This document shows, in pieces, positions 1 to 43,020 of a stretch of 43,020 nucleotides of DNA (its first letter is position 1; each line of letters starts with the position of its first letter). The translations under genes and the position numbers were made by a program. This DNA is from an uncultured Paraprevotella sp. (lineage in GTDB: Bacteria; Bacteroidota; Bacteroidia; Bacteroidales; Bacteroidaceae), in assembly GCA_944321975.1 (NCBI GenBank), contig CALUNJ010000011.1, forward strand, positions 1-43,020. The letters run 5' to 3'. The notes under the pieces were generated by a model that saw only the letters and a list, made by a program, of their open reading frames with translations, had not been told where the DNA came from and did not search any database.

Positions 1-3
1 TCG

Positions 4-76
4 TACGCCCTCAGGGGCTCGAACCCTGGACCCATTGATTAAGAGTCAATTGCTCTACCAACTGAGCTAAGGACGC
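4..76 (-). tRNA. tRNA-Lys (anticodon CUU)
   Basis: A full cloverleaf can be folded on the minus strand. The acceptor stem has 7 pairs (G-U at the first pair and one internal U-G). The D arm is GCTC/GAGC, the anticodon stem ATTGA/TCAAT encloses loop CTCTTAA, and the T arm is CAGGG-TTCGAGC-CCCTG. Loop positions 34-36 read CTT, which decodes AAG lysine. The discriminator is A and CCA is not encoded. A textbook Bacteroidetes promoter lies directly upstream. Confidence 0.95.
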
Positions 77-97
77 ATCTTTTTTATTTTGCGAGTG

Positions 98-129
98 CAA
101 AGTTAGGCATTTTAATCCAACCGGCCAAA
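98..129 (-). promoter_or_regulatory. Promoter of tRNA-Lys
   Basis: On the minus strand TTTG (129-126), a 20-bp spacer and TAACTTTG (105-98) match the Bacteroidetes sigma-ABfr consensus TTTG-N20-TAnnTTTG. Transcription would start near 91, about 15 nt before the mature tRNA. Confidence 0.8.
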
Positions 130-146
130 CATTCGGCTCTTTTTTT

Positions 147-956
147 TCACTTTTCACTCAAGCAATAGATAGAAGAAGGCGTTCTGCGCTTCAACACATC
201 GAGTTGGAAATCCTTTCCGGCGATAATGCCGAACGAACGCAAATGGGTGTCTATCGTCTTCCGGGCCAGTTCAGGATGATTGTTTTCCTCGCTGAGATGG
301 CAAAGCCACACATGGCGAAGCTTTTCCGTAATGTGGTCGGACAGCACCCGGGCCGCCGACTTGTTGCTCAGATGCCCGTATTCCCCCCTGATCCGTCCTT
401 TCAGATAAGCCGGATAAGCACCCTTCATCAACATGTCCTCATCATGGTTTGCCTCCAGCACCAGGTAATTCGCCTTTTCCACATATTTCCCGAAACGTTC
501 TGTCGCATGGCCGGCATCCGTGATCAGGCAAAAGTTCACATCGGCATACTGAATGCTGTACCCCACGTTGTCGCTGCTGTCATGCGGCACTTCGAAAGGC
601 GTAATCTCAAAACATCCCAAACGGAAAGAATGCTCCTTCTGCAAAACGCGCACGTTTTTCAGATCCAGCTTGGGATTGACGCAATAATTCCGCCGAATCC
701 CTTCGTGCACCTTTTCCGTGGCAAACACAGAAATGCCCAATTCGTTCGACAAAGCACCCACGGATTTGATGTGGTCTGTGTGGTCGTGGGTGATCAGCAC
801 AGCCTTGATCTGCCCCAAAGAAAGGCCGTTGGCACAAAAATGCTTCTTCAGGGTCCTTATCCCTATTCCCGCATCTATCAATATGCCATAATATTCCGAA
901 AAGAGGAAGTAGCTATTCCCGCTACTCCCACTTCCCAGACAAATAAAATTCAACAT
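147..956 (-). CDS. YycJ/WalJ-like metallo-beta-lactamase-fold hydrolase
   Basis: A 269-residue cytoplasmic protein of the metallo-beta-lactamase superfamily. The N-terminus LGSGSSGNS is typical of the YycJ/WalJ group, and the dinuclear metal site is seen as HDHTDH at about residues 57-62. Further ligand candidates are the His of VPHDSSD (about 124), the Asp of LITDAGH and the His near the end (LCHLSEENN). YycJ-type proteins are thought to be nucleases linked to DNA repair; substrate and role here are inferred only from the family. It lies 82 bp downstream of the glycosidase gene but has its own strong promoter in that gap, so it is probably a separate unit. The start ATG at 956 is about 12 bp below the predicted transcription start. 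Confidence 0.9.
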   Translation of the reverse strand: MLNFICLGSGSSGNSYFLFSEYYGILIDAGIGIRTLKKHFCANGLSLGQIKAVLITHDHTDHIKSVGALSNELGISVFATEKVHEGIRRNYCVNPKLDLKNVRVLQKEHSFRLGCFEITPFEVPHDSSDNVGYSIQYADVNFCLITDAGHATERFGKYVEKANYLVLEANHDEDMLMKGAYPAYLKGRIRGEYGHLSNKSAARVLSDHITEKLRHVWLCHLSEENNHPELARKTIDTHLRSFGIIAGKDFQLDVLKRRTPSSIYCLSEK

Positions 957-974
957 GTCTTAATTTCGTTTATG

Positions 975-1006
975 CAAAAATACAAAAACAAACAAGAACT
1001 AACAAA
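975..1006 (-). promoter_or_regulatory. Promoter of the YycJ-like hydrolase gene
   Basis: Minus strand: TTTG (1006-1003), exactly 20 bp, then TATTTTTG (982-975). Perfect fit to the Bacteroidetes consensus in the 82-bp gap between the stop of the GH38 gene and the hydrolase start. Confidence 0.75.
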
Positions 1007-1038
1007 TACAACCCCGTCTTTTCCGGCACACTTTCCTC

Positions 1039-3954
1039 CTACCATCTCAATTTCACGAAACGAGTCTCCCAAGGCTTGAACGTCACGCCATCTTTCGAGG
1101 GGCACTCGCGCCCCGTCGCATCACAAGCCACGGGTTTACGCAAATCCACGACCGGGGAGGAAGCCGAAAAGACGGCCTGCCGGCCGGCAATTTCCCTCAA
1201 TTGAAGCATCACGGAATTTCCCTCCAAAGGCTTCATGTCGACCAACAAAAGATTGGACGGGGCAACCGTCAATAACGAGGCCACGCTTTGCCCGCCGCTC
1301 CGCTCGCCGGGCTGGCCTGCCTGCAACACCCGTGTCAAGAAAGGCACCTGGCAGCCCCACGCAAAACGAGTGGCGTAGTCCGGCGAAGGATCGGTCGAAG
1401 AAGTCATGAAATAGCTCCATTCCAACCCTCCGAACTGGTCCGCGTTAAAATTCGTGGTCCAGTAATTGTTCATCGGCCAGGAATACATGGCCGTCCCCTG
1501 CGGCACCGCGCCCGCCTGATAACGCCCCGTGTTGATCGCGCCAAATTGCATCAAGGGGATTTCCGGGCTTCCCGTCACAATCTGCCCCTCCGCACTGCGT
1601 GCCGCAGCAAATCCCTGCACGGTGTACCAGTCATTGGACGAACCCGGGATCTGTTCCGTGCCGGCCTCCATCACGCCCCCTGGAACTTCCAGATATATTT
1701 TCCCATTGTCCAACCGGTAAGGGAAGGCCACGTAGACCCCCTCGGGATCCGTCACATCCTTTTTGCGCAAGCCGTAGACTACTTCTATTCGTTTTTCCAC
1801 ATGAAACACGCGGTATTCCACCACCAAGTTGTCGGCACCGACCCCGGCAGCAGTCTCGCCCTTGAAGCGATAGGCATCCCAAATTTCCCCTTTTTCAAAA
1901 GCGTCGAAACGGAGCTTCTCCGGATGGCGGCGGGTGAAACGCGGAAAACGCCGCTGTTCCAAAGCCCCCCGGTCGTCTATCGTTTCATAAATGAACTCTC
2001 CAAAGCCCCACTCTGTTTCGCCATCCAGCAACTCTTTCCCCAGTTCCTTGTCATAAATCCTGCGGATGGTCCCTCGCTCGAAATCAAAGTCGATCGCGTA
2101 CCAGTCGTTCTCCACCCGCTCGCTTCTTTCCTCCGCCGGAAAAGCCGCGGCCGGTTCATTTCCCACCCTGATAAAATAACGGGCAAAGCCCAATGGCGGC
2201 ACCTCTTTCACATACAAATTCCAATACGTGCCGTCCGAACGGCTTTCGCCCGCCTGGGCAGGAATCCGGTTTCCGCGGGCATCCGTGATTTCAAACGCCT
2301 TCCCTCTCGGCAAGATCTGATGATCGACATACACCCGGGCCACACCGCTTCTCGCCCAATTCAACGTGTTGAAGACCGCAATTGAAGGCACCTCGGCCTT
2401 TGGCACCACCGCCTGCAAGATGCCCATGGCCGTCTCGCCCGACAACCCCGCGCGCCGATGAGCCTCCCAGGCATAGGACTGTTTCAGCGAACGCTGTTCC
2501 CAAGTGTCTGCCCCATAAGGGTCACGCACACTCTCACAATAGCCAAAGGTGTGTTCGCCATAGAAAAGCAGGGCTTCGTCCACAGCCTCCAAGTCCTGCA
2601 CAGTCCCTTCGGGCAAACTTCCACATGCCATCAGGGCTAACGAAAGCCCGCTTCGTACAGCCGTAGCCTGCGCCTGCGCCTTTCTGAAAACGGCCGCCTC
2701 CCGCGCCCCCGAAGCGAACCCGTCGGTCCACCAATCCGGCCATGCCCCGCGTATCGTTGGAATCAGCCCGGCATAATTCCGCTCCACCTCTTTGAAGAAA
2801 TCCGTAGCCACGGCTGTGCGCAACTTCGGCCATTCGTATTTCTCATTCCAAAGCCTCACCATCTCGCAACTTTTCGTGGAAGGGGGCGCGTTGTCCGTCA
2901 AATAGCCGGAATGCTGCAACACGCAAACATCATAAGGATATCCCTTTCCGGCCAGTTGCTGCAAATAGTCCAGCAGATTTTTCTCAAAACGGGCGAAGTC
3001 CTCCGGCGCATGCACCCCGAAATAATTGCCTTGATGGTAATGTTCCGCCCTATAGGCCAAAACGGTTTTCCCGGAAGGAGACTCCCACCGGAACACGGTC
3101 GGCTTGTCGAAACAGATCAAGGCACGATGCCCGTGAGTGCCCATATTCAGATATTTCACACCAGCGTCTGGAAAGAACTCCCCAAAACACCATCCGATGC
3201 CATTCACGTCATTCTGCATGGCCAGTTCCACCCGCATGCCATGCTTGCGGATGTCCTCAAGGACGGAAAGCGAAGAAGCCAAAAGACGTTCTCCAGGCAA
3301 CTCGTCGAAATTCAGATACATCGCGCCCAACTCTATGCGCCCTTCCTGGATTCTTTTCCGCAACCGCTCCGCTTGTTCCGCGGGGCGTTTCTCCAAGTAT
3401 TCTCCTACGGCCCAAGCGGCTTCACACGTCCAGCGGAACCTGGCCGGTTCCGGATAATCGTCTGTCGCATCACAATAGTCGAGAGCATAATCAATATAGC
3501 GCAAATGCTCTGCCAGGATTTCCGTCTGCGAACGGGTGTAGCCAATGTCGGTATGGGTGTGCTGCACCAAATTCACCTGCCAATGGCGAGCCGGTTCCAC
3601 AACCACCTCGGCACGCGCTTTCTCTTGCCCGTCCACGGCCAACACCACAGGCCACGTGCGGGGCGAGTCGGCCTCGGCCAAATCAAACGCCACCATCGGT
3701 GCCTGTCCGGACAAATCCACCTCCTTGGACTCCCCCGCCATGGTCAGCACAGCCCTTCCTTCCTTTTCCCCCATGGCGGTCACTTCCACCGCCACTTGCC
3801 TCTGTGGTCCGGCAGAAGATTTCTGTACGGCCGGCGAAACCACAAACCGAAGGCGGAACCCCTCGCTTCCCGGGCGGGCGGCCAGCAAGGCCATTCCCCA
3901 CATTCCCCCTATGAACGCCAGCATAAATCGTCTCGTCATCGTCTTCATTTTCAT
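1039..3954 (-). CDS. Secreted GH38-type glycosyl hydrolase (alpha-mannosidase family)
   Basis: About 971 residues from the start chosen here (MKMKTM), which is preceded by GAAAGG five bases upstream; the in-frame ATG at 3972 lacks this. A hydrophobic N-terminal segment looks like a signal peptide, so the protein is probably periplasmic or surface-exposed. The GH38 catalytic domain begins near residue 130 with HTHTDIGYT, the counterpart of the family's zinc-binding HxHxD motif. It continues to QNDVNGIGW near 248-255, whose Asp fits the retaining nucleophile. The C-terminal half resembles the beta-rich GH38 C-terminal domains. Members cleave alpha-mannosides; the exact linkage cannot be read from sequence, and distant GH38 members may act on other sugars. 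No SusC/D gene is adjacent, so this is a stand-alone glycosidase. Confidence 0.85.
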   Translation of the reverse strand: MKMKTMTRRFMLAFIGGMWGMALLAARPGSEGFRLRFVVSPAVQKSSAGPQRQVAVEVTAMGEKEGRAVLTMAGESKEVDLSGQAPMVAFDLAEADSPRTWPVVLAVDGQEKARAEVVVEPARHWQVNLVQHTHTDIGYTRSQTEILAEHLRYIDYALDYCDATDDYPEPARFRWTCEAAWAVGEYLEKRPAEQAERLRKRIQEGRIELGAMYLNFDELPGERLLASSLSVLEDIRKHGMRVELAMQNDVNGIGWCFGEFFPDAGVKYLNMGTHGHRALICFDKPTVFRWESPSGKTVLAYRAEHYHQGNYFGVHAPEDFARFEKNLLDYLQQLAGKGYPYDVCVLQHSGYLTDNAPPSTKSCEMVRLWNEKYEWPKLRTAVATDFFKEVERNYAGLIPTIRGAWPDWWTDGFASGAREAAVFRKAQAQATAVRSGLSLALMACGSLPEGTVQDLEAVDEALLFYGEHTFGYCESVRDPYGADTWEQRSLKQSYAWEAHRRAGLSGETAMGILQAVVPKAEVPSIAVFNTLNWARSGVARVYVDHQILPRGKAFEITDARGNRIPAQAGESRSDGTYWNLYVKEVPPLGFARYFIRVGNEPAAAFPAEERSERVENDWYAIDFDFERGTIRRIYDKELGKELLDGETEWGFGEFIYETIDDRGALEQRRFPRFTRRHPEKLRFDAFEKGEIWDAYRFKGETAAGVGADNLVVEYRVFHVEKRIEVVYGLRKKDVTDPEGVYVAFPYRLDNGKIYLEVPGGVMEAGTEQIPGSSNDWYTVQGFAAARSAEGQIVTGSPEIPLMQFGAINTGRYQAGAVPQGTAMYSWPMNNYWTTNFNADQFGGLEWSYFMTSSTDPSPDYATRFAWGCQVPFLTRVLQAGQPGERSGGQSVASLLTVAPSNLLLVDMKPLEGNSVMLQLREIAGRQAVFSASSPVVDLRKPVACDATGRECPSKDGVTFKPWETRFVKLRW

Positions 3955-4018
3955 TCTGAACCTTTCAATCAATCTGTGAATATCCCGCTGAAATGCATCC
4001 TGAACCCCAAGAAAGCAT

Positions 4019-4026
4019 TATCTTTG
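4019..4026 (+). promoter_or_regulatory. Candidate -7 element for the small lipoprotein gene
   Basis: TATCTTTG matches TAnnTTTG and lies about 75 bp before the lipoprotein start. No clear TTTG is found 20 bp upstream, so confidence is modest. Confidence 0.4.
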
Positions 4027-4033
4027 CGGAATG

Positions 4034-4041
4034 CAAAAATA
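4034..4041 (-). promoter_or_regulatory. Candidate -7 element for the GH38 gene
   Basis: Minus-strand TATTTTTG fits TAnnTTTG. The matching -33 region is only TTTC/TTTTCC, so support is moderate. It faces away from the plus-strand element at 4019-4026, and the two promoters must share DNA. Confidence 0.5.
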
Positions 4042-4099
4042 GGGAATGTTCCGGTAAGTCGGAAAACCTCCCGGACGAATGACACAAAAACAGCAAAAA

Positions 4100-4549
4100 A
4101 TGACGAAAACAAGAATAAAACCAGCCGTCTTGTGCTGGCTTGCAAGCGGGCTCCTCACAGCCTGCACAAGCGAGGAAGAAGAAAAGGTTGCCGCACAAGC
4201 CAAAGCCTTTGCCGAATGCTATTTCAACCTGCACTTCGACGAGGCCTTCGAAAAATGCACGCCGGAATCACGGAAATGGATCGTATTCCGCGCCTCGAAC
4301 CTCACGGAAGGCGACCTCGAAGCCGTGCGGCAAGCGGAGGAAGAGGCTTACGTCGCTTCCATCAACTGCAGGCTCACCACAGACAGCACAGCCACTGCCA
4401 CTTGCAAGGTGTGCGGCATGTTGGCGGCCGACTCGCTGGAACAGACCGAAGGACGCATCCTCGACAAAGCTGAATTTTCCATACCGTTGGTGAAACGCGG
4501 GCGGCGCTGGCTCGTCAAAATGGAAGGCCCACTGCGAAGTGAAGAGTAA
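4100..4549 (+). CDS. Small lipoprotein, possibly NTF2/DUF4878-like
   Basis: 149 residues from the ATG at 4100. The upstream ATG at 4079 would add seven residues before the signal peptide. The N-terminus has Lys/Arg, a hydrophobic stretch and the lipobox LTAC with the lipidated Cys at residue 22, followed by an acidic run, so an envelope lipoprotein is expected. The rest (AKAFAECYFNLHFDEAFEKC, then beta-strand segments ending in a WLVKMEG strand) resembles the NTF2-like cone fold seen in DUF4878-type Bacteroidetes lipoproteins. This is a fold guess, not a clear family match. Its last 35 bp overlap the end of the convergent Omp85 gene. Function unknown. Confidence 0.75.
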   Translation: MTKTRIKPAVLCWLASGLLTACTSEEEEKVAAQAKAFAECYFNLHFDEAFEKCTPESRKWIVFRASNLTEGDLEAVRQAEEEAYVASINCRLTTDSTATATCKVCGMLAADSLEQTEGRILDKAEFSIPLVKRGRRWLVKMEGPLRSEE

Positions 4550-6830
4550 AATCGCGCTTAAAATTCGGGTGAATGAGTGGAAAATGGCGGCGGGCGTCCG
4601 TATAAGCCGGATGGACGGCCTTCATGCCCCCGTCGAGGCGCAAGATGAAATAATCAAAATTCAAACGGAATCCCAAACCGTAAGACACGGCAATCTCTTT
4701 CCAGAAACTATTCAAGCGGAACTGGCCTCCGGGCTGTTCGGCATAGTCGCGGATGGTCCAGATATTTCCTGCGTCCACAAACACCGCACCGTGGAGTTTC
4801 CAAAACAAGAACGTGCGATACTCCGCATTGATATCCAATTTGATGTCGCCCGTCTGGTTAATAAAATCAATACGTCCGTCGCCTCCCGTGAAACGTCCCG
4901 GCCCAAGTTCCCTCACCGACCAACCGCGCACACTATTTGCCCCTCCACTGAAATAGCGCTTTTCGTAAGGCAAAACCGTTGAGTTCCCATAAGGATAAGC
5001 CACCCCCACTCCCAAATGCAAGGCCAACGAGTTACGGTCGTCAAAACGAAAACTTTTGCTCACGTCAAAGTCCCCCCTCAGATATTGCGCGTATGCGATG
5101 TTGAAGAGGGTGTATTGGCCGTCGCCGTTCCGGTTTGTCCCGAACAACTTGGAAAACCCGTAAAGCAGATTGCCCGCCGACTCCACGCTGAAACGGATGC
5201 CCAAGGCATTGCTTCCATAATCCGCGATGCTCGTGGCATTCCGCTGGGAATTATAAGTAAAGCTATACCCCAAACGCATGATGAAAAGATTCTCGTAGTT
5301 ATAGCGCAGGATGGCGTTGCGGTCTGTCTCGTCCTCCAGGTAATCGCGACGGAAAGTTTCCGAAATCCACGGCATATAGACATAGTTCAAGTCTATCAGA
5401 TCCACACGGTGGCGCAACAAGCCGTTCGGACTGTGCCAGCGATAGCGCAAAGCGCCGGTCAACACCCTGCGGTGAAATTCCGGCCGGTTCTGTGAGTCAT
5501 ACAACAGAGATATTTCAGACGTGGCGCGCACCATGCCCCGTTCGCGGCCGTTGAAACGGAAGAGCCTCATGTTGGGGAAAGTCAGCCCCGCCTCCACGCT
5601 CACTTCCATGTAGTTCTGGTCACTATAACCCTCCAGCCCCGTAATAGCCTCGAACGCCCCGCGCAGTTTCAACGAGAACAACTCCGACCCCTTGAAAAGG
5701 TTGCGGTTCTGATAAGTCAACAACAAGGCCGCCCCGAGGTCGCCGGCTGTATTCGTCCCTTCAATTTCCGCTCCCACGGAACGCGGCTTGTTCTCATGCA
5801 CGGTGATGGTGCAATCCAATTCTCCCGGCACGCTGTCGGATTCCTCCATCCTGATGTTGGAGAACATCACAGCCCCCAATTGCCCCAAGTTGCCATAGGT
5901 GCGCTGCACGTCGCGTTCCCGGTAGCCCCCCCCTGGTTCTATGGCGTTGTTTTGCACCAACACGGAAGGCCGGAAAGGCAACTTTCCCCGATAGTAAATG
6001 GGGAATCCGGCATAGACCACGCTGTCCTGCGCCATCGTGTCAAGCGGGCTTTCATGAGCCGCCGGGTCGCTGACGAACGACACATGGCGAACGACATAAC
6101 GCGGATGGGCCGCTGAATCGGCGGAGGATGAAGCACGATACAACGGGATCTGCACTTGCAAATCCACCTCATGCCCGCCCACGCAGGTGTCTGCCTCATA
6201 GCGCACATATTCTTTGTTGAACTTATAATAACCGCTGTTCTGCAGCCGCGAACTGATCCGTTCCCGTTCCGCGTCCAGTTGGTTCAGGTCAAACGGCATG
6301 CCGGACTGCAACAACGAACGGGAGGCATACTGCCGCAAAATGCCGGCCACCGCCGTGTCCTCCACCTGGAAGCCGATTTCCCGCACACGGTACCTCTCGC
6401 CGGGTACCACCACATAGGTCAACTTGACCTTCTTGCCTTTGGACTCCCGCTTTTGCCGCACTTGCGCCTGCAGGAATCCCAGGTTTTTCACGGCGGAAAG
6501 CATATTCGCCTGTGCGCGGTCTGCCAGGAGCGTGTCGAAAACCACCGGAGCTTCGCCGATCCGCTGCAGAAAACGGTTGATGCGTTTGGTCGTGTCGCGC
6601 CCGGAGAGGGCATAAGGCCCCATCGGCACTTTGAGCAGGCTGAACCACTTGGAATTGGGATGTTGCCGGATGTAGCCTTTCAAGAGGGCCGCATCCAATT
6701 CCTTGCTTTCGGATTTCACAGAAACATTCTCCAGCATGTATTCACCGTCGGGAATAAACTTCGTGGCCGAACAGGCATTCAGCAGCACAAGAAGCGTCAT
6801 TCCCCACCAAACATACAAAAGTTTCCGCAT
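4515..6830 (-). CDS. TamL-like Omp85/BamA-family outer-membrane lipoprotein
   Basis: 771 residues. The N-terminus is a lipoprotein signal with the lipobox LNAC (Cys at about 20), which distinguishes Bacteroidetes TamL from classical TamA. The first ~350 residues hold POTRA-like repeats (for example VVPGERYRVREIGFQV and YVVRHVSFVSDP). The second half is an Omp85 beta-barrel, including the conserved RYFSGGANSVRGWSVRELGPG segment near residues 625-645, and it ends in Phe as outer-membrane barrels do. The family inserts or exports outer-membrane and surface proteins together with an inner-membrane TamB partner, which is not in this window. It is divergently transcribed from the methyltransferase gene and converges with the small lipoprotein, overlapping it by 35 bp. 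Confidence 0.88.
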   Translation of the reverse strand: MRKLLYVWWGMTLLVLLNACSATKFIPDGEYMLENVSVKSESKELDAALLKGYIRQHPNSKWFSLLKVPMGPYALSGRDTTKRINRFLQRIGEAPVVFDTLLADRAQANMLSAVKNLGFLQAQVRQKRESKGKKVKLTYVVVPGERYRVREIGFQVEDTAVAGILRQYASRSLLQSGMPFDLNQLDAERERISSRLQNSGYYKFNKEYVRYEADTCVGGHEVDLQVQIPLYRASSSADSAAHPRYVVRHVSFVSDPAAHESPLDTMAQDSVVYAGFPIYYRGKLPFRPSVLVQNNAIEPGGGYRERDVQRTYGNLGQLGAVMFSNIRMEESDSVPGELDCTITVHENKPRSVGAEIEGTNTAGDLGAALLLTYQNRNLFKGSELFSLKLRGAFEAITGLEGYSDQNYMEVSVEAGLTFPNMRLFRFNGRERGMVRATSEISLLYDSQNRPEFHRRVLTGALRYRWHSPNGLLRHRVDLIDLNYVYMPWISETFRRDYLEDETDRNAILRYNYENLFIMRLGYSFTYNSQRNATSIADYGSNALGIRFSVESAGNLLYGFSKLFGTNRNGDGQYTLFNIAYAQYLRGDFDVSKSFRFDDRNSLALHLGVGVAYPYGNSTVLPYEKRYFSGGANSVRGWSVRELGPGRFTGGDGRIDFINQTGDIKLDINAEYRTFLFWKLHGAVFVDAGNIWTIRDYAEQPGGQFRLNSFWKEIAVSYGLGFRLNFDYFILRLDGGMKAVHPAYTDARRHFPLIHPNFKRDFTLHFAVGLPF

Positions 6831-6848
6831 AACAGAGATTTATTCCTG

Positions 6849-6856
6849 CAAAAGTA
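6849..6856 (-). promoter_or_regulatory. Candidate -7 element for the TamL-like gene
   Basis: Minus-strand TACTTTTG fits TAnnTTTG and lies 19 bp before the start codon. No good TTTG at the -33 position. Confidence 0.5.
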
Positions 6857-6890
6857 CACTATTTTTTCGACATATTCGGAAATTACTTCT

Positions 6891-6898
6891 TAGATTTG
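6891..6898 (+). promoter_or_regulatory. Candidate -7 element for the rRNA methyltransferase gene
   Basis: TAGATTTG fits TAnnTTTG, 22 bp before the ATG. A T-rich stretch, not a clean TTTG, occupies the -33 region. It is divergent with the element at 6849-6856. Confidence 0.5.
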
Positions 6899-6920
6899 CA
6901 GGAGAATTGAACCCCACGAC

Positions 6921-7700
6921 ATGATTAGCAAAAACAAAATCAAACTCATCCGTTCGCTTGAACTGAAGAAATACCGCAAAGAAAGCCGGCTGTTCGTTGC
7001 GGAAGGACACAAGCTGGTGGAAGACCTGCTCCCGGCATTCGAATGCGCCTACCTCGCCGCATCGGAAGAATGGCTGGACAAGCACAAGGCCCTCACCGGA
7101 AATCTCCGGGCAAAAGGAACGGAAGTCACAGGCGTCAGTCCGGAAGAACTACGGCGGGCCAGCCTGCAGCAGCATCCGCAGGACGTGCTGGCCCTGTTCC
7201 GCCAACGGACTGAAACCGCCCCTCCCTCAGAAATCGCCGCACAAAGCCTGTGCCTGGCGCTCGACGGGGTGCAAGACCCCGGCAACGTGGGCACCATCGT
7301 GCGGTTGGCCGACTGGTTTGGCATTGCCCATATCTTTTGTTCCCCCGACACGGCCGACATCTACAATCCCAAAACCATACAAGCCACCATGGGCGCACTC
7401 GCCCGCGTGCATGTCCACTACCTGCGGCTGGCCGATGCCTTGGCGGAACTTCCGCCACACATTCCCGTCTACGGCACGTTCCTTGACGGGAAAGACCTCT
7501 ACGCCCAACCGCTCACCCCCAACGGCATCATCGTCATGGGCAATGAAGGCAACGGCATCAGCCCCGAAGTCAGCGCAAGCATCGGCCGACGCCTGCACAT
7601 CCCCAACTACCCGGCAGGATGCCCCACTTCGGAAAGCCTGAATGTGGCAGTGGCCACAGCGGTCGTATGCGCCGAATTCAGGCGGCAGTCACGCAAATGA
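6921..7700 (+). CDS. TrmH/SpoU-family RNA 2'-O-methyltransferase
   Basis: 259 residues, the usual length for this family. The N-terminal substrate-binding region contains RLFVAEGHKLVEDLL (about 23-37). The SPOUT methyltransferase domain shows motif 1 as LDGVQDPGNVGTIVR near 114-128, motif 2 as IIVMGNEGNGIS near 199-210, and motif 3 as ESLNVAVATAV near 237-247. Together these form the trefoil-knot SAM site. Members methylate ribose 2'-OH in rRNA or tRNA; the target base cannot be told from the sequence. It is a single-gene unit divergent from the TamL-like gene and convergent with the small hypothetical gene ending at 7785. The 84 bp between the two stops show no clear hairpin terminator. Confidence 0.92.
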   Translation: MISKNKIKLIRSLELKKYRKESRLFVAEGHKLVEDLLPAFECAYLAASEEWLDKHKALTGNLRAKGTEVTGVSPEELRRASLQQHPQDVLALFRQRTETAPPSEIAAQSLCLALDGVQDPGNVGTIVRLADWFGIAHIFCSPDTADIYNPKTIQATMGALARVHVHYLRLADALAELPPHIPVYGTFLDGKDLYAQPLTPNGIIVMGNEGNGISPEVSASIGRRLHIPNYPAGCPTSESLNVAVATAVVCAEFRRQSRK

Positions 7701-7784
7701 ACGGCACGGCCAGGGCACGGGATAAAGACACATTCCTGAACAAACTTTTTTATTCATGAGCAAAAGGGGGGCGCTGAAGTTTTC

Positions 7785-8105
7785 TCAACGCAAACGCCGC
7801 CACACGCGCACGGGAAGATCCTGCGCATCCAACGGGAGGCCGCAAGCCTGCCACAACCACCAGCGTGGCGACACATCGCCGCAAGAGGCTTGCCGGCAAG
7901 CCTCTGCCAACGTGCTTCCGGGACGCAACAACCGCCCTTCGGGGCACAGCAGGCAACAACCGCCGATCCAGGCCACACCGGCCTGCTCACCCTCCAAGGG
8001 CGCATCGCCCGCATAACACCCGTCGCCGTCCACGCCCACGACACGGAAAGCCCGGAAAGTCCCGTCCGGGAAATAAAGCCGATGACAGGCATAATAACGG
8101 GTCAT
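7785..8105 (-). CDS. Small conserved-looking hypothetical protein
   Basis: 106 residues, no signal peptide or transmembrane segment. The ATG overlaps the stop of the upstream DUF4296-like gene in an ATGA arrangement, the classic sign of translational coupling, which is why this frame was preferred over two other open frames covering the same DNA. The N-terminus (YYACHRLYFPDGTFRAFRVVGVDGDG) predicts beta strands, and there is a GVAWIGGCCLLCPEG segment in the middle. Several Trp, Cys and Arg residues are concentrated in the last 40 positions. I do not recognise a named family. It is the last gene of the ileS-dksA-lspA operon and may work with the lipoprotein encoded just before it. Confidence 0.65.
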   Translation of the reverse strand: MTRYYACHRLYFPDGTFRAFRVVGVDGDGCYAGDAPLEGEQAGVAWIGGCCLLCPEGRLLRPGSTLAEACRQASCGDVSPRWWLWQACGLPLDAQDLPVRVWRRLR

Positions 8106-9115
8106 CGGCCTTCGCGAGATCCGCGCGGAGCACGCGCATTACCACGTATCACCCGATAGGGCTTTTCTTTCACCACTTTGATGGAACGTTCCACAGGACG
8201 GCTGTCGCGCAACTCCGTCGGCGACAAGCGGCGATTGGTGCCGGCCGGCACGTGACGCGACGCGGTATCGGCAACCGCACCCAAACTGTCCGCACCCATC
8301 GCGGAAGCCCGCGCCGTGTCTGCCTGTTCGGGTTCTGCCTTCCGGTGGAAACGCACCAGCATGAGGTTGTGCAACACCAACAAACGTTCATCTTCGTCCG
8401 TGTCCACAGGTTTACAGTACACAAAACCGCGGATCTCACGGATGGCATGCGCCGTGTCGCCGGCCAAGCGCAATTGAGCCCGCGTGGTGGAATACAACCG
8501 TTGCGTGACCCCGGCCGTGGAGTCGTTGTCATACCGCACGTAGAATCCCGCGTAAGTCTCGCTCGTGCGGCCACGCGAAATATGGCGGGCGTCAAACCGC
8601 CACAACAAATCATCTCCACGGTGGAATGTGGTGTCGGCTTTCAGGGTGAAAGTCATACGGTCTTCCGCAAAGCGCGGCTTCAGCACGCGGAAAGCCTGCC
8701 CTTGCCAGATATTGGCGGTGTCGCCTTGGGCATCCAGATTGGCATACAGGTCTCCTTCGCCCGTGGCCGCGCCCAAGGCGGCCACATGGTCGCCATAACG
8801 CTCACGAAGACGCTGGTACATCTCGTTCAGATAAGAAGCATGCGAGGAATACCACACCATGGCCGTGTCGAATTCGGCTTCCGTGATGCCGTATTTGTCA
8901 AACACGGCGCGCACATAACGGTAACGTCTGACATCCACGCTGTCCCGGCGGCCGCCGGTCTCGGCCATAGCCTGGGCCAGATGGTAGTCATAGAGGATTT
9001 CCTCCATGTCGTCAGGCTGTATCAGCCCCGAAGGCACTCCGGGTTTACAGGCCGACAAAGCCCAAAGCCCCGTGGACAGGCAGATGGTTTTGCACAAAGA
9101 TTTCCACACTCTCAT
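8102..9115 (-). CDS. DUF4296-like lipoprotein
   Basis: 337 residues from the ATG at 9115; a GTG at 9124 would add three residues. The signal peptide ends with lipobox LSAC, so the protein is lipidated and in the envelope. The first ~110 residues after the Cys (IQPDDMEEILYDYHLAQAMAE through RYRYVRAVFDKYGITEAEFDTAMVWYSSH) match the helical DUF4296 pattern common in Bacteroidetes. The middle section is beta-rich. The C-terminal ~60 residues are rich in Arg, Pro and Ser and look disordered. The gene starts 13 bp after lspA and overlaps the next small gene by four bases. Function is not established; co-occurrence with lspA is common in the phylum and fits an envelope role. Confidence 0.8.
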   Translation of the reverse strand: MRVWKSLCKTICLSTGLWALSACKPGVPSGLIQPDDMEEILYDYHLAQAMAETGGRRDSVDVRRYRYVRAVFDKYGITEAEFDTAMVWYSSHASYLNEMYQRLRERYGDHVAALGAATGEGDLYANLDAQGDTANIWQGQAFRVLKPRFAEDRMTFTLKADTTFHRGDDLLWRFDARHISRGRTSETYAGFYVRYDNDSTAGVTQRLYSTTRAQLRLAGDTAHAIREIRGFVYCKPVDTDEDERLLVLHNLMLVRFHRKAEPEQADTARASAMGADSLGAVADTASRHVPAGTNRRLSPTELRDSRPVERSIKVVKEKPYRVIRGNARAPRGSREGR

Positions 9116-9128
9116 GACCGGCACTCGC

Positions 9129-9755
9129 TTACTGGGATATGCGTTTATGATAGAAAATCAGCAGCGCGATGATGCCGCAACTGATCGCGGCATCCGCGAA
9201 ATTGAAAATCGGACTGAAAAACACGAAATGCCGCCCGCCGACCCAAGGCATCCATTCCGGCCAATAGGTGTCGATAATGGGAAAATAGAACATGTCCACC
9301 ACCTTGCCGTGGAACGCGCTTTCGTAGCCTGTGCCGAAAGGCACGAAATCGGCCACAAAAGGTGCGGGCGGATTATTGAAGATCAGCCCATAGAACACGC
9401 AGTCGATAATATTGCCTGCCGCGCCGGCCACAATCAGGGCCACGCACACCACCATGCCTGTCGGCACCCCCTTCCGGATGATCCGGTAAAGGAGATACCC
9501 GATGACAGCCACGGCCACGATGCGGAAAGACGTCAGAAAGAGTTTGTCGAAGAACTCCCATCCGAACGCCATGCCCGGATTTTCAGTAAAAAGGATGTAG
9601 AACCAGTCGGTCACGCGGATGCTCTCGTGCATGTACATGTTCGTCTTCACCGCGATCTTGATCAGCTGGTCCGCCACCAACACCGCCACAATGACCAGCA
9701 CGGCCAGACGCCCCTGCGTGAGCCAGGGTTTCCCCTCTCCTTCCTTTTTCCCCAT
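9129..9755 (-). CDS. lspA: Lipoprotein signal peptidase (signal peptidase II)
   Basis: 208 residues with four transmembrane segments. The two catalytic aspartates are visible in AGAAGNIIDCVFYG (about 141) and in FNFADAAIS (about 188). The conserved N-terminal VADQLIK and NPGMAFG segments are present. The enzyme cleaves signal peptides of diacylated prolipoproteins at the lipobox Cys in the inner membrane. It would process the many lipoproteins of this window. A periplasmic insertion between residues 145 and 180 is longer than in the E. coli enzyme (164 aa in total), as is usual in Bacteroidetes. Its ATG shares one base with the TAA stop of the upstream DksA-like gene. Confidence 0.95.
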   Translation of the reverse strand: MGKKEGEGKPWLTQGRLAVLVIVAVLVADQLIKIAVKTNMYMHESIRVTDWFYILFTENPGMAFGWEFFDKLFLTSFRIVAVAVIGYLLYRIIRKGVPTGMVVCVALIVAGAAGNIIDCVFYGLIFNNPPAPFVADFVPFGTGYESAFHGKVVDMFYFPIIDTYWPEWMPWVGGRHFVFFSPIFNFADAAISCGIIALLIFYHKRISQ

Positions 9756-10129
9756 TATCTTTGGTTTTTAGCCTCCACGCTCAACGTGGCATGGGGCACG
9801 AGCCGCAAACGCTCCTTCGGAATCAGTTTGCCCGTCACGCGGCAGATTCCGTAGGTCTTGTTCTCAATGCGCACCAAGGCGGCCTCCAGCCCTTTGATGA
9901 ACTTCTGCTGGCGGGCGGCCAGCAAGGCCAGTTCTTCTTTCGTCTGCGTGTTTGCCCCTTCCTCCAACGCCTTATAGGTGGGCGACGTGTCGTCCACCCC
10001 GTTGTTGTCCGTGTTCATCAGCGTGCCCATCATGCTCTCATAGTCTCTTCTGGCCACAGCCAGCTTGTCCAGGATCAGTTGCTTGAACTCGGCCAGTTCT
10101 TCATCCGAATAACGTGTTTTCTCTGCCAT
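9755..10129 (-). CDS. DksA/TraR-family protein lacking the zinc-finger cysteines
   Basis: 124 residues. The N-terminal half is a long helical hairpin (DEELAEFKQLILDKLAVARRDYESMMG, then EELALLAARQQKFIKGLEAALVRIEN) like the coiled coil of DksA. It carries an acidic DDTSP near the coiled-coil tip region. The C-terminus YGICRVTGKLIPKERLRLVPHA aligns with the DksA C4 finger, but only one of the four metal-binding Cys remains. DksA-type proteins enter the RNA polymerase secondary channel and modulate initiation. Whether this version binds polymerase is inference. It sits 31 bp downstream of ileS, with no promoter seen between them, and its stop overlaps the lspA start. Confidence 0.88.
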   Translation of the reverse strand: MAEKTRYSDEELAEFKQLILDKLAVARRDYESMMGTLMNTDNNGVDDTSPTYKALEEGANTQTKEELALLAARQQKFIKGLEAALVRIENKTYGICRVTGKLIPKERLRLVPHATLSVEAKNQR

Positions 10130-10160
10130 AATGTCTTCAATGGTAAGGGTTAATATATTG

Positions 10161-13100
10161 CTAATCTTTGACTACTTTCACAGCCACTTTCTGCCCGTCG
10201 ATTTCCAGTTCCGCACCGTTCTCCACATCGGCCACCGTCAACGTGTTGGCCAACACCTGCCCACGGATATAGTCTCCATAATCCGCCACTGCCTTGTCCG
10301 TCAGGGGCGAATGGGAAAGCGTCACGGCGACGCGGTCGGTGATCTCGAAGCCCTGCTCCTTACGCAGGTTCTGTACGCGTTTCACGATTTCACGCGCCGC
10401 GCCTTCCACACGCAGCCCGTCGGTCAGGGTGATGTCCAAGGCCACCGTCAGGCTTCCTTCGTTGGCCACGGTCCATCCCGGAATGTCTTCGCTGAAGATT
10501 TCCACGTCGGCCGCGTCGACCGTAACCGTCTCCCCGCTTTCCAAGGCCACGTCCAAGGTGCCCGAAGCCTCCAGGGCCGCGATTTGCGCCTGCGGCAGTT
10601 TTTCCATGGCGGCGGCCACGGCCTTCATCAGCTTGCCGAACTTCTTGCCCATCGTGCGGAAATTGCACTTCACCTTCTTCACCAACATGCCGTCGCCTTC
10701 CACGAAGCGCAACTCTTTCACGTTCACTTCGTCCAGGATCAGCTGTTTCACGGCTTCAATGCTCTGCTGGCGCGCGGTGTCGCCCACCGGGATGGCAATG
10801 CACTGCAGGGGCTGGCGCACGATGATTTTCTCCTTCTTGCGCAAGGAAAGCACCATCGAGGTGATCTGTTGTGCCAGCTCCATGCGGTATTCCAAGGACT
10901 TGTCGATCCGGGCCTCGTCACACACGGGGAAGGTGGCCAGATGCACGCTCTCGGCCTCCGCACGCCCGGTGGCCGCCGTGAGGTCGGTGTAAAGACGGTC
11001 GGCATAATACGGCGCGATGGGCGCCATCAGCCTGGACACGGTTTCCAGGCAGGCATAAAGCGTCTGGTAGGCCGACAGTTTGTCGGTTCCCATGGTGTTG
11101 CCCCAGAAACGCTTGCGGTTCAGCCGCACGTACCAGTTGCTCACATTGTCGATGACAAAGGTTTCTATCAGGCGTCCGGCCTTCGTCGGCTCATAATCCT
11201 CGTAGCAGGCCTCCACATTCTTCACCAGCGTGTTCAGCTCCGACAAAATCCAGCGGTCAATTTCCGGGCGTTCCGCCATCGGCACGTCGGCTTCCGCATA
11301 ATGCCAGCCGTCGACGTTGGCATACATGGTCAGGAAGGAATAGGTCTGGAACAGCTTGCCGAAAAACGTCCGGCTCACTTCCTGCACGCCGGCCTCGTCG
11401 AACTTCAGGTTGTCCCAAGGCGAAGAATTGGTCAACATGTACCAGCGCACGGCATCCGAGCCATACTTCTCAATGGTGGCAAAGGGGTCTATGGCGTTGC
11501 CCAGACGCTTGGACATCTTGTTGCCATTCTTGTCCAGCACCAGTCCGTTGGAAATCACGGCCTTGTAGGCCACGCTGTCGGACACCATCGTGGAAATGGC
11601 ATGCAGGGTGAAGAACCAGCCGCGCGTCTGATCCACCCCTTCGGCGATGAAGTCTGCCGGATAAACGGTGCGCGCGTCAAACTCCTCCTTGTGCTCAAAC
11701 GGATAATGGATTTGCGCGTAAGGCATGGCGCCAGAATCGAACCACACGTCGATCAAGTCGGTTTCGCGCTTCATCGGCCTGCCCGACGGGCTTAACAGGA
11801 CCACCTCGTCCACAAAGGGGCGGTGGAGGTCTATGCGGTCGTAGTTCTCCTGGCGGTAGTCGCCCGGCACGAAGCCTTTGGCTTTAAGCGGGTTTTCGGC
11901 CATCAGCCCGGCAGCGACGGACTTCTCGATCTCCGCGTAAAGTTCGGCCACCGAACCCACGCAGATTTCCTCTCCCTCCTCCGACCGCCAGATCGGCAGG
12001 GGGGTGCCCCAATAACGGCTGCGGCTCAGGTTCCAGTCGTTCAGGTTCTCCAGCCACTTTCCGAAACGGCCGGTCCCGGTCGATGCCGGCTTCCACTTGA
12101 TGGACCGGTTCAGCTCCATCATGCGTTCCTTGGCAGCCGTGCTCTTGATGAACCAGCTATCCAGCGGATAATATAGAATAGGTTTGTCCGTGCGCCAGCA
12201 ATGTGGATAGCTATGCACGTGCTTTTCTATTTTGAAGGCCAGGCCGCGCTGTTTCAGGTCCATGCAGATTGCCACGTCCAGCGTCTCGTCCTTTTCCGTT
12301 TTCGCGGGGTCGTAAGCATTCTTCACAAATTGGCCGGCCCACGGGCGGTAAGCCTCCACATTCACACAGCGGCGCACGAAATCCTCGTCGAGGTCTTCAA
12401 TCCGGTAGAATTTTCCCGTCAAGTCGACCATCGGGCGCAACTCGCCTTTTTTGTCGACCAGATGCATCGGCGGAATGCCGGCCGCCTTGGCCACGAAAGC
12501 ATCGTCCGCACCAAACGTGGGAGCGATATGCACGATGCCCGTGCCTTCGTCCGTCGTCACGTAATCGCCCAAAATCACCCTGAAAGCCCCCTCGCCGGGA
12601 TTCACCCACGGCTGGAGCTGTTCATAGTGCATGCCTGCCAAGTCCGCCCCCAGACATTCTCCCACCACGCGGTAGGGCACCACCTTGTCGCCGGGCTTGT
12701 AGTCCTCCAAAGGCCGTTCGCCCCCCTCCGGATGCAAGTAGGCCCCCATGCGGGCCTTGGCCATCACGACCGTCACCGGCTGCCCCGTGTAGGCGTTATA
12801 AGTGCGGACACACACGTATTCGATCTTCGGCCCCACGCAAAGGGCGGTGTTCGACGAAAGGGTCCACGGCGTGGTGGTCCATGCCAGGAAACAAGGCTCC
12901 CCCCACCCCGTCATCTCCGGGCGCGGGTCGGTCATGCGGAACTGGGCCGTGACCGTAGTGTCCTTCACGTCGCGGTAACATCCCGGCTGGTTCAGCTCGT
13001 GCGAACTCAACCCCGTCCCTGCGGCGGGGGAATAAGGCTGTATGGTGTAGCCTTTATAGAGCAGTCCCTTGCGGTAAAGCTGCTGCAAGAGCCACCACAA

Positions 13101-13580
13101 GGTCTCGATGTATTTGTTGTCATAAGTGATATAAGGATGTTCCATGTCCACCCAATAGCCCATCTTATGGCTCAGGTCGGTCCATTCGGCCGTGTATTTC
13201 ATCACGTTCGTGCGGCACTTGCGGTTGTAATCCTCTATGGAAATCGTCCGGCCGATGTCTTCTTTCGTGATGCCCAATTCTTTTTCCACGCCCAGTTCCA
13301 CGGGAAGCCCGTGCGTGTCCCAGCCCGCCTTCCGCTTCACCTGGAAACCTTTCATGGTCTTGAAACGGCAGAACGTGTCTTTGATGGAACGTGCCAACAC
13401 ATGGTGGATGCCCGGATGGCCGTTGGCAGAAGGAGGCCCTTCATAAAAAATGAAAGAAGGATAACCTTCACGTTCCGTCATACTTTTGTGGAAGATGTCG
13501 GCTTCGTCCCACATCTTCAGCACCTCCTTGTTCACCTCGGTGAGGTCCAAATGCGTACGTTCTGCGAATTTGTTTGCCAT
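10161..13580 (-). CDS. ileS: Isoleucyl-tRNA synthetase
   Basis: 1139 residues from the ATG at 13580. The open frame runs 41 codons further upstream, but that part overlaps the predicted promoter and has no family similarity. Class I signatures are clear: the HIGH motif reads HPGIHH near residue 57, and KMSKRLGNA is the KMSKS loop. The large CP1 editing domain lies between them, with the DYVTTDEGTGIVHIAPTFGADD segment. The C-terminus lacks a Cys-rich zinc finger, and the overall form resembles the eukaryote-like (type 2) branch. The enzyme charges tRNA-Ile and edits Val. It heads the operon with the dksA-like gene, lspA, the DUF4296-like gene and the small hypothetical. Confidence 0.95.
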   Translation of the reverse strand: MANKFAERTHLDLTEVNKEVLKMWDEADIFHKSMTEREGYPSFIFYEGPPSANGHPGIHHVLARSIKDTFCRFKTMKGFQVKRKAGWDTHGLPVELGVEKELGITKEDIGRTISIEDYNRKCRTNVMKYTAEWTDLSHKMGYWVDMEHPYITYDNKYIETLWWLLQQLYRKGLLYKGYTIQPYSPAAGTGLSSHELNQPGCYRDVKDTTVTAQFRMTDPRPEMTGWGEPCFLAWTTTPWTLSSNTALCVGPKIEYVCVRTYNAYTGQPVTVVMAKARMGAYLHPEGGERPLEDYKPGDKVVPYRVVGECLGADLAGMHYEQLQPWVNPGEGAFRVILGDYVTTDEGTGIVHIAPTFGADDAFVAKAAGIPPMHLVDKKGELRPMVDLTGKFYRIEDLDEDFVRRCVNVEAYRPWAGQFVKNAYDPAKTEKDETLDVAICMDLKQRGLAFKIEKHVHSYPHCWRTDKPILYYPLDSWFIKSTAAKERMMELNRSIKWKPASTGTGRFGKWLENLNDWNLSRSRYWGTPLPIWRSEEGEEICVGSVAELYAEIEKSVAAGLMAENPLKAKGFVPGDYRQENYDRIDLHRPFVDEVVLLSPSGRPMKRETDLIDVWFDSGAMPYAQIHYPFEHKEEFDARTVYPADFIAEGVDQTRGWFFTLHAISTMVSDSVAYKAVISNGLVLDKNGNKMSKRLGNAIDPFATIEKYGSDAVRWYMLTNSSPWDNLKFDEAGVQEVSRTFFGKLFQTYSFLTMYANVDGWHYAEADVPMAERPEIDRWILSELNTLVKNVEACYEDYEPTKAGRLIETFVIDNVSNWYVRLNRKRFWGNTMGTDKLSAYQTLYACLETVSRLMAPIAPYYADRLYTDLTAATGRAEAESVHLATFPVCDEARIDKSLEYRMELAQQITSMVLSLRKKEKIIVRQPLQCIAIPVGDTARQQSIEAVKQLILDEVNVKELRFVEGDGMLVKKVKCNFRTMGKKFGKLMKAVAAAMEKLPQAQIAALEASGTLDVALESGETVTVDAADVEIFSEDIPGWTVANEGSLTVALDITLTDGLRVEGAAREIVKRVQNLRKEQGFEITDRVAVTLSHSPLTDKAVADYGDYIRGQVLANTLTVADVENGAELEIDGQKVAVKVVKD

Positions 13581-13620
13581 ATATCGTATCTTATTCTTTC
13601 CTATTCTGCTAAAATTTGGG

Positions 13621-13628
13621 CAAAAATA
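13621..13628 (-). promoter_or_regulatory. Candidate -7 element of the ileS operon
   Basis: Minus-strand TATTTTTG, 40 bp before the ATG at 13580, in an A/T-rich tract. The -33 element is not clear. It places the start codon at 13580 rather than at the upstream in-frame ATGs. Confidence 0.5.
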
Positions 13629-13948
13629 CAATTTTTTTTTCATTCTCTCGTGTATTTCAGAAAAAAACCGCAAGCCACATGAGGAGCACCAACAGGCACC
13701 CAAAAGGAAAGCGCGGAGGTTTGTAAAGGAAACAACAAATTACCGGAAAAAGGAGGCGACCCGAAAAGTCCCCGGTCCGCAAACCCGGACACCCCGCGGG
13801 GAAGCAAAAATCCGGCCGGCAGCAGCCGCACACCCGGAAACGAGGCAAGCCCACTCATGGCGGAAAGCATCGCAGCGGAGGTTTTCGGGACAAACACGCA
13901 GGGGCACACGGATTTTGAACAACACCGGCAAGAGCAACCGGAAATTTT

Positions 13949-14020
13949 CGCTTGAGAAAAAAATGTGAATCGCTTGAAAAAAAAACGTGAATCGCTTGAG
14001 AAAAATCCATGCGCCTCAAG
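13949..14020. repeat. 22-bp-pitched repeat array A
   Basis: The core CGCTTGAG starts at 13949, 13971 (last base A) and 13993, exactly 22 bp apart. Units one and two agree at 20 of 22 positions. Unit three keeps the first 13 bases (CGCTTGAGAAAAA) and then diverges. A further 22 bp on, at 14015, CTCAAG is the same core in inverted orientation. Each unit has an A-tract of 5-9 bases, so the tracts are phased at about two helical turns. The same core and pitch recur at 34709-34760. Confidence 0.85.
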
Positions 14021-14039
14021 ACAAGGTATAACCACCTGA

Positions 14040-14056
14040 TTGCAAATTAATTGCAA
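14040..14056. repeat. Paired TTGCAA palindromes
   Basis: Two copies of the self-complementary hexamer TTGCAA (14040-14045 and 14051-14056) lie 11 bp apart, one helical turn, 20 bp from the end of array A. Operator-like geometry, but the short length makes chance possible. Confidence 0.4.
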
Positions 14057-14214
14057 AAACACCCCATCCGGAGGGTTTACAAGGAGCAGGGGGGACACTC
14101 TCACCCGGCAACCCGCCTGCGGCGAAAGAGAGAGCTGGCCGGAGAGGAAGGCCGGAAGCCCATCTTCCTGAAAAATCCGCCATAAAAAAAACGATATAAA
14201 AGTGCCGGAAAGGC

Positions 14215-14254
14215 AAAAGCCGCACCTCCGGGATTCCCCCAAGAGGCACGGCTT
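14215..14254 (-). terminator. Intrinsic terminator of the FAS1/SusCD operon
   Basis: Minus-strand transcript: a 12-bp stem (14254-14243 with 14228-14217, two G-U pairs), a 14-nt loop that can itself close GGG/CCC, then four U residues. It lies 40 bp after the stop of the last SusD gene, with a longer U-run further downstream. Confidence 0.75.
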
Positions 14255-14293
14255 CCACACGTAAACATATGCTCTATCTGAAAAACACAACGG

Positions 14294-16225
14294 CTACATG
14301 CCTATTTGATTTTTCCAGTTCATGTACCAATTGCTTTCCGTCATCAGGAGGTTATAGAGCGCCATGTCCTGATTTTCCTCGCCGTTACGCTTGCTGACGG
14401 GATCAGCCAGCCACTCGTTCTTGTGGTAACGCTTGGCAAAGCGCATCAAGTCGTAGAAGCGTTTGCCCTCGAAACAAGTTTCCAAAGCCATTTCGTTGAG
14501 GATCATGCTGTCCACGCTGAGCTGCTCTGCGGCCAGGTTCTCCTGCGCCCACGCCACGCGGCTCTGCCCTTGATAACCGTTGACGGGCTGGCCTTCCGCA
14601 TCCAGGGAGTCCACCATCGGGTAAGCGTAATCGGGATTCAGCTCGGCATAACCGCTCCCGCGGGAATGGAGGCCGATGTTGTTGTAGGTATCCGCTCCCG
14701 TGTCCATGACCCCGTTGCGGGCAATGAAATTCCGGAAGTTGTAGCCCTCGCCCAAACCGTCCAATTCGCGGATAAAGGCGGCATCCGACTCGCTGCAATA
14801 AGCCAGCACACTGTCGTTCACGATGTCCTCGCTGATTCCCGTGGCCAGGATGGCATAGGCCAGGCGCGGATATCCGCCGCCATTCAAAGCTTCGGCCAGG
14901 CGCAGCCAGCAGTCAGTCTTGCGATAAACCGGAATGTTGCGGTTGGCCACCTTTTCGATATACTGCCAGGAAGCGTTGCTGGCCATGCCGCCCGTCGTGG
15001 TGTTGTACGTGCCGCTCGACCACACCGTGGAAAGACGCAAGTCGCCCTCGCGCAGGGCATCGTCCTCGTCCACCACCACGGGATAATGATTGCCGTCGTC
15101 GCCCAGATAGTAGTAAGACTGGGCCGCACTGATCTCCTGGATGTGGGCCGAAGGCGTAATGCTGTACCGCACCTCGGGATTCACGCTGATGGTGCCAATG
15201 CCCACGACTTCCGCGTTGTTGTACAAGTCGCGCACCTTGTTGTAATAGCCTTGGCTGGCAGCGGAGTCCATCGGAATGATGGTGAAAGTCTCGTTGCCGT
15301 AAAGGCTCGAGGCCATGCCGAAAAGGTTGCCGGAATAGGAATCGCTCGAGATATAAGAAGTTCCCGTGAGGGACGAAGTGTAACGATACCATTCCACCGT
15401 AGTGCTCCACGAAACGATATAAGGACTCTTATATCGGCCGTCTCCCACATTGCGGGTGTCCATGATCCAACGGAAATAGCAGCGCGCCGCTTCGCGGTAG
15501 TCCGACCGGCTGCCCGTGACGGAAGCCCGCCAAAGGTACAAGTCGCCCAGCACCATGTCCACGGGGAAATAGCAGTTGGGCATGAAGATGCTTCCCACGG
15601 TGTGCAGTTGCGGCCACTCCGTCAGGCTATAAGGCAAGAGGTCGGGAATGAAGTAATTGCAGATGCCCTCGATGTCCTTGCGGTCGGCATCGGCAAGGCT
15701 CACATTGCCGGCGTCTTGTTCCGTCAGCAAAGGCCTGTCGTAGAAAGGCACGCGGCCATAATTCAGCACCAGCTGCAGGTAGGTCCAGGCCCGGATGGCC
15801 TTCACCTGGGCTATTTCCTTCTCGAAAATGCGGTTGCCCCGGTTGTCGTAGGCGTTCGTGTCCGCATTGGCGATAAAATAGTTGCAGTTGTTGATGACCG
15901 CATAGTAGTCACGCGGGTTATTGTAGATGTTGTCGTCCCCCACGTTGAAATTGTAGAGGTCCTGCAAATCCGCGTCGGCGGACTGGAGCACGTTCACGAA
16001 GTCGCCGCGCACCTCACCCAGCAAGTGGGTGCGGTCGCCGATTGCCTGCAACTTGTAGATGATGCCGATCAGGGAATTGGCCGTGTCGGCAGGCGTGGTC
16101 AAATGGCTGCCATCATCATAAATCACATATTGCGAAGTCGGTTCGAGCATGTCCTCGCACGAGCCAAGGAAGCCGGCACCGGCCGCAGCCGCCGCAATGG
16201 AAAGAATATAAGATTTCAGTTTCAT
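14294..16225 (-). CDS. SusD/RagB-family nutrient-binding lipoprotein (distal pair)
   Basis: 643 residues, within the family range. Signal peptide with lipobox LGSC (Cys 23) followed by acidic residues, which fits surface export in Bacteroidetes. The N-terminal SusD-like region shows NNCNYFIANAD and the TPR-like helix KAIRAWTYLQLVLNYGRVPFYD (about 143-164), both hallmarks of the family. The C-terminal RagB/SusD region ends with LNEMALETCFEGKRFYDLMRFAKRYH (near 582-607), the conserved E-x-R-W/F-D-L segment. SusD proteins form the lid over the SusC channel and capture the ligand. Twelve bp separate it from the upstream SusC gene. It is the last gene of the operon, before the terminator. Ligand unknown. 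Confidence 0.93.
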   Translation of the reverse strand: MKLKSYILSIAAAAAGAGFLGSCEDMLEPTSQYVIYDDGSHLTTPADTANSLIGIIYKLQAIGDRTHLLGEVRGDFVNVLQSADADLQDLYNFNVGDDNIYNNPRDYYAVINNCNYFIANADTNAYDNRGNRIFEKEIAQVKAIRAWTYLQLVLNYGRVPFYDRPLLTEQDAGNVSLADADRKDIEGICNYFIPDLLPYSLTEWPQLHTVGSIFMPNCYFPVDMVLGDLYLWRASVTGSRSDYREAARCYFRWIMDTRNVGDGRYKSPYIVSWSTTVEWYRYTSSLTGTSYISSDSYSGNLFGMASSLYGNETFTIIPMDSAASQGYYNKVRDLYNNAEVVGIGTISVNPEVRYSITPSAHIQEISAAQSYYYLGDDGNHYPVVVDEDDALREGDLRLSTVWSSGTYNTTTGGMASNASWQYIEKVANRNIPVYRKTDCWLRLAEALNGGGYPRLAYAILATGISEDIVNDSVLAYCSESDAAFIRELDGLGEGYNFRNFIARNGVMDTGADTYNNIGLHSRGSGYAELNPDYAYPMVDSLDAEGQPVNGYQGQSRVAWAQENLAAEQLSVDSMILNEMALETCFEGKRFYDLMRFAKRYHKNEWLADPVSKRNGEENQDMALYNLLMTESNWYMNWKNQIGM

Positions 16226-16237
16226 AAGAGGCTGAGT

Positions 16238-19200
16238 TTATAGGTTGATTTTTATACCGAGCATGAAACTGCGGCTGTTGGCCAACAGGCCGCGGTCGAT
16301 GCCTTGTTCCAACACACTGTTGCTCATGGAGAATTCCGGATCCGCACCCAGGTATTTGGTCACGGTGAAGACATTGTTGGCCTGCCCCCAGAAGGTGAGT
16401 CCGTGGATGAACGTGCTGTTGATAGGCAATTCATAGCTCAACGTGATGGCTTTCAGGCGCAGGTAGCTGGCATCTTCAATCCAGCGGTCGCTGAAACGGG
16501 CGTTCCCCATCGGGTCTTCCCACGTCACCTTCGGCATGTCGGTCACCTGTCCTTCATAGCTCCAGCGGTTCACCATCGCGAGCGTCTGGTTCATGAAGCG
16601 GTTGCCGCCCTCCAGCTGCGAGCGCAGGTAGTTGTAGGCGTCGTTCCCCAAGCTATAATTGAAGTTCACATCCAGACGGAGCCGCTTGTAGCTCAACGAG
16701 GTGAAGATGTTACCGTAAATATCGGGATTCGGATCGCCGATGACCTGCATGTCGTCCTCGCTGCTGATGCGATGGTCTCCATTCCGGTCCACAAACTTCA
16801 CGTCGCCCGCGCCGAAATAATTCCGGTCTATGCCGTTGGCACCGAGGATGTACAAGCCATCGTTCGCCGCGTCCGTGGAGTTGGCATAGACATGTGTCCC
16901 GGAAGGAGTCGTCGCCGTCTTGTAGCCGTAGAACAGGTTCACCGGCTGGCCGATTTCGGAACGGATGGTCGCGCCGTAGACTTCTTCCTTCACGTAGTTC
17001 TGCCCGTCGGGCAGCGCGGTCAGCTTGTTCTTGTAGTGCCCCACGCTCGCGCCGACTTCCCAGTTCCAGTTGCGTCTGGCCAGCAAATGGGCGTTGAAAC
17101 TGATCATGTAGCCCTTGTTCTCCAGCGAACCGCCGTTGACCCAGTTGTTTTCCAGACCGGTGATGAAGTTCAGGTCATGATAAGTCAGCAGGTTGTCCGT
17201 CCAGCTCTTGAACACATTGACCTTCACATTCAAACGGTTGTTCAGGAAGTTCAGGTCGGCACCGAAATTATAACGGCGCGTGGTTTCCCACTGCAACTCC
17301 GTGTTGCCGATGTTGCCCAGCACGAGACCATTGGCCTGGCCTTGGAACAAGATGCTCTCGAAATAAGTGCGGGTGGCATCATAGTCGATGCCGTCGTTGC
17401 CGCTCACGTCATATCCCATGCTCAACTTCACATAGTCCACACCCGGGACATCGAACCAGCTTTCGTTGCTCATCACCCAGCCGGCCTGTATGCCGGGGAA
17501 CACGCCCCAACGCACGCCGGCGAGTTTGAAACCGTCCTTGGCTTCTTTCCCGAAACGGGAAGAACTCTCCACGGCCAGATTTCCTTCCACGAAATAACGC
17601 TTGCGGTAGTCATAACGGGCCTGGCCATACCATGTGACCGAAGTCCATTGGTTGTTGGCACCGGAAGTCTGCTTGTTTTCCGTGTCGTTGATAAACGGAG
17701 TCTTGTCGCTACCAGTGTTGTAGCCCAGTTGCGTGTCCACCTTGTAGCGGTCGTTCATGTAACGGAAGCCGCCCATGAGGTCGATGCTGTGTGCGCCGTA
17801 CTGGTTCTCCCAGGCGATCTTCGTGTCGCTCGTCACGGAGTTTTGCGAAGCATACATGGAGCGGATCTCATTCTCCATCGTCAAGCCCAGGGAAGACACG
17901 TAATAGTTGGGCACGCCATTGATGGGCACATAGTATTTATCGTTCGTATTGGTCAGCGTGTAGCTGAAAAGCGAACTGATGTACAGGTGCTTGTTGAACT
18001 GCCACTTGGGAGTCACGGCAATGTTCGTGTAAGAATTCTCAAAATAATTCTTGTTCTGCGCCGTGCCGTACTCATTGATGGCGGCCGGGTTGGCCAACTG
18101 ATAGTTCACGTCCTCCATGCCGGCGAGAGCCTGGTCCAGGTAGTTCTCGTCCGTAATGTCATAAGCCACGTCGGAAATCACGCCATTGGCATAAGAGTAG
18201 GGGCTCAGCATCGGGCTCTTCACCCAGCCGAGATAGTTGACGGAGGTCACCGTGCCTTCGTCATAAGAAGCCGGCGCGCCTTGGTCTTTCAGGTTGCGGG
18301 TCACATTGCTGTAAGAGGCATCGAAACGCACAGAAAGGTGCTTGAACAGGTTGATGTCCGTGTTGAAACGGATGTTCAGGCGGTCCACGTCATTGTCGTT
18401 CAGCACGCTCTGCGCCCCGTTGTAGCCCAACGAGAGGAAGTAGCTGGCGATATCGTCACCTCCTTGGACGGAAATGCCGTAGTTCTGCGAGAAAGCCTCG
18501 TCGTAGATGTAATCCGTCCAGTCGGTGTTGTTATTGTACTTGCCATAATAGTAATTGCTCGGATCCGTGGTGAGGAACGAGAAACTGGTGGCGTTGGTGT
18601 TCGTCGTCTTCAGCAAGTCCGAGGCATAGGTCTTGAACTGCTGCCCGTTCATCATCTTGATCTGCTTGGGCAACAAGGTGATGCCCACCGAAGCCGTGGC
18701 GTCGATCTTGGTGGCCAGGCTCGTGTTGCGCTTGGTCTCAATGAGGATGACGCCGTTGGCTCCTTTCGCGCCATACAAAGCCGTACCGTTGGCCATCACT
18801 TCCACGCTCTTGATCTCGTTCACATTGAACGACGTCAGGATGTCGTTGTAGAAGCCATCGTGGATCACGCTGCGGTCATATTGCTGGTCTACAATCACCC
18901 CGTCAATCACGATCAGCGGCTGGGCGTTGGCGTGCAAGGAGTTGATGCCGTTCATCGACATGTAACTTCCTATGCCGGGCGTTCCGCCGCGCGAAATGGT
19001 GCGCACATAGGCACCGAGCTGGTCGCCGATCTCGGAAGAGATGTTCAGAGAGGGGCTATAGGAAAAGTCGGTCGCCTCGGCCACATTCAGGATGTTGTCG
19101 TCCACGCCGTATTTCGCACGGGTCATGGTGGAATAGAGGATCACATCGCGCAATGTGCCGGACTTGTTCAGGCCGACCCGCGCCGAATGGTGGTCGGGCG

Positions 19201-19495
19201 CGGTGACCTTCAATGCCGTGGCATATTCGGGCACATCCAGCTTATAGGTCCCGTCTTCGCCCGTCAGCGTACTGTAGCCCTCGTAGCCGCTCACGCTGAC
19301 CAGTGCGCCCGCCAGCGGCGTTCCGGACGACACACTGCATACCCGTCCGCTCACCGGACGTGTCTTCACGTTCTTTTTTATCGCATTGGCCGGACGGGCG
19401 GCAGCCATCGTGTCGGCAGCAGCCTCTTCCTGGGCTTGGGCGCCCAAAGCCCCCGCCATCAACAATGCCAAACAATAGAATCTATATCTTTTCAT
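16238..19495 (-). CDS. SusC/RagA-family TonB-dependent transporter (distal pair)
   Basis: 1085 residues. A signal peptide ending near ALGAQAQ is followed by a carboxypeptidase-regulatory-like domain (about 47-118, VSGRVCSVSSGTPLAGALVSVSG). A plug domain with PLIVIDGVIVDQ and VEVMANGTALYGAKGANGVILIETK lies at about 140-260, and a large outer-membrane beta-barrel ends in FMLGIKINL. Unlike the proximal SusC I see no clear TonB box between the regulatory domain and the plug. The plug also lacks the common LQGRVAG pattern, so this is a divergent subtype. It should import its ligand across the outer membrane using TonB energy together with the following SusD. Confidence 0.92.
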   Translation of the reverse strand: MKRYRFYCLALLMAGALGAQAQEEAAADTMAAARPANAIKKNVKTRPVSGRVCSVSSGTPLAGALVSVSGYEGYSTLTGEDGTYKLDVPEYATALKVTAPDHHSARVGLNKSGTLRDVILYSTMTRAKYGVDDNILNVAEATDFSYSPSLNISSEIGDQLGAYVRTISRGGTPGIGSYMSMNGINSLHANAQPLIVIDGVIVDQQYDRSVIHDGFYNDILTSFNVNEIKSVEVMANGTALYGAKGANGVILIETKRNTSLATKIDATASVGITLLPKQIKMMNGQQFKTYASDLLKTTNTNATSFSFLTTDPSNYYYGKYNNNTDWTDYIYDEAFSQNYGISVQGGDDIASYFLSLGYNGAQSVLNDNDVDRLNIRFNTDINLFKHLSVRFDASYSNVTRNLKDQGAPASYDEGTVTSVNYLGWVKSPMLSPYSYANGVISDVAYDITDENYLDQALAGMEDVNYQLANPAAINEYGTAQNKNYFENSYTNIAVTPKWQFNKHLYISSLFSYTLTNTNDKYYVPINGVPNYYVSSLGLTMENEIRSMYASQNSVTSDTKIAWENQYGAHSIDLMGGFRYMNDRYKVDTQLGYNTGSDKTPFINDTENKQTSGANNQWTSVTWYGQARYDYRKRYFVEGNLAVESSSRFGKEAKDGFKLAGVRWGVFPGIQAGWVMSNESWFDVPGVDYVKLSMGYDVSGNDGIDYDATRTYFESILFQGQANGLVLGNIGNTELQWETTRRYNFGADLNFLNNRLNVKVNVFKSWTDNLLTYHDLNFITGLENNWVNGGSLENKGYMISFNAHLLARRNWNWEVGASVGHYKNKLTALPDGQNYVKEEVYGATIRSEIGQPVNLFYGYKTATTPSGTHVYANSTDAANDGLYILGANGIDRNYFGAGDVKFVDRNGDHRISSEDDMQVIGDPNPDIYGNIFTSLSYKRLRLDVNFNYSLGNDAYNYLRSQLEGGNRFMNQTLAMVNRWSYEGQVTDMPKVTWEDPMGNARFSDRWIEDASYLRLKAITLSYELPINSTFIHGLTFWGQANNVFTVTKYLGADPEFSMSNSVLEQGIDRGLLANSRSFMLGIKINL

Positions 19496-19524
19496 TACTT
19501 AAAGCTCTAAAAGTGGTTCTACAA

Positions 19525-21249
19525 TCAGTGGTCATCTTCTTTTATCAAGTCCGGACGAGGCACCATGAGGATACAGTCGATCAACAAATGGTTGCTATAA
19601 TTATTCATGCCCATGGAAGAAGGAGGACCAGCAAAGGTCTGCTGGATTCTCAGCCAAACCCGGGCATCCTCTTCTCCGTAGCTGCACACCGGGAAACCGT
19701 CCCAGTGCAACGTCAGCGTGTCCATCTTCTCATAAGCATGCACATCATAAGCTGTGGTCAGCGAATAGTATTGGCTTTGGTTCGGCTGGGAAGATGAAGT
19801 GCTACCGTACTGTCCCAACCACACATCCACTTGGCGCAACAGCGTGTCGTTGACATTGACGCTGCCTTCAGCCAAAGGAGAAGCGAACACGATCTTGATG
19901 TCGTAAGGACAGTTGGACAGGTTGCCAGGCAAAAGGAAAGTCACCTCCGGCTGATTGCTCCAACCAGAGCGGGTGTCGAAGACTTCCAGATAAGCCCCGC
20001 CGGACACTTCGAAGGGACTATTGTCCGGTACTGAGACCACCGAGGTTTGAATGGCGATGGAGTCCAACTTGCCCCCTTGTCCCAGAATCACGCTACTGTA
20101 ATTGGTGGAATATTCGGCTTCGATTCTCACTCCGCGCATGAAAGCGGTTTTCTCCACCGGCGCACGCCACTCCGGCGTGGCATACAGGCGGCCGTTGCTG
20201 CACTCGATGGGACTCAGGCCGTTCAGGATGCCGCCGGCGGCAAAGGGATGGTCGAAACGGTAATAGCCCGGATAGTAGCTGTTGTAGACCGTGGAACAGA
20301 TGGAGTCGGGATTTTCGGGATTGAAATTGCCCGGCTGGTGGGCCACATTGAAGAAGGCCGACGAGAGCAACATCTGACGGGCATAAAGATCCTGCAAGGA
20401 ATCGCCGTCTTCGGCACGGTCGTCGTGGTATTCAAAGAACCGGCGGTATTCCGGAATTTTCGCCTCCCACACTTCGTTGGTCGGAGCCAGCAGCCAGTAC
20501 ACACTGTCTTCCGAATCGATGCGTCCGAAAGAGTTGAACCACATGTTGTAATTGTACATCACGGAGTCCAGGTAAACCGTCTGGCCGTCTTTGATGCCGC
20601 CCGGCACACTGGCTTCCTCGTCCAGTTCCTCGCGTTCCCAGAACAGGAAGTAGTTGGCCACGCTGTCCAAACCATCCGGTCCGCCCGTGGCTTCAGCGCG
20701 CAGCCGTTCCCAGATATTCGGGAAGAAGCCGACCTTATGATCCAGCTTATACAATACGCCATTGGAAGAGGGCACCCGTTCGCCCACGATGTCCACCCCG
20801 CCGAAACTGGTCGGGGTCAACGCCATCAGCTTGCGGTTGATCATGCGCACCGTGTCGTCCGTCAGTTCCGAAATGGGATGGTTGAACAACGCGATGTGGT
20901 TACGGATAAACTGATGGATGGTCTGGTTGTCGTCATCGTTCACATGGTTGGCTTTCTCCGTGCGGTAAGTGTCAATCAATTGGCGTGCCTCCTGTTCGGT
21001 GATTTGCGGCGCCCAGATTGAAAAGACCTCGGCCGAATTCAGCACCGGAGCGTAGCCGCAAGAATCCAGCACACTGACAAAAGGACGCAACGTCACATCT
21101 TGTTGCAGGTTCTCCCACAATGTGGCACCCGGCACCATGCCGCCCACACTGTAATGCTCATCCCACGTATCTGTACAGGAGACGGCAGAAATTGCGGCGG
21201 CAAACGCCGCAACTCCCGTTCGTACAATATATTTCAGTTTCATCTTCAT
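19525..21249 (-). CDS. FAS1 (fasciclin)-domain lipoprotein, two-domain type A
   Basis: 574 residues (an alternative ATG two codons later fits equally well). Signal peptide with lipobox AVSC (Cys about 25). Two degenerate FAS1 domains can be traced. The first spans about 40-180, with FSIWAPQITEQEARQLIDTY and NGVLYKLDHKV. The second spans about 185-362, with WLLAPTNEVWEAKIPEY and NGRLYATPEW. A C-terminal beta-rich domain (about 370-570) ends in LLIDCILMVP. FAS1 domains are adhesion or ligand-binding modules; in Bacteroidetes they often accompany SusC/D pairs with no known substrate. It is followed 29 bp later by the distal SusC gene. Surface location is inferred from the lipobox and context. 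Confidence 0.82.
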   Translation of the reverse strand: MKMKLKYIVRTGVAAFAAAISAVSCTDTWDEHYSVGGMVPGATLWENLQQDVTLRPFVSVLDSCGYAPVLNSAEVFSIWAPQITEQEARQLIDTYRTEKANHVNDDDNQTIHQFIRNHIALFNHPISELTDDTVRMINRKLMALTPTSFGGVDIVGERVPSSNGVLYKLDHKVGFFPNIWERLRAEATGGPDGLDSVANYFLFWEREELDEEASVPGGIKDGQTVYLDSVMYNYNMWFNSFGRIDSEDSVYWLLAPTNEVWEAKIPEYRRFFEYHDDRAEDGDSLQDLYARQMLLSSAFFNVAHQPGNFNPENPDSICSTVYNSYYPGYYRFDHPFAAGGILNGLSPIECSNGRLYATPEWRAPVEKTAFMRGVRIEAEYSTNYSSVILGQGGKLDSIAIQTSVVSVPDNSPFEVSGGAYLEVFDTRSGWSNQPEVTFLLPGNLSNCPYDIKIVFASPLAEGSVNVNDTLLRQVDVWLGQYGSTSSSQPNQSQYYSLTTAYDVHAYEKMDTLTLHWDGFPVCSYGEEDARVWLRIQQTFAGPPSSMGMNNYSNHLLIDCILMVPRPDLIKEDDH

Positions 21250-21274
21250 TTGCTTTAATCGTCATAAATGGTAA

Positions 21275-23452
21275 TTAGTTCTCATCTTCGCCCAATCCGC
21301 CGGGACCGCAGATAGACCACGGCACAAGCTCAATGTAATCGATCATGAAGCAGCCGCTGTTGCCTTGCACCCACACGGAGCGTATGCGCAACGTGGTATG
21401 CACGCCCGGTTGCACCGTCACGTCGCAGAGTTTGCGGCGATAGGTGTAGGGATTCGTATTGTCATATTCCTCATCCCCCTGGTTGGTCAGGCCCGGCATC
21501 TTATATTTGCTGCCCGTGCCTCCCCTGTAGTTGAACACGCTGGCCGCCCCGCGGTAGTAACCGTTGTTCTTCATGGCGCGGTTGTTTTCCGCCAGCTCTT
21601 CGTCCGTAAGGCTTGCTCCGTATACGCCACCGACTTCCGAACTCGTAGCCTGGTAACGCAGGTCGATCGGCATGCCTTGAGGCTCGATTTCCCCACCTTC
21701 GGGGCCGACGTAGATTTGGGCGATACCGCGGTCCATCATGCCGGCATACCCCATGCGCAATTCATATTGGCCGGGAGGCACGCTGGGCAGGCGGAACGAA
21801 ATGTCGTAGCTCGAGCCCAGGAAGTTGTACTCGTCGCCGCCCATGTTCCACCATTCCGTCTTCGGGCGTTGCACGAAGAAGATGGTGTTCTCGCTTACGG
21901 TTGTATTCTTCAGGTAGCCTGCCGGAATGTAGTAGTTCAGGCTGGCTTCCGTGTTGTCCAAGGCCTCGCTATACTGTTCATACGGGTTCCCGGCCAGACG
22001 GATGTCATTGTTCGTCATTTCCGGCCAGATGGTGGACATATCCATGCGGATGCGCGTGTTCATCACCTTTTCGCGCGTCACCTTCTTGTCGTAGCTGATC
22101 ACATCATCCAAGTAGTAATAGGCACAGTTCATGGAGAAGTTGTTGGCCGGCTGGGTGATGATTGCCCCTTTCACACGATCCGAATAGTCGGTGGCATTCG
22201 CATGGTTCACGTAATAACTTTCATGTTGCTCCACGGAAGGATCCACGGCACGATAGACTCTTTCCAACTTCAGAATGGAATGATCCAGCAGGGTGCCCAC
22301 CCATTCGGTCGGATTGGCCCGGTTGTTGTCAATGCCCCAGCAGTTGATCATGCGGTTCGTACTTTCAAACAAACGATCCAGGATGTGATAAGACATGAAC
22401 AAGTACAACGGGTTGTGGGGGTTGGACAATGAATCCATGTTCCAGCACGTCTCCTTGTAAGTCTGTCCCGTGCGCGGGTCGATGTCGTTCAGACCGAAAA
22501 TCTTCTCATCCTCCGGATCGCCGTATCTTTCAGCCGCCAGATTGTAAAGCCCTTGCAGGTTCTCTTCCGGAGAATTGGTTTTAGCGAAATACTGCGGATA
22601 TTTAGTCCGCAACACCGTATCCGGCACCAAGAACACGGTGAATCCGGACTCCAGATGATCCGGACGGCGGGCATAATAGCGGTTGCCGGCCGTTCCGACC
22701 TGATCCGCGCTGAACACACCGCCACTCAAGATGCCGGTGCGGAACTCAGGATAGTCCTCTTTCCAAATCTCATAATCCGGATCGCGGAAACTGTTCAAGC
22801 GTGCAGTCAGTTTGGTGCGGACGAGCGCTTCATAATAAATGGAATAGTCTTCCTTGTGTTCTTCCAACAAGCTGGCACCCAATTCGGTGTTCGGCACGAT
22901 TACCTGGTCCACCGGATGCACCACGCCATTGTCCACGGAGTCGTTCTTCAAGGCGTTGATGATGCGCGCACTACTGTTGATGACGCTCACCACCATGTTG
23001 TCATTGTCGCGCACCGTGCTGTCCGTCACGATAATCAGCGGCAAGCCCAGTTCATTGGATTCCTGCTGCGTGCCTTCCATGTCATAGGTGTACAGCACCT
23101 TGCTCTCGATCAGACAAGCCCGGACCAGCGTGTCGCAGTAGTTCGCGGGAATGTCGTCCACGGAGTTATAGCCGTTAGCCTCCAGGTAGGCTTCCACGCC
23201 GGCATTGGTTGCCGGAAAGAAAGTACGTGTGCCGCGAGAAGAGAGGAATTCCATCTTTCCGGCCCGTTCGACGATGCGGCGGAACTGGCTGAAGTTCTCC
23301 CGGCTGTTCAAATAGTCGCTCATCATTTCACCCGTGAACGTATAATAGCTCTCGGCAGCCATGTCGTCGTTACAAGACGTGAACAGCGACATTTGCACCG
23401 TCAGCAACACGACGGCACAGGCTGAAAATAATATCTTATACACTCTTTTCAT
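21275..23452 (-). CDS. FAS1 (fasciclin)-domain lipoprotein, two-domain type B
   Basis: 725 residues. Signal peptide with lipobox FTSC (Cys 27) followed by NDD. The first FAS1 domain spans about 38-188, with FFPATNAGVEAYLEANG and the second conserved block NGVVHPVDQVIVP. A second, interrupted FAS1 domain begins near 205, with FTVFLVPDTVLRTKYPQYF. The C-terminal ~220 residues form a beta-sandwich-like region (ISFRLPSVPPGQYELRMGYAG, then VTVQPGVHTTLRIRSVWVQG) ending in FMIDYIELVP. That ending is close to the one in the next FAS1 protein, so the two share a tail domain. It begins 6 bp after the proximal SusD gene. Likely a surface lipoprotein that assists one of the SusCD complexes; role unproven. 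Confidence 0.82.
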   Translation of the reverse strand: MKRVYKILFSACAVVLLTVQMSLFTSCNDDMAAESYYTFTGEMMSDYLNSRENFSQFRRIVERAGKMEFLSSRGTRTFFPATNAGVEAYLEANGYNSVDDIPANYCDTLVRACLIESKVLYTYDMEGTQQESNELGLPLIIVTDSTVRDNDNMVVSVINSSARIINALKNDSVDNGVVHPVDQVIVPNTELGASLLEEHKEDYSIYYEALVRTKLTARLNSFRDPDYEIWKEDYPEFRTGILSGGVFSADQVGTAGNRYYARRPDHLESGFTVFLVPDTVLRTKYPQYFAKTNSPEENLQGLYNLAAERYGDPEDEKIFGLNDIDPRTGQTYKETCWNMDSLSNPHNPLYLFMSYHILDRLFESTNRMINCWGIDNNRANPTEWVGTLLDHSILKLERVYRAVDPSVEQHESYYVNHANATDYSDRVKGAIITQPANNFSMNCAYYYLDDVISYDKKVTREKVMNTRIRMDMSTIWPEMTNNDIRLAGNPYEQYSEALDNTEASLNYYIPAGYLKNTTVSENTIFFVQRPKTEWWNMGGDEYNFLGSSYDISFRLPSVPPGQYELRMGYAGMMDRGIAQIYVGPEGGEIEPQGMPIDLRYQATSSEVGGVYGASLTDEELAENNRAMKNNGYYRGAASVFNYRGGTGSKYKMPGLTNQGDEEYDNTNPYTYRRKLCDVTVQPGVHTTLRIRSVWVQGNSGCFMIDYIELVPWSICGPGGLGEDEN

Positions 23453-23458
23453 AATTCA

Positions 23459-25165
23459 TTATTCAGCTGTTGATTCATAAGAAGAATTGTCCGAATCCGG
23501 ATAAGCCGGATTTTGTTGCAAATTATCGTTCACACGCAATTCATCATAATTGTATGGCCAATAAATGGCATCGGGATGTCCGAACTTGCTCGTGGCCGTG
23601 GCGGTGTTGAACTTGTTGCGGATTTGCTGCACCAGCCAGTCCGTGTCGTTGCCCTCTTGGCGTGTGCGGCGCACCAAGTCAAACCAACGCTTGCCTTCGA
23701 ACATGAATTCGCGCCGACGTTCCAGATACACCAGATTGAGCAACGAATTCCTCGACACGTAGTCGTCCGGGTCCAGGGAAGAAGTCGTGTTGCGCGATGA
23801 ACGGGCTTCCACGGCATCAATCAGCCGGAAGGCTTCGTCGGCCAACTCGGCATCGCGTTCCGACCCGTTGTCGGACATCTGGCAGACCAAGGCTTCGGCC
23901 CGGATCAGCATCATGTCGCTCACGCGGTAGAACACCCAGTTCGCGTCGTTCTTCGACAGACGTTGGCCGCTGGCGTACACCAAGTCGTTCTCCATGCGCG
24001 GATAAATGGCACTATAAGCGTATTTGGCGATACAGGCCACCGAAGGATCGGACGCATCGTCCAGCCAGATGGACTCTTTCACGCGGCTGTCCTCATTGCT
24101 TTCAAAGACCGTGGCCGAGCCCCATTCATCCCACAATCCTCGTTCCGGACCGAAATAACCATAGTCCGCAGGAAGGTCCTTTTCGGGCAGGAAACGGCGG
24201 AACAATGCCGGCACCATGGTGTTGGACTTCGAGCCGTCCGTCGTGCTGGAAGAAAATTCCAGCTCGAAGATGCTCTCCGGACCACCGCCGGAACCAAAGT
24301 TATAGTTGTAAGCCGTACCCGGCTGAACAACCGTCCCATTGTCCGGGATCAAAGGATAGCCATCCACCATCAAGGACGAAGAATAGCGTCCCTCGAAATA
24401 TTCCGTCTTGGATTTCAAGACCCTCTGCGCCCGCTCTGCCGCGTTCGCATAATCCCCGATCCACAAGTACATGTCCGCCAACAAGGCATCAATGGCATTC
24501 TGCGTGATGCGCGCATAGCTCACGTCCTGCCCGTTCTGGCTCGGCCAGGCCGTCAAGGCTTGGTCGTGCACTTTCGTCAAGTCCTCAATCAGGTAGCGTA
24601 TGATCTCGTCTCCCTTCGTCACTTCCAGGTCGAGGGGCTGCTCGTCGTTCGTGATGGCATAAGTATAATAAGGTACATCCTTAAACGTACGCACCAGATA
24701 GAAGTAGCACAACGCACGCAGGGCACTCACTTCGGCGATCGTGGCGTTCATGTCGCTTTCCAGATAGCTGGGGTCGACGGCCGCCACCTGTGGAGCCCGT
24801 TCGATCACCAAGTTGCAACGGTCGATCACGGAATAGAACGGCGACCAGTCCGTATAGACATTGGTGGAAAGGATGTTTTCATTCAAAATGTCCGCTTCCG
24901 GCGAAGCACCGTTATATTTACTGTAGTAGCCGCGCCCCACGTTGTCGGAACGCACCTCGCCCCAAATGAACAGACGGCGCATGAAGTCGTCATCCTGCAT
25001 GCGGGTGTAGCAACCGGCCACAATCTGATCCACGTCGTTCTTTTCATTCCAGTAATTGTCCTCGTAGACCATGGTCAAAGGATAGATGTCCAAGAAGTCG
25101 CCACAAGACGACACCGACATGCCGGCCAAAGCCACGAGAGCTGATTTAAACCATATCTTTTTCAT
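23459..25165 (-). CDS. SusD/RagB-family nutrient-binding lipoprotein (proximal pair)
   Basis: 568 residues. Signal peptide with lipobox SVSSC (Cys 21), then GDFLDIYP, a start typical of SusD proteins. Family landmarks: NYWNEKNDVDQIVAGCY (about 38-54), the TPR helix EVSALRALCYFYLVRTFKDVPYYTY (about 145-169), ALLADMYLWIGDYANAAERAQRVL (about 225-248), and the C-terminal LVYLERRREFMFEGKRWFDLVRRTR (near 478-502). It pairs with the SusC gene 19 bp upstream. The protein would sit on the outside of the outer membrane, covering the transporter. Nothing in the sequence names the ligand, and no enzyme gene in the operon hints at it. Confidence 0.95.
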   Translation of the reverse strand: MKKIWFKSALVALAGMSVSSCGDFLDIYPLTMVYEDNYWNEKNDVDQIVAGCYTRMQDDDFMRRLFIWGEVRSDNVGRGYYSKYNGASPEADILNENILSTNVYTDWSPFYSVIDRCNLVIERAPQVAAVDPSYLESDMNATIAEVSALRALCYFYLVRTFKDVPYYTYAITNDEQPLDLEVTKGDEIIRYLIEDLTKVHDQALTAWPSQNGQDVSYARITQNAIDALLADMYLWIGDYANAAERAQRVLKSKTEYFEGRYSSSLMVDGYPLIPDNGTVVQPGTAYNYNFGSGGGPESIFELEFSSSTTDGSKSNTMVPALFRRFLPEKDLPADYGYFGPERGLWDEWGSATVFESNEDSRVKESIWLDDASDPSVACIAKYAYSAIYPRMENDLVYASGQRLSKNDANWVFYRVSDMMLIRAEALVCQMSDNGSERDAELADEAFRLIDAVEARSSRNTTSSLDPDDYVSRNSLLNLVYLERRREFMFEGKRWFDLVRRTRQEGNDTDWLVQQIRNKFNTATATSKFGHPDAIYWPYNYDELRVNDNLQQNPAYPDSDNSSYESTAE

Positions 25166-25184
25166 ATCATCTGTGCATTATCAA

Positions 25185-28100
25185 TTAGAAATCTATCGTC
25201 ACACCCAAGGTATAGGACTTGGCACGCGGAGTCTGTGCGTTATCCGTCGTCACGCTGTAACCGCCATATCCCAATTCCGGGTCGACACCCGAATATTTCG
25301 TCAGGCAGAACAAGTTGTTCCCGCTCGCATAGAAGCGCAAACCGCTCAAGCCGATCTTCTTTGCTTTCTTTTCCGGCAGGCTGTAAGAAATCTGCAGATA
25401 GTTCAGACGCAAGAATGTGCCATCTTCCACGAAACGGTCGCTGATCATGGTGTTGTAATTGCGCCAGTTGTCATTGGCGATCAACGCACGCGGAATCGTC
25501 GTCACGTCGCCTTCCTTGCGCCAACGATAATTCACCGCCTGGCTTTGGTTGTTGTTGCTGCTCATGCTTTCCATGTTCAGGCGCGCCATGTTCACGATGT
25601 CATAATCCACACGATAGTTGAACTGGGCATTCAGGCTCCAACGGTCGTAATTGAAACGGAAGCCGAAACCGCCGGTCAACTTCGGCAAGGAATTGCCCAA
25701 ATAAACCAAGTCGAGCTGGTTGATGTTTCCATCATGGTTGACATCCTCGTAAATGGCATCGCCGCCCCTGAAGTCATATCCGCTGGTGTTGTCGCCGGAA
25801 GTATAGTTGAACTTCATCTGCAGGGGGTCGCCGTTCATGTCGCACAGCACGTTGCCGTTTGCGTCATACACGATCGGTGCCGTCCAACCGTTGCGTTCGA
25901 AATCCTCAATCCACTGGGCTGCCTTCGCGTCGCCATTGTTCTTGGCTTCGAGATTGTCGGCGTAGGTGTCATAGTTGTACATGTACACGCCCTTGGAACG
26001 GTAGCCGTAGATGGCCCCGAAGGGGTTGTCCACCTGCACGCGCTGCAGCAACCTCGCATTGTTCGGTTCCCAGTCGGTGTTCAAGGTCTGCAGGATCAGC
26101 GGGTCCATGCTCGTGATCACGTTCTTGTTGTTGGCGAACGTCAGGTTGACATCCATGGAGAACTTGCCCTTCTCGATGAGTTTGTTCGTCTGGATGTTGA
26201 ATTCCCAACCATTGTTTTCCATGTCGCCGGCATTGCGGTAAGGATAATTAATGAAGCCGGAGATACTCGGCACACGCACATTGGCCATCAACATGTCTTT
26301 CGTCGTCTGCTTGTACAAGTTGACGTCGGCCGTGATGCGATTGTCCCAGAAGCCCAAGTCGAATCCCACGTTCCAAGTGTATTTCATTTCCCACTTCAGG
26401 GTGTTCATCTTCAGGTTGGCCGGTGCCATGGCCGACTGGCCCAGATAGTTGGCCGCCGTCACATACTGGTTCACATACAGATAGTCCTGGCGCGGCTGGT
26501 TACCCGTCATACCCCAACCCGGGCGGACAGACAACATGGACAACCACTCGCGGGCGCCTTCCATCCAAGGCTCTTCCACCACGTTCCAACGGGCAGACAC
26601 GGCCGGGAACACGCCCCAACGGTCGCTCGGGCCGAACTTGGTCGTACCGTCCACGCGGGCAGACACGTCAAAGATATACTTTTCTTTATAGGAGTAGTGG
26701 GCAGAGAAGGTGTAGTAGAGGCTTCTCCAACGGTTAAAGTTGCTGGACATGCCCGGAGTGATGCCGCCCGCGCTCGGTGCCTCGATGCCATGAGGCAGCC
26801 CGGACACGTTCGTGCTCTGGTCGCTCGACGTACCCGACACCAACTGGAAACGCCCCATGGCCATGAAAGAGTGGTCTTCGTTCAGGAAGTGGGGCACGAA
26901 GGTCAACGTGTGGGTCGTCGTGAAAGCCAGGCTCTTCGAACTTGCGCTGGAAGCCCCGCTCACGCCGCCGGCATTCCAGTTCTGGGTGGACAAGTCGCGC
27001 GGATAGTAAGTGTCGGTGTAGGCGTTGAACACGTTCATCACCACCTTGCCGTTGTACGTCAACCGGTGCGAAGTGGCGTCTACGCCGAGGAAGTCATATT
27101 GCAACTCCAACTTCGGGTCGATGGCATACGTCGTATAGTTGTTCTTGGCATATTTCGCGCTGGCGATGGGATTCACCAAGCCGCGCTGGTCGTTCAACGC
27201 GTTTCCTTCCGCAGCCTGCAACATTTCATAATAGCGCCCCAGGGAATTGCCCTGCTCGTCCTCCTCAAAAATCGCCAAGTTCGGCATCTTGCGGTAGGCC
27301 AATGCCAGCAAATCGTCTGAGTTGCGCTGGTTCTTCGTATAAGTCATCGCGAAGTCGCTGATGATCTTGATGCGGTCGCTCACGTAGTAGTCCAACATCA
27401 TGCGGGTCGTGAAACGATCCAACTGCTGCTCGATCACGGAACCGGTCTCATGGTCGTAACCGCCGGAAATACGGAACGTGGCCTTCTCGCCACCGCCCGT
27501 GATGGAAAGGAAGTGGTTCTGCCGCCAACCGACCTGCGTCACCTCGTCCACCCAGTCGGTGTTGTTGTTGAACATCTGCCACTCGGAGAACACGCGACGG
27601 TCCGTGATATAGTTCAGTTCCGGGATGTTGGCCGCCTGGTCGCTCAACGTGGGGTTGAAATAGGCTTCCTTCAACATCATGGTGTACTGGTCGCCCGTCA
27701 GCAAGTCCACGCCCTGGGGCTGGTAGGTGCCGGTCAGGCGGAAAGAATAGGTCAGACGGGGTTTCCCGCGCGAACCGCGCTTCGTCTTGATTTCAATCAC
27801 ACCGTTGGCGCCCTGCGAACCCCAGATGGCGGTGGCCGCCGCATCCTTCAACACGCTGATGCTCTCGATGTCTTCGGGGTTGATGTTCAGCAACTGGGCG
27901 AAACGCTCCTCATTGGCCGTGTTCACATCGAAGTCCTCCTGGTCCACGTTCCACACGTCGCCGTTCACCACGATCAACGGTTCGGAACTGGTCAAGGTGG
28001 AAATAGAAGTCACACCACGCAAGCGCATGGTCGTGCCGGAACCCAGGTTACCGGAATTCATCACGATATCCAAACCAGCGATACGCCCCTGCAAAGCCTC

Positions 28101-28544
28101 GTCCACGGAAGTCAGGCCCAAGCCTTCGAATTCCTTGGCACTGATGGTCTGCATGGCACCGGAATATTCCTTTTCAGGAATGGCCAAACCGGAAGACTCC
28201 ACACGCCTTTTGGCCTTGACTTCCACGGTCTGCAGCACCATGGCGTCTTCCAACGTGATGTTATACACCCGCTTGTTGATGGGAAGCACCTGGGCTTTCA
28301 TTCCCACGTAGCTGAACTTCAGCTTGTTCTGCGGGCTTTTGACTTTCAGGGTAAAGTTTCCGTTCAAGTCGGTCACCGTGGCGGAAATGTTACGGTTGGA
28401 CGCATCCACCTCCACGACAGCCGCACCCGCCACCGGCCCGAAAGAGTCGGACACCGTACCGCTCACACTCGTAATGCCCTGGGCACCTACTGCCATTGCC
28501 ACAAACAGGCAACACAGCAAAACATAATATTTCAAATTTTTCAT
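25185..28544 (-). CDS. SusC/RagA-family TonB-dependent transporter (proximal pair)
   Basis: 1119 residues. Signal peptide ending VGAQ. The carboxypeptidase-regulatory-like domain spans about 26-98 (VSGTVSDSFGPVAGAAVVEV). A likely TonB box, LQTVEVKAK, lies near 104-112. The plug (about 125-255) contains EALQGRIAGLDIVMNSGNLGSGTTMRLRG and the family signature VLKDAAATAIWGSQGANGVIEIKT. A 22-strand-type barrel follows, ending in SYTLGVTIDF. This is a standard SusC layout. It follows the four-domain FAS1 gene by 12 bp and precedes its SusD partner by 19 bp. Confidence 0.95.
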   Translation of the reverse strand: MKNLKYYVLLCCLFVAMAVGAQGITSVSGTVSDSFGPVAGAAVVEVDASNRNISATVTDLNGNFTLKVKSPQNKLKFSYVGMKAQVLPINKRVYNITLEDAMVLQTVEVKAKRRVESSGLAIPEKEYSGAMQTISAKEFEGLGLTSVDEALQGRIAGLDIVMNSGNLGSGTTMRLRGVTSISTLTSSEPLIVVNGDVWNVDQEDFDVNTANEERFAQLLNINPEDIESISVLKDAAATAIWGSQGANGVIEIKTKRGSRGKPRLTYSFRLTGTYQPQGVDLLTGDQYTMMLKEAYFNPTLSDQAANIPELNYITDRRVFSEWQMFNNNTDWVDEVTQVGWRQNHFLSITGGGEKATFRISGGYDHETGSVIEQQLDRFTTRMMLDYYVSDRIKIISDFAMTYTKNQRNSDDLLALAYRKMPNLAIFEEDEQGNSLGRYYEMLQAAEGNALNDQRGLVNPIASAKYAKNNYTTYAIDPKLELQYDFLGVDATSHRLTYNGKVVMNVFNAYTDTYYPRDLSTQNWNAGGVSGASSASSKSLAFTTTHTLTFVPHFLNEDHSFMAMGRFQLVSGTSSDQSTNVSGLPHGIEAPSAGGITPGMSSNFNRWRSLYYTFSAHYSYKEKYIFDVSARVDGTTKFGPSDRWGVFPAVSARWNVVEEPWMEGAREWLSMLSVRPGWGMTGNQPRQDYLYVNQYVTAANYLGQSAMAPANLKMNTLKWEMKYTWNVGFDLGFWDNRITADVNLYKQTTKDMLMANVRVPSISGFINYPYRNAGDMENNGWEFNIQTNKLIEKGKFSMDVNLTFANNKNVITSMDPLILQTLNTDWEPNNARLLQRVQVDNPFGAIYGYRSKGVYMYNYDTYADNLEAKNNGDAKAAQWIEDFERNGWTAPIVYDANGNVLCDMNGDPLQMKFNYTSGDNTSGYDFRGGDAIYEDVNHDGNINQLDLVYLGNSLPKLTGGFGFRFNYDRWSLNAQFNYRVDYDIVNMARLNMESMSSNNNQSQAVNYRWRKEGDVTTIPRALIANDNWRNYNTMISDRFVEDGTFLRLNYLQISYSLPEKKAKKIGLSGLRFYASGNNLFCLTKYSGVDPELGYGGYSVTTDNAQTPRAKSYTLGVTIDF

Positions 28545-28556
28545 TTTCTTCCTCTT

Positions 28557-31379
28557 TTAAGGTTGTTGGCTGGCGGCATTCGAATATTTCTCAAACGCCT
28601 CCGCCGAATACAGCAAAGGTTCGTCAATCAGATAAATCACCGCCGATGATGAGTTGTAGATGCGGGAGGCCGTGTTGATGCTACTCAACGTCGGGTCGTT
28701 ATTCAGGTCTTGGTCCGTGTCCAAAGTACTCATCCCCGTGCGGAAACGGTATTCACGCGCAAAATGATAGCCGGCTTCCTTCTCCACCGTGCGCTTTTCC
28801 TCCACGCCCTGGTTCTCTAAGTCGGTGCAGCAGATCGTGATGTCTTTCCCGGTATTGGTCACCCTCAACGTGGAGAAGCGCCCGTTGTCTTTCAGGTAGG
28901 CCGTCTCATACGTCACCTCACCATCCAAATCCTGTGCCGGCGCATCCAGGAAGATGGACTGGTTCTGGATGTGGTAGCGCACGAAGTTGTTGATCAGCGT
29001 GTTCATGCTGTCCACCTGGGCTGCGATTTCCTCCCTTTCGTCCGGAGAGAGCGAACCGCTCTGCAACTGACGCTCCAGCCGGTTCACCTCCCGGTAATCC
29101 GGAAGCAGGTCCAGCTCATACAACCGCTCGATGTCCTCGGTCTGCGGCACGTAGATCGTGTAGTTGTAGTTCGACATCAGGTTGATGGTCTGCCCGTTGG
29201 ACACCGACTTATAAGCCGTGCCCTTGGCATCGTACAAGTTGTTCACCAAGGTGTATTCATCTGTGGTCGAGCGGGTCAGGATGTTATAGAATTCCGTATA
29301 CCTGTCATCTTCGCGCCTCAACTCGTTCAACAGGTCCGGCACGGACTTCGTGGCCGGCATGATCGGCGCGTTGTCCACGATGAAGGTTTCCCCGTTGTTC
29401 ATTTGATAATAACTCTGCTTATCTCCTTTCCTGAGCGGGATGGTCACGGCGTTTTCCCCTCCGATCTCATATTCGAACGGCGAAACGAACTCCATGTTAT
29501 CTCCTCGTCCCTCCTGCAGGATCAGCGGGCATCCGCTGCGGGTTCTCCACACGCTTTTCCCCGTAGCCTGGCTGGCCGCATCATCCTTCACGATGATGGA
29601 GTTGTCCAGGATGTCCTTCATGCGGTTGCGCACGTAATCCCGTTCGGCATCGAACACGCTCACAGCCCCATAGTTTTCCCACGGGTCTTCCAGCTCGGTG
29701 TCTCTCTTGACCAGATGCCCGTTGGAATCCTCCGTGGCATTCCAGCGGATGCATTTGATGCGGTTGCCGATCAGGTAAGGCGCGTCGTCGTAGTAGAACT
29801 CCGTGATAGTCTGCCGGCCGCGTCCCTTGCAATAGTCCACGGGATCCACATAGTTTTTCAGGGCCTCGTCCGTAGGCAGAACCAGGATGTAGGCGCTCTG
29901 CATGGAGTTCAGGTAGGCGTCGTAGTTCAGGTCCTCAATCATCGTGCGCATGATCCGGAGGTCGTCATCCAGGGAGGCCGGGAAGGTCACCGAGGAATAT
30001 TCCGGGATGTCGAACACCTTGTTGGCCTTGTAGACCACGCCATTGTTGGCCATGAGGCAAGAGTCGATGCTGGCCTCGCTCAACCCCATGTTCTCCTGCA
30101 CGGAGTTCACGACGGTCCCGAACTTGCTGGGCACCGTGGCCACCAACGAATATTTCATGTAGTTCTCCAACATGTCCAAAACGATGTGGTCGGGAATCTC
30201 GTCGATCTCGCCATAACGCTGCAGCAGCAACTGCCCGGAAGAATTCGACTTAAAGAACTCTTCGAAGGCTTTGTTCGTCGGGGCGATGATGCACCCCATG
30301 TCGGACTCCATCGCCATGCCGCCCGCACCGTTCTGGTACTGGTTCCATCCCGGATCATACGGCAGCAAGTCCGTCTTCGTCTCGCCGTCGAAGGTGGACA
30401 GCGCGTCATATCCGCCCGTGGGGGACTCGAAGCCACTGTTCAGATAACGCCAGACGAACACGGAGTCCACCTGCCCGCTGGTGTTATAGGCATTGTAGCT
30501 GTTGGTCACAGACTCGTCGTACAAAGGCACGCAGAAGCGGTCCAGCAAGCCGCTGAACGTCGAGAGGGCGGTGTCCCTCCGGATGACTTCCGCCATGTTC
30601 GTCAAGGGATCCATCACGTTTTCCAGCACCTGGATGTAGCCGTTCTGGCACGTGATGTCCTGCTCCAACAGCCGCTGGCCGTTGATGTAGGATTCCGCCG
30701 TGCTGTTGCAGGCCCCATTGGTCAGGAAAGCCAGGTCGCCATCCGTGATGGCGTTCGTCGTCATGAACGTCGGGAGGAAATGCACCATCGGTGCCGGCGT
30801 GTTGTCACGCAGCACCAGCATGCCGTCCGTGCCCGCGTTGGGATATTTCGAACGGTAATAGGCCCAATAGCTGTTATCGGGCATGTCGGCCGCCTTCAAC
30901 GCCGGAATCGAGTCGAAGAGCGACAGTGCCGTCGTGCGGCGCATGCAGGATCCCTCGGAAGGATTCTGGCTGCCGTTGGACAGGTTGGGCATCAGCTCCA
31001 TCAGGTAGGCGCTGTTCACCATGGACGAATTGAACAACAACCTCTTTTGCGAATCACTCAACCCTTCGAAGTTCCTCACTCCCCACGAATTGTTTTTGAA
31101 AAACCGGTCGTAAGCCTCATCGTTGGCCACGAACAACGTCTTGCTCCCCGTCAGGCTCAGCACCGTCTGCTGCTGAATGACCGGATCATTGATCAGCTTC
31201 AATGTCGTTTGGTAATTCCCGCGCCTCTCCAACTCTTCATAGATGCTGCTACCCAGCCATGAAGGCGTGCCGGTCAACAATTCGTCCTCACACGAGACGA
31301 ACATGCCCGCCACGAAGGATAATGCACAAGCAGAATAGGTAAAACGACAAATTCTACGTTTAATGTTACTGCCTTTCAT
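28557..31379 (-). CDS. Four-domain FAS1 (fasciclin) lipoprotein heading the operon
   Basis: 940 residues, first gene of the operon. The signal peptide ends with lipobox FVSC (Cys 30) followed by EDE, consistent with surface export. Four copies of the FAS1 first conserved block can be seen: KTLFVANDEAYDRFF (80-94), GCIIAPTNKAFEEFF (362-376), AYILVLPTDEALKNY (496-510) and YTIYVPQTEDIERLY (740-754). Matching second-block or YH motifs are NGYIQVLENVMDP (246-258), NGVVYKANKVFDIP (446-459) and FVRYHIQNQSIF (799-810). The domains are widely spaced by inserts. No enzyme motif is apparent. FAS1 modules mediate adhesion or ligand binding. Here a surface helper or receptor for the SusCD transporters is inferred. 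Confidence 0.85.
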   Translation of the reverse strand: MKGSNIKRRICRFTYSACALSFVAGMFVSCEDELLTGTPSWLGSSIYEELERRGNYQTTLKLINDPVIQQQTVLSLTGSKTLFVANDEAYDRFFKNNSWGVRNFEGLSDSQKRLLFNSSMVNSAYLMELMPNLSNGSQNPSEGSCMRRTTALSLFDSIPALKAADMPDNSYWAYYRSKYPNAGTDGMLVLRDNTPAPMVHFLPTFMTTNAITDGDLAFLTNGACNSTAESYINGQRLLEQDITCQNGYIQVLENVMDPLTNMAEVIRRDTALSTFSGLLDRFCVPLYDESVTNSYNAYNTSGQVDSVFVWRYLNSGFESPTGGYDALSTFDGETKTDLLPYDPGWNQYQNGAGGMAMESDMGCIIAPTNKAFEEFFKSNSSGQLLLQRYGEIDEIPDHIVLDMLENYMKYSLVATVPSKFGTVVNSVQENMGLSEASIDSCLMANNGVVYKANKVFDIPEYSSVTFPASLDDDLRIMRTMIEDLNYDAYLNSMQSAYILVLPTDEALKNYVDPVDYCKGRGRQTITEFYYDDAPYLIGNRIKCIRWNATEDSNGHLVKRDTELEDPWENYGAVSVFDAERDYVRNRMKDILDNSIIVKDDAASQATGKSVWRTRSGCPLILQEGRGDNMEFVSPFEYEIGGENAVTIPLRKGDKQSYYQMNNGETFIVDNAPIMPATKSVPDLLNELRREDDRYTEFYNILTRSTTDEYTLVNNLYDAKGTAYKSVSNGQTINLMSNYNYTIYVPQTEDIERLYELDLLPDYREVNRLERQLQSGSLSPDEREEIAAQVDSMNTLINNFVRYHIQNQSIFLDAPAQDLDGEVTYETAYLKDNGRFSTLRVTNTGKDITICCTDLENQGVEEKRTVEKEAGYHFAREYRFRTGMSTLDTDQDLNNDPTLSSINTASRIYNSSSAVIYLIDEPLLYSAEAFEKYSNAASQQP

Positions 31380-31641
31380 ATCTCCATTAGGTTTCTATAT
31401 TATAATCTCTTCTCTTTCTTCTAATGCGCTCCAAAGCCGCCACCCCCTTTTCACGGCGCAACGCCCCTGTCGCACAGCCAGTCATTTGCCGCCCCAGCGG
31501 CAAGACCCGTCACGCGCCATCCGGATGGCGGATGCCTCTTTCCTCAAGCCAGAATGCAGATTCCATGATATTATGATCTTTACACTCTCTTAGGTTAATT
31601 ATTCAATATTTTTTAAATCCTGCCCGCATAATGCCGCGAAA
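31380..31641 (-). promoter_or_regulatory. Long structured 5' leader of the FAS1/SusCD operon
   Basis: Between the predicted transcription start (about 31642) and the first ATG lie some 260 untranslated nt. They contain two perfect inverted repeats: a 7-bp stem with a 4-nt loop (31486-31503, TTGCCGC/GCGGCAA) and a 16-bp palindrome CGCCATCC/GGATGGCG (31515-31530). No U-tract follows, so these are not simple terminators. The length and structure suggest post-transcriptional control, but no known riboswitch class is recognised. Confidence 0.5.
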
Positions 31642-31648
31642 GGATGTT

Positions 31649-31656
31649 CAAAAGTA
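31649..31656 (-). promoter_or_regulatory. Candidate promoter (-7 element) of the FAS1/SusCD operon
   Basis: Minus-strand TACTTTTG fits TAnnTTTG. ATTG lies 21 bp upstream (31681-31678) in place of TTTG. It is the only good match in the 399-bp gap upstream of the operon. Confidence 0.55.
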
Positions 31657-31778
31657 CAACAAATCTTCAAAAACACACAATAAAATCTAATTTTTTATTG
31701 CATTTTTGCTAAAAAACATGTTTCCGGGAAATTTCAACCGCGTTGCGGCGCGATTACCCCTCGTTTTTGCAGGCCTGA

Positions 31779-32921
31779 TTACTTGCGCTTGTGTGCCGCA
31801 TACCACCTCCGCACGCACAACCCATGGAAAATGCCCGCCGCAGCCACGACGGCCGCCCCCGTCGCCATGGAGGACTCATCAAGATTTTTCAACGGGACGG
31901 CCGCCACCGAATAGCCGGCCAGAAGCCCGGATTCCCACGCCAGCAAATAGGTGTTCTGGGCCGTGGCACGCTCGCAATGCGCACAGATCCGGATGCAGGA
32001 CAGCAAATAGCGGCTCGAGACCAGCCCCAGCCCGCATCCCAGGCAGCCGGCCGCCCAGCCTGCGCCACTCCCCGAGGCCTCCTCCCAGCTATATAATAGG
32101 AAGGCCAGCAAAAGCAGGGCATAGCCCGCCGCCAGTTCCCGTTGAAGGTGGGGGCCGAAAAGCAGGACGTGCAAACACAAGGCCAGCCAGAAGCCCACGC
32201 CCAGACTCAGGTAAAACCCCGCACCGCCACACCGGCCCAGCATCAGCCCCGCAGAAAAAGCCACTGCCACAAGCGGCACAAACAGCCGCAGCCCGCGAGA
32301 GAGCCAGAAGCGGTCGGACGACCACAACGAAGGCTCCAGCGGCGCACGGAAAGGCACCCTCAACGTCCACAACAGCACGCCGGCGCACAAGCACAACGCC
32401 AAAGACCCGAAGGCGAAAAAACGCAAGCCGTAACCGCGCGCCACCACCAAGCCGGCCAACGGCCCCAGGACCAATGCCAGGCGCGTGAACCAATAATACA
32501 CGTGGGCCGCTTCCGTGCGTTTCCTCGAATCAGACAAATCCAACAGCAAAGTGCCGCCCACGGCAATCTGAAACACGCCGTAGGCACCGCCCTGCAACAG
32601 CCGCGCCGCACAAAAGACCCACACGCCCCCGTCCCAAAAGCACAAGGCCGTGGCGGCAACCATCCCCGCCACGCCCCACAAGGCCACAGACTTGCGGCGA
32701 TAGGTGTCCAGCCCGTAGTTGCAAAAAGGACCCACCAGGCACATGCCGGCCACGAAGGCCGCCGCCGCAGCCCACAGCCCCCGGCCTCCCGCAGCCTCCC
32801 ACACCAGGGAAGGCGCCACCGGAAGGAACATGTACAACGACGCGCAGACCAGGAAATCGGCCAGCACGACCTTCAGGAAATCCGCATGCCACAGCGGCTT
32901 GCGCGCTTCAGCATCCGCCAT
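31779..32921 (-). CDS. MFS-type membrane transporter
   Basis: 380 residues, almost wholly hydrophobic, with 11-12 predicted membrane segments, in the major facilitator superfamily range. Visible features are the loop GLDTYRRKSVALWG after the second helix (the position of the MFS motif A), CAARLLQGGAYGVFQIAVGG in helix 4, and a two-half layout. The substrate cannot be inferred. Its ATG shares one base with the panB stop (TGATG), so the two genes are translationally coupled. That raises the possibility of a link to pantoate or a related metabolite, though such couplings are often incidental. The sequence is unusually rich in Ala, Gly, Leu and Trp. Confidence 0.82.
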   Translation of the reverse strand: MADAEARKPLWHADFLKVVLADFLVCASLYMFLPVAPSLVWEAAGGRGLWAAAAAFVAGMCLVGPFCNYGLDTYRRKSVALWGVAGMVAATALCFWDGGVWVFCAARLLQGGAYGVFQIAVGGTLLLDLSDSRKRTEAAHVYYWFTRLALVLGPLAGLVVARGYGLRFFAFGSLALCLCAGVLLWTLRVPFRAPLEPSLWSSDRFWLSRGLRLFVPLVAVAFSAGLMLGRCGGAGFYLSLGVGFWLALCLHVLLFGPHLQRELAAGYALLLLAFLLYSWEEASGSGAGWAAGCLGCGLGLVSSRYLLSCIRICAHCERATAQNTYLLAWESGLLAGYSVAAVPLKNLDESSMATGAAVVAAAGIFHGLCVRRWYAAHKRK

Positions 32922-33742
32922 CAGTACTGCTCGCTTTCGTTAGGGAAGCGCGCCTCTTTCACATCCTCCACATAACGGCCCACCGCATCGGTCATCACCT
33001 CGTGGAGACGGGCATAGCGGCGCAGGAACTTGGGCGAAAAGCCTTCGTTCATGCCCAGCATGTCGTGCACCACCAGCACCTGGCCGTCCACCTGGCCGCC
33101 CGCACCGATGCCGATGACCGGGATCCGCAGGGCGGCGGCCACCCGCCCGGCCAAGACGGCCGGAATCTTCTCCAGCACCAGGGCAAAACATCCGGCCTCT
33201 TCCAAAAGCCTTGCGTCGGCCACCAGTTTTTCGGCTTCCGCCTCGTCTTTCGCCCTGACGGCATAGGAGCCAAACTTGTTGATGCTCTGCGGCGTAAGCC
33301 CGAGATGCCCCATCACGGGGATCCCGGCCGCGAGAATGGCTTTCACCGTGTCGATAATTTCCGCCCCGCCTTCCAGCTTCAACGCGTCGCAACCGCTTTC
33401 GCGCATGACCCGCACGGCATTGGCCACGCCGTCGGCCGGGCTGACATGATAGGTGCCGAAGGGCATGTCGCACACGACCAGCGCCCTCTTCACGCCCCGC
33501 GTCACGGAAGCGGCATGATAAATCATCTGATCCAAGGTGATCGGGAGCGTGGTGGCATGTCCCGCCATCACGTTGGAAGCGGAATCGCCCACCAATATCA
33601 CGTCCACCCCGGCTCCGTCCACGATGCGGGCCATCGTGTAGTCATACGATGTCAGCATGGCAATTTTCTTTCCCTGCTGTTTCATTTCCACCAGCCGGTG
33701 AGTGGTCACCTTGCGGGTGTCTTCAACCAAATAACCTGCCAT
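32921..33742 (-). CDS. panB: 3-methyl-2-oxobutanoate hydroxymethyltransferase
   Basis: 273 residues from the ATG at 33742. An in-frame ATG at 33772 lies inside the predicted promoter and would add ten unrelated residues. It catalyses the first step of pantothenate/CoA synthesis: hydroxymethyl transfer from methylene-tetrahydrofolate to 2-oxoisovalerate giving ketopantoate. Signatures: [26 protein letters not shown] (with the metal-binding Asp of VGDS), [29 protein letters not shown], the catalytic Glu of LEKIP, and [22 protein letters not shown]. All are in the family order and the length is normal (E. coli 264). It is coupled to the MFS gene downstream. No panC or panD is nearby. Confidence 0.96.
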
Positions 33743-33769
33743 TTTTGGAAAAATTTTATAAATCGGGGG

Positions 33770-33777
33770 CAAAATTA
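33770..33777 (-). promoter_or_regulatory. Candidate -7 element of panB
   Basis: Minus-strand TAATTTTG fits TAnnTTTG, 28 bp before the ATG at 33742, just past the stop of the upstream phosphatase gene. It rules against the longer panB start at 33772. Confidence 0.55.
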
Positions 33778-33790
33778 ATCATTTTCTTTC

Positions 33791-34447
33791 TCAATCCAGC
33801 CCTTCCAGCATATTTTCTACGGTGAACCGGCCAAAATCGGGGATCACCACGTCGCACAAGTCCGCGATCGTCCCGGCCGGATTCGTCGTGGAAAGCCCCA
33901 CCACCTTCATGCCGGCCGCCCGCCCGGCCTTCAGCCCGTTGAACGAATCCTCGAACACGACGCAACGCCCCACCGGCAGCCCGAACACCTCCGCTCCCAG
34001 CAGATAGCAGTCCGGATCGGGTTTGGAACGCGCGAAATCCTCCGAAGTCAGGATGCGGTCGAAATAGCCTTCAAATTCCGGGTGCTTCCGATACACGTTG
34101 TGCATCTTCTCCTGATTGGAGCTGGTCACCACGGCGGTGCGGATTCCCGCCTGCCGCAAGTCCTGCAAGAACCGCTCCACTCCGGGCACATAGGTGTAGT
34201 CCATGTCCCGCTCAAAAGCGTCCAGCCCGGCTGTGATGGCGCGTTGCAGCTCCTCCTGCCCCGGAAACCATTTTTCAAAGATCTGCACCAAGGTCTGCCC
34301 CTTGATTTTCTGCTCGAAATGGGGCACTTCCGGATGATACAACCGTCCCATTCCGCCCCAAAACACCGTGTATTGCGGCTCGGTGTCGAACACCACCCCG
34401 TCTAAATCAAACAAAGCTGCCGCCCGTCTGTCCTTTCTTGTTTCCAT
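33791..34447 (-). CDS. HAD-superfamily phosphatase / beta-phosphoglucomutase-like
   Basis: 218 residues from the ATG at 34447. The frame is open 31 codons further, but that part spans the promoter. HAD motifs: I, FDLDGVVFDTEP (nucleophile Asp and acid/base Asp two residues on); II, VVTSSN; III, the Lys of SKPDPDCY; IV, VVFEDSFNG. An alpha-helical cap between motifs I and II (class C1) puts it with beta-phosphoglucomutase and phosphoglycolate phosphatase-like enzymes. It is a soluble, Mg-dependent phosphate-transfer enzyme; the sugar or other substrate is not decidable. It has its own strong promoter and a ~20-nt leader. The panB promoter follows its stop. Confidence 0.9.
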   Translation of the reverse strand: METRKDRRAAALFDLDGVVFDTEPQYTVFWGGMGRLYHPEVPHFEQKIKGQTLVQIFEKWFPGQEELQRAITAGLDAFERDMDYTYVPGVERFLQDLRQAGIRTAVVTSSNQEKMHNVYRKHPEFEGYFDRILTSEDFARSKPDPDCYLLGAEVFGLPVGRCVVFEDSFNGLKAGRAAGMKVVGLSTTNPAGTIADLCDVVIPDFGRFTVENMLEGLD

Positions 34448-34474
34448 TCCAAAAACTCTCTTCGTTTCACGGCG

Positions 34475-34506
34475 CAAAGTTAAGAAAAAGCCGCCGCCAG
34501 CACAAA
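34475..34506 (-). promoter_or_regulatory. Promoter of the HAD phosphatase gene
   Basis: Minus strand: TTTG (34506-34503), 20-bp spacer, TAACTTTG (34482-34475). Excellent consensus match; it fixes the ATG at 34447 as the start. Confidence 0.75.
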
Positions 34507-34708
34507 CCCACGGAGCCGAAAAATCCGGAACGGCAGGCAAATTCCACGTCCTTCCCCGCCCCGGCGCGCTCCATATTCCTTACATTCAAGTTGAGACTCC
34601 CCATCACAAGCCGCCCCAACGCCACAAGCCCCCCAAACGCCTCCGGGCGATGCCGGGGAAGGCCGTCCCGACCGGCATTTCCGGACGGCATGAAGAAACC
34701 AAATTTCC

Positions 34709-34765
34709 CTCAAGCGATCCATCCGTTTTTCTCAAGCGAAAAAAAAGTTAATCGCCTGAGAAAAA
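34709..34765. repeat. 22-bp-pitched repeat array B
   Basis: CTCAAGCG starts at 34709 and 34731; the opposite-orientation core CGCCTGAG starts at 34753. All are exactly 22 bp apart. Read on the minus strand, the unit ending at 34738 shares the 13-mer CGCTTGAGAAAAA with array A. The plus-strand segment 34747-34765 matches 13987-14005 of array A at 17 of 19 bases. A- or T-tracts are again phased. Confidence 0.85.
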
Positions 34766-34840
34766 CAGGAGCTTTCCAAACCCCTGGGAACCAAGCCGTA
34801 AGCATTATCTTAAATTTCAACATTCCACCCCAAAGCCCCG

Positions 34841-34889
34841 CCCTTTGGACACGCCGTAAGGGAGCCTGCGGGCCTGCGGGCTTTTTTTT
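34841..34889 (+). terminator. Tandem hairpins with U-tract upstream of the ligase gene
   Basis: A small hairpin (CCCTT/AAGGG, 34841-34862) is followed directly by a 7-bp GC-rich stem (AGCCTGC/GCGGGCT, 34863-34882, one G-U pair, 6-nt loop) and seven T residues. It has the form of an intrinsic terminator on the plus strand, yet no gene precedes it on that strand. It may end a short untranslated transcript. Confidence 0.6.
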
Positions 34890-34923
34890 GTTCGAAAGCC
34901 GCGAAAATGTTCACCATTTTTTG

Positions 34924-34931
34924 TATTTTTG
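34924..34931 (+). promoter_or_regulatory. Candidate -7 element of the ligase-addAB-like unit
   Basis: TATTTTTG, 28 bp before the ATG at 34960 and 35 bp after the terminator-like hairpin. No clean -33 TTTG. Confidence 0.5.
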
Positions 34932-34959
34932 CCAGCAACAACGAAGATACCCCAACGAG

Positions 34960-36621
34960 ATGGAACCAAAACTGATTGAACTCATTGAGACCAGCATCCG
35001 AAAGAACTGGGACCGCAAAGCATTCACGGATTTCAACGGAGAGAGCCTGCAATACAAGGACGTGGCGCGCAAAATCGCCAAAATCCACCTGATGTTCAAG
35101 GCGGCCAACCTCAAGCCGGGAGACAAAATCGCCTTGTGCGGCCGGAACAGCGGAAACTGGTGCGTGGCCTTCCTGGCCACCATCACTTACGGCGCGGTCA
35201 TCGTCCCCATCCTGCACGAATTCAAGCCCGACAACATACACCACATCGTCAACCACAGCGAAGCCAAGCTGCTCTTCGTGGGCGACCAGGTGTGGGAAAA
35301 CCTGAATGAAATGCAAATGCCCGGGCTGCAGGGCATCCTCTGTGTGAAAGACTTCACGCTGGTCAACAGCCGGTCGAAAAAGCTCACCTACGCCCGGGAA
35401 AACCTCAACGCGCTGTTCGGCAAGAAATATCCCATGATGTTCCGCAGCGAGCACGTGCGATACACGGGCGAGTCCTCGCCGGAACAACTGGCCGTCATCA
35501 ACTACACCTCCGGCACGACCGGTTTTTCCAAAGGCGTGATGCTGCCCTACCGCAGCCTGTTGTCCAACGTGCTGTTCTGCGACCGCACCATCGGACTCCA
35601 GCCGGGCGACAACATCGTGTCCATGCTCCCCATGGGGCACGTGTTCGGGCTGGTCTATGATTTCCTCTACGGGGTATGCCAGGGAGCGCACCTGTACTTC
35701 CTCACCCGCATGCCGTCGCCCAAAATCATCATGACGACGGTGGCCGAAATCCACCCCCGCATCATCTCCTGCGTGCCGCTGGTCATCGAAAAGATCTTCA
35801 AGAAAGAGATCATCCCCCGGATCGACCACAAGCTGGGAAGACTCCTGATGCACCTGCCGATCATCAACGAGGCCATCAGGGAAAAGACCCGCAAGGAGAG
35901 CCTGAGGCTCTTCGGCGGCAACGTCAAGGAAGTGATCATCGGCGGCGCCCCCTTCAACGCGGAAGTGGAAGCCTTCGTGCGTTCCATCCACTTCCCCTAC
36001 TCCATCGCCTATGGCATGACGGAGTGCGGCCCCATCATCTGCCACAGCCCGTGGCATGAGACCGCCTACATGTCCTGCGGGAAGGCCGCCGACGGCATGG
36101 AACTGAAAGTGCTCAGCTCCGACCCCGAACACATCGCCGGCGAACTGCTCTGCCGCGGGCGCAACACCATGCTGGGCTATTACAAGAACCCGGAAGCCAC
36201 CCAGCAGATATTCGACCGGGACGGATGGCTCCACACCGGCGACATGGCCGTCATCAACGCCAACGGGGACGTGTTTATCAAAGGACGCTGCAAAAACATG
36301 CTGCTGAGCGCGAGCGGACAAAACATCTATCCCGAAGAAATCGAATCGCGGCTGAACAACCTGCCCTACGTGAACGAGTCCCTGGTCATCATGCACAATG
36401 ACAAGCTGGTCGCCCTGGTCTATCCCGACCTGGGTGAAAGCATGAAAGACGGCCTGAACGACAAAGAAGTGCTGCGCCGGATCGACCAGGCCCGGCAGGA
36501 ACTGAACAAGGAACTGCCGCCCTACTCGCAAATCACCAAAGTGCAGCTGCAAAACGAGGAGTTCGAGAAGACCGCCAAGAAAAGCATCAAAAGGTATCTG
36601 TACCAGAACATGAACAGTTGA
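34960..36621 (+). CDS. AMP-forming acyl-CoA ligase (long-chain type)
   Basis: 553 residues from the ATG at 34960 (MEPKLIELIETSIRKNW). The frame extends 174 codons upstream through repeats and a terminator, which is not coding. ANL-superfamily motifs: the phosphate-binding loop YTSGTTGFSKGVM (A3), the YGMTECGPI adenine-binding motif (A5), GDMAVINANGDVFIKGR (A7-A8, with the conserved Asp and Arg), and the C-terminal catalytic Lys in EFEKTAKKSIKRYL. The enzyme activates a carboxylic acid, most likely a long-chain fatty acid, to acyl-AMP and then acyl-CoA. Chain length is not certain. Its stop is 5 bp before the helicase start, so the genes are probably cotranscribed although they are functionally unrelated. 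Confidence 0.92.
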   Translation: MEPKLIELIETSIRKNWDRKAFTDFNGESLQYKDVARKIAKIHLMFKAANLKPGDKIALCGRNSGNWCVAFLATITYGAVIVPILHEFKPDNIHHIVNHSEAKLLFVGDQVWENLNEMQMPGLQGILCVKDFTLVNSRSKKLTYARENLNALFGKKYPMMFRSEHVRYTGESSPEQLAVINYTSGTTGFSKGVMLPYRSLLSNVLFCDRTIGLQPGDNIVSMLPMGHVFGLVYDFLYGVCQGAHLYFLTRMPSPKIIMTTVAEIHPRIISCVPLVIEKIFKKEIIPRIDHKLGRLLMHLPIINEAIREKTRKESLRLFGGNVKEVIIGGAPFNAEVEAFVRSIHFPYSIAYGMTECGPIICHSPWHETAYMSCGKAADGMELKVLSSDPEHIAGELLCRGRNTMLGYYKNPEATQQIFDRDGWLHTGDMAVINANGDVFIKGRCKNMLLSASGQNIYPEEIESRLNNLPYVNESLVIMHNDKLVALVYPDLGESMKDGLNDKEVLRRIDQARQELNKELPPYSQITKVQLQNEEFEKTAKKSIKRYLYQNMNS

Positions 36622-36626
36622 GCCAC

Positions 36627-39600
36627 ATGACCCCGACGCTGACCGTGTACAAGGCCTCCGCAGGTTCCGGAAAAACCTTCACGCTGGCCGTCCAATACAT
36701 CAAACATCTGCTTCAGGAAGAAAGCGGGCATGCCTACAGCCACATCCTGGCCGTGACGTTCACCAACAAAGCCACGGCCGAGATGAAAGACCGCATCCTC
36801 CAGCAGCTCTACGGCATCTGGAAAAGGCTGCCCTCGTCGGGGAACTATCTCCGGGTGCTCTGCCAGGAACTGAAGGCCGAAGGCACGGAACTGACGGAAG
36901 AGGAAATCAGCCGCCGCGCGGGGCGTGCCCTCTGCCACATCCTGCACGACTACGACCGTTTCCGGGTGGAAACCATCGACGCCTTTTTCCAGTCGGTGAT
37001 GAGAAACCTGGCCCATGAACTGAACCTCACGGCCAACCTGAAAGTGGACCTCAACGACAAAGAAGTGCTCGACGCGGCCGTGGACCGCATCATGGAACGC
37101 CTGCACCTGACCCCGGTGGTCCTGAACTGGATCCTGGAATATGTGGACGACCGCATCGCGAACAACGAGCGATGGGACATCGGCAAAGAGGTGAAGGACT
37201 TTGCCCGCTGGATTTTCAAAGAAGCCTACCTGACCCACGAGCCCGAACTCAACCAGGTGTTGCAAGAAAACCGCAAAATCGCGGAACTGAGAAACGCCCT
37301 GAACCATGAAATCCGGGAGACCGAAGACATCATCCAAAGCGCCACGGCCCACTTCCGCGAAGAACTGGAACTCCACGGAATGGACTGCGCCACCTTCAGC
37401 TACGGCAGCACGCTCCACACCTACCTGACCCGGCTGGAAAACGGAAACCTCAATGCCGAATTCGGATCGAGGCTGCAAAAATATCTCGACGACCCGGTGA
37501 ACATGCTGCGGGCAGGCGACAAAAAGGATCCGGCCATGGGCGAAACCGCCGCCCACTTCAGCCAACTGCTGTCCGAACTGCGCTTCTTCCAGCAGAAATG
37601 CCTCGTGCGCCACACCAGCGCGGCACTGGCCCTGAAACACCTCAACCCCTTGCGGCTATTGGGAGTCATCGACGAAGAAGTCGTCCGGCTCAACCACGAG
37701 AACAACCGCTTCCTGCTGGCCAAGACCCCCATATTGCTGCATCACCTGATTGAAGAGCAAGACGCGCCGTTCATCTTCGAAAAAATGGGTTCCTACGTCC
37801 GGCACGTGATGATCGACGAATTCCAGGACACCTCGGCCATGCAATGGAAAAACTTCAAGATCCTCCTGCTGGAAAGCATGGCTTCGGGACATGGCAACCT
37901 CATCGTGGGCGACGTGAAACAAAGCATTTACCGGTGGCGGAACGGCGACTGGAGCATCCTGGACGGAATCGGCAGGGAAATGTCCGCCTACCAGCCGGAA
38001 ATCCGGAACCTGGCCACCAACCACCGAAGCGAACGCCGCATCATCGCGTTCAACAACGCCTTTTTCCCCCTGGCCGCCGACGCGCTCGACCGGATCGCCC
38101 CGGATTCGCCCGTGAAAATCGCGGAAATCTATGCCGACGTGGCCCAACAATGCCGCCCGGAGGCGGAAGAGAACGGCTATGTCGACCTGCGTTTTTATGA
38201 CGAGAAGGACGACACGAACGAAATCCAAATGCTGGACGAGCTATGCCAGCACGTGGAACGGCTGCACCGGGAGGGCCTCCCCTATGCCCAAATGGCCATA
38301 TTGCTGCGCAAACGGAAATTCGCCACTCCCATCATCCAACACTTCGCCACACGGTTGCCGGAAGTGAAAATCGTGTCGGACGAAGCCTTCCTGCTTTCCA
38401 GTTCGCTGGCCGTCAACCTCCTGATTGCGGCCATGCGCTATCTGGAAAACCCGGAAGACAAAGTGTCGCTGGCCTTCCTCGCCCTGCACGCAGCCCCGGG
38501 CCACACACCGCCCGCCCCGCAGTCGCTGGCCCGGAAGCCCCTGGAAGCCCTCTTGCCGGAAAACTTCCTCAAGACCTTGGACCAACTGAAGACCCTCCCC
38601 TTGTATGAATTGCAGGAAACGCTCTACAAAACCTTCCACCTCGAACAAATCAAGGGGGAAGATGCCTACCTGCTGGCCTATTTCGACCAACTGACCACAT
38701 ACTTGCAAGACCATCCTTCCGACCTTCACTCCTTCCTGGCCTATTGGGACGAAACGCTCTGCCACACCTCAATCCCTTCCGGCGAAGTGGACGGCATACG
38801 CATCTTCACGGTACATCAGTCCAAAGGACTACAATTCCACACGGTTTTCGTCCCATACTGCGACTGGGACATCGAACAAGACACCAAAGGTTTCAACCGG
38901 CGGAACGACCTTTTGTGGTGTGAAACCCACGAAGCCCCCTATAACCTGCTCCCGGTGATTCCACTCACGATCGAAAACCAAATGCGCAACTCCATCTTCC
39001 GGGACACCTACGAAGAAGAACATGCACAACGGCGGGTGGACGCACTCAACTTGCTGTACGTCACGTTCACAAGAGCCGAAAAGAATCTCTTCGTCTGGTG
39101 CCGGACCCGATACAACCTGGACGAACGGAGCACCACCGGCGACCTCCTCTACGCCGCCCTGCCACGCCAGTTGGAAGGCGCCGTGACCGAAGAAGGGGAA
39201 AACGGGCAAACCGCCCGCTTCACCTATGGCACCCCCGACTGCGGAAAGCCTCAAAGGAAAACCGCCGGAAAGGCGGAAGGGCAGGGAAACCGCATGGAAA
39301 TGGCCTATGCCCCCCAAGAAGTGAAAATGCGTTCCTACGAAGCCCGATTCAGGTTTTGCCAGTCCAACAAAGCCGAAGAATTCCTGGAATCCATGTGTGC
39401 GGCGGAGGATGCCCGCCCCCCCCACAAGAACAAAAGAGGAACGGGACTGCTGATGCACGCTATTTTCTCGTCCATCCACACGAGCGGCGACGTGGAAAAA
39501 GCCTTGCACAAGCTGGAAACCGCCGGACAAATCGGCACCCAGGCCGAGAAAGACACCCTGAAACACCAAGTGGAAAAGGCATTCGAAAACCCCGAGACCG

Positions 39601-39890
39601 CCCACTGGTTTGACGGCACCCTGAAACTCTACAACGAATGCCCTATCCTGACCCAAGAATACGACCCGGTCACGGGAAAATACAAGACCTACCGGCCAGA
39701 CCGCGTCATGTACGCACCGGAGGAAATCATCGTGGTCGACTTCAAATTCGGCTCCGCACACCAGGAATACCGGGAACAAGTGAGGGAATACATGAAACAG
39801 CTCCGGCTGATGGAACCCCAAAAGAAGGTGAGGGGCTATCTGTGGTATATTCTCCGCAACCGGCTGGAAGAAGTAGAAGAACACCCTTAA
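36627..39890 (+). CDS. AddA/RecB-like UvrD-family helicase-nuclease
   Basis: 1087 residues from the ATG at 36627; a TTG at 36618 would add three codons and overlap the ligase stop. SF1A helicase motifs: Walker A ASAGSGKT at 10-17, Ia LAVTFTNKATAEMKDRI near 45-60, Walker B IDEFQDTS near 395, III GDVKQSIYRWRNGD near 428, IV/V around VHQSKGLQF, and VI LLYVTFTRAEKNLF near 810. The C-terminus carries a RecB-type PD-(D/E)XK nuclease: His in GLLMHAIFSSIH (~940), Asp in PDRVMY, then VVDFKFG (~1037) and a trailing Gln. With the AddB-like protein it should resect double-strand breaks for RecA. Thirteen bp separate it from that gene. Confidence 0.92.
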   Translation: MTPTLTVYKASAGSGKTFTLAVQYIKHLLQEESGHAYSHILAVTFTNKATAEMKDRILQQLYGIWKRLPSSGNYLRVLCQELKAEGTELTEEEISRRAGRALCHILHDYDRFRVETIDAFFQSVMRNLAHELNLTANLKVDLNDKEVLDAAVDRIMERLHLTPVVLNWILEYVDDRIANNERWDIGKEVKDFARWIFKEAYLTHEPELNQVLQENRKIAELRNALNHEIRETEDIIQSATAHFREELELHGMDCATFSYGSTLHTYLTRLENGNLNAEFGSRLQKYLDDPVNMLRAGDKKDPAMGETAAHFSQLLSELRFFQQKCLVRHTSAALALKHLNPLRLLGVIDEEVVRLNHENNRFLLAKTPILLHHLIEEQDAPFIFEKMGSYVRHVMIDEFQDTSAMQWKNFKILLLESMASGHGNLIVGDVKQSIYRWRNGDWSILDGIGREMSAYQPEIRNLATNHRSERRIIAFNNAFFPLAADALDRIAPDSPVKIAEIYADVAQQCRPEAEENGYVDLRFYDEKDDTNEIQMLDELCQHVERLHREGLPYAQMAILLRKRKFATPIIQHFATRLPEVKIVSDEAFLLSSSLAVNLLIAAMRYLENPEDKVSLAFLALHAAPGHTPPAPQSLARKPLEALLPENFLKTLDQLKTLPLYELQETLYKTFHLEQIKGEDAYLLAYFDQLTTYLQDHPSDLHSFLAYWDETLCHTSIPSGEVDGIRIFTVHQSKGLQFHTVFVPYCDWDIEQDTKGFNRRNDLLWCETHEAPYNLLPVIPLTIENQMRNSIFRDTYEEEHAQRRVDALNLLYVTFTRAEKNLFVWCRTRYNLDERSTTGDLLYAALPRQLEGAVTEEGENGQTARFTYGTPDCGKPQRKTAGKAEGQGNRMEMAYAPQEVKMRSYEARFRFCQSNKAEEFLESMCAAEDARPPHKNKRGTGLLMHAIFSSIHTSGDVEKALHKLETAGQIGTQAEKDTLKHQVEKAFENPETAHWFDGTLKLYNECPILTQEYDPVTGKYKTYRPDRVMYAPEEIIVVDFKFGSAHQEYREQVREYMKQLRLMEPQKKVRGYLWYILRNRLEEVEEHP

Positions 39891-39903
39891 CCGCACGCTG
39901 CTT

Positions 39904-42717
39904 ATGGAAACATTCATCCAACTCGTCGCAAAAGACCTCATCCGGCGCTTCGGCACCGACCTGCGCGACCTCACCGTAGTCTTCCCCAACAAACGCGCGG
40001 GGCTTTTCATGAACCAACACTTGGCCGCCACGGCACGGAAACCCATGTGGGCACCGAAATACAGCACCATCAGCGAGTTGTTCGACACGCTGTCGGACTT
40101 CGGCCGTTGCGACGACATCCAGGCCGTGTGTGAACTCTACAGCATCTACTCCGGCCTGTTGCCGGACGCAGAGCCGCTCGACCGCTTCTACGGATGGGGC
40201 GAAATCATGCTCGCCGACTTTGACGACATCGACAAACACCTGGCCAACGCCAGCCAACTCTTCAGCAACCTCTACTCCATCAAAGAACTCGAAAACGACA
40301 ATTTCCTCAGCCCAAGGCAGGAAGAAGCCCTGAAACACTTTTTCGAAGGCTTTTCCATCGAAAGCAACAGCCGGCTGAAAGAAAAGTTCCTTTCACTCTG
40401 GAACCGGCTGGGAGAAATCTACACGGCTTTCAACGTGCGCCTGAGGGAAGAAGGAATATTATATGAAGGCGCCTTATACCGCGACGTGATAGAGCACCTG
40501 CCCGAACGCGCCTCCCGGCTGCCGGAAGGAAGCCACTATGTGTTTGTGGGATTCAACGTGCTCAACGACGTGGAACAGAAACTGTTCAGCCACCTGCAAG
40601 ATGCAGGGAAGGCCTTGTTCTATTGGGACTATGATGTCATGTACGTGCATGAAAGCAACCATTTCGAAGCCGGCAGGTTCATCCGGCAAAACCTGAAAGA
40701 TTTCCCGAACGCCCTGCCGGAGGACAGCCATGACCACCTGCGCCGGAACCCGCCCCAGGTCGAATTTGTCGCCACGACCTCGGGAAACGCCCAGGCACGC
40801 TACATCCCGCAATGGCTCCAAGCCAATCTCACCCGGCCCGAACAGGACACGGCCATCGTGCTATGCGACGAATCGCTACTGCAACCCGTGCTCCATTCGC
40901 TCCCCCCCGCCGCCGAACCGGAACGCCCCATGGCCAACATCACCATGGGATTCCCCCTGACAGACACGCCCGTTTACGGGCTCATCAATGCCTTGCTCAA
41001 CTTGCAGACCGACGGCTACGACCGTGAACGGCACTGCTTCAGGCTCGAACAAGCCCGCATCGTACGCAACCATCCTTATGCCTCCCTCCTCCCGGAGGAA
41101 GAACTATTCTGTGCACACACCGCCCCGGCAGCCCTGTTGGACTATCTCCGCAACATGCTGGAACGGCTGGCGGCCGCATTCGGCGCAAAAGCGACGCATG
41201 CAGACGACATTTACCAACAAATGCACCATGAAGCCCTCTTCCGCGCTTATCAGATCGTATGCCGGTTCACCCGGCTCACGGAAAGCCAGAAACTGCAGGT
41301 GCAGCCCCCCACCCTCCGACGATTGCTCCGCAACGTGATGGCTGCCACCACGATCCCCTTCCACGGGGAACCGGCCGTGGGCCTGCAGATCATGGGAGTG
41401 CTGGAAACCCGGAACCTGAATTTCAGACGCATCCTGATGCTGTCCGTCAACGAGGGCATGCTCCCCAAAGCCATCAGCGACACCTCGTTCATCCCCTATC
41501 ACCTGCGTGAAGCCTTCGGGCTGACCACCATCCAGCACAAAATCGCCGTTTATGCCTTCTACTTCTACCGCTTGCTGCAACACACCGAACAAATCACCTT
41601 CGTCTACAACATTGCCACCGACGGCGTGAAACGGAACGAAATGTCACGTTTCCTGCGCCAACTGCTGGCCGAAACGGATTTCCCGATCACCACAAAAATC
41701 CTGCAGTCCGGCCAATCCCTCCCCGCCGCAGAAAACATGGAAGTAAAGAAAAGCCCTGAGATCCTCCACATCCTGTACAGCAACTATGCCAGCGGGCAAC
41801 CCGGCTCGCGCCCCCTTTCGCCCTCTGCGCTCAATGCCTACATTGACTGCCCGATGAAATTCTTCTACCAGCAAGTCGCAAAAATCCGCTGCCCCAAAGA
41901 CCCGCAAGAAGGACTGGACAGCGCGCTCTTCGGCACCATTTTCCATGAGGCGGCGGAAAGAGCCTACCAAAGACTCACCGAGCGCACTCCGCTCATCCGC
42001 CCACAAGACATCAACGCACTGCTGGAAGGCGGTGAAAACGGGCTGCTGTCTTTCGTGGACGCCTCATTCCTGCACAATTTCTTCGAAGACTGTCCGGAAA
42101 AAGTGTTCTACAACGGACAACTGATTGTGGCACGCAAAGTGATGGCCAGCTACCTGCGCCAACTGCTCGCACATGACAGCCGGAAACCTCCCTTCACCCT
42201 GAAAGAAATGGAACAGGAACACCGCCACAGCATCGAAGTGACTTCCGGCGAAAAAATCCTTCACATCGACATCGGCGGAAAAATGGACCGCATAGACACC
42301 TTCCTGCAATCCGATCCCCTTACAGGCACATCCGTGGAAACCCTGCGCATCGTGGATTACAAAACCGGAGGGATTCCTGAAACGGCCTCAAACATGGAAC
42401 AACTCGTCACCCCTTCCGACAGACGGCCCAGTTATATCTTCCAAATTTTCCTCTATGCCTATGTGCTCACGGAAGAACAAAGGAATCCCGTTTCGCCGGC
42501 ACTGTTCTTCGTACACAAGTCGCATGCCGAAGACTATGACCCCATCGTGAGCTTCCACAAAACACCTGTCACCGACTTCGAACCGCTCAAAGCGGATTTC
42601 GAGCAAATCCTGCGACAAGTGCTCCACGAACTTTTCAACCCGGAAATCCCTTTCCGCCAAACGGCCGAACCTAAACTTTGTGCCTATTGCGACTACAAAT
42701 TACTGTGCGGGAAATGA
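39904..42717 (+). CDS. AddB-like PD-(D/E)XK nuclease with Fe-S cysteines
   Basis: 937 residues. The N-terminal two-thirds is a degenerate UvrD-like fold without Walker A (LTVVFPNKRAGLFMNQHLA at the start), as in AddB, where it scans DNA without ATPase activity. The nuclease domain begins near 640 with SALNAYIDCPMKFFY and continues with the His of GTIFHEAAERAY, the Asp of GGKMDRID (~795) and VDYKTGG (~818). One Cys (about 648) and three C-terminal Cys in CAYCDYKLLC (about 926-935) reproduce the four-Cys pattern that holds the 4Fe-4S cluster in AddB. Partner of the upstream gene in break repair. It ends 66 bp before tRNA-Arg. Confidence 0.92.
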   Translation: METFIQLVAKDLIRRFGTDLRDLTVVFPNKRAGLFMNQHLAATARKPMWAPKYSTISELFDTLSDFGRCDDIQAVCELYSIYSGLLPDAEPLDRFYGWGEIMLADFDDIDKHLANASQLFSNLYSIKELENDNFLSPRQEEALKHFFEGFSIESNSRLKEKFLSLWNRLGEIYTAFNVRLREEGILYEGALYRDVIEHLPERASRLPEGSHYVFVGFNVLNDVEQKLFSHLQDAGKALFYWDYDVMYVHESNHFEAGRFIRQNLKDFPNALPEDSHDHLRRNPPQVEFVATTSGNAQARYIPQWLQANLTRPEQDTAIVLCDESLLQPVLHSLPPAAEPERPMANITMGFPLTDTPVYGLINALLNLQTDGYDRERHCFRLEQARIVRNHPYASLLPEEELFCAHTAPAALLDYLRNMLERLAAAFGAKATHADDIYQQMHHEALFRAYQIVCRFTRLTESQKLQVQPPTLRRLLRNVMAATTIPFHGEPAVGLQIMGVLETRNLNFRRILMLSVNEGMLPKAISDTSFIPYHLREAFGLTTIQHKIAVYAFYFYRLLQHTEQITFVYNIATDGVKRNEMSRFLRQLLAETDFPITTKILQSGQSLPAAENMEVKKSPEILHILYSNYASGQPGSRPLSPSALNAYIDCPMKFFYQQVAKIRCPKDPQEGLDSALFGTIFHEAAERAYQRLTERTPLIRPQDINALLEGGENGLLSFVDASFLHNFFEDCPEKVFYNGQLIVARKVMASYLRQLLAHDSRKPPFTLKEMEQEHRHSIEVTSGEKILHIDIGGKMDRIDTFLQSDPLTGTSVETLRIVDYKTGGIPETASNMEQLVTPSDRRPSYIFQIFLYAYVLTEEQRNPVSPALFFVHKSHAEDYDPIVSFHKTPVTDFEPLKADFEQILRQVLHELFNPEIPFRQTAEPKLCAYCDYKLLCGK

Positions 42718-42735
42718 AAAAAACAGCACTTACAA

Positions 42736-42767
42736 TTTGCAATATTAAAAATAAACCCTTAAATTTG
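42736..42767 (+). promoter_or_regulatory. Promoter of tRNA-Arg
   Basis: TTTG (42736-42739), exactly 20 bp, TAAATTTG (42760-42767); perfect Bacteroidetes consensus, start expected about 10 bp before the tRNA. Confidence 0.8.
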
Positions 42768-42783
42768 CAGCCAATTTAAGGTC

Positions 42784-42858
42784 GGTTCCGTAGCTCAGTT
42801 GGATTAGAGCAACGCCCTTCTAAGGCGTGGGTCTTGGGTTCGAGCCCCAACGGAATCA
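42784..42858 (+). tRNA. tRNA-Arg (anticodon UCU)
   Basis: Complete cloverleaf: acceptor GGTTCCG/CGGAATC (one G-U), D arm GCTC/GAGC, anticodon stem ACGCC/GGCGT with loop CTTCTAA (anticodon TCT, reads AGA), and T arm TTGGG-TTCGAGC-CCCAA. Discriminator A; CCA not encoded. Confidence 0.95.
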
Positions 42859-42865
42859 CTTTCAT

Positions 42866-42900
42866 AACAAGCTGTATGCCAATAACATACGGCTTGTTTT
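42866..42900 (+). terminator. Terminator after tRNA-Arg
   Basis: A 13-bp stem (AACAAGCTGTATG with CATACGGCTTGTT, one G-U pair), 7-nt loop, ending in TTTT. It begins 8 bp after the tRNA. Confidence 0.75.
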
Positions 42901-42959
42901 ACTTCAAGAGGCTTGTGCCAAGTTTTTAAAAAAACGGCAAAAAAGGGGGCAGTAGAAAT

Positions 42960-43019
42960 TTAGTGGGGATAGCCATACAGCTTAGCGATTCTGAAGAGAA
43001 AGAACTTTTTGTCCACGAC
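42960..43019 (-). CDS. Possible 3' end of a gene running off the window
   Basis: On the minus strand an open frame enters from the right edge and ends at TAA (42962-42960) after 19 visible codons (VVDKKFFLFRIAKLYGYPH). The composition looks protein-like, but 19 codons are too few to name a family, and another frame is also open until 42982. Treat as a hint only. Confidence 0.25.
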   Translation of the reverse strand, partial: VVDKKFFLFRIAKLYGYPH

Positions 43020-43020
43020 T

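Follow-up and report, generated by a model that had tools for sequence, protein, structure and literature searches.

A 22-bp-phased intergenic array carried by an ISL3/ISAon1-type MITE is evenly spaced along the DNA of a Paraprevotella genome

The DNA analysed here (the window, 43,020 nucleotides at its full length) belongs to an uncultured Paraprevotella sp. represented by one MAG, which is 86% complete and consists of 2,645,963 bases in 171 unordered contigs. Genes were called using our own script, and the identities of flanking genes were assigned with Pfam. Two short arrays were found in the window (Table 1), and by these gene calls both are intergenic, in agreement with an earlier note that had placed them in gene-free DNA. 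Array 1 is flanked by two minus-strand genes, one for a class I tRNA synthetase (ileS-like) and one of the SusD family; the neighbours of array 2 are divergently transcribed and encode a HAD hydrolase and an AMP-binding enzyme. In array 1, forward sites are located at 13949 (CGCTTGAG), 13971 (CGCTTGAA) and 13993 (CGCTTGAG), the inverted site CTCAAGAC follows at the next 22-bp step (14015), and the step before the first of these sites, at 13927, holds a weak fifth one, GGCAAGAG. The 22-bp steps and the inverted last site had been correctly described, but the three forward cores had been taken as identical, and the second is CGCTTGAA, not CGCTTGAG. Array 2 carries CTCAAGCG at 34709 and 34731 and an inverted site, CGCCTGAG, at 34753, all at exact 22-bp steps, and the next step on either side has a very weak site (34687, GGCATGAA; 34775, TCCAAACC); its 22-bp pitch had been recognised, and its inverted last site was absent from the earlier note. 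Neither array showed a flank profile match or MITE ends, so that both were assigned, by core, to the core-only class described below. The single 8-mer, with up to one mismatch, was not enriched in the window (30 matches against a mean of 39.15 in shuffles). The window ends in an IS whose terminal inverted repeat is that of the array-carrying MITE found elsewhere in the genome. The 21-base end motif of this IS also lies less than 90 bases from the ends of contigs C2 and C15, and the IS copies at contig ends look as if the IS broke the assembly.

Table 1. Coordinates of the arrays, their intergenic regions and the truncated IS in the window
Feature	Position	Strand	Remark
Array 1, element core	13927..14022	+	Five 8-bp sites in exact 22-bp register; core profile match C11:13998
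Intergenic region with array 1	13581..14293	.	Own gene calls and Pfam
Array 2, element core	34709..34760	-	Three sites 22 bp apart; core profile match C11:34734
Intergenic region with array 2	34415..34959	.	Own gene calls and Pfam
Right end of ISL3/ISAon1-type IS, cut by contig end	42946..43020	-	End as in the intact IS of L200

The shared unit of these arrays was defined with 132 intact cores from 54 contigs of the same genome (1,655,181 bp). Each core consists of up to five 8-bp sites (CGCTTGAG or CTCTTGAG, or their reverse complements), which are held in an exact 22-bp register and are free in orientation. Four or five in-phase sites were present in 92 of the 132 cores, three in 31 and fewer in 9; altogether 507 of 542 sites were in phase, and 774 of 878 site-to-site distances were multiples of 22, with 31 off by one. 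These distances bear out the earlier proposal of an exact two-turn phasing compatible with proteins on one DNA face. In line with the other option raised at that time, curved DNA, the predicted curvature of the cores exceeds that of the controls: with approximate wedge parameters, the mean predicted ratio of end-to-end distance to contour was 0.878 for the 132 cores, 0.926 for 177 core-free intergenic stretches and 0.950 for shuffles. The half-site around the searched letters approximates TCGCTTGAGAAAAA (334 sites of the first set, four of its positions being fixed by the search pattern itself). Orientation strings were diverse, with 32 distinct strings among copies with flanks and 24 among core-only copies, partly shared. 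Many copies form a large palindrome and others, for example FFF and RRR, do not, while the 8-bp unit itself is asymmetric. At the centre of CTCNNGAG, TT was counted 70 times, AA 50 times, CT 3 times and AG once, with no AT or TA step. The 8-mers thus seem to flip orientation in place, and the occurrence of TT or AA centres without AT/TA intermediates suggests that inversion takes place in one step, for which template switching within the palindrome is a possible route. A conserved hairpin RNA or intrinsic terminator was also considered for the core and rejected, because there are many distinct orientation strings and several are not palindromic.

The array is present in high copy number. The 132 intact cores were found in 1.655 Mb, which extrapolates to about 211 per genome. 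In the whole source genome, the exact pattern CGCYTGAR-N14-CGCYTGAR occurred 83 times compared with 0 for the reversed control, and with up to two mismatches 317 times compared with 16; CGCYTGARAAAAA gave 203 matches compared with 1 for its reversed control. In the 1.057 Mb of the first set, runs of at least three phased sites at a step of 22 numbered 22 with the strict motif and 32 with a relaxed one, and none was found at any of the steps 18-21 and 23-27. The two outcomes named earlier as speaking against the array, chance frequency and equal occurrence inside coding sequence, were both examined in the source genome and a family sample of 201 genomes, and neither was observed: the motif pair was far above chance across the source genome, and none of the 132 cores lay in a called gene.

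Full copies of the array are ISL3/ISAon1-type MITEs with inverted ends, which have multiplied in one Paraprevotella lineage. Pairwise matches among 47 well-scoring copies end within about 340 bp on one side and 180 bp on the other side of the core, and aligned copies are about 77% identical. Alignment of the 26 best copies revealed the inverted ends GGGGCAGTAGRAATTTAGYGGGGA. Both ends were visible, with at most 7 mismatches of 24, in 15 of the 132 core-bearing copies, giving lengths of 300-497 bp; perfect target duplications of 8 bp, the length usual for ISL3, border four of them (C1:17722, C18:19381, C22:29307 and C28:24759). The relative G069 contains an intact IS (L200), about 1.4 kb long, whose ends are almost those of the MITE and which matches DDE_Tnp_ISL3 and ISAon1. 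As the MITE is too short to encode a transposase, an IS of this type would be the candidate autonomous mobiliser; the source genome itself holds a transposase fragment at C92. The two window arrays are members of one amplified transposon-borne family. Their differences in orientation and copy number, once offered as an argument against duplication, lose that meaning, because orientation varies freely within the family while the register is kept.

The flanks and inverted ends of the MITE are more decayed than the array. The 26 best copies of the first set served to train core and flank profiles, which were then applied unchanged to a second set. The second set contains 48 cores, of which two, in the first 20 kb of C15, also belong to the first, and the gap between them was counted once. 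No recognisable flank was left in 52 of the 132 cores. In the other 80, the core was nearer its consensus than the left flank in 75 copies and than the right flank in 59, and column agreement was 0.66 for the left inverted end compared with 0.85 for the core. We considered whether core conservation could be an artefact of a core-based search and rejected this, since profiles of the flanks only recovered few core-less loci; the left profile gave 53 loci in the first set (1.057 Mb) and 25 in the second, and the right profile 50 and 23. Only three copies with flanks were without an intact core (C43 and C55 in the first set, C33 in the second); further core-less hits of the right profile lie at the contig ends of C11, C2 and C4 (first set), of which those of C11 and C2 are read as IS ends. 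The surroundings of the 52 core-only copies showed no mutual similarity at E 0.001. Their intergenic regions are long (median 511 bp, n=48, compared with 675 bp for copies with flanks, n=70, and medians of 179-223 bp by gene-pair type for core-free regions measuring 100 bp or more), which fits old insertions. Retention of the core for mobility alone would predict that the inverted ends persist too, whereas they are more decayed. Flank divergence may partly reflect different source copies.

The cores are evenly spaced. The 80 gaps between neighbouring intact cores, measured within the unordered contigs of one MAG, have a mean of 11.3 kb, a median of 10.2 kb and a CV of 0.354, and they range from 5.17 to 23.0 kb, with none below 5 kb and one below 6 kb. 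For comparison, the same number of elements was placed in intergenic regions of the same contigs under three nulls (unweighted, weighted by length or by gene-pair type; 5000 draws each). The draws gave a mean CV of 0.69-0.74, never below 0.50, and on average 26-30 gaps below 5 kb, never fewer than 13, compared with 0 observed. The 5- and 6-kb limits were derived from a first, exploratory spacing test of 58 elements; the contigs scanned later repeat the even spacing (26 gaps, CV 0.34, minimum 5.17 kb). In a looser list of 89 elements, which includes the C43 copy, two gaps (3.7 and 4.4 kb) fell short of 5 kb and the CV was 0.38; four nulls were drawn 3000 times each, and no draw was as even. The copies in C43, C55 and C33 were left out of the intact-core list because they gave no core profile match. 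Only two copies come within 5 kb of an intact core, and both have broken cores: C43:7383, at distances of 3.7 and 4.4 kb, and C33 at about 560, at 4.3 kb. The remaining broken copy, C55, is 0.1 kb from the contig end, and the one neighbour visible to it is 9.9 kb away; with just three broken-core copies, the association of closeness with breakage is a weak one. We also considered, and rejected, that the assembly had lost close pairs: the matches listed outside the sample formed 40 clusters on 38 contigs, and the only gaps among them were 10.0 and 9.6 kb. Two of the 34 first-set contigs carry no element, C37 (L134; 20.0 kb read) and C49 (L146; 19.3 kb read); by eye, the former resembles a polysaccharide biosynthesis region and the latter seems to hold ordinary chromosomal genes.

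In quantity, the repeat family was found only in the source MAG. Full-copy matches occurred in 3 of 18 genomes of the genus, namely 69 in the source genome, 3 at two places in G118 and 1 in G103. G118 and G103 share a core at one common locus, where they are 98% identical, and this core is decayed in G069. The core is therefore older than the expansion, which has so far been seen in one lineage. In G069 the gene next to the decayed core is 93% identical to its counterpart in G118, so that no genus-wide constraint on the core is indicated. The second G118 place lies in DNA 98% identical to the source genome (L060; G118 C28:1000-2460 and G000 C96:8631-10094), whereas another G118 region differs from it by about 22%, which points to recent exchange or mixed binning. 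No run of three strictly phased sites, at any step from 18 to 27, was present in the 394,005 bp sampled from G118, G103 and G022. Among 84,980 species genomes, a set from which records of or near the source genome are possibly absent, the strict pair pattern gave 3 stretches, in two Paraprevotella MAGs. A looser pair pattern matched 15 genomes of the 201-genome family sample, which includes the source genome; by eye, 12 of these 15 genomes carried other sequences, and the array was present only in the source genome, G118 and G103. An exact 22-base pattern had no match in viral contigs, and a distant blastn search of plasmids and phages with one 451-base copy had none. G118 also carries a different, modular family of dispersed repeats, for example L155 (C1:57180-57600) and L158 (C2:37748-38167), in which some copies have ISL3-like ends and copies occur less than 1 kb apart. 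Separately, an ORF at L263 that resembled cas1 by eye had no Pfam match, and this assignment was dropped.

Several known systems share single features with this family. The sites of matS/MatP, Noc and SlmA are short, occur in many copies along the chromosome and are read by one protein; they are single palindromes with uneven or regional distribution and are not known to be transposon-borne. The ISL3 family, ISAon1 group, shares the inverted ends, the 8-bp duplications and a matching IS in relatives, but the IS does not contain the 22-bp array, which survives longer than the inverted ends. Judging from the available text of the sources, the nearest architecture is BrickBuilt, a MITE of Porphyromonas gingivalis with 19 copies in ATCC 33277 and reported promoter activity (PMC4596501), and the nearest proposed function is that of BIMEs. 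As described there, BrickBuilt is a MITE from the same order, always intergenic, with an internal tandem array of short period (23 nt) and a leader and tail with inverted ends (PMC4596501). Its ends are near GAGACCTTYGCA and its 23-nt direct repeats have no spacer (PMC4596501), whereas the present family has the ends GGGGCAGTAG, a 22-bp register, about 200 copies, free orientation and even spacing. Chromosomal spacing is not mentioned in the available BrickBuilt text, in which the word 'spacing' occurs 0 times (PMC4596501). REP/BIME elements have more than 100 intergenic copies, with regularly spaced units of alternating orientation in each element, and a role in chromosome organisation has been proposed for them (PMC2817692); BIME-2, which is bound by gyrase, might contribute to genome organisation (PMC6379681). 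However, the REP units of gammaproteobacteria are palindromes tied to RAYT (Y1) transposases, while the carrier here is an ISL3-type MITE, and Y1 transposase (PF01797) had 0 matches in the source genome (86% complete). The available portions of PMC2817692 and PMC6379681 say nothing of even distances from one BIME to the next, and the words 'spacing' and 'evenly' are absent from those of a MITE review (PMC10969869). The literature searched contained none of four motif strings, and among its titles and abstract openings we recognised no evenly spaced intergenic repeats of this kind.

We propose that the MITE has been domesticated and provides evenly spaced protein-binding platforms for chromosome organisation, a reading to which we give about an even chance. 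Each array would be a platform on which a putative DNA-binding protein assembles on one face of the DNA, probably cooperatively, with two helical turns per site and either site orientation accepted. Each platform would serve about 10 kb, for example as an anchor of a loop or supercoil domain, and for this reason the cell would keep the platforms evenly spaced; the mobile element would thereby have become a genome-wide spacing mark. The fuller version, in which about 200 protein-assembling arrays are held by selection at intervals of about 11 kb and define chromosome loops or supercoil domains, is put forward only tentatively.

The main rival is target immunity, in which the MITE or its transposase avoids insertion within several kb of a resident copy and the spacing is a selfish by-product. 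Tn3, Mu and Tn7 show such immunity, from which a minimum distance follows directly; the family is indeed carried by a transposon, and its 22-bp array recalls the 22-bp transposase sites known at Mu and Tn7 ends. We nevertheless consider this explanation unlikely, as it leaves unexplained that in dead copies the core persists longer than the inverted ends, and core-only copies are also distant from those with flanks (27 pairs of the first set, minimum 6.9 kb). In addition, an IS with the same ends lies about 160 bp from a core in C15, and in relatives, elements that have such ends but other interiors lie close together, with 7 of 21 adjacent gaps below 5 kb, although two of these (32 and 88 bp) are possibly the ends of one element. 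In the literature records available to us, no report of immunity for ISL3 was found. Purging, in which close repeats are lost by recombination or are harmful together and the core itself does nothing, would draw on the fact that the copies share repeated sequence and that close pairs of repeats can recombine; it appears improbable, because identity is just ~77%, the retention of the core is not accounted for, and direct and inverse neighbours are equally distant (15 same-orientation and 14 opposite-orientation pairs, minima 6.0 and 6.2 kb), yet deletion would remove direct pairs only.

We regard as more improbable still that the arrays are ordinary regulatory sites, i.e., regulator-binding arrays or transcription terminators spread by the MITE. 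They are always intergenic, and their phased direct repeats resemble the sites of some regulators, such as LytTR proteins. Convergent genes are in excess around them: 118 cores between two called genes comprised 66 co-directional, 43 convergent and 9 divergent cases, compared with 265, 88 and 122 among all 475 intergenic regions of at least 100 bp. However, cores are rare between divergent genes, where promoters lie, and the convergent excess and divergent deficit alone would suit any promoter-avoiding MITE. There is also no preferred strand relative to co-directional neighbours (20 same, 17 opposite; first set), even spacing is not expected of such sites, and at gathering score Rfam gave no family in positions 12500-36000 of the window and, in five 20-kb stretches that carry full copies, nothing but two tRNAs.

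In conclusion, the observation made in the earlier note is confirmed and proved to be part of something larger, and its interpretation is partly supported; the MITE around full copies, the roughly 200 copies and the even spacing had been missed. To the best of our knowledge, no sequence marks are known at the borders of the roughly 10-kb topological domains inferred for bacteria. If our fuller proposal is true, domain size in this bacterium would be written directly in the sequence. An array that outlasts its transposon and, in the sample, stays more than 5 kb from the next intact one may be a sequence ruler of domains or an immunity mark that is active in dead copies, and either would change the view of MITEs.
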